Source of the DNA: Lentimicrobiaceae bacterium | GTDB lineage: Bacteria; Bacteroidota; Bacteroidia; Bacteroidales; SKPS01 | Assembly (NCBI GenBank): GCA_007119395.1 | Contig: SKPS01000153.1 | Location: forward strand, 1-32,419 | Length of the DNA stretch: 32,419 bases | Direction: 5' to 3' | Shown: positions 1-32,419 of the stretch, piece after piece | Numbering within the stretch: position 1 is the first letter of the stretch | Layout: every line of letters begins with the position of its first letter | Program-made: the position numbers and the translations under genes | The notes under the pieces: model-generated | The model's input: only the letters and a program-made list of their open reading frames with translations | Told to the model about the DNA's origin: nothing | Database searches by the model: none

Positions 1-564
1 CCGGAGTCGATCGGGAAACTGCTTCCCGCACCATGGTCCGACGGCTTTGTAGCCATTGTGACTGGCGGTCGTTATGCTACAAAAATCTACCCCGCAGATC
101 TGCTGGCCGAGGTGGTGCGTCAACTACCCCTGCCCGTGGTTCTGTTGGGTGGACCCGAAGACCAACAAAGGGCTCAGGAAGTAACCAATGCCGCCCCGAA
201 ACAAAAGGTGCTGAACGGCTGCGGCTCTTTCTCCCTGCACGAATCAGCTATGGTCGTATCAAAAGCAAAACTGGTCATCACCAATGACACCGGATTGATG
301 CATATCGCCGCCGCCTTCGGGAAAAAAATAATCTCTGTCTGGGGAAACACTGTGCCTCAGTTCGGCATGTACCCCTACATGCCCCATAAACCTTCACACT
401 ACAGTAAAATCGTCGAAGTAAAGGGGCTCCCCTGCAGACCCTGCAGCAAAATCGGATACCAACAATGCCCCGAAAAACACTTCAGTTGCATGCATGAAAT
501 CAAACCCAACACCATCACAGAAACCGCATTACAGATGCTGGGCCACAAGCATGAACACCCGTGA
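1..564 (+). CDS. GT9 family glycosyltransferase (heptosyltransferase-like), 5' end outside window
   Basis: The reading frame is open from the first base, so the N-terminal half lies outside the window; the internal ATG at 58 is not a credible start because coding sequence (FVAIVTGGRYATKIYP) runs through it. The visible part is the C-terminal Rossmann-like domain of ADP-heptose:LPS heptosyltransferases. It has a family-typical GGRYATKIYP segment, a GGPEDQ turn and the nucleotide-sugar signature VITNDTGLMHIAAAFGK. A Cys-rich stretch near the end (CRPCSKIGYQQC) is common in Bacteroidetes members. The family transfers heptose or a related sugar to lipid A-core on the cytoplasmic face of the inner membrane; the actual sugar is unknown. 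The gene ends 27 bases before a convergent hydrolase gene. Confidence 0.88.
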   Translation, partial: PESIGKLLPAPWSDGFVAIVTGGRYATKIYPADLLAEVVRQLPLPVVLLGGPEDQQRAQEVTNAAPKQKVLNGCGSFSLHESAMVVSKAKLVITNDTGLMHIAAAFGKKIISVWGNTVPQFGMYPYMPHKPSHYSKIVEVKGLPCRPCSKIGYQQCPEKHFSCMHEIKPNTITETALQMLGHKHEHP

Positions 565-591
565 CCTCAACAGATTGATGGCACTTCCTGA

Positions 592-1230
592 CTATAAAAA
601 TGAATTGTTGAGCCGCTCGAATCCAATGGTTGACTTTGGGCCATGACCGGGGTAGATCACGTAATCATCATCATATACCAATACCTTCTCCCTCACCGAA
701 CGTAACAATACCTCCAGACTACCGGTTGGCAAATCGGTTCTCCCGATGCTGAGCTGAAAGAGCAGGTCGCCGGTAACAATCCACTTCCCCGCTTCATGCA
801 CCAGACATACGCTGCCGTCGGCATGACCCGGAGTGTAGAGTACCCCTATCTTTTCACCTCCCAACATCAACTCATCTCCATCCTCAATAAACTCCTCAGG
901 GACAACCAGTTCATCGATTTCAAAACCGAACGAAAGGGCATGCGCAGCCATGTGATCGTAGAAAGGAAGCCCTGCCCGATGAATAACAGGCTTGAGTCCA
1001 TACTTACGATACATAAAACCAGTGCCCAGCACATGGTCAACGTGGCTGTGTGTGTTCACAATCCGCTCTACATTCAAACCATTGTCGGCTAAAAAGGCGG
1101 CGAGATGGTTTTGTTCCTGTTGCGAATAACACGCAGGATCCACCACAATACACTTACCCTTATCATCATAAATGACATAGGTGTTTACTTGAAAAGCATT
1201 GTAAACCAATGTTTTAATATTTAACGCCAT
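592..1230 (-). CDS. MBL-fold metallo-hydrolase (glyoxalase II-like)
   Basis: This 212-residue protein is a compact metallo-beta-lactamase-fold hydrolase. The metal-binding pattern is complete: THSHVDH at residues 60-66, GHADGS with His136, TGDLLF with Asp155 and PGHGP with His196. It lacks the C-terminal helical domain of true glyoxalase II (about 250 residues), so it belongs to the short YcbL-like group, for which thioester hydrolysis is the usual proposal. It is cytoplasmic, with no signal peptide. It is divergent from the flavin reductase-rubredoxin gene (101 bases between starts) and convergent with the glycosyltransferase. The true substrate cannot be read from sequence. Confidence 0.85.
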   Translation of the reverse strand: MALNIKTLVYNAFQVNTYVIYDDKGKCIVVDPACYSQQEQNHLAAFLADNGLNVERIVNTHSHVDHVLGTGFMYRKYGLKPVIHRAGLPFYDHMAAHALSFGFEIDELVVPEEFIEDGDELMLGGEKIGVLYTPGHADGSVCLVHEAGKWIVTGDLLFQLSIGRTDLPTGSLEVLLRSVREKVLVYDDDYVIYPGHGPKSTIGFERLNNSFL

Positions 1231-1296
1231 AGTGTGTTAGTTTGAGCACAAGGTATAAAAAAAAAGAAAAAGTATGGTTTGCATCAGATAACGGTT

Positions 1297-1304
1297 TACA
1301 TTTG
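1297..1304 (+). promoter_or_regulatory. Bacteroidetes-type -7 box upstream of the flavin reductase-rubredoxin gene
   Basis: TACATTTG matches TAnnTTTG, the -7 element of Bacteroidetes sigma-70 promoters, about 28 bases before the ATG at 1332. There is no TTTG at the expected 19-20 base spacing upstream (the nearest, at 1278-1281, is too close), so this is a partial match only. Confidence 0.35.
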
Positions 1305-1331
1305 TAGGAAAGAAATAAACAAAACACGGTT

Positions 1332-2045
1332 ATGTCGAAGAGGGATGCATTTTTTAAGATGACGTATGGCTTGTACCTGATCAGTTGTACTGATGGTGAG
1401 GAGCACAATGCCTACATTGCAAACACGGCGTTTCAGGTTTCCAGCCAACCACCCCGATTTGCGATCAGTTGTCACAAAGAGAACTACTCATCACCTATGA
1501 TTGAGCGGGGCAAGGCGTTTGGTATATCGGTACTTCAGCAGGATACGCCATTGGAGTTTATCCAGCGTTATGGTTATCAGAGTGCCCACAAAGAGAAGAA
1601 GTTCGGTAGGTTGAATTACAAGCGTGGCAAAACGGGTGTGCCGGTGGTATACGATTATTCAGTGGCCTATTTCGAGTGTCGTTTGGTTGAGCAGGTTGAC
1701 GTTGGCACCCACTGGTTATTCATTGGGGAGTTGGTTGATTATGGTATGTTGAGCCGACTGGATGAGCCGTTGGATTACGCTTGGTACCGCAGGGAGCACA
1801 AAGCAGCCTCACCTTCGAAGGCGCCCACCTATGTGCCTGAAGAGGGGGAGGCGATGCCAGGTTCTGAGGTTCTGCAAGGTGCACCTTACGCTTGTGGGGT
1901 ATGTGAATATGTGTACAACCCGGCACGTGGTGATGTGGCGGCCGGTGTGTCTCCGGGTACTCCCTTTGAAGACCTTCCCCACGACTGGGTATGCCCCGTT
2001 TGCGGCGCAGGGAAGATGGTCTTCACAGAGACGGCTGTAGGTTAG
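1332..2045 (+). CDS. Flavin reductase-rubredoxin fusion (Hrb-type high-molecular-weight rubredoxin)
   Basis: Two domains are visible. Residues 1-160 form an FMN-binding split-barrel flavin reductase ([20 protein letters not shown] and [11 protein letters not shown] are family-like). Residues 185-233 form a complete rubredoxin with both iron-binding knuckles, CGVC (188-191) and CPVC (221-224), and the conserved [10 protein letters not shown] short Pro/Ser/Glu-rich linker joins them. In anaerobes such fusions (Hrb, high-molecular-weight rubredoxin) pass electrons from NAD(P)H via flavin to rubredoxin and on to flavodiiron proteins or rubrerythrin, reducing O2, NO or peroxide. It is cytoplasmic. 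Its TAG stop overlaps the TAA stop of convergent ackA. The physiological acceptor is not encoded in the window. Confidence 0.9.
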
Positions 2046-3262
2046 TCGGTCAGCCCGTTTTTGGTCACAATGCTCAGGGTGTCACGCGCAATCACCAGCT
2101 CCTCATTGGTGGTGATCACCATGGCTGTTTTGGCCGAACCGGGCCTGGTGAGAATCTCATCCTTGCCGCGCATTCCATGATTCTTCTGTGTGTCAAAGTC
2201 AATGCCCAGGTATGTAAGCCCTGTGGCTACCTTCTCACGTACCCCTGAATCGTTTTCTCCAATACCACCGGTAAAAATCAACAGGTCTACACCATCCATC
2301 ACCGCGGCATAAGCACCTACATACTTTTTCACCCGATGGCAATACATATCTTGTGCAAGCGTTGCCTGTGGATCTGCTTCCTTCTCAATGGCCGTCTCAA
2401 TGTCACGCATATCATAGGAAATACCATAGATACCCAGTACTCCGCTCTTTTTGTTGAACAGATTGTTCACCTCCTGAATGGAGAGGTTCTCTTTTTCCAT
2501 CAGATAGAGCACAACCCCGATATCGAGGTCACCGGTACGGGTACCCATCATCAACCCTTCAATGGGGGTAAAGCCCATGGACGTCTCAACAGATTTCCCT
2601 TTGTCAATGGCAGCAACCGATGCTCCATTGCCAAGGTGGCAGGTGATAATCTTTAACTCCTCCCAGTTTTTCCCAAGGATATCGCATGCTTTCTGGGCTA
2701 CGAATTTATGGCTGGTTCCGTGGAAACCATAACGGCGGATGTTGTACTTTTCGTAATACTCGTAAGGAATGCCATAGAGATAGGCATGTTTTGGCATGGT
2801 CTGGTGGAAGGATGTGTCGAACACAGCTACCTGAGGCACTTCCGGAAGAATTTCATCGATGGAGAGGATCCCTTTAAGGTTAGCCGGATTGTGTAATGGA
2901 GCCAGCTCACAACACTTTTCAATGTCTTGTTTGACCCGTTCGTTCACGCGAACGCTGCTCTTGAAGTTTTCACCACCATGAGCTACACGATGACCTACCG
3001 CTGTGATTTCCTCCTTGGCTTTAATGACGCCTTGTACAGGGTGGACAAGGATTTCCAGGATGAGGTTGATACCTGTTTGGTGATCGGGAATATCTTTCAC
3101 CATGTTGAACTTGTCGCGGTTCTTTGCCCTGTGGTTCAGTTCAGCGCAATTCATGCCAATTCTTTCCACGATCCCTTTGGCAAGCAAATCTGCTTCGTGC
3201 GACATATCGATCAATTGGTACTTGATAGAAGAGCTGCCACAATTCAGTACTAAGATTTTCAT
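2042..3262 (-). CDS. ackA: Acetate kinase
   Basis: The 406-residue product is full length for acetate kinase, which interconverts acetyl phosphate + ADP and acetate + ATP. Family motifs are present in order: [12 protein letters not shown] at the N-terminus, [40 protein letters not shown] and FTGGIGEND. The start [12 protein letters not shown] is unambiguous. It lies 44 bases downstream of pta in the same orientation, so the two probably form one transcription unit for substrate-level phosphorylation during fermentation. Its stop codon overlaps that of the convergent flavin reductase-rubredoxin gene, leaving no room for a conventional terminator between them. Confidence 0.97.
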
Positions 3263-3306
3263 TTTTTCTGTTTAGGTTTACTGATATAATTTTGTGAAGG
3301 ATTGTT

Positions 3307-4311
3307 TTATTTTCCGGCGGCTTGGTTTGCCGTGATGGCAACTAAGTTTACGATATCGTCAACGGAACACCCTCTGGAGAGGTCGTTGATGGGTGCTGCC
3401 ATCCCTTGCAGTACGGGGCCTACAGCCTCTGCACCTGCAAGGCGTTGCACCAGTTTATAGGCGATATTTCCCACTTCCAGGGTGGGGAATACCAGCACAT
3501 TGGCTTTTCCGGCAATCTGGCTCTCGGGGGCTTTGCTTTTTCCAATTTTTTCCACGATCGCTGCATCAGCTTGCATCTCGCCATCAATCAGCAGATCGGG
3601 CGCCATTTCGCGTGCTATTTTTGTTGCTTCCACCACTTTGTCAACCATGGGATGGGAAGCGCTGCCCTTGGTGCTGAAACTCAGCATGGCAACCCTGGGC
3701 TCAATACCTGCAATGGCCTGTGCTGTACGTGCTGTGCTTACAGCAATCTGCGCCAGCTCGTCAGCCGTAGGATCAGGATGAACAGCACAGTCGGCAAAAA
3801 CCAGGATGCCCTGCTCACCCCATTGGGCATCGGGAAGTATCATGATAAACGCCCCTGATACCACACTGATGCCGGGGAGTGTTTTTACAATTTGAAATGC
3901 CGGCCTTAAAACATTGCCTGTGGCATTGGCAGCACCTGCTACTTCACCATCAGCATCACCGTTCTTGATCAACAGGGTGGCCAGATACAAAGGATCCTCC
4001 ACCTGCTGCAAGGCAACCTCACGTGTCATCCCCTTCTCCTTGCGTATGCCGTACAGCATGTCAGCATAAAACTCCTTCTTCGGATGATCTGCAGGGTCAA
4101 TGATCTCTGCAAGATGGATATGTGCCAAACCATGTGCCGCTGCCAAACCGTGAATCTCATCACGGTTACCCAGCAAAATAATCCGGGCAATCCCCTCGCC
4201 CAAGATAATATCAGCCGCTTTTAAGGTGCGTTCTTCTGTGCCTTCGGGTAATACAATACGTTTGTTTTGTGATGTTGCCCGCTCTCTGATGTCTTTTAAT
4301 AATTTGATCAT
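3307..4311 (-). CDS. pta: Phosphate acetyltransferase
   Basis: The 334-residue protein is the short, single-domain Pta class, without the N-terminal DRTGG/P-loop region of enterobacterial Pta. It exchanges CoA for phosphate on acetyl-CoA to give acetyl phosphate for the adjacent AckA. Recognisable segments include [15 protein letters not shown] near residue 20, [50 protein letters not shown] and [18 protein letters not shown]. It is cytoplasmic. The start [12 protein letters not shown] is normal for the family. The roughly 280 bases upstream hold the terminator of the surface-protein gene. Confidence 0.96.
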
Positions 4312-4488
4312 ATCTCTTGTGTTTTATCAACCGACTGTCGGCTGCACACAAGAAGAGGTTCAGCGCGATGGCCGGGGGTGAAAAGAATCAATCTTTCAAT
4401 AAGTTGCGACATGCTGCCACAACACTCAATCGCACGGCAAAAATAGGCTGATTCTATGAATGTTCCTAATGAATTGAGGGATAAATTT

Positions 4489-4553
4489 CAAAAAAAAACA
4501 CCGGACACCGGCTGCACCCATTGAAAGGGGTGGCTTGAAGCCGGTGTCCGGTG
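4489..4553 (-). terminator. Strong intrinsic terminator of the DUF2807-barrel gene
   Basis: The arms 4499-4513 and 4539-4553 are perfect 15-base inverted repeats (CACCGGACACCGGCT and its complement). A smaller inner stem, CACCC/GGGTG, lies within the loop. Read on the minus strand, the hairpin is followed by a run of T (complement of the A-run at 4490-4498). It lies 36 bases after the stop codon of the 4590-6014 gene. Confidence 0.85.
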
Positions 4554-4589
4554 GCAATCACTGTGGTTTTGCCACTTATGATGTGTTGA

Positions 4590-6014
4590 TTAATTGAACC
4601 CGGTGAGCACAATGCCGAACGATGCAGCATAGACCTCCGGTCCTTTGTCTTTCTCGAAGAAGGGTAGCAGATTGTATTCGGCGAAAAAGTTGAGTCTGCC
4701 AAAGCCAATTCTGCCGGCTGCAGCTACACGGTAAGGGTTGAGATTGTACCTGTCTCGGGTCCGCTCACGAATGGTGGCACCGCCATCAGAATACTTCACC
4801 CGGGCAGAAGTACCCAAACGCAGTCCGAGGTTTACACCACCGGCAATATGAAATCGCTGACGGACAGGCCCTTTATTGGTCTGGAACTCCAGCATAAACG
4901 GAACCTTCAGGTAGGTTGCAGTTAGCTTGTTGCGCGATAGTTCAATGTCGTCGGAATGGTGCTGTATTACGGTTTTGCCATCCTTTTTTGCCAACCTGAT
5001 ATTCTCTTCAAAATGGTAGTTGTTGAACTCAAAGCCCATACCTGTAACGATGCCGAACTGCTGACGGATCAAAGGCAGATTGGTTTGAAGCAGGTTTACA
5101 TTCCATACCCGTGATGAAGGGATGTTCAGTGCAAGGGATTTGGCCTCCCCTTCAAGATTGAAACTCCCTTTGGAGGTCATAAACGTATTGATACCCAGTT
5201 CAAAACCCTCAAAATGACCATTAAATTTTCCTCTGCCCGACTCTCTGGTTTTTCTCGCTTCTTTTACCACTTCACGCACTTCCATCTCTTTGGCTTCACC
5301 TTCTATGGTCACGTCAATGGTTTCGTTCAACACCTGACTCAGACCGGAGGCCATGGAGGTTACATTCACTTCGTTGATGACAGGCTCTGAAACAAACACT
5401 ACCGAAGCCATGCCTGATACTCTGCCCTCAACCTTCTCTGTGACATTGAGCCTGCCTAATGTAGCACCTGTAAGTCTGATAGATGCCCGATTGATAACCA
5501 GACTATCGAAACGGGCCTGAGAAGCTCCGCCCAGCTCCAAAGTTAGGATCTCAGCAGTGCCCGATACAGTGGCTGTGGCAGCCCCCGTAAGCTTGGCTGT
5601 AAGGTCGGTGCTAACAATTGACATCGTTACGGTTGCAGCCCCTTTCGACTCTAAATGAAATGTGTCAGCAACAAAAGTGCCGATGCCAAGTGCTGTGGAC
5701 GCATCCTGAACTACAAGATGTTCCAGCGAAGGTGTGGTGATGCGCACCAACGCATCGTTGTCGCCACGCGCCGATAACCTTAACGACCCGTCTTGAACAG
5801 CACCTACCACTACACTTTTGCGGTCAGCCTCAGTCCCTTCCACTTGAAGCAAATATGACGAACCCTGGTGTAGCTCAACATTCAATGTGCCGGCAATGGT
5901 CAAACGACTAAATGGTGATACCTCATGCTCCTGCATATCCACCTGTGCGTAACTGGCAGTACCTATCAGTGTGAATAGCAATGAAACGATTAAAAATCTT
6001 ACTGTTGTTTTCAT
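4590..6014 (-). CDS. DUF2807 (head GIN) domain fused to an outer-membrane beta-barrel
   Basis: This is a 474-residue exported protein with a clear signal peptide (hydrophobic LIVSLLFTLIGTASYA, cleavage near AQV). Residues 25-235 resemble the DUF2807/head-GIN repeat domain of Bacteroidetes: it begins SPFSRLTIAGTLNVELHQG and runs as short beta-repeats rich in G, A, S and T (LTGAATATVSG, LELGGASQA). After a charged linker (about 235-265: EVREVVKEARKTRESGRGK) the last 200 residues look like a PorT-type eight-strand barrel. That part has alternating hydrophobic and polar strands (GHFEGFELGINTF, FHIAGGVNLGLRLG, GRLNFFAEYNLLPFF) and a near-terminal Phe. It is probably anchored in the outer membrane with the DUF2807 part on the other side of the linker. 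No function is assigned; the topology is inference. Confidence 0.75.
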   Translation of the reverse strand: MKTTVRFLIVSLLFTLIGTASYAQVDMQEHEVSPFSRLTIAGTLNVELHQGSSYLLQVEGTEADRKSVVVGAVQDGSLRLSARGDNDALVRITTPSLEHLVVQDASTALGIGTFVADTFHLESKGAATVTMSIVSTDLTAKLTGAATATVSGTAEILTLELGGASQARFDSLVINRASIRLTGATLGRLNVTEKVEGRVSGMASVVFVSEPVINEVNVTSMASGLSQVLNETIDVTIEGEAKEMEVREVVKEARKTRESGRGKFNGHFEGFELGINTFMTSKGSFNLEGEAKSLALNIPSSRVWNVNLLQTNLPLIRQQFGIVTGMGFEFNNYHFEENIRLAKKDGKTVIQHHSDDIELSRNKLTATYLKVPFMLEFQTNKGPVRQRFHIAGGVNLGLRLGTSARVKYSDGGATIRERTRDRYNLNPYRVAAAGRIGFGRLNFFAEYNLLPFFEKDKGPEVYAASFGIVLTGFN

Positions 6015-6350
6015 CTTTGTTGTTTTTTTGTTGATTTATTTTCTCCTGAACGGATTCTAATTTTTCCGTGATAACCTGTTTTGTTTTTGTCGATGGTATG
6101 ACGGAGAAAGATCTTTTTTGTTACAGGAGATGAAAAAAAAATGAAGATTGGTGAAAAAATGAGGAGTATAGCCTCTTTGGTTATGTTGATTTTCCTTGGG
6201 CAATAAAAGAATCGGGATGTGTTTGGGTAGTGTTTAAACCACTCACTCACATCCCGATCAATGCCAGCCGTGTTTCAATATTGTTTGCAGTCCATGATCA
6301 CAAAACAGGCAATAGGTGTACTACCGTTTATGCCCCTGCAATCAGTGCAG
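6015..6350. other. 336-base intergenic region upstream of the DUF2807-barrel gene
   Basis: No convincing coding sequence is seen on either strand. It holds the terminator of pycB (6205-6258) and, closer to the surface-protein gene, an AT-rich stretch with long A- and T-runs that should contain the promoter of 4590-6014. I find no TAnnTTTG box on the minus strand here, so the promoter may use another sigma factor. Confidence 0.6.
6205..6258 (-). terminator. Intrinsic terminator of pycB
   Basis: Perfect 11-base arms (ATCGGGATGTG at 6211-6221, CACATCCCGAT at 6248-6258) enclose an inner AGTG/CACT stem around the palindrome GTTTAAAC. On the minus strand the hairpin is followed by TCTTTTATT. It lies about 90 bases beyond the pycB stop codon. 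Confidence 0.75.
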
Positions 6351-8057
6351 TTAATCGTCGGTGCTCCAGTTATAACTGTAAAGGCCATCCAGCAGACGTT
6401 TCTTTTTCTCTTCATCAGAGAGCTTGTCGAAGGCTGCCTTTTCGGCGAGATGAGCTTCCACTTTCTTCATCTCTTCCTCATGAATCATTGCCCTGTACTC
6501 GCTCTCTTTCAGTTCTTGCAGGAACGTGGTGGCTACCTGAGGGAAAAGATCAAGCAACAACTCCTCTTTTTCGTTCTCTGCAAGTAACCTGTCACCGGCC
6601 TGATCCAGTTCGGGGTTTTCTGGCTTCTTGTAATTGTCAACGTTATAAGGGGTCTCTTCTCTGACACCACAAATCATCTCCCTGAAGTCGGGATCTATCT
6701 CTATGGGTGTTTTCCCATATTCACCTTTGACCAGGCTTACAAACTGATTGTTTTTGGTGGTGTAGGGCTTCTGCTTTTTGTTTTCGTCGATAACATAATT
6801 AACGGCCTGAACACCAACAATTTGAGAGGTTGGGGTTACCAATGGGGGGCACCCTGCAGCCAGTCGCACCACTGGTACCACTTCAAGAACCCTTGACATG
6901 AGATGATCGAGCTTGAGTTGTTTGAGCTGTGATATCATGTTGGTGTACATTCCACCGGGTATTTCTGCTTTTTTTACCTCTTCGTTGGGTTCGGGCAGGC
7001 CAAACCAACGTTCAATTGCCTGGGTAGCTTCCAGCAGCTTCTCTTCGTCATTTTTTCCGGCAAATTCTATTGCCTGGTCGAACAGTTGGTCTATTTCCGG
7101 GGGCAGTGTGTCTTTGGTAAGATCGAAGGTGCGGGGCAATTCGTAGTTGTCAATGTCTCCCATCTCTTTGCGGATCTCGCCGAGTTGTTCGTTGATGGTA
7201 GCGATCACGTTAACATTCACGCCGGTATCAACGCCCAATTTATTGCAGAAGAGTTGTATTATTTCGAATGATGGGGCAGCGGGGCCTCCGCTGAAGTTAA
7301 GGATGGATGTGTCAACGATATCTACTCCATTCATGATGGCCACCAGAGTGGATGCCAATCCGTAGCCGGGCGTACAGTGGGTGTGAAAGTCGATCGGGAT
7401 TTTCAGTTCCGCTTTCATTCTGGAGATGATTTTGGCTGCCTGACGCGGAGGAACGAGGCCTGCCATGTCTTTGATGGTGATCATATCGGCACCCATTGCT
7501 TCCAGCTCTTTGGCTTTGTTGACAAAGTAATCGGTTCGGAAGATTCTGCGGGGCACCTTTTTCATCTGCCAGAAGGCTTTTGCTCTTTCGCGCAGTGTGA
7601 ATTTGGGGTCAATGGTGTAACAGACACAACAGTCGGCAATACCTCCATTCTCTTTCACATATCCAATAGTTGACCGGATATTGCTGGTGTCATTGAGTGC
7701 ATCAAATATTCGCATGATGGAAATGCCTGATTGCACTGCATGACGGTTGAACCCCTCAATTACGCTTTCGGGATATGGATTGTATCCAAAGAGGTTTCTG
7801 CCTCGGGATAAGGCGGTTAGTTTGCTGACGCTTCCCACTTCACGATGAATGCTTTCGAGCCGGTGCCAGGGGTTCTCCTTCAGGAACCGCATAATGGCAT
7901 CCGGTACTGCGCCACCCCATACTTCCATGGCATAAAATCCTGCTTCCTTATAATAGGGCAACACACGGTCAACCTGATTCTGATTCATTCTGGTGGCAAA
8001 CAACGACTGCTGCCCATCCCTCAGTGTCAAATCCCTTATTTTTAATGTTTTGTTCAT
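6351..8057 (-). CDS. pycB: Pyruvate carboxylase subunit B / oxaloacetate decarboxylase alpha-type carboxyltransferase
   Basis: The product transfers carboxyl between carboxybiotin and pyruvate/oxaloacetate. The start chosen is ATG 8057 (MNKTLKIRDLTLRDGQQS), because the first 10 residues of the longer frame are non-homologous leader. From that start, LRDGQQS is at 12-18, the carboxyl-accepting-type lysine motif TIKDMAGL is near Lys196 and metal-binding FHTHCTPG is at 224-231. At 568 residues it covers the HMGL-like barrel and the PYC_OADA conserved domain, but the C-terminus (ending SYNWSTDD) has no biotinyl domain and no MKM motif. It must therefore use a separate carrier; the one encoded at 22271-22702 is a candidate. 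It appears to have its own promoter and is followed by a terminator, so it is likely monocistronic. Confidence 0.92.
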   Translation of the reverse strand: MNKTLKIRDLTLRDGQQSLFATRMNQNQVDRVLPYYKEAGFYAMEVWGGAVPDAIMRFLKENPWHRLESIHREVGSVSKLTALSRGRNLFGYNPYPESVIEGFNRHAVQSGISIMRIFDALNDTSNIRSTIGYVKENGGIADCCVCYTIDPKFTLRERAKAFWQMKKVPRRIFRTDYFVNKAKELEAMGADMITIKDMAGLVPPRQAAKIISRMKAELKIPIDFHTHCTPGYGLASTLVAIMNGVDIVDTSILNFSGGPAAPSFEIIQLFCNKLGVDTGVNVNVIATINEQLGEIRKEMGDIDNYELPRTFDLTKDTLPPEIDQLFDQAIEFAGKNDEEKLLEATQAIERWFGLPEPNEEVKKAEIPGGMYTNMISQLKQLKLDHLMSRVLEVVPVVRLAAGCPPLVTPTSQIVGVQAVNYVIDENKKQKPYTTKNNQFVSLVKGEYGKTPIEIDPDFREMICGVREETPYNVDNYKKPENPELDQAGDRLLAENEKEELLLDLFPQVATTFLQELKESEYRAMIHEEEMKKVEAHLAEKAAFDKLSDEEKKKRLLDGLYSYNWSTDD

Positions 8058-8091
8058 GATAAACTTTAATTGGTTTAACAGTTCCAATGAT

Positions 8092-8121
8092 TCTGTGCCG
8101 CCCCCGTATTAACGGCACAGA
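8092..8121 (-). promoter_or_regulatory. Leader hairpin in front of pycB
   Basis: A perfect 9-base inverted repeat (TCTGTGCCG 8092-8100, CGGCACAGA 8113-8121) with a 12-base loop lies 35 bases upstream of the pycB ATG. No T-run follows on either strand, so it does not look like a terminator for nhaC. It would be in the 5' leader of pycB if the promoter at 8159-8190 is used. A regulatory role is inferred. Confidence 0.4.
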
Positions 8122-8158
8122 GGCAAGAGGCATCAAAAAAAGCCTTCTTTACCAAGTG

Positions 8159-8190
8159 CAAAGATAAGATAATCAAATATACAATTCAAG
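8159..8190 (-). promoter_or_regulatory. Candidate pycB promoter
   Basis: On the minus strand, CTTG (8190-8187) is followed after 20 bases by TATCTTTG (8166-8159), close to the Bacteroidetes consensus TTTG-N19/20-TAnnTTTG. A second -7-like box, TATATTTG, sits at 8181-8174. Transcription would start about 95 bases before the pycB ATG. Confidence 0.45.
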
Positions 8191-8205
8191 TAATAAATTG
8201 TTTAA

Positions 8206-10221
8206 TCACTCACCGGGTAAGTCTGTGCCGGTGTTCAGGGGATTTTGTATTGGAGGTATGTGGTGTTTTTTGCCCAGCCAACGGATTATGCCATAAGCGA
8301 TGGCTGTTGAAATGGCAAATGCCGCCAATGGGTGTAATCCATATGATGTGGGGATGATTCCTGCTGCCATTGCGATGGTTCCGGTAGTGAGCGCGTAGGG
8401 CAACTGTGTTTTCACGTGGTCGATATGGTTGCATTGGGTGGCCAGCGAGCTCAATATTGTAGTATCGGATATGGGTGAGCAGTGGTCACCCATGACGGCT
8501 CCTGCGAGCACTGATGCCACGGTAGCATGGAACAGCATCATGGATGTGGGTTGATCCAACTGAAATTCGAAAAACAGGTTCCAAGAGGTGGGGAGCAGGA
8601 GTGGGAACAGGATGGCCATTGTACTCCACGAAGAGCCGGTGCTGAAGGCGACGCCGGCGGCCAGCAAAAAGGTGAGCAGCGGGATAAGGCGTGGGGTGAT
8701 CTCAGATGCGATCATCACATGCGACAAGTATTCGGCTGTGTGCAGATGCCTGGTGACCATGGCCAGTGCCCAGGCCAGTACCAGAATCAGCATGGCATGC
8801 AGCATCGTCTTGAACCCCTCTACCATCCCTTCGGTCACCTTCTGTAGCGAGAGCAGCTTTTGTGACACTGTGAGCAGGATGGCAAGAAGCAGTCCGCTGA
8901 AAGATGCCCAAAGCAACGCCCTGAAGGTGTCGGCCTGACCAATGATTTCTGACAGATTGGAGGCCAGTCCGAGTTGTGGCTGCCAGGCAGTGTGCTCCAT
9001 TCCTGTGATAATCAGTCCTGTAAAAGCTCCGGTAATCACCGTTATAACGGGCAACAGAGCATTCACTGCGCGAGGTTTGGAGTGCTTCGCTTCACCCATC
9101 GCTGTTGCCGGGTTATGATGGGATGCGGGGTCTTCTTCGGCAGATGATTCCGGTGTTGTCTGAAGGAGTGTTCGCTGTTCGGCATGGTACATGGCTCCAT
9201 AATCACGGCCACTCCATATCAGCATCACCACAAACAGCAACGTGAGGAATGGGTAGAATGCGTATCCCAATGAGCCCATAAAGATGGCATAGGGGCTTGC
9301 TTCTATGGCGGGGGCCGTTCCTGCGGCAATCACCTCCAGGGCATCTTTGATATAGCTTAGTTCGGCGCCGATCCAAGTGGTGATAAAGGCCACTGCGGCC
9401 ACCGGTGCAGCAGTTGAGTCAACCACATAGCTCAGCTTTTCCCGTGAAATACGCATCCGGTCACTCAATGGGCGCATGGTGTTGCCAACCACCAACGTAT
9501 TGGCATAGTCATCAAAAAAAAGAACCAGCCCCATCAACCAAGTCGACAAAAGGGTTGAGCGCCGGGTGCCGGCAACCTTCATTATGAGCAATACCACCCC
9601 TTTCATTCCGCCATTCAGGGTGATGACATGAACCATTCCTCCGATCATCAATGAGAAAACGATGATTGAGACATGGTCGCTGCTGGTCATGGTAGCCACG
9701 ATGTAGGTGTCTATGATGCGTAGCAGTCCGACGCCTGCTGCTGTAATGATCGTGTGGCCGCCATACCATGCGATCATCCAGGTGCCTGATAACAGTCCCA
9801 GAATCAAGGCAGAAAACACCTCTCTGAAGAATAGAGCCCACGCAATCGCTAACAGGGGTGGTATCAGCCCGTACCAGAGAGGGATGGCTCTTCCGGTGGA
9901 GGAGTGGTGTGTGTTGTTTACGATGATGGTCACCGGTTGATGTGCTGCTGGAATGAAAGGGATGAGGTGAGCACTGAGTGTGGAGTCTGCGGCGATTTCA
10001 AAGGCATCCTCACCAACGATCACGGAAAAGTGCCCATGGTATCTATCGGGTGTCAGAACCTCTGCCGCTGTTTCAACACCGGCAACCATGATGGCGGGGA
10101 ACAGCACCTCATGCTTCTCTTGATATTGGTTCGAGGGGGGCGTTCCACACGAAGAGAGGACGATGAGAACCGTTATGATGAGAGCCAATGCCGGCAGAAG
10201 CCTTGACACGTTGGGTCTCAT
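8206..10221 (-). CDS. nhaC: NhaC-family Na+/H+ antiporter with a lipoprotein-like N-terminal extension
   Basis: The C-terminal 550 residues form a polytopic NhaC-type transporter with about 11-13 hydrophobic segments. Family-like parts include FFDDYANTLVVGNTMRPLSD, the STAAPVAAVAFITTW segment and the DHCSPISDTTILSS motif near the end. It should exchange Na+ for H+ across the inner membrane. The first 110 residues are unusual. They begin with a type II signal sequence (LALIITVLIVLSSCG, lipobox LSSC) followed by about 85 hydrophilic residues before the first transporter helix (IPLWYGLIPPLLAIAWAL). The start is fixed by a 4-base ATGA overlap with dxs, so the two are translationally coupled. With the sodium-pumping decarboxylase encoded in this window, it fits a sodium-based energy economy. 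Confidence 0.85.
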   Translation of the reverse strand: MRPNVSRLLPALALIITVLIVLSSCGTPPSNQYQEKHEVLFPAIMVAGVETAAEVLTPDRYHGHFSVIVGEDAFEIAADSTLSAHLIPFIPAAHQPVTIIVNNTHHSSTGRAIPLWYGLIPPLLAIAWALFFREVFSALILGLLSGTWMIAWYGGHTIITAAGVGLLRIIDTYIVATMTSSDHVSIIVFSLMIGGMVHVITLNGGMKGVVLLIMKVAGTRRSTLLSTWLMGLVLFFDDYANTLVVGNTMRPLSDRMRISREKLSYVVDSTAAPVAAVAFITTWIGAELSYIKDALEVIAAGTAPAIEASPYAIFMGSLGYAFYPFLTLLFVVMLIWSGRDYGAMYHAEQRTLLQTTPESSAEEDPASHHNPATAMGEAKHSKPRAVNALLPVITVITGAFTGLIITGMEHTAWQPQLGLASNLSEIIGQADTFRALLWASFSGLLLAILLTVSQKLLSLQKVTEGMVEGFKTMLHAMLILVLAWALAMVTRHLHTAEYLSHVMIASEITPRLIPLLTFLLAAGVAFSTGSSWSTMAILFPLLLPTSWNLFFEFQLDQPTSMMLFHATVASVLAGAVMGDHCSPISDTTILSSLATQCNHIDHVKTQLPYALTTGTIAMAAGIIPTSYGLHPLAAFAISTAIAYGIIRWLGKKHHIPPIQNPLNTGTDLPGE

Positions 10222-12155
10222 AAATTGACAGCTTTTGATACAGGGTGAATTTTTGCTTCACGGTACCAGGTGAGTGCTGCCTGGTAAATGTCTTCAGCAT
10301 GAAAACCACACTCACGGTAGAGGGCATCGGGAGAACCATGTTCGATAAACTGGTCGGGGATACCGAGCCGTATCACCTGTGCGGTATGGTTGTGGTCGCT
10401 TTTAAACTCTGTCACAGCTGATCCGAACCCACCCTGGATGGTACCGTCTTCCACTACGATGAGGGCATTGTATTCTGTAAACACTTCATGAAGCAGTTTT
10501 TCATCCAGAGGTTTCAGGAACCGAATATCGAAATGTGCAGGTTTAAACCCTTTTTGTTCGAGTCGGTCTATGGCAGAGGAGGCGAAGTTCCCTGTATGTC
10601 CGATGGTTAGAATGGCGAGGTCTTCCCCATTTCTGATTCTTCGCCCTTTGCCTGGTTCGAGGCGTTTGAAGGGCTGTTTCCAGTTGGCTGTCACCCCGCG
10701 CCCTCTGGGGTATCGGATCACCCATGCCCCCATGTTGTCGAGCTGAGCTGTGTACATCATATTCCGCAATTCCACCTCGTTCATGGGTGCTGCAATGGTC
10801 AGGTTGGGGATGCACCGGAAGAAGGCCAGATCAAATGCACCATGATGCGTTGCACCATCTTCACCCACCAGCCCCGCCCTGTCGAGACAGAACACCACAG
10901 GCAGCTTCTGCAGAGCCACATCGTGTATTACCTGATCGTAGGCACGTTGCATAAAGCTGGAGTAGATGTTACAGAAAGGGATCATGCCTGAAGCCGCCAG
11001 ACCTGCTGAGAAGGTCACGGCATGTTGCTCTGCTATGCCTACATCAAAGGTTCGTTCAGGCATTACCGTCATCATCATATGCAGGGAGCACCCTGAAGGC
11101 ATAGCAGGTGTAATGCCTGTGATGCGGGGATTGGCATGAGCCAGTTCAATGATGGTTTTGCCGAATACATTTTGGTATTTTGGGGCATAGGCTGCGCAAG
11201 GCTTTGTTATCCTATTGCCCGTTTGCTTGTCAAATTGCCCCGGTGCATGAAACCGTGTTTGTTGTTTTTCAGCATGAGCATACCCTTTGCCTTTCACGGT
11301 GATACAATGCAGGATCTTGGGCCCCGGGATCTCTTTCAGGTCACGCATAAGGTGCACCAGTCGCTTTACATCGTGACCATCAACGGGCCCGAAGTACCGA
11401 AAGCCCAACGATTCGAACAGGTTACTCTTTGACAAGATGGTGGTTTTTACCGCTTTCTCAATCTGCTTGAGGATATTCCGGGTATTGGGGCCATATCTTG
11501 TTTTTCCGCCGGTAAGGTTCCAAATGGTATTTCGAAAGCGGTTGTATGTTCTGGAGATGGTGATGTCTGTTAGATACTCTTTCAGGGCGCCCACATTTTG
11601 GTCGATGGCTATGCCGTTGTCGTTGATCACGACCAGCAGATTGGATTTGACCCAACCGGCATGGTTCATCGCTTCAAAGGCCATTCCTGCCGTGAGGGAT
11701 CCATCTCCTATTACGGCAACGTGGTGCTTGTCTGTTTCACCTTGCATCGCACTGGCTTGTGCCATTCCCAGCAATGCAGAGATAGAGGTTGATGAGTGCC
11801 CCACCCCAAAGGCGTCGTACTCACTCTCTGCCATCTTCGGGAACCCACTGATGCCACCATATTGCCGGTTGGTGTGAAACCTGTTTTTTCTACCGGTGAG
11901 GATTTTGTGGGCGTAAGCCTGATGCCCCACATCCCAGATCAGCTTGTCGTAAGGGGTGTTGTACACATAATGCAATGCTACAGCCAGCTCCACCGCACCC
12001 AGGCTCGCACCAAAATGGCCCGGGTTAATCGATACCGCATCAATGATGAAATCACGCAGCTCACTGCACAATGATTCCAGCTGATCCTCTGCTAACCTTC
12101 GAAGGTCCTCAGGCAGATCAATCCCTGAGAGTATGGGTCCTTGTAAAATCGTCAT
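10218..12155 (-). CDS. dxs: 1-deoxy-D-xylulose-5-phosphate synthase
   Basis: This 645-residue, full-length Dxs condenses pyruvate and glyceraldehyde 3-phosphate in the first step of the MEP isoprenoid pathway, in the cytoplasm. Visible motifs are GHFGASLGAVELAVAL, DVGHQAYAHKILTGR, the thiamine-diphosphate motif GDGSLTAGMAFEAMNHAG with VINDNG, and the transketolase segment GIAEQHAVTFSAGLA. DRAGLVGEDGATHHGAFDLAF and VEDGTIQGGFGSAV follow. The TGA stop overlaps the nhaC start. A promoter match lies 33 bases upstream of the ATG, divergent from murI. Confidence 0.97.
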   Translation of the reverse strand: MTILQGPILSGIDLPEDLRRLAEDQLESLCSELRDFIIDAVSINPGHFGASLGAVELAVALHYVYNTPYDKLIWDVGHQAYAHKILTGRKNRFHTNRQYGGISGFPKMAESEYDAFGVGHSSTSISALLGMAQASAMQGETDKHHVAVIGDGSLTAGMAFEAMNHAGWVKSNLLVVINDNGIAIDQNVGALKEYLTDITISRTYNRFRNTIWNLTGGKTRYGPNTRNILKQIEKAVKTTILSKSNLFESLGFRYFGPVDGHDVKRLVHLMRDLKEIPGPKILHCITVKGKGYAHAEKQQTRFHAPGQFDKQTGNRITKPCAAYAPKYQNVFGKTIIELAHANPRITGITPAMPSGCSLHMMMTVMPERTFDVGIAEQHAVTFSAGLAASGMIPFCNIYSSFMQRAYDQVIHDVALQKLPVVFCLDRAGLVGEDGATHHGAFDLAFFRCIPNLTIAAPMNEVELRNMMYTAQLDNMGAWVIRYPRGRGVTANWKQPFKRLEPGKGRRIRNGEDLAILTIGHTGNFASSAIDRLEQKGFKPAHFDIRFLKPLDEKLLHEVFTEYNALIVVEDGTIQGGFGSAVTEFKSDHNHTAQVIRLGIPDQFIEHGSPDALYRECGFHAEDIYQAALTWYREAKIHPVSKAVNL

Positions 12156-12187
12156 CAGCTTACAAAAAACTTCTATGCCTTATTTGG

Positions 12188-12217
12188 CAAAATTATGTAT
12201 TTTTCCTGTAGCATAAA
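12188..12217 (-). promoter_or_regulatory. Candidate dxs-nhaC promoter
   Basis: On the minus strand, TTTA (12217-12214) is followed after 18 bases by TAATTTTG (12195-12188). The -7 element fits TAnnTTTG exactly and the -33 element is one base off. The dxs ATG at 12155 would have a leader of about 25 bases. Confidence 0.5.
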
Positions 12218-12237
12218 CGATCGTAACGGTGCGAATG

Positions 12238-12267
12238 TTGACGGAGCTCCAAAGATTGTTACTTTTG
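12238..12267 (+). promoter_or_regulatory. murI promoter
   Basis: GTTG at 12237-12240 is followed by exactly 19 bases and TACTTTTG at 12260-12267, a close match to TTTG-N19-TAnnTTTG. The expected start of transcription is about 20 bases before the murI ATG at 12296. It is divergent from the dxs promoter. Confidence 0.6.
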
Positions 12268-12295
12268 TGCCTTCAAAGTAATGTGATTTCAGGCC

Positions 12296-13090
12296 ATGAA
12301 AGAGAGGCATTTCATAGGGGTTTTTGATTCGGGTATGGGAGGATTGTCTGTATTGCAGAGTTTGCTGGAGCTACTGCCAGGTGAGTCGTTTCATTATTTT
12401 GCCGATTCGGCCTGGTGCCCTTATGGTAACCGGAGCACAGAGGAGATTATCGCGCGGGCTGATGCCATCACGACCCATTTTCTGGCTGGTGGTGCGAAGT
12501 TGGTTGTAGTAGCGTGTAATACGGCGACTGCTGAGGCCATTGATCATTTGCGCAGCCACTACCCGGTTCCGTTCGTGGGCATTGAGCCTGCCATCAAGCA
12601 GGCGGCTTATCACACCGCATCAGGGAAGGTGGGTGTGTTGGCTACCAGAAATACCATACAGGGCAGACTGTTCCGGGAAACTTCAGCACGGTATGCCTCC
12701 GGGAAAGACATCATGATCCAGGTAGGGGAAGGGCTAGTTGAGGTGGTTGAGGAGGGTCGTATTGAGACCCCGGCGGCCATGGCACTGCTGAAGAGATATA
12801 TCACCCCCATGATTGAAGCGGGTGTAGACCAGGTTGTGCTTGGATGTACACACTACCCGTTTCTTATCCCTGCCATTCAACGTATAGTGCCGCCCGATGT
12901 GGTGATACATGACCCTTCTCCGGCTGTGGCACGACAAACCGCTGCTGTGTTGAAATCCAATAACCTGGAGGCAGTCACCGGAACACCTGTGCTACACCAG
13001 GCTGAGACAACAGGCAACAGAGAGCAACTGCTTGGCATGATACAACACCTGGGACTGGATATTTCTGACGTGACCTTCTCTTCGGTCTGA
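12296..13090 (+). CDS. murI: Glutamate racemase
   Basis: The 264-residue protein interconverts L- and D-glutamate for peptidoglycan. The N-terminal FDSGMGGLSVLQSL carries the substrate-binding Asp-Ser. The two catalytic cysteines lie in VVACNTATA and VLGCTHYPFL, and the conserved YFADSAWCPYGNR is present. It is cytoplasmic and cofactor independent. It stands alone on the plus strand behind its own promoter. Its TGA stop directly abuts the stop codon of the convergent ChaN-like gene, with no base between. Confidence 0.96.
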   Translation: MKERHFIGVFDSGMGGLSVLQSLLELLPGESFHYFADSAWCPYGNRSTEEIIARADAITTHFLAGGAKLVVVACNTATAEAIDHLRSHYPVPFVGIEPAIKQAAYHTASGKVGVLATRNTIQGRLFRETSARYASGKDIMIQVGEGLVEVVEEGRIETPAAMALLKRYITPMIEAGVDQVVLGCTHYPFLIPAIQRIVPPDVVIHDPSPAVARQTAAVLKSNNLEAVTGTPVLHQAETTGNREQLLGMIQHLGLDISDVTFSSV

Positions 13091-13975
13091 TCAATAGGTT
13101 TTGGTTACCCGGTTGTTGACAACCAATACAAAGTCAGCCCTGCCGATGTAAGTGCTGTCCAATTGGTCAACCTGCGATTGCTCCACCGTAGAGATCGCCA
13201 TCATGTTTAACCCGGGCTTGTAGTGACGCAGATACCATAGTATACCCTCGTCGTTGTCGGAGTGATAGCTGCCATTATAATGGAGAAACCTTTGCCCCGG
13301 TTTCCAGTACTCAGCGATTGACCATGCCATGGTAGCATCTTTGATGGCCTGTGCTTTCGGAAGGTTGGGGCCTGCATGCATGGCGGGGCTGCCTTCTCCT
13401 GCCATGGCTGCATAACCGGGCAGCGTTGGGTCGTATGGAACAGGGAGTGGGGCCACATAACGTTTCGCTTCGTCGGAGAGCTCTTCCAACCCCTCGAACC
13501 CACGTGCATGAACCAACGCTGCGTACCTGCGGGGTATATTGGTGGCTATGAATGGAATGCCGTGCTCATGGGCAAAGCTTACCAGTGGCTTGTAATCGGT
13601 ACGGTAGTTTCTCCATAACCGTGCTTCCGACTCAAAATCCCGTTCCCGGATTAACCCGGAAAGATACTCGTTGATTATTAACTGGTTATCTCTTTCAAAC
13701 ATCTCAGCACCCAGTATCAAAGCGGTGGTGTCAACGTGATACAAGTCAATGGTGAGCTCCAGCTGTAACCAGTGACTGATGGCGTTGTTGTGCAACTCTC
13801 CGAAAAAGATCACATCAGCTTCTAACAGTTGCTCCGCCATGGTGGCATAATCAACCGGCTGCCCGTTTTTGTCAAACAACTGCCAGGCTCGCTTCTCAGG
13901 GAAGTCAAAACTGGTTGATAGCATTAAAACCGTTGTCAATGCCAGCAACGTTAAAATGGAATTCTTCATTTGCAT
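13091..13975 (-). CDS. ChaN/Tiki-fold family exported protein
   Basis: A signal peptide (ILTLLALTTVLMLSTSF) precedes a ChaN-type domain: ADVIFFGELHNNAISHWLQ near residue 55 carries the GE-H signature of the EreA/ChaN/Tiki fold, and FLHYNGSYHSDNDEGILWYL carries the conserved C-terminal histidines. There is no lipobox Cys, so it is probably a soluble periplasmic protein. Related ChaN proteins bind haem and were proposed to act in iron or haem uptake; others in the fold are hydrolases. Translation may start at 13975 (MQMKNS) or 13969 (MKNS). It follows the O-antigen ligase gene by 78 bases in the same orientation, without an obvious terminator between. Confidence 0.8.
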   Translation of the reverse strand: MQMKNSILTLLALTTVLMLSTSFDFPEKRAWQLFDKNGQPVDYATMAEQLLEADVIFFGELHNNAISHWLQLELTIDLYHVDTTALILGAEMFERDNQLIINEYLSGLIRERDFESEARLWRNYRTDYKPLVSFAHEHGIPFIATNIPRRYAALVHARGFEGLEELSDEAKRYVAPLPVPYDPTLPGYAAMAGEGSPAMHAGPNLPKAQAIKDATMAWSIAEYWKPGQRFLHYNGSYHSDNDEGILWYLRHYKPGLNMMAISTVEQSQVDQLDSTYIGRADFVLVVNNRVTKTY

Positions 13976-14053
13976 AATCTATTGATTTGGTTCATTCATT
14001 TCAGGTATAACAACGAGGGCTGGGATAGGTTTAACAGAACTGGGGCATTTTTT

Positions 14054-15661
14054 TTACTGATTGGTTGCAGTATCGGGCATTGGCTCCTTAGCTTCTGTGT
14101 TTTGAAACAATCTGAGGCTGTAGAAGAAAACGAAGAATGACACACCCACCTGTGTTTCCAGGGTATCTTCCACCAGCATGGAGAATAGTACGATGACGAG
14201 GAAGGCCATGTACACGGTGTCTATTTTGTTTTTTCTGATCATCAGGGGCAGGATGATGGCAGCGAGGAAGAGGATCAGTCCGGGCAGTCCGAAGGTGATA
14301 AGGATGGTAATGAATTGGTTGTGTGCTCTCAGCGGGGTTCCTGCAAGGGGTGATTGTTGGCGATGCAGTTGTTCTGCAAATTCGTCTTTCAGGTCACCGG
14401 TGCCAACCCCTGTAGCCAGGTTTGTGCGTGCCAGAGAGAGGCCTGTTTGCCAAAGCTCTATTCTTTGGAGGAGGGAATGGCCCCGGGAAGATCCACCTTC
14501 AAGGTAATTCCAATACTCCCATTTCAACTGGTCGATTCTGCGTCGCATGCCACTCCATTGATCGTACCGGTAATTGGTGATACCCCGTTCAATGGCACTG
14601 ATCTCTTCGTCGTCAAGTGATGCAACGCCTTCGGCATCTTTTCGCAGACCTTTTGAGGTGAGAAACCTGAGCAGCACGTCGGCGATTCTTCCGCCACCGG
14701 GCAGTTTTGCATCAAACGCGAGATGGCTTCTTTCTTCCCAGGCTTCCTCCATCTCTTTGAGGTTTACATAGATCCACACCAGGTGACCGTTTTCATTCAC
14801 CGGCATCGAAAGGTCATGGTAGTATGGGTTGCCCAGCGCAGTAACACTGTCGAGATCGGCATAGGTGAGGCCGTGATCAGGGTTGAACTCTCTGCTTGTT
14901 TCAGAGATAAGCCAAATACCTGTAACTGATAGGATCACCAATATGGCAACGCTTCCCCAGGTGATCAATCTGCTTTTCCCACTGAAGATGCCTTTTGCGA
15001 GCAGCATCCCCAATATCAAAATAAAGGAGAGCATGCCGGTGAGTGATTCAAGCATCACCAGTGCCACGAGGAACCATGCTGCGAGGACAATCAGGATTGT
15101 TTTGACAAGGTTATTCTTTTCTGCGGTGAGTGCCAGGTGTGCTGCGGCCACTGCCGCCAGGCACAGCATCATGCTGAACCGTATATGGGAGATGAATGGG
15201 GTAAGGTCGCGGGCATCGGGTGGCTGCAGGAAAAGCTGACGGTAGAGTGCCACCAGAGAGACTGCCAGCACTGCTATCAGAAACGTTTTCATGACACCTC
15301 TCTCCTGTCGTTCCTTTAAAGGGGGAGCGGTGATCATAAAGAGTGGAATGATCAATAGAGGAAGCTTGATTCTCAGATCTTTCAGGGCATATTCAAAATC
15401 AGAGGTGTAGAGTAACCCCACAAGATGTATCACCACAATCAACATAAAGAAAGCGAAAGCGGCACCTCTCCCTTTGCGAAGCGTAGGAAAATGACGATAC
15501 CCCTGCCCTAGCAGGAAATGAATGGCAAGCAGCAGCAAAGCCAGAGACATCACCGTTTTGGAAAGGGGTAGCCCAATGGCAAAAAGCATCAGCCCGGCAA
15601 GATATACATGCCGGTATCTGTCCCGCTGTAAAAACGATATTACACGCTGACCACTCATCAT
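14054..15661 (-). CDS. O-antigen ligase/polymerase family (Wzy_C) membrane protein
   Basis: This 535-residue polytopic membrane protein has about 10-12 hydrophobic segments and one large hydrophilic loop (roughly residues 250-455) before the final helices, the WaaL/Wzy arrangement. The loop ends with GVGTGDLKDEF and LRAHNQFITILITFGLPG. That His-Asn segment before a TM helix is the usual ligase/polymerase signature. Such proteins join or polymerise surface glycans at the periplasmic face of the inner membrane. The loop here is long and charged and may hold an extra subdomain. The ATG immediately follows the TAG stop of the S41 peptidase gene, so the two are co-translated. Whether it is a ligase or a polymerase cannot be decided from sequence alone. 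Confidence 0.85.
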   Translation of the reverse strand: MMSGQRVISFLQRDRYRHVYLAGLMLFAIGLPLSKTVMSLALLLLAIHFLLGQGYRHFPTLRKGRGAAFAFFMLIVVIHLVGLLYTSDFEYALKDLRIKLPLLIIPLFMITAPPLKERQERGVMKTFLIAVLAVSLVALYRQLFLQPPDARDLTPFISHIRFSMMLCLAAVAAAHLALTAEKNNLVKTILIVLAAWFLVALVMLESLTGMLSFILILGMLLAKGIFSGKSRLITWGSVAILVILSVTGIWLISETSREFNPDHGLTYADLDSVTALGNPYYHDLSMPVNENGHLVWIYVNLKEMEEAWEERSHLAFDAKLPGGGRIADVLLRFLTSKGLRKDAEGVASLDDEEISAIERGITNYRYDQWSGMRRRIDQLKWEYWNYLEGGSSRGHSLLQRIELWQTGLSLARTNLATGVGTGDLKDEFAEQLHRQQSPLAGTPLRAHNQFITILITFGLPGLILFLAAIILPLMIRKNKIDTVYMAFLVIVLFSMLVEDTLETQVGVSFFVFFYSLRLFQNTEAKEPMPDTATNQ

Positions 15662-17329
15662 CTATAACGGTCTGTATCCTCCTGCAAGCATCTTGAGATA
15701 GCTCTCACGGTCGTTAATTATTCGATAGGCTTCCTGTAGTTCAGGGTCATGGGCCAGTCCATGCTTAATCAACCCTTTATCGAAATAGTAGCGGTAGATG
15801 ATCTCTCGCTGTAACAGTCGTGATATCTCTTCTCTGTTACGTTCCAGGTCATCCTGCTTCAGTCGTTGCATGGTTGCCGACACTGCATTGATCTCTTCTT
15901 GAAGGTATGTTTTATACCCCTCCTCTTCAGCGGCCGCCATCAGTTCAGTCAGTCTCTCTTCTGAAGCGGTACGGTATGAGAATCCTTCCCTGTTTAGGAA
16001 TTCCACGAAGGCATTCCAAATCTGGTGTGTGATATCGAAGCTTTCGGGGGGAGCCACAGAGTCGTGTTGTGTTCTGTACCAGGTGGCAAAGTCGAATATT
16101 TGGTAGCTGTTCATCAGGGCACGGCCTATGGGGCTGAGATCCGGTCGGCCGGTGTGTATGTCGGGAATAATCCCTTTTCCATCAAATACCGTTCTGCCAT
16201 TGCGTGTTGTAAACGGTGTGATCAGTGAATCGGGGATCGGATCGGTTGTGCCGGGCAAGTATTCAGCCTGAATACATCTTCCGCTGGGAATGTAGTATTT
16301 TGCAATGGTTACTTTTAATTGTGAATTGTAGACCAGTGGCACAACATTCTGTACGGTTCCTTTTCCGTAGGAGGTTTTTCCGATCACAATGCCACGGTCA
16401 AGGTCTTGCATTGCCCCTGCAACGATTTCAGAAGCGGAGGCACTTTGTTCATCGATCAGGATCACCACCGGCATCTCCATATCCATGGGAGAGGAGAAGG
16501 TGCGGTATACACGGTTTCGGTCACTGATACGCCCACGGGTACTGGCAATTACTTCATTTTGTCTGACAAAAAGATTGGCAATATTCACAGCTTCCAGCAA
16601 CAACCCTCCACCGTTTCCGCGAAGATCCAGGATCAGACCATTTACATCGTTTTCGGAAGTGAGTTGCACAAAAGACTCTTTCACATCCCTGCCGGCGTTT
16701 TGAAGAAAAGTGCGCAGGCTTACGTAGGCAATACCCTCTCTGGGCATCCCTGACCAGGGGATCAGCTGCTCACGGATGTTGGCGCGTTCCAGTTGACGAT
16801 TCAGCATCTCCTCTGTATATGGGCGCTGCAGTTTTACCCTTACCCTGGTGCCCGTTTGCCCATTCAGCAGGTAGTTCACCTCCTCTGCCGACCGACCCTC
16901 AACAGATAATCCATCCACCTCAAGCAACACATCGCCAACGAGCAACCCTTCGTTCATGGCCGATGAGTTGTTGTTGATGGTGATCACCACATGACGCCCC
17001 TGACGCAACTGCACAGCAAAACCGGCACTGCCGGCATGGGTAGCTTGCATCATACGGTAATCCTCAATGTCAGCTTCAGGGATGTATTCCGTAAAAGGAT
17101 CCAGCGATAACAGCATGGCATCAATGGCTACCTTCGTGAGCTTTCCCGGATTGATCTCTTCAACATAGTTTGTGTTGAGCTGACGAAACAATGTGGCGAA
17201 AATGTCAAGGTTTTTTGAGATCTCAAAATCGTTGTGGATCACACTGCCTAAAGAGACGACCGCTGCAATGGCCAACCCCAGCAACCAATAGGTTCCCTTT
17301 TTAAGCCTGTTTTTAAAAAATGATTTCAT
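15662..17329 (-). CDS. S41 family C-terminal processing peptidase (CtpA/Prc-like)
   Basis: The start chosen is ATG 17329 (MKSFFKNRLKKG); the longer frame begins at a TTG nine bases upstream. An N-terminal signal anchor (YWLLGLAIAAVVSLGSVI) places the rest in the periplasm. A PDZ domain (about residues 95-170; HAGSAGFAVQLRQG, GLLVGDVLLEVDG) precedes the S41 domain. The Ser-Lys dyad is intact: Ser298 in QSASASE and Lys323 in TSYGKGTVQ, 25 residues apart as in E. coli Prc. A 170-residue C-terminal region rich in Glu and Arg follows. The family trims C-termini of envelope proteins. It follows yidD by 41 bases. Confidence 0.93.
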   Translation of the reverse strand: MKSFFKNRLKKGTYWLLGLAIAAVVSLGSVIHNDFEISKNLDIFATLFRQLNTNYVEEINPGKLTKVAIDAMLLSLDPFTEYIPEADIEDYRMMQATHAGSAGFAVQLRQGRHVVITINNNSSAMNEGLLVGDVLLEVDGLSVEGRSAEEVNYLLNGQTGTRVRVKLQRPYTEEMLNRQLERANIREQLIPWSGMPREGIAYVSLRTFLQNAGRDVKESFVQLTSENDVNGLILDLRGNGGGLLLEAVNIANLFVRQNEVIASTRGRISDRNRVYRTFSSPMDMEMPVVILIDEQSASASEIVAGAMQDLDRGIVIGKTSYGKGTVQNVVPLVYNSQLKVTIAKYYIPSGRCIQAEYLPGTTDPIPDSLITPFTTRNGRTVFDGKGIIPDIHTGRPDLSPIGRALMNSYQIFDFATWYRTQHDSVAPPESFDITHQIWNAFVEFLNREGFSYRTASEERLTELMAAAEEEGYKTYLQEEINAVSATMQRLKQDDLERNREEISRLLQREIIYRYYFDKGLIKHGLAHDPELQEAYRIINDRESYLKMLAGGYRPL

Positions 17330-17370
17330 ATACACCAATGGTTAATTCAATGAGGTGAACATATTATTTG

Positions 17371-17601
17371 TTAAGGTACCGGATCGTATCCACTGCCTCC
17401 CCAGGGATTACATGACAGGAAACGGCGCAAGGTGAGCCATCCGCCACGAAAAGGGCCATGTTTTCTGATCGCTTCGATACCGTATTGAGAACAGGTTGGA
17501 CTGTACCGGCATGATGGAGCAAAGTAAGGGGATATGGCACCCTGGTAGAACCTGATGAGCAAGAGCATCAAGCCGGAGAGAATTTTGTTAACCCACTTCA
17601 T
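17371..17601 (-). CDS. yidD: Membrane protein insertion efficiency factor YidD
   Basis: The 76-residue product matches YidD throughout: a short amphipathic N-terminus ([17 protein letters not shown]), then [19 protein letters not shown] and the terminal [13 protein letters not shown]. YidD associates with the inner membrane and assists YidC/Sec insertion. It lies 22 bases after rnpA, a widespread neighbour, although rpmH and yidC are absent here. Confidence 0.96.
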
Positions 17602-17623
17602 CCACGCCTTTTTTCATGATTGT

Positions 17624-18025
17624 TCAGCCACTTTCCAGCCGGTTCACAATATCGTGTAAAAGTAGCACTATTTTCTTTTCCAGTACCTGCCAGGTAACCG
17701 TTTCATCACCTATATAGGTAATAATGAACGACAGCCGGAGCTTATGATTGTGCAAAGCATCAAAAACAATGTGTTTGTTCCGTCGGTATGCCTCTTTGAT
17801 CTGGCGACGTCTTCTGTTTCGGTGGATAGCGAGTGGTATTTTCTTTTTGGAAATGGCCACCATGATCTCAGCGCGTGGTTGTGTTCCCTTATCCGCTTCT
17901 GTTGGTTCTGTAAGATAGCTGTATCTGAATGGGTAGATAAATCCTGTTGCTCCCGATTGGTACAGCTGACGTATGGTCTGGTACGACCTCAGACGTTGTG
18001 TCTTTGGAAGGGTGTGGCGTATCAT
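17624..18025 (-). CDS. rnpA: Ribonuclease P protein component
   Basis: This 133-residue basic protein binds the RNase P RNA and helps mature tRNA 5' ends. The RNA-binding RNR motif is present as HRNRRRRQIKEAYR, preceded by IMVAISKKKIPLA. Family-typical LPKTQRLRSY is at the N-terminus. It lies 14 bases after hemD and 22 before yidD, an order seen in other Bacteroidetes where rnpA is away from rpmH and dnaA. Confidence 0.94.
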   Translation of the reverse strand: MIRHTLPKTQRLRSYQTIRQLYQSGATGFIYPFRYSYLTEPTEADKGTQPRAEIMVAISKKKIPLAIHRNRRRRQIKEAYRRNKHIVFDALHNHKLRLSFIITYIGDETVTWQVLEKKIVLLLHDIVNRLESG

Positions 18026-18039
18026 TGTATATGCATCGT

Positions 18040-18792
18040 CTAGCGGCGCTTGTTGCGAACTTCCAGGAACTGATCTATTGCCATTGACATGGAGGGTGCT
18101 GATGCTGTAGGGGCCTCAATGTTCAGGGTAAAGCCGGCATCGGTCACCGCCTTGCATGTTGCAGGGCCAAAAGCCCCGATCACGGTGTCGCCTTGCTTGA
18201 AATCGGGTTTCCCTTTCTGCAAAGCCTCTACTCCGTAAGGGCTGAAAAACACGATCATGTCAAAGCTGTCGATATCCACATCACTCAAATCATTAGGTAC
18301 TGTACGATATAAAGTGGCACGTGTGAAGTTGATCTTGTTCGATTCAAGGTCATCGATCAGGCCACCTTTGTTGAGGTCTGTACATGGAAGCAGAAAACGT
18401 TCGTCCTGGTGCTTGATGATGAGCTTGATCAGGTCATCATGCTTTGGATTGGCGAAGAAGATCTTCCGCTTGCGGTATTGAATGTAACGTTGCAGATAGA
18501 GTGCCGTAGATTCCGTGGTACAGAAATACTTCATGTTGTCAGAAACCTCCACCCGCACCTCTTTGCAAACCCTGAAGAAGTGGTCTACCGATTGCCTGGA
18601 TGTGAAAATTACAGCAGTGTGTTTTGGGATACTAATACGCTCTTTTCGGAATTCACGACCCGGAATCCCTTCAATGGCAATGAACTTGAAGAAATGGAGG
18701 TTTACACCATATTTTTTCTGAAGCTCTCCGTAGGGCGATTTTTCGATACTAGCCGGTTCCGGTTGCGAAATGAGAATGTTTTTGATCTTCAT
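18040..18792 (-). CDS. hemD: Uroporphyrinogen-III synthase
   Basis: HemD cyclises hydroxymethylbilane to uroporphyrinogen III in tetrapyrrole synthesis. I choose ATG 18792 (MKIKNILISQPEP) because it matches the usual Bacteroidetes N-terminus and has an AAGGAG nine bases upstream. An alternative ATG at 18813 (MKKEWK) is also possible, and the longest frame (from 18867) would overlap the preceding gene. The family is poorly conserved; support comes from IKNILISQPEPASIEKSPY, AVIFTSRQSVDHFF, LLPCTDLNKGG and VFFSPYGVEALQ with GAFGPATCKAV. It is cytoplasmic. It follows the DUF4271 gene, its usual partner in Bacteroidetes. Confidence 0.9.
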   Translation of the reverse strand: MKIKNILISQPEPASIEKSPYGELQKKYGVNLHFFKFIAIEGIPGREFRKERISIPKHTAVIFTSRQSVDHFFRVCKEVRVEVSDNMKYFCTTESTALYLQRYIQYRKRKIFFANPKHDDLIKLIIKHQDERFLLPCTDLNKGGLIDDLESNKINFTRATLYRTVPNDLSDVDIDSFDMIVFFSPYGVEALQKGKPDFKQGDTVIGAFGPATCKAVTDAGFTLNIEAPTASAPSMSMAIDQFLEVRNKRR

Positions 18793-18826
18793 TAGTTTCC
18801 ACTCCTTTTTCATCAAATACCCACCT

Positions 18827-19675
18827 TTAAGATCCTGCCAGGAAAAAATGCACTCCTTTTCCGGCAAGAACCAAAGGAATTATTTCGAGGGTGCAAAAAT
18901 ACAAAATATTGTGGAGAAACGAAAAAGGGGTGAGCATCATCCCCAGCCTCAGTGTTCTGAAAAGCCGTACCATCAGTAGTGAAAGCATCAGAAGAAGTGT
19001 TATATATAACGGTATGGCTGAAGAGGAGAATGCATCCACCACCACCAGTGGGGTGATGATAGCGGCTGAGGTGAAGGCAGAGAGCAGCAAGTGATCGCGG
19101 TAGCTTTGCCCTGCTTCAGGGGTTTGAAAGACTTGGTCAACCACCCATGACAATGCGATCTTGGCAGAAAGCAAGGCAATGAAACCGGCGGCAAAAAGAA
19201 AGAACAGAATAGGTTCGTGTGATAGGTGGATAAGGTTGTTGGCGTGGAGTAACGCAGCAACCGATAGCGCCAGCAGGCTGAAAGCGATACCATAGATAAC
19301 CATGAAAATCACAGAAAAACTGTTGAAATAAAACCCAAAGACCCGGTTCTCTCCTGTAGGGGTGGATGGGAAAACCATGGCCCTGAACAGAACGGCAATC
19401 TGTTGACGCCAGGTAAGACGTAACACCACAATCAGCAATAAAAGAAGTGCAAAGCCTCCAAGTAGCCAGTCATTATCAACTTCGTAACGCAAGGCGGGTT
19501 CCTGTTCCGGCTCTTTTCTCTTGGTGGTGGAGAAAAAGGATATGGGGAGTGGTGTTTCATCCACTTCAGCCTCCGATAGGGTATCAGGGGGTAGTCCGAT
19601 ATGAGCGTCGAGGGTGTGCCACACAGGTTGCGTGGTATCGGAACTGATAAACCGGGTTGGATCTGTTTTGCTCAT
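18827..19675 (-). CDS. DUF4271 domain-containing membrane protein
   Basis: This is a 282-residue protein with a hydrophilic N-terminus of about 70 residues and then six or seven hydrophobic helices (WLLGGFALLLLLIVVLRL, FMVIYGIAFSLLALSVAALL, ILFFLFAAGFIALL and others). The family is Bacteroidetes-specific, of unknown function, and often precedes hemD as here. It is first in a same-strand series with hemD, rnpA and yidD. The assignment rests on context and general resemblance. Confidence 0.8.
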   Translation of the reverse strand: MSKTDPTRFISSDTTQPVWHTLDAHIGLPPDTLSEAEVDETPLPISFFSTTKRKEPEQEPALRYEVDNDWLLGGFALLLLLIVVLRLTWRQQIAVLFRAMVFPSTPTGENRVFGFYFNSFSVIFMVIYGIAFSLLALSVAALLHANNLIHLSHEPILFFLFAAGFIALLSAKIALSWVVDQVFQTPEAGQSYRDHLLLSAFTSAAIITPLVVVDAFSSSAIPLYITLLLMLSLLMVRLFRTLRLGMMLTPFSFLHNILYFCTLEIIPLVLAGKGVHFFLAGS

Positions 19676-19683
19676 GAAGGGGA

Positions 19684-19691
19684 CAAAGGTA
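19684..19691 (-). promoter_or_regulatory. -7-like box for the DUF4271-hemD-rnpA-yidD series
   Basis: TACCTTTG on the minus strand fits TAnnTTTG, but it ends only 8 bases before the ATG at 19675 and no clear -33 element is seen. If used, the mRNA would be almost leaderless. Confidence 0.3.
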
Positions 19692-19711
19692 CAAAGGAAT
19701 TGCTTTTTTGG

Positions 19712-19719
19712 TATTTTTG
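19712..19719 (+). promoter_or_regulatory. -7-like box for yebC
   Basis: TATTTTTG fits TAnnTTTG, about 35 bases before the yebC ATG at 19755. The -33 element is not convincing. Confidence 0.4.
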
Positions 19720-19754
19720 CATGCGGATATATAATATGAATTAAGAGAAAAGCG

Positions 19755-20498
19755 ATGTCAGGTCATAGTAAATGGTCAACCATTAAACGGAAGAAAGGGG
19801 CATTGGATGCCAAGCGAAGCAAAATATTCACCAAGATCCTGAAGGAGATCTCTATTGCTGTGAAGGAAGGTGGAGGCGACCCTGAAAGCAATCCCAGGTT
19901 GCGACTGGCCATTGCCAACGCCAAGGGGGCGAATATGCCCAAAGATAACATTCAACGTGCCATTACCAAGGCGGGCGACAAGAACAGTTCAAACTTCTCT
20001 GAGGTGACGTACGAGGGGTATGCTCCTTATGGAATTGCTATGTTTCTTGAATGCACAACAGACAACATTCAGCGCACAGTGGCCAACATCCGCTCCTACT
20101 TCAACAAGCACCAGGGTGAGCTGGGAAAGAACGGGTCATTGAGCTTCCTGTTTGAAAGGAAAGGTATCTTTTCGATTCCACAGGCTGATATTGACCGCGA
20201 TGAGTTTGAGCTTGCGCTGATTGAGGCCGGTGCTGAGGAGATTGAGTTGGAGGATGAGTACTACAGTGTCACAACCGCTATGGAAGACTTTGGGGCAATG
20301 ATGAAGAAGCTGGAAGAGCTCAACATCGCCCCTGAAAGTGCCAGGCTTGAAAGGATACCCAATGATACCAAAGCCCTGGGGCTTGAAGAGGCAAAAAAAG
20401 TGCTGAAACTGATCGATTTATTTGAAGATGATGATGACGTACAGAAGGTATATCACAATCTGGAGTTGACAGATTCTTTGCTGGCATCGCTTGAATAG
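19755..20498 (+). CDS. yebC: YebC/PmpR family protein
   Basis: The 247-residue protein is full length. It opens with MSGHSKWSTIKRKKGALDAKR, the hallmark of the family, and continues with FTKILKEISIAVKEGGGDPESNPRLR and NIQRAITKAG. It is cytoplasmic and acidic towards the C-terminus. Family members were described as DNA-binding regulators and more recently some as ribosome-associated factors that relieve stalling at proline stretches; which applies here is not known. It is monocistronic, ending at a bidirectional terminator. Confidence 0.95.
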   Translation: MSGHSKWSTIKRKKGALDAKRSKIFTKILKEISIAVKEGGGDPESNPRLRLAIANAKGANMPKDNIQRAITKAGDKNSSNFSEVTYEGYAPYGIAMFLECTTDNIQRTVANIRSYFNKHQGELGKNGSLSFLFERKGIFSIPQADIDRDEFELALIEAGAEEIELEDEYYSVTTAMEDFGAMMKKLEELNIAPESARLERIPNDTKALGLEEAKKVLKLIDLFEDDDDVQKVYHNLELTDSLLASLE

Positions 20499-20540
20499 AT
20501 AGAAAAAACAGGGAGAAGTCAGCAGCAACAGATTGGAAAG

Positions 20541-20605
20541 ATCGTCTGAAAAAAAACGGTCAATGTCTTAAAGGCATTGACCGTTTTCTATATGAGGCAG
20601 ACGAT
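20541..20605. terminator. Bidirectional terminator between yebC and the oadB-like gene
   Basis: The main stem pairs 20553-20567 with 20573-20587 (AAAACGGTCAATGTC, one G-T wobble) around the loop TTAAA. An A-run on the left and TTTT on the right give T-runs for both directions. An outer 8-base repeat ATCGTCTG (20541-20548) / CAGACGAT (20598-20605) encloses it. It separates the convergent yebC and oadB-like genes. Confidence 0.85.
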
Positions 20606-20616
20606 TAAACGCCGTT

Positions 20617-22233
20617 TTACATCAGGAAGCTCAGTAGGATACCTGCGGCCACTGCTGAGCCGATCACTCCTGATACATTGGGTGCCATTGCGTGCATCAG
20701 CAGGTGGTTGTTGGGATCGTTCAGAAGCCCTTCATGTTGTACAACCCTTGCGCTGTCGGGTACTGCCGATACGCCGGAGGCACCAATCAATGGGTTGATT
20801 TTGTTCTCCTTGGTCAGGAACAGGTTCATCAATTTGGCAGAGAGGAGGCCTCCGATGGTAGCCACCATAAAGCTAACGGCTCCTAGTACGAAAATCAGCA
20901 CCGACTCTTTGGTGAGGAACACATCGGCCTGTGTTGAAGCACCCACTGTTAGTCCAAGCAAAATGGTAACAATATCCACCATGGCATTTCTGGCTGTTTC
21001 AGCCAATCGACGTGTTACACCACTCTCTTTAAGGATGTTGCCAAAGAAGAGCATGCCCAGAAGTGGCAGTGCACTGGGTGCGATAAAGGTGGTGAGGAAG
21101 AGACCCACAATCGGGAACAGGATTTTCTCCAGTTTCGATACAGAACGTGGTGGTTTCATCCGGATGAGTCGCTCTTTTTTATTTGTCAGCAGTCTCATAA
21201 ACGGAGGCTGAATAACAGGAACAAGCGCCATGTATGAGTAAGCGGCAATCGCAATGGGGCCAATCAGGTTTTTGACGATGATGGGATCACCGGCTGCTGT
21301 ATAACCGATTACATTGATCCCGTTGGCTAGCTTTGAGGAGATAAAAATGGCGGTAGGGCCGTCGGCACCTCCGATAATACCGATAGCAGCAGCCTCAGGT
21401 GGAGCAAACCCCAGATAGAGGGCACCAAGGAACGTAGCGAAGATACCGATTTGTGCGGCCGCTCCCAACAGCATCAATTTGGGATTCGACATCAGCGATG
21501 AGAAGTCGGTCATCGCACCAATACCAAGAAAAATCAACGGGGGATAAATACCTGCTGTTACTCCAAAGTACAGGTAATTCAGCACACTGCCACTTTCGTA
21601 GATACCCAGCTCCAGATTGAACCCTTCGGCCTGGAAAAACGGGATATTCCCCATGATGATCCCTGTTCCGATCGGTATCAACAGCAGCGGTTCGTAATCG
21701 TATTTGATGGCAAGGTAGATAAAGATCAACCCCACAATAAACATAATCAGGTGACCTGGTGTAGCATTGGGGAATCCTGAAAATTCGATAAAGTTCAACA
21801 ATCCGGCAACCGAAGTGGAGTGTCGTTTGTAGACGTCATTACCAATCACCAGGTGTCCATCCTGGTCGACAAATCCACGCTTGGTGGATAGCTCCACCGG
21901 ACCATGCGTTGCAAACTCCAGTACAATAATGTTGTCATCTACCTTCCAGCTACCGATAAATCGTTGTTTGGCAGAATCGAGGGCAAAAGCGCCGTCATCC
22001 TCAAAGAACAGCATTTTGTAGCGTTTCACCGTAGCACTGTCATCAGCACGTAAACGGTAGCCGTCGCTTTTGTTCAGCCATTTCCCCCTTGCAAGGTGAT
22101 CTTTCAATTCTGCTTTCGTTTTCTGCCCCGGAATGGAGGTAGAAATATCCTCCTGCACATAGTTGCCCATAAACAGGGCAGATAGGATGGACAGGAATAT
22201 TATGATCCCGATAAGGGTTGTCAATCTCTTCAT
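20617..22233 (-). CDS. mmdB: Na+-translocating decarboxylase beta subunit (OadB/MmdB) with an extra extracytoplasmic domain
   Basis: The start chosen is ATG 22233 (MKRLTTLIGI), which avoids overlap with the biotin carrier gene; this gives 538 residues against roughly 370-430 for ordinary beta subunits. Residues 160-538 are the Na+-pumping membrane part: many helices with GIGAMTDFSSLMSNPK, IGIIGGADGPTAIF and GASGVSAVPDSARVV, which are strongly conserved. It decarboxylates the carboxybiotin of the carrier and uses that energy to export Na+. Residues 24-150, after a first TM helix, form a hydrophilic domain with a lipocalin-like flavour (GSWKVDDNIIVLEF) that is not needed for the core function. 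It is last in the mce-mmdA-oadG-biotin carrier set. Confidence 0.92.
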   Translation of the reverse strand: MKRLTTLIGIIIFLSILSALFMGNYVQEDISTSIPGQKTKAELKDHLARGKWLNKSDGYRLRADDSATVKRYKMLFFEDDGAFALDSAKQRFIGSWKVDDNIIVLEFATHGPVELSTKRGFVDQDGHLVIGNDVYKRHSTSVAGLLNFIEFSGFPNATPGHLIMFIVGLIFIYLAIKYDYEPLLLIPIGTGIIMGNIPFFQAEGFNLELGIYESGSVLNYLYFGVTAGIYPPLIFLGIGAMTDFSSLMSNPKLMLLGAAAQIGIFATFLGALYLGFAPPEAAAIGIIGGADGPTAIFISSKLANGINVIGYTAAGDPIIVKNLIGPIAIAAYSYMALVPVIQPPFMRLLTNKKERLIRMKPPRSVSKLEKILFPIVGLFLTTFIAPSALPLLGMLFFGNILKESGVTRRLAETARNAMVDIVTILLGLTVGASTQADVFLTKESVLIFVLGAVSFMVATIGGLLSAKLMNLFLTKENKINPLIGASGVSAVPDSARVVQHEGLLNDPNNHLLMHAMAPNVSGVIGSAVAAGILLSFLM

Positions 22234-22270
22234 CTGGTGGAAACCTTTCTTGTGCAACACTTCTTTATTC

Positions 22271-22702
22271 TTATTCCATTTCGAGCAAAACTGCTCCCTG
22301 TAATACATTGTCTCCCGCCGAGACCTTGATTGATTTCACAACACCATCTTGTTCAGCCTGGATATTGTTCTCCATTTTCATGGCCTCCATCAGCAAGAGC
22401 TTATCGCCACGTTTCACGGCATCACCGGGTTTGACAAGGATCTGCAAAATGGTACCCGGCAGGGGTGAGGTTACGGGAATGGCTACCCCTCCACCTGCAG
22501 GAGGAGGTGCAGCTTCAGGAGAAGATGGAGCCGCTTTTACAACCGGACGCTTGATCTTAGGGGTTTTGGTGGCAGAGTCCTTGTGTGTTACCTCCACCTT
22601 GAACGGTGTGCCGTTCACCTCTATATCAGCTACATTGTCTGCATATTCCTTGATCTCAACTGCGTATTCAAGTCCGTTTATTACAAATTTATACTGCTTC
22701 AT
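22271..22702 (-). CDS. mmdC: Biotin carboxyl carrier subunit (MmdC-like)
   Basis: The 143-residue protein has a C-terminal biotinyl domain with the lysine-bearing motif LLMEAMKMENNIQA, ending VLQGAVLLEME. A Pro/Ala/Gly-rich flexible linker (SSPEAAPPPAGGG) joins it to an N-terminal domain of about 60 residues (YKFVINGLEYAVEIKEY). It shuttles CO2 as carboxybiotin from the carboxyltransferase to the membrane beta subunit. It lies between the oadG-like and beta-subunit genes. It may also serve PycB, which lacks its own biotinyl domain (inference). Confidence 0.94.
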   Translation of the reverse strand: MKQYKFVINGLEYAVEIKEYADNVADIEVNGTPFKVEVTHKDSATKTPKIKRPVVKAAPSSPEAAPPPAGGGVAIPVTSPLPGTILQILVKPGDAVKRGDKLLLMEAMKMENNIQAEQDGVVKSIKVSAGDNVLQGAVLLEME

Positions 22703-22741
22703 ATTGTTTCCGGTTTTTCCTCAAAAAATTTCTTCACTCAT

Positions 22742-23104
22742 TTACCAGTTCTTGCGATTCAGGGTGTTCAAACCGTAAATCTTTGAACTCCACGGGGAGT
22801 AACTCCGGGATACCTTTCTGATGGTAATCACATTGCTCTCTTCGTCGTGTATTTCACTGAAAAAGAGATGTAGCGCCATAGAAATGGCTGCGTTCTCCTC
22901 TCCGCTCACTTGTGTGGGTTCTTTCTGTTGTGACACATCCACCCCCTTTTTCTTCAGCCTGTTACGTGCCTCAATGGAAAGGATTTTGGGGAGGTTGTAG
23001 AACAGGGTTACCAAACTTACCAATACAGTAAATACGATAATATACCCCACAAGCGCAATAGTAATGTGTTCATTGGTAATATGTTCAAAACTTGCCAGGA
23101 TCAT
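22742..23104 (-). CDS. mmdD: OadG/MmdD-type small membrane subunit of Na+-translocating decarboxylase
   Basis: This is a 120-residue protein with one N-terminal transmembrane helix (ITIALVGYIIVFTVLVSLVTLF), a basic cytoplasmic segment and a conserved C-terminal tail (WSSKIYGLNTLNRKNW). In related complexes this small subunit links the soluble carboxyltransferase and biotin carrier to the membrane pump. It is located between mmdA and the biotin carrier gene, 18 bases after mmdA. Confidence 0.88.
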   Translation of the reverse strand: MILASFEHITNEHITIALVGYIIVFTVLVSLVTLFYNLPKILSIEARNRLKKKGVDVSQQKEPTQVSGEENAAISMALHLFFSEIHDEESNVITIRKVSRSYSPWSSKIYGLNTLNRKNW

Positions 23105-23122
23105 AGCTAAACTGTTGATAGA

Positions 23123-24682
23123 TTATAGAGGGATGTTACAATGCTTTCTCGGAGGGTTGGTGTCTTTTTTGGTTGCCAGTGCCTGCAGTGCTCTGATGAC
23201 CCTGAAGCGGGTGTTTCGGGGCTCAATGACATCGTCAATATATCCGAATTTGGCAGCCTCATAAGGGTTGGCAAACTTGTCTTTGTACTCTTGTTCTTTC
23301 TCAGCGATGAATCGTTTTTTCTCCTCTTCATCGGTTATCTCAGCCAACTCTCTACTTCTGAGCACCTCAATGGCACCTTTGGGTCCCATAACTGCAATCT
23401 CAGCAGAAGGCCAAGCATAATTGATGTCACCTCGTAACTGTTTGCTGCTCATTACATCGTGAGCACCACCATATGATTTCCTCAGGGTGATGGTCACCTT
23501 TGGTACCGTTGCCTCACCATAGGCAAACATCAGTTTGGCTCCATGAAGAATGATGCCACCGTACTCCTGTTGGGTGCCGGGAAGGAAACCGGGTACATCT
23601 ACCATCGTGACCAATGGTATATTGAAGGCATCGCAAAATCTTACAAAGCGTGCTGCCTTACGTGATGCATCAATATCTAGCACACCTGCCAGGTAGCTGG
23701 GCTGATTGGCCACAACGCCCACAGGCATTCCATCAAACTTGGCAAAACCAGTTACAATGTTTTTGGCATAATGACGATGCACTTCCAGAAACTCGTTGTC
23801 ATCTACTACAGCGTAGATAATGTCTTTTACGTCGTACGGTTTATTGGGGTCTGAAGGGATAAAATAATTCAGTGAGTCTTCCAGTCTGTCGATGGGGTCG
23901 TTGCACTGTACCATGGGTGGGTCTTCCAGGTTATTGGAAGGCAGGTACGAGAGCAGCTTGCGAATCATCATCAGCCCCTCTTCTTCTGTTTCAGAGATAA
24001 AGTGGCTAACACCTGATTTGGCGGCATGCACATGAGCCCCACCCAGTTCGTCAACCGTAACCACTTCGCCGGTTACTGTTTTCACCACCTTAGGGCCTGT
24101 AACAAACATGTAACTGTTGCGCTCACTCATCAGGATGAAATCAGTAAGGGCAGGTGAGTAAACAGCTCCTCCGGCACATGGGCCGAAGATAGCAGAGATC
24201 TGTGGTATCACACCGGATGCATTGATGTTGCGCTGAAAGATCTCGGCATAACCCGCCAGGCTTTTCACACCTTCCTGGATTCGTGCACCACCACTGTCGT
24301 TCAAACCAATCACCGGAGCACCTACTTTCATGGCCTGGTCCATCACCTTGCAGATCTTTTTGGCATATGCCTCTGACAGGGATCCACCGAAAACAGTGAA
24401 ATCCTGTGAGTAAACATACACAATACGACCATCAATGGTACCATAACCAGTTACTACACCATCAGACAAAATACGTTGCTTTTCCAACCCAAAATCGTGG
24501 GAGGTGTGGGTGACAAACATGTCAAACTCCTCAAAACTTCCTTCGTCTAACAGAATTTCAATACGCTCACGGGCTGTGAGTTTGCCCTTTTTATGCTGTG
24601 ATTCAATTCTGGCTATTCCACCACCGAGCCTCGCTTGCTCGCGCCTCGCCATGAGGTCCTTAATTTTGTCTTCTATCGCCAT
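23123..24682 (-). CDS. mmdA: Methylmalonyl-CoA decarboxylase alpha subunit / acyl-CoA carboxyltransferase
   Basis: The product moves carboxyl from (S)-methylmalonyl-CoA to biotin, releasing propionyl-CoA; the family also includes propionyl-CoA carboxylase beta. The start is ATG 24682 ([22 protein letters not shown]); an upstream in-frame TTG is unlikely. The 519-residue length is typical. Both crotonase-like halves are present: [23 protein letters not shown] and [17 protein letters not shown] in the first, [25 protein letters not shown] and [15 protein letters not shown] in the second. Location between the epimerase gene and the membrane subunits argues for decarboxylation coupled to Na+ export rather than for carboxylation. 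Confidence 0.94.
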
Positions 24683-24703
24683 TTTGATCAATATCTGTAT
24701 GGG

Positions 24704-25123
24704 TTATTCCTTTACTTTCTTGTCTTCGCAAAACTCAGTCAACACACCAAATGTGCTTTTCGGATGTAAAAAGGCAATATCGAGCCCTTCAGCTCCGCGA
24801 CGGGGCACGGAGTCAATCAGTGAGACCCCATGCTCTTTGGCAGCCTCTAGGCATTGCTCTATCCCTTTCACTGCAAACGCTATATGATGAACTCCCTGGC
24901 CACGCTTCTCGATGAATTTTCCAACCGGACCCTCAGGATCTGTAGACTCAAGCAACTCTATCTTGGTGTCACCCACCTTGAAAAAAGCTGTGCGAACCCG
25001 CTGATCCTTCACCTCTTCAATCGCATAGCAGGTGAGACCCAATACCTTCTCGTAATAGGCTATGGCAGCATCCATGTCCTTTACCGCAATCCCAATGTGT
25101 TCAATGTGCGTTGGCTTCATCAT
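24704..25123 (-). CDS. mce: Methylmalonyl-CoA epimerase
   Basis: This is a 139-residue glyoxalase/VOC-fold protein. It begins HIEHIGIAVKDMDAAIAYYEKVLGL, with the metal-binding His, and contains GQGVHHIAFAVKGIEQ, FLHPKSTFGVLTEFCE and the conserved PRRGAEG turn. It interconverts (R)- and (S)-methylmalonyl-CoA between methylmalonyl-CoA mutase and MmdA in propionate formation. The gene starts at 25123 (MMKP) or 25120 and precedes mmdA by 21 bases. Methylmalonyl-CoA mutase is not in the window. Confidence 0.96.
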   Translation of the reverse strand: MMKPTHIEHIGIAVKDMDAAIAYYEKVLGLTCYAIEEVKDQRVRTAFFKVGDTKIELLESTDPEGPVGKFIEKRGQGVHHIAFAVKGIEQCLEAAKEHGVSLIDSVPRRGAEGLDIAFLHPKSTFGVLTEFCEDKKVKE

Positions 25124-25250
25124 TTATTATCATTTGGTTTGTTAACACATGTTGCAAAATACCATCAAAACCAACCAGCCCTGTAAAGGGACAATCGGCC
25201 ACCTTATCCTCATGTAACCACAGCAGAGCCTCAACCAAAGGCAGGCCCAT
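25101..25250 (-). CDS. Unconfirmed 49-residue ORF in the mce leader
   Basis: Between the kdsC-like gene and mce lies a 231-base gap. On the minus strand it contains a 49-codon frame from ATG 25250 to a TGA at 25101-25103, overlapping the first codons of mce. The peptide (MGLPLVEALLWLHEDKV at its start, then CPFTGLVGFDGILQ) looks protein-like rather than random. It is in the same frame as the kdsC-like gene, and no stop interrupts the frame between that gene's TAG and this ATG. An AGGA lies about 10 bases before the ATG. It might be a leader peptide, a small protein or the decayed end of a larger gene; I do not recognise it with confidence. Confidence 0.25.
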   Translation of the reverse strand: MGLPLVEALLWLHEDKVADCPFTGLVGFDGILQHVLTNQMIINDEANAH

Positions 25251-25300
25251 AGTAGTTCCTATGAAACGGAGCGGGTGTGTGCAACGGCAAAATTGCGGTG

Positions 25301-25308
25301 CAAAGGTA
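25301..25308 (-). promoter_or_regulatory. -7-like box for the mce-mmd operon
   Basis: TACCTTTG on the minus strand fits TAnnTTTG. The -33 element is weak. Transcription from here would give mce a leader of about 170 bases that includes the 49-codon ORF at 25101-25250. Confidence 0.35.
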
Positions 25309-25354
25309 CAACGAAAGAAGTTGATAAAAAAGAATTTTGCAAAAAATCGATTCG

Positions 25355-26065
25355 CTATACAATGGTTTTTACCCTGTTTCTCTCCTGAATGTATTGTTCA
25401 TATTTCCCTTCAAAGCGGATTCTCGCAGCCACTACAGTATCAAACTGTTTCAGGCTGGCAATCAGCAATTCACACACCTCCCTCAGCGCCATATTTCCCC
25501 CTGTAGAGCCGGTGATATAATCAGCCAAACGGTGTTCCAATACATATCGTCTGGTAAGGGGAGCTGCCGGCTGGTTAAAAAACAGCCTCAGCCCGCACCG
25601 CTGAGCCAAGGTGAAATCAATGATGTCATCAAAAAAAAATGCTGTCTCTTCCGGTACCACTGCATGGTCACGTGACAGAACAGAAAGCGCTTCATCCTTA
25701 CGCTTCACACCTGTCATTACCATATTAAAGTGCTCACGGGTTGCAAACTGCTTCGCTGTTTTATTGTCAGCACCCGACACGATCGCAGTAATGGGCATCT
25801 CCCCCTTGTTTTGTAGCCAGATGGCAAAACGGAGCATGTTCACCCCCATTGAGTCAGCCTCCGTGAAGCCACTTCCGTCGAGATGGGTCTTATGGCCATT
25901 GTTGAATACACCGTCCCAGTCGAATACCAAAGCCCTGACACGCGCTAAACGCCCGGCAAATGATGCATACCCCTCAGGAAACTCACCCCCCAACTCTTTG
26001 AAAGGGGTGATGAGCGCGCTGTCAAACCCAGGCTGTTGTTGTGGATCGTGATGCATGTTGTTCAC
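25355..26065 (-). CDS. KdsC-like HAD phosphatase, divergent
   Basis: This is a HAD-superfamily protein of the Kdo-8-phosphate phosphatase type. The catalytic FDWDGVF (Asp49, Asp51), the second-motif Ser in IVSGADNKTA (residue 97), the Lys in GVKRKDEAL (123) and the acidic FFFDDIIDF (146-150) are in order. The C-terminal TGSTGGNMALREVCELLI is close to the KdsC GGxGAVREVxExI signature. At 236 residues it is longer than KdsC (about 165-190), with about 42 extra N-terminal and 30 C-terminal residues, and the usual Gly before the last acidic pair is Phe. A GTG start at 26065 overlaps the preceding stop by 4 bases; ATG 26056 is the alternative. It should remove phosphate from a Kdo-8-phosphate-like ulosonic acid. 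Confidence 0.75.
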   Translation of the reverse strand: MNNMHHDPQQQPGFDSALITPFKELGGEFPEGYASFAGRLARVRALVFDWDGVFNNGHKTHLDGSGFTEADSMGVNMLRFAIWLQNKGEMPITAIVSGADNKTAKQFATREHFNMVMTGVKRKDEALSVLSRDHAVVPEETAFFFDDIIDFTLAQRCGLRLFFNQPAAPLTRRYVLEHRLADYITGSTGGNMALREVCELLIASLKQFDTVVAARIRFEGKYEQYIQERNRVKTIV

Positions 26066-27084
26066 GGCCTGCCGTTTTTAAAGAGATCATGGATGTCCAT
26101 GATGCCGATTGGCTTACCATCTTTGGTAACCACAATGTTATCGATTTTCTTTTTCCTGAACAACAATGAAGCATTGTGCAGTGACTCCTCTGCATCGATG
26201 CAGACAGGTGTTTTCACGGGCATGGTATCGAGCTTTTTACGAAGAATTCCTTCCCCTTGTTGCTCAAGCATTCTACGCAGGTCTCCATCGGTGAAGATTC
26301 CTATCAGTGCTCCGTTGTCGTCTGTGATGCTGACGGCGCCAAACTGTGAAGTGGTCATAATGACCAGTGCATCCAGGATGGTTTTATGATGGCTTATGGT
26401 GGAGGGTGCATCTGAGATCACCTGGTGAACCTTAAGGGTGATGAGTCTGGTGTGCTCAAAGAACTGCTGTGTGCCAATGTCGGTGAAATGGTTTTTGAAC
26501 AATTGCTTCATCACCTTCCAGGGAATGGTACAGGCATGTACGCCAAGGTTCAATGCGTTGCGAACGTGTTCTGAATGCCTGACGGATGAGAACATAATTT
26601 TCGAAGGATATCGGTACCTGTCGGTGATCTCAACACATTGCCTGATGAGCCCCAGTGCGTCGTGCCCTTCGTCCTGCAATCGGCCTACCAATGGGCACAC
26701 ATAGGTGGCCCCTGCCGACAACGCCATATAGGCCTGCTGAATCGTATAGACTAGATGTACGTTCACCATCAGCCCTTGATCAATCAACTGCCTGCACGCC
26801 TTTATGCCGTCGGTGCTGACAGGGATTTTAAAGACTGTTCGTGACGGGTCGAGGCCCAATCCGATCAAACGATGCGCTTCAGAACAGATCTCCTCAGCAT
26901 CTTCTCCCAGTGCTTCCACCTGCAAAACAGGCACCCTGGTGGAGAGCTGAAGAATGGTGCTGTTGATGTCTGTGATACCATCACGGTGCATAAAAGTTGG
27001 TGTGGTGGTAAGCCCCGCAAGGATGCCCAATGACGCGGCCTCTTCAATCTCTTCAATATTGGCTGAATCAAGGTATAATTCCAT
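26062..27084 (-). CDS. Transaldolase/fructose-6-phosphate aldolase-like domain fused to a KdsD-type CBS pair
   Basis: I start it at ATG 27084 (MELYLDSANIEEIEE), giving 340 residues and a 17-base overlap with the kdsA-like gene. Residues 1-222 align by eye with E. coli fructose-6-phosphate aldolase: MELYLD at 1-6, the Schiff-base lysine as Lys86 in VFKIPVSTDG, then QAYMALSAGATYV, CPLVGRL with Arg135 and MFSSVR. The usual active-site TTNPS is TTTPT (26-30), replacing Asn28. Residues 225-338 are two CBS domains with GIFTDGDLRR and a terminal MDIHDLF, the pattern of arabinose-5-phosphate isomerase KdsD/KpsF, but no SIS domain is present. It sits between kdsA-like and kdsC-like genes, where kdsD would be expected. 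The role in supplying the KdsA substrate is inferred; see findings. Confidence 0.85.
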   Translation of the reverse strand: MELYLDSANIEEIEEAASLGILAGLTTTPTFMHRDGITDINSTILQLSTRVPVLQVEALGEDAEEICSEAHRLIGLGLDPSRTVFKIPVSTDGIKACRQLIDQGLMVNVHLVYTIQQAYMALSAGATYVCPLVGRLQDEGHDALGLIRQCVEITDRYRYPSKIMFSSVRHSEHVRNALNLGVHACTIPWKVMKQLFKNHFTDIGTQQFFEHTRLITLKVHQVISDAPSTISHHKTILDALVIMTTSQFGAVSITDDNGALIGIFTDGDLRRMLEQQGEGILRKKLDTMPVKTPVCIDAEESLHNASLLFRKKKIDNIVVTKDGKPIGIMDIHDLFKNGRP

Positions 27085-27964
27085 GTTCGTTTTTGTATTG
27101 GTTGATCGTGTTATGTATCTCAAGCAGTGGTTTTAAAAACATTTCCAAGTGTTGGGTATGCATTTGGCTTGCTGCATCGCACAACGCTTTGTCTGGTGCT
27201 GTGTGGGTTTCAATGAAAAGTCCGTCAATGCCTGCTGCCACGGCACTTCGTGCCAGTACACTCAAATATTCACGGGAACCGCCGGCTGGGTTGGAGCTTG
27301 GAATTCCATATCGTCTTACTGAATGTGTAACATCAAATACCACCGGGCATCCGGTTCGTTGCAGATGGTAAAAGCTCCGTGGATCAACCACCAGGTCGTT
27401 GTAACCAAAAGAGTAACCTCGCTCGGTTACCAGGATATTTCTGTTCCCTGCAGCCTCCACCTTGGCAACAGGCTTCAACATCTGTTCCGGTGCCAGAAAC
27501 TGACCTCGTTTGATGTTGACGACCTTGTTCGTTGAGGCCACCTTTTCCAATAGCTCGGTCTGCATGCATAGGTAGGCTGGTATTTGCAATACATCCAATA
27601 CAGCTGCCGCCTCATCAACGTGTTCGGGATAGTGCACATCCGATAACACAGGGAAGCCAAAATCGCCTCTGATCCGTTCCAGAATCCGCAACCCTTTTTC
27701 AAGCCCGGGGCCACGGTAGTAATTGGCAACACTGCGGTTGTCTTTGAGGAAAGAGGATTTGAAAATCACAGGTATGTTTAATCTGGCTGAAATACCTGCC
27801 AGTTGCTCAGCTACCTGCATCATAAGAGGCTCCTCTTCAATCACACAAGGGCCTGAAATTAAAAAGAGGGGAGGTGCTCCGCATACCAAGTCACCTATCA
27901 CCACCTGATGCTTTGTGCGTGACAGGTGACGATCGATTGGCCTAAGGTTGTTTTTCGTAGTCAT
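27068..27964 (-). CDS. kdsA: KdsA-like 3-deoxy-8-phosphooctulonate synthase, metal-dependent type, divergent
   Basis: The start is ATG 27964 (MTTKNNLRPIDRH), 298 residues; longer frames run into the upstream gene. The KdsA fold condenses phosphoenolpyruvate with arabinose-5-phosphate. The four metal ligands of the metal-dependent class are present: Cys40 (SGPCVIE), His214 (DVTHS), Glu252 (FIETH) and Asp263. The phosphate-binding NRS is kept (KDNRS 74-78), as is RGPGLEKGLRIL. Two conserved spots differ: the segment usually reading RQTDL is MQTEL (Met134) and the usual DG after the last ligand region is DA (264). It is preceded by the lipoprotein gene (14-base gap) and overlaps the aldolase-CBS gene. 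It could make Kdo-8-phosphate or a close analogue. Confidence 0.85.
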   Translation of the reverse strand: MTTKNNLRPIDRHLSRTKHQVVIGDLVCGAPPLFLISGPCVIEEEPLMMQVAEQLAGISARLNIPVIFKSSFLKDNRSVANYYRGPGLEKGLRILERIRGDFGFPVLSDVHYPEHVDEAAAVLDVLQIPAYLCMQTELLEKVASTNKVVNIKRGQFLAPEQMLKPVAKVEAAGNRNILVTERGYSFGYNDLVVDPRSFYHLQRTGCPVVFDVTHSVRRYGIPSSNPAGGSREYLSVLARSAVAAGIDGLFIETHTAPDKALCDAASQMHTQHLEMFLKPLLEIHNTINQYKNEHGIIP

Positions 27965-27978
27965 ATCTGCATTGCTGG

Positions 27979-29787
27979 TTAAAAACTGATTTCCCAAACT
28001 ACCTCTTCCTCCCAGTTGGCTCGCAAAGAGACGGCACTGGGGATCACCTTCACTTTTTCGGGTTGTATTCTTTTCCAATAGTCACCGGTATCCCACCTGC
28101 CATTGCCATTGCTGTCGAGAATCGCTTTCAGGTAGTACTGTCCGGCAGGCAGGTATGGGAAAGTGATGGCCCCATCCTCAGAGAGGTTGCCACGGGTTAT
28201 CTCATTCATTCTTTCATCTGTGAGCAGCACAATCACTGAGGTTGCCTGCTCACCTTCCAATCCTGAAATCAACGTAAGGGTTCCAAAGTCTTCGCTGCGT
28301 GCCGGTGTAAAATGATAGCGGATGGTATCGTTGTTTGTGCCATCCCAGCCTGTAATCATTCCGGCGGGAATCATCAGGGTATACTCTGTGCCCTGTTCCA
28401 GGGTATTGGTAATTGCGAAGCGTATGGGTACCAGGGAGTCGATCACCTGAAGCTGCAGCGGGATAGTGTCTTCAGAAGTGGAGAGTGTGCTGCTGGTCAG
28501 GTCTATATGGCTCAATGGTGACGAGAAGGTAATGATGGGGTCACGTGCTGGCCTCAAAGAGCCACCGCGAGGCACATTCATCGACAGGGTGGTGGTGGGT
28601 TCCCGTAACCTGGTTCGGCCGGTACCGGTGGGCTGCCGAAGAGCAGTCCGCAGCGTGTCTGCGAAATAGGGTGTGTCAACAATAGCAAGCGGCAATGCTT
28701 CAAAGGTGTGTTGCTGTAACCATACCCACAAGGTGTCACGACCGGGCGTTAATTGCCATAGCATGATGGAGTCGAGACCCGGCTCAGGAGAAAAGATGTC
28801 AGGTTGCTGAACCGGATAACGGAATGCTACATACGCTTTGTTCCTGCCGTCTGATCGCGATGTAACCACTCTTTGGACACTGTCCTCTCCAACGAACATA
28901 CGCAATACAAAAGGTTCAGAATGTGTGGTGACTGTGTCTGTTCCATTTTCTGTGAGCGTATCCAATGTTGATTCATCGGTGGTGATAACAGCCGAGAGTG
29001 TATCGGAGAGCCCGGCGTTGCTCAAGGTGTCAGGATCGTCCGGTGGAGGCGACGGCATCCGCCATGGTCTCACAGGCTCGCTGTGAAAGGCCACCCCTTC
29101 GGTGAGGAGGTCGTAACGCATGTTGTTGTTCAGGTCAGCCAAGGCAAACAAATGATACAGCGTGTCAGCAATGTGTTGAAATTCAAAATGGCCGTTTTGG
29201 TCAGGGCGCGTAACATACCGCGGCTTCTCCAGGGCCACGGCTGAATCGCTCATGGGGAGCTTGTAGAGCATCACCAGGATGTTCTCTTCAACCTCCTGAT
29301 CCCACGCATTGAACACCCTCCCTTTAATGGTGTGCTGATCGATCTGCGGACCGGTTGAAAAGTAATAGGTATATGGTGGCAGCGGGTTCCCTTCGGTGAT
29401 GTCTTTGATGGCATCACCAAAGAAAAAGGCATAGGTTGCATTGGAGATTAAAGTGTCATGGAACCTGATGGTAAGATTTCTGCCACGAAGTCTTATCTCT
29501 ACCGGATTAGCAAGAGGTGGTGAAACGAGGAGCTGTTGCTGCAGGTTTCCGGTTTGAATGAACTCACTAAAGCGCAATGTAAAGCTGTTCTCTGTGAAAT
29601 CGACACCACCGGAGGGGGGTGTCTCCAGGATCACTTCCGGCGGAGTGGTATCACGCGGGCCACCCGTGGGAGATACAATGTTAGCACAACCGGCAGTCAA
29701 CAATGCAAGCAGATAGATGATCCCCCTTTTCGGCACGGCCGAAGTGATCTTGTGTCGCAGGTTCTGCATTATACAAAGTTCTTTCAT
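27979..29787 (-). CDS. Ig-like domain lipoprotein (SbsA-type), outer-membrane associated
   Basis: This 602-residue lipoprotein has a lipobox LTAGC (Cys34) followed by ANIVSPTGGPRDTTPPEV, a signature of a widespread Bacteroidetes lipoprotein with an N-terminal Ig-like domain (about residues 45-145; SGGVDFTENSFTLRFSEFI). The middle (about 250-290) is rich in Ser, Thr, Asp and Glu and is probably a flexible linker. A second Ig-like part (PARDPIITFSSPLSHI) and a C-terminal segment with YYLKAILDSNGNGRWDTGDY follow. The function is unknown. The start at 29787 overlaps the stop of the upstream lolE-like gene by ATGA. Confidence 0.85.
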   Translation of the reverse strand: MKELCIMQNLRHKITSAVPKRGIIYLLALLTAGCANIVSPTGGPRDTTPPEVILETPPSGGVDFTENSFTLRFSEFIQTGNLQQQLLVSPPLANPVEIRLRGRNLTIRFHDTLISNATYAFFFGDAIKDITEGNPLPPYTYYFSTGPQIDQHTIKGRVFNAWDQEVEENILVMLYKLPMSDSAVALEKPRYVTRPDQNGHFEFQHIADTLYHLFALADLNNNMRYDLLTEGVAFHSEPVRPWRMPSPPPDDPDTLSNAGLSDTLSAVITTDESTLDTLTENGTDTVTTHSEPFVLRMFVGEDSVQRVVTSRSDGRNKAYVAFRYPVQQPDIFSPEPGLDSIMLWQLTPGRDTLWVWLQQHTFEALPLAIVDTPYFADTLRTALRQPTGTGRTRLREPTTTLSMNVPRGGSLRPARDPIITFSSPLSHIDLTSSTLSTSEDTIPLQLQVIDSLVPIRFAITNTLEQGTEYTLMIPAGMITGWDGTNNDTIRYHFTPARSEDFGTLTLISGLEGEQATSVIVLLTDERMNEITRGNLSEDGAITFPYLPAGQYYLKAILDSNGNGRWDTGDYWKRIQPEKVKVIPSAVSLRANWEEEVVWEISF

Positions 29788-31010
29788 AGTTTGAATTCTA
29801 CTACATCAGGTGACAACCGTCGTACCGGCAGCCAGGCAGCCAGCAAACCAATGGTCATCACCGAGAAAAATATCAGCACAAAATCAGCCCAATGAATCTT
29901 TACGGGATAAGTATCGAAAACCAGGGTATCCGCTACCCCAATGCCAATGAGACCAAACTGTTGCTGTATCCAGGCCAGCAACCCTCCGATAAAAAGGCCC
30001 GTGACAACACCCACGAAAGAGATCTGTAGCCCCTCGAGTAAAAAGATTCTGCGGATGATGCGGTTGCTGGCTCCCATTGCCTGCAAAATGGCGATGTCTT
30101 TCTTTTTCTCCAGAATCAGCATTGTAAGAGACCCGACAACGTTGAAGATGGCCAGTAACAGAATAAAAGAGAGGATGGCAAAGATCGCCCATTTCTCTGA
30201 TCGTATGATTCTGTATAAAAGCTCCTGTTGCTCAAACCGGTCTTGAATCACATATTTCTCTCCCATCAATTGCTGCAACTGCTCTTTGATTCGACGTGTT
30301 GATGCGTTGGGCTTCAGGCCGAGTTCCAGTGAAGTGATTTCGTTGTCGTATGCCATCAGGTCACGCATAAGGTCTATGGGTACCAAAACATACCGGTTGT
30401 CGATCTCTTGTTGCACGGAAAACACCCCTGATGGCCACATCTCTCTGGTGGTGAAAGCCGAAAGTCTGTCGCCGGGTGAAGCAAACCGGTTGGCCATGTA
30501 CACCTCTACGGGGTGTTCAGCCACATCGATGATGGCACCCAGCCTGAAAGCAACACCCGATCCAAAGACTGCACGCGGCATCCTTCCGGGTGCCACCACA
30601 AAGTTGCCCGCATAGACCATGGTGTCCAACCCTGTCATCTCATCGTAATAACCGCTAACACCTTTTAGTGTTGCCAAATGCTGCTTTTCACGGAAACGCA
30701 ATAAAGCGTTCTCTTCGATCACCTCATGGTAATGAACAATCCCTTCCACACCTCTGATCTCCTGAGCCATATATTCGTCGATCTCAAAGGTCTTCCCTTC
30801 AGCAGCCGTAACCCTGATGTCAGGGTGAAAAGCATTGAACAGAGAAAGCACCACCCCTTCAAATCCATTAAAAACAGACAATACCAAAATAAACGCCATG
30901 CTGCCACCCATCACCCCAATGGCCGAAATCGCAGAAATCAGGTTGATGGCATTGTGCTTCTTTTTTGAAAGGAGGTAACGCCTGGCTATATATAATGGAA
31001 AGAGATTCAT
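29784..31010 (-). CDS. lolE: LolC/LolE-type ABC transporter permease
   Basis: The 408-residue protein has four transmembrane helices in the FtsX/MacB_PCD arrangement: one N-terminal helix (AISAIGVMGGSMAFILVLSVFNG), a periplasmic domain of about 230 residues and three C-terminal helices. The start MNLFPLYIARRYLLSKKKHNAINLIS and the LEKKKDIAILQAMGAS segment are characteristic. It should release lipoproteins from the inner membrane with a separate LolD ATPase, which is not in the window. It overlaps rbfA and the downstream lipoprotein gene by 4 bases each. Confidence 0.92.
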   Translation of the reverse strand: MNLFPLYIARRYLLSKKKHNAINLISAISAIGVMGGSMAFILVLSVFNGFEGVVLSLFNAFHPDIRVTAAEGKTFEIDEYMAQEIRGVEGIVHYHEVIEENALLRFREKQHLATLKGVSGYYDEMTGLDTMVYAGNFVVAPGRMPRAVFGSGVAFRLGAIIDVAEHPVEVYMANRFASPGDRLSAFTTREMWPSGVFSVQQEIDNRYVLVPIDLMRDLMAYDNEITSLELGLKPNASTRRIKEQLQQLMGEKYVIQDRFEQQELLYRIIRSEKWAIFAILSFILLLAIFNVVGSLTMLILEKKKDIAILQAMGASNRIIRRIFLLEGLQISFVGVVTGLFIGGLLAWIQQQFGLIGIGVADTLVFDTYPVKIHWADFVLIFFSVMTIGLLAAWLPVRRLSPDVVEFKL

Positions 31011-31348
31011 TCCTGCAATAACCGGTCAATGTTGTCGATATAGTCCAATGAATCATCTTCATAAAACTCTAACGCAGGAATCACCCTTAACTGATGTCGC
31101 ATGGCACGCCCCAGTTGAAACCGGATTTCACCCCCCTTTTCACGGATCTTCTCCACCAATAACGATTTGTCAGTTGTGCCAAATATACTCAGGTACACTC
31201 TGGCTATCTGCAAATCTTTCGTAATGCGTACTCCGGTTACCGTAACCAAAGCACCACTCCCCCAGATACCCTGACCCTCGCGCTGAAACAGCTCTCCCAT
31301 CTCCTTCTGTATCTGCTTTGAAACACGTTGTTGTCTGACAGAATCCAT
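31007..31348 (-). CDS. rbfA: Ribosome-binding factor A
   Basis: RbfA binds the 30S subunit and helps 16S rRNA maturation. The start at 31348 (MDSVRQQRVSKQIQKEMGELF) gives a 113-residue protein with the KH-like core: VTVTGVRITKDLQIARVYLSIFG, then IRFQLGRAMRHQLRVIPALEFYEDDS. Longer frames add 15 unrelated residues. It opens the six-gene operon and overlaps lolE by ATGA. Confidence 0.95.
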   Translation of the reverse strand: MDSVRQQRVSKQIQKEMGELFQREGQGIWGSGALVTVTGVRITKDLQIARVYLSIFGTTDKSLLVEKIREKGGEIRFQLGRAMRHQLRVIPALEFYEDDSLDYIDNIDRLLQE

Positions 31349-31376
31349 CGTTGTGCATTTATCGGTTGTGATGTGG

Positions 31377-31384
31377 CAAAGATA
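31377..31384 (-). promoter_or_regulatory. -7 box of the rbfA-lolE-kdsA operon
   Basis: TATCTTTG on the minus strand matches TAnnTTTG exactly, about 28 bases upstream of the rbfA ATG at 31348. The -33 element is not clear. It is the only good candidate promoter for the six-gene operon. Confidence 0.45.
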
Positions 31385-31509
31385 ACGTTTCATCCGTTAC
31401 CTTTGCCGAACTGTTTTATAAATGTGTTTGTTATACATTCACACCGTTATTAACATCCAGCGGTTTTTATTCACAGTGTATATTGTATCTATAACAAAAA
31501 CAAATTGTT

Positions 31510-31989
31510 ATGCCAAGGCATATCCAATGCAATACCCCAACACCTGACCCGCGTATGGTCACCTTTGTTCGTGAGCACCATGTGATGACCCTCGCTACCA
31601 CCGATGCATCGATGACCCCATGGTGCGCATCGTGCTTTTATGTGTATATGCCCAAAACAAACCAATTCGTCTTTACCACAGATGAAGAGACACGCCATGG
31701 CCGACAGATGATCGACAATCCGGTAGTAGGTGCATGTATCGCTTTGGAAACCAATATTACAGGCAAAATTCGGGGGGTCCAAATCACCGGTGTGGTAAAA
31801 AAAGCCACAGGCAAAGAACACTTCAGGGCCTCTTTGGCTTTCCTTAGAAAATTTCCGATCGCAGCCCTGAAAAAAACCACCCTGTGGATCCTCGAACCAC
31901 ACCATATTAAAATGACCGATAACCGGCTTGGTTTCGGAGTAAAACTGCTGTGGGACCAACCTGTATCATCGGACAGTAGCACAACATAG
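31510..31989 (+). CDS. Pyridoxamine 5'-phosphate oxidase-fold (YhbP-like) flavin-binding protein
   Basis: This 159-residue protein has the split-barrel fold of PNPOx-like proteins: HHVMTLATTDASMTPWCASCFYVY, then FVFTTDEETRHGRQMIDNPVVGACI and IRGVQITGVVKK. It resembles the small YhbP/UPF0306 group; most bind FMN or a related cofactor and their substrates are unknown. It has no signal peptide. It is divergent from the rbfA operon. Confidence 0.8.
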   Translation: MPRHIQCNTPTPDPRMVTFVREHHVMTLATTDASMTPWCASCFYVYMPKTNQFVFTTDEETRHGRQMIDNPVVGACIALETNITGKIRGVQITGVVKKATGKEHFRASLAFLRKFPIAALKKTTLWILEPHHIKMTDNRLGFGVKLLWDQPVSSDSSTT

Positions 31990-32273
31990 CCGATACCAGA
32001 CAGATGGAGCATGTGTTTATAATATTGATTTAGAACAAATTAACATAATCAAGGGGTCGTTACGGATTTATTACGGTTTTTTGTGCTCTTATGCAGTGTG
32101 TTAAGTCGTCACGTTGAAAACTCCATCGGATTGTTAAAAAAAAAGTGTTGCCCACAGCGAGTTGTCGGGTTATCTTCGTTAGCGAAAAACTGCCTGGGAT
32201 TTATTTTTACAGTGTGTTAAAAACCAAGCTATTAAAGAAAACGTTACGATAATTTTTTTTGAAAGGAAGAGGG
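31990..32273 (+). other. 284-base AT-rich intergenic region with short repeats
   Basis: No coding sequence is evident. It contains a direct repeat CAGTGTGTTAA at 32094-32104 and 32210-32220, and a tandem TTACGG at 32060-32065 and 32071-32076. A purine-rich AAAGGAAGAGGG runs up to the ATG at 32274. No strong terminator for the upstream gene is seen. Confidence 0.5.
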
Positions 32274-32419
32274 ATGGAAGTTAAATCAATGACTGACGTG
32301 AACAAGGCGTCTGAGGCTACTAACAAAGAGAAAGAGTTGTACGACGTGCTGAAAGACCGGGTGAGGCCGTCGTCGTCAGAAAAGGAGGTACACATGGAGG
32401 AGAGCTCCGACAGGAACCA
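32274..32419 (+). CDS. N-terminus of an unidentified charged protein, 3' end outside window
   Basis: A reading frame opens at ATG 32274 right after the purine-rich AAGGAAGAGGG and remains open to the window edge (48 complete codons). The N-terminus (MEVKSMTDVNKASEATNKEK) is hydrophilic, rich in Glu, Lys and Ser, without signal peptide. I do not recognise the family. Confidence 0.5.
   Translation, partial: MEVKSMTDVNKASEATNKEKELYDVLKDRVRPSSSEKEVHMEESSDRN

Follow-up and report, generated by a model that had tools for sequence, protein, structure and literature searches.

We identified a family of Bacteroidota proteins that join an aldolase barrel of the transaldolase type to the CBS pair of arabinose-5-phosphate isomerase KdsD, and we propose that this fusion most likely serves as a non-homologous replacement for KdsD that supplies KdsA with its substrate. 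The gene that revealed the family, whose existence is confirmed, lies in the window, which is the whole stretch of DNA analysed (32,419 nucleotides of a Lentimicrobiaceae genome, contig SKPS01000153.1). We further consider it probable that the protein is a dedicated natural arabinose-5-phosphate synthase, acting as an aldolase or as a ribose-5-phosphate epimerase, with which many Bacteroidota start Kdo synthesis without KdsD. The features that we observed directly, and on which this proposal builds, are the domain fusion, its operon with kdsA and kdsC or kdsB, the absence of KdsD, a retained lysine, and the kinship of the CBS pair to that of KdsD.

The fusion gene occupies positions 26062..27084 of the minus strand, with an ATG at 27084, a stop codon at 26062-26064, and a product of 340 aa. 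A Pfam search matched TAL_FSA to residues 3-201 (E 6.9e-35, 121 bits, cut-off 27) and two CBS domains to the region after residue 210 (E 1e-16), and returned no match to the SIS domain that KdsD carries, which bears out the original prediction that an aldolase-type barrel with CBS domains stands here in place of a SIS protein. The NCBIfam FSA models cover residues 1-209 (E 2e-50). The KpsF/KdsD models cover only residues 216-338, which correspond to the CBS part of those models (E 4e-14 to 2e-13; profile positions 154-267 of the kpsF model), and the score of the fusion against TIGR00875 is 171 bits, under the equivalog cut-off of 246. Structure prediction with AlphaFold gave a mean pLDDT of 90, and the best Foldseek matches of the barrel were transaldolases and FSA enzymes with a TM of about 0.9 across the barrel, the transaldolases of Thermotoga, Bacillus, and Thermoplasma ranking best and E. 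coli FSA lower, in agreement with the fold that had been predicted. The barrel itself was thus found by both Pfam and Foldseek, but its predicted extent of 222 residues was too long, as it ends near residue 210. We assign it to residues 1-210 (26455..27084, minus strand) and the KdsD-type CBS pair to residues 213-340 (26065..26448, minus strand).

The CBS pair had been called KdsD-like from the motifs GIFTDGDLRR and MDIHDLF, both of which are found in the C-terminal part, and the kpsF match described above is joined by two further results that uphold this assignment. The best PDB match was 4o9k, a CBS pair that belongs to an arabinose-5-phosphate isomerase, and 3fna and 3k2v were also matched. 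In a tree that included IMPDH-sized and other CBS proteins for comparison, the CBS pairs of the fusions formed one group that joined those of Bacteroidota KdsD with support of 99/94. We take the 4o9k entry to hold CMP-Kdo, which would make feedback by CMP-Kdo on the fusion plausible; the CBS pair may tune flux by sensing an end product, for instance CMP-Kdo or CMP-Kdo8N.

As predicted, the fusion gene lies between a kdsA-like and a kdsC-like gene. Upstream, kdsA (27071..27964, minus strand) encodes a Kdo-8-phosphate synthase that scores 329 bits against TIGR01362 (cut-off 314) and belongs to a fusion-associated subtype whose arabinose-5-phosphate site is altered; kdsA runs 17 nt into the start of the fusion gene. 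On the other side, the frame of a HAD phosphatase gene (25358..26065, minus strand) opens at the fusion stop. Its product is a divergent subtype that scores under the KdsC cut-off in profile searches and is assigned by its KdsC fold, with Foldseek E values of about 1e-12 to KdsC/YrbI structures. We found no SIS-CBS KdsD in the assembly of the window genome, which is 86% complete and in which the only SIS domains found are those of two GlmS proteins and a 199-aa GmhA-like protein. Nor did this genome (G000) or its sister (G001) contain a separate TAL_FSA protein, the fusion being the sole match, and the pentose phosphate pathway of these two organisms may lack transaldolase or use the fusion. 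Elsewhere in the window, positions 20617-25123 contain a run of genes for glyoxalase-family (methylmalonyl-CoA epimerase-like), carboxyltransferase, biotin carrier, and OAD-beta proteins, which is probably a cluster of the sodium-pumping methylmalonyl-CoA decarboxylase type.

The fusion is carried by about 50 genomes, often within a kdsA–fusion–kdsC(–kdsB) cassette. A scan of contigs yielded 43 loci encoding the same protein at 56-67% identity, 42 of them full length and one ended by a contig edge, and the phylum sample and genomes related to the window genome added further fusions, with a few organisms possibly present in both sets. Nearly all of these loci belong to Bacteroidota, including isolates of Runella, Siphonobacter, Flammeovirga, and Xanthocytophaga. 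The gene kdsA adjoins the fusion at more than half of the loci, a kdsC-fold gene lies beside it at 23/44 and kdsB at 11/44, always on the same strand, and in Runella and Siphonobacter the fusion is located apart from kdsA. KdsB scored over its cut-off in 18/18 fusion genomes checked, and KdsA was present in all 7 fusion genomes of the phylum sample. The fusion thus shares with KdsD a genomic link to Kdo genes, and the survey of Bacteroidetes for fusions near kdsA, which had been suggested along with the original prediction, returned a recurrent kdsA–fusion–kdsC order. Chance or misassembly is ruled out by the same full-length fusion in about 50 genomes, isolates among them. We found no earlier description of the fusion in the open-access literature, consistent with the impression behind the prediction, and subscription journals could hold one.

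The fusion and KdsD exclude one another. The presence of a normal KdsD elsewhere in the genome had been named beforehand as the outcome that would speak against a replacement, and a genome-wide search found no separate KpsF/KdsD over cut-off in any of the fusion genomes (0/46), whose kpsF matches were confined to CBS domains, apart from weak matches over some of the SIS region (e.g., G047, G081). Across 393 genomes sampled evenly from the phylum, we counted 284 with KdsA, 276 with KdsD, and 7 with the fusion. By comparison of these lists, KdsA and KdsD occur together in 273 genomes, the fusion is found in none of these, and no genome of the 393 combines the fusion with KdsD. Eleven sampled genomes encode KdsA and lack KdsD, and 7 of the 11 carry the fusion. 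Among genomes with kdsA, the association of the fusion with KdsD absence gave a Fisher value of 1.2e-11 (3.1e-10 without the window genome), which is inflated because the sampled genomes are related to one another. Four families (f44, f50, f52, and f57) contain both states, which indicates that KdsD and the fusion were exchanged more than once. Four other sampled genomes with kdsA have neither gene, which indicates that KdsD absence alone does not require the fusion. Incomplete genomes are ruled out as the general cause of KdsD absence, as isolates and genomes that are 95-100% complete also lack it. G106 (L160), which is tagged 100% complete, has kdsA with no SIS-CBS KdsD and no fusion and may have a third source of arabinose-5-phosphate. 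Taken together, these results support the original interpretation: the domain swap first read from a single window holds up as a real and conserved feature, and it and KdsD are mutually exclusive.

We also compared the active site of 52 fusions with that of 31 TalC proteins, mapping site positions onto the Thermoplasma transaldolase; the sequences of E. coli FSA and KdsA were used for numbering only. Lys86, which had been predicted to form the Schiff base, aligns with the Schiff-base lysine and is invariant in 52/52 fusions, as are Asp6, Glu57, Asn108, Arg135, Ser167, and Arg169, all as in TalC. In the donor and catalytic-water site, by contrast, the substitutions N28T, T110H, S130C, and F132L distinguish 52/52 fusions from 31/31 TalC proteins, and Phe165 and Ser166 in every fusion contrast with Ala165 and Ala166 in all or nearly all of the 31. 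Each of the 52 fusions carries TTTP, His110, Cys130, and Leu132, and none has TTNP with the donor-site pattern of Thr, Ser or Ala, and Phe or Tyr. By analogy with established transaldolase structures, we read the phosphate end of the substrate site as unchanged and the donor end as changed, and judged from the alignment the barrel is a changed aldolase site and not a dead one. Its substrate cannot be read from homology, since the donor pocket differs at several positions from the characterised FSA enzymes and transaldolases compared. A housekeeping transaldolase is rejected for most genomes: 16/18 fusion genomes, all except the window genome and its sister, encode a separate TalC-type protein, which indicates that the fusion is not their transaldolase.

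KdsA differs between fusion and KdsD genomes. In the fusion genomes, 28/28 distinct KdsA sequences have Ser23, Asp61, Tyr117, Met120, Arg205, Tyr207, and Cys249, and 27/28 have His139, whereas the KdsA of KdsD genomes has Ala61, Phe117, Arg120, Lys139, Gln205, Pro207, and Ser249 almost without exception, the sole exception being the second copy of the locus of genome G333 itself. Distances among fusions and among KdsA proteins correlate over 25 genomes (Mantel 0.62, 0/2000), and from these sequence comparisons KdsA and the fusion appear to be co-inherited, with KdsA co-diverged in its arabinose-5-phosphate site. G333 combines a fusion-type KdsA and the same kdsC subtype with an ordinary KdsD and no fusion, and a relative, L035, pairs the fusion with a KdsA that is 89% identical to that of G333. 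Because the same KdsA subtype is paired with KdsD in one case and with the fusion in the other, the simplest inference is that both would supply this KdsA with one and the same product, arabinose-5-phosphate.

Based on these findings, we propose that the barrel forms arabinose-5-phosphate for KdsA. The Lys86 enamine of a two-carbon glycolaldehyde unit would add to glyceraldehyde-3-phosphate, with Arg135, Ser167, and Arg169 binding the phosphate of the latter. The unit that adds could be free glycolaldehyde, which would give a net aldol reaction, or could come from retro-aldol cleavage of ribose-5-phosphate with re-addition on the other face, which would amount to C2 epimerisation. The free aldol route is tentatively placed first within this role, the epimerisation route may apply with a chance that we rank close to it, and another reaction, such as release of arabinose-5-phosphate from octulose-8-phosphate, is the least likely of the three. 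Free glycolaldehyde is scarce, and its known general source is folate synthesis, which in E. coli falls short of the demand of Kdo synthesis by a factor of roughly ten to forty, as estimated from biomass composition. Folate synthesis thus yields too little by this estimate, which makes glycolaldehyde supply the weak point of the aldol route. The chemistry invoked in the original prediction is itself sound, as FSA enzymes form arabinose-5-phosphate from glycolaldehyde as donor and glyceraldehyde 3-phosphate as acceptor (PMC6298115, PMC9947464). The TalB variant F178Y makes both arabinose-5-phosphate and ribose-5-phosphate from these compounds (PMC9947464), and an enzyme that ran both reactions without releasing the parts would convert ribose-5-phosphate to arabinose-5-phosphate with no need for free glycolaldehyde.

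A ribose-5-phosphate/arabinose-5-phosphate 2-epimerase, which is also one branch of our preferred explanation, is the leading rival and a serious alternative, although we regard it as less likely than not. Lys86 would form a Schiff base with C1 of ribose-5-phosphate, followed by deprotonation and reprotonation of C2 or by cleavage and rejoining of the C2–C3 bond with the glycolaldehyde enamine turned over. Geometry is consistent with this reaction, as aldopentose-5-phosphates would span the same distance from Schiff base to phosphate as fructose-6-phosphate, and the two epimers obtained with TalB F178Y suggest that one such site can reach both (PMC9947464). Asp6 and Glu57 remain in place as acid/base residues, the family-specific His110 is added, and the problem of glycolaldehyde supply would be removed. 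Against this reading, we know of no epimerase in the FSA family. In addition, FsaA is reported to make only arabinose-5-phosphate (PMC9947464).

It is improbable that the fusion acts as a transaldolase on an unusual sugar pair, either releasing arabinose-5-phosphate from octulose-8-phosphate or transferring a C3 unit that feeds another sugar. The family can make octulose-8-phosphates, as LmbR does in lincomycin biosynthesis (PMC5854111), and the transaldolase residues Glu57 and Asn108 are kept. However, no member retains the usual residues at positions 28, 110, 130, and 132, which surround the C3 donor, the adjoining genes include no known octulose source, and a separate transaldolase is present in most fusion genomes.

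We likewise see little probability that the cassette starts from another aldose and yields an acid sugar other than Kdo. In known KdsA structures, residues near 61-64 and 117-120 touch arabinose-5-phosphate, with Arg120 contacting its phosphate, and a fusion-type KdsA that lacks Arg120 makes a different substrate conceivable. Six site changes (A61D, F117Y, R120M, Q205R, P207Y, and S249C) are invariant in the KdsA of all fusion genomes checked, and the KdsC-like protein falls under the KdsC cut-off. KdsA nevertheless passes its own cut-off, KdsB is ordinary, and in G333 these subtypes of KdsA and KdsC occur alongside KdsD. A further point for a different sugar is the Kdo8N gene KdnB, whose oxidase product matches the Kdo 8-oxidase structure 5k8c (E 1.2e-127). 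Several fusion loci and G333 encode a KdnB-like oxidase together with an aminotransferase of the DegT type, and the two resemble the gene pair for 8-amino-Kdo. KdnB is found in 30/39 fusion genomes versus 5/41 others, and neither the window genome nor its sister has it, so that a tie of the fusion to Kdo8N synthesis holds only partly; the cassette occurs often, but not always, in genomes that probably make Kdo8N. Moreover, KdnA and KdnB act on finished Kdo, which also counts against a different sugar. KdnB-like and/or KdnA-like genes lie beside kdsA, kdsC, or kdsB at L159 (G333; 7144-12103), L022, L025, L032, L035, L127, and L135, and these Bacteroidota loci likely specify LPS with 8-amino-Kdo outside Shewanella.

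Least likely of all, the fusion would be a regulator or moonlighting protein, with arabinose-5-phosphate coming from, for example, a promiscuous GmhA or another SIS protein: fusion genomes do keep GlmS, GmhA-like, and other SIS proteins, and G106 manages with neither KdsD nor the fusion, but the invariant Schiff-base and phosphate residues (52/52) point to catalysis, and the exclusion with KdsD is one to one.

KdsD is viewed as the first enzyme in the pathway to Kdo, a sugar of the outer membrane, and antibacterial research has taken it up as a target. If the fusion replaces it, Kdo can be made from different precursors by an undescribed natural route to arabinose-5-phosphate, which would explain the missing KdsD in many Bacteroidota and correct their pathway annotation. 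With its pocket remodelled in this way, the transaldolase scaffold would also lend itself to a clear test of how structure relates to function. Synthetic glycolaldehyde pathways call for an arabinose-5-phosphate aldolase with much higher affinity for glycolaldehyde (PMC9947464), and the fusion would offer the natural candidate that they lack.

Among known systems, KdsD/KpsF/GutQ (SIS plus CBS pair) have the same place in the pathway, the same type of CBS pair, and about the same length as the fusion, whose catalytic domain is instead a TAL_FSA barrel with a Schiff-base lysine and whose chemistry must differ from ribulose-5-phosphate isomerisation. With FsaA and TalC-type transaldolases, the fusion has in common the fold, the Schiff-base lysine, Asp6, and the phosphate-binding Arg and Ser residues, and it differs in its added CBS pair, in the invariant Thr28, His110, Cys130, and Leu132, and in its tie to Kdo genes rather than central sugar metabolism; E. 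coli FsaA makes in vitro the product that we propose for the fusion. LmbR of the lincomycin pathway is likewise a transaldolase-family enzyme recruited for a special sugar phosphate, but its product is an octulose, its pathway is unrelated, and to our knowledge it has no CBS pair. Finally, synthetic glycolaldehyde-assimilation pathways based on FsaA or TalB F178Y run the reaction proposed here, from glycolaldehyde and glyceraldehyde 3-phosphate to arabinose-5-phosphate, with enzymes engineered into a task other than their natural ones, whereas the fusion is proposed to be a natural enzyme that is devoted to this role and carries a regulatory domain.
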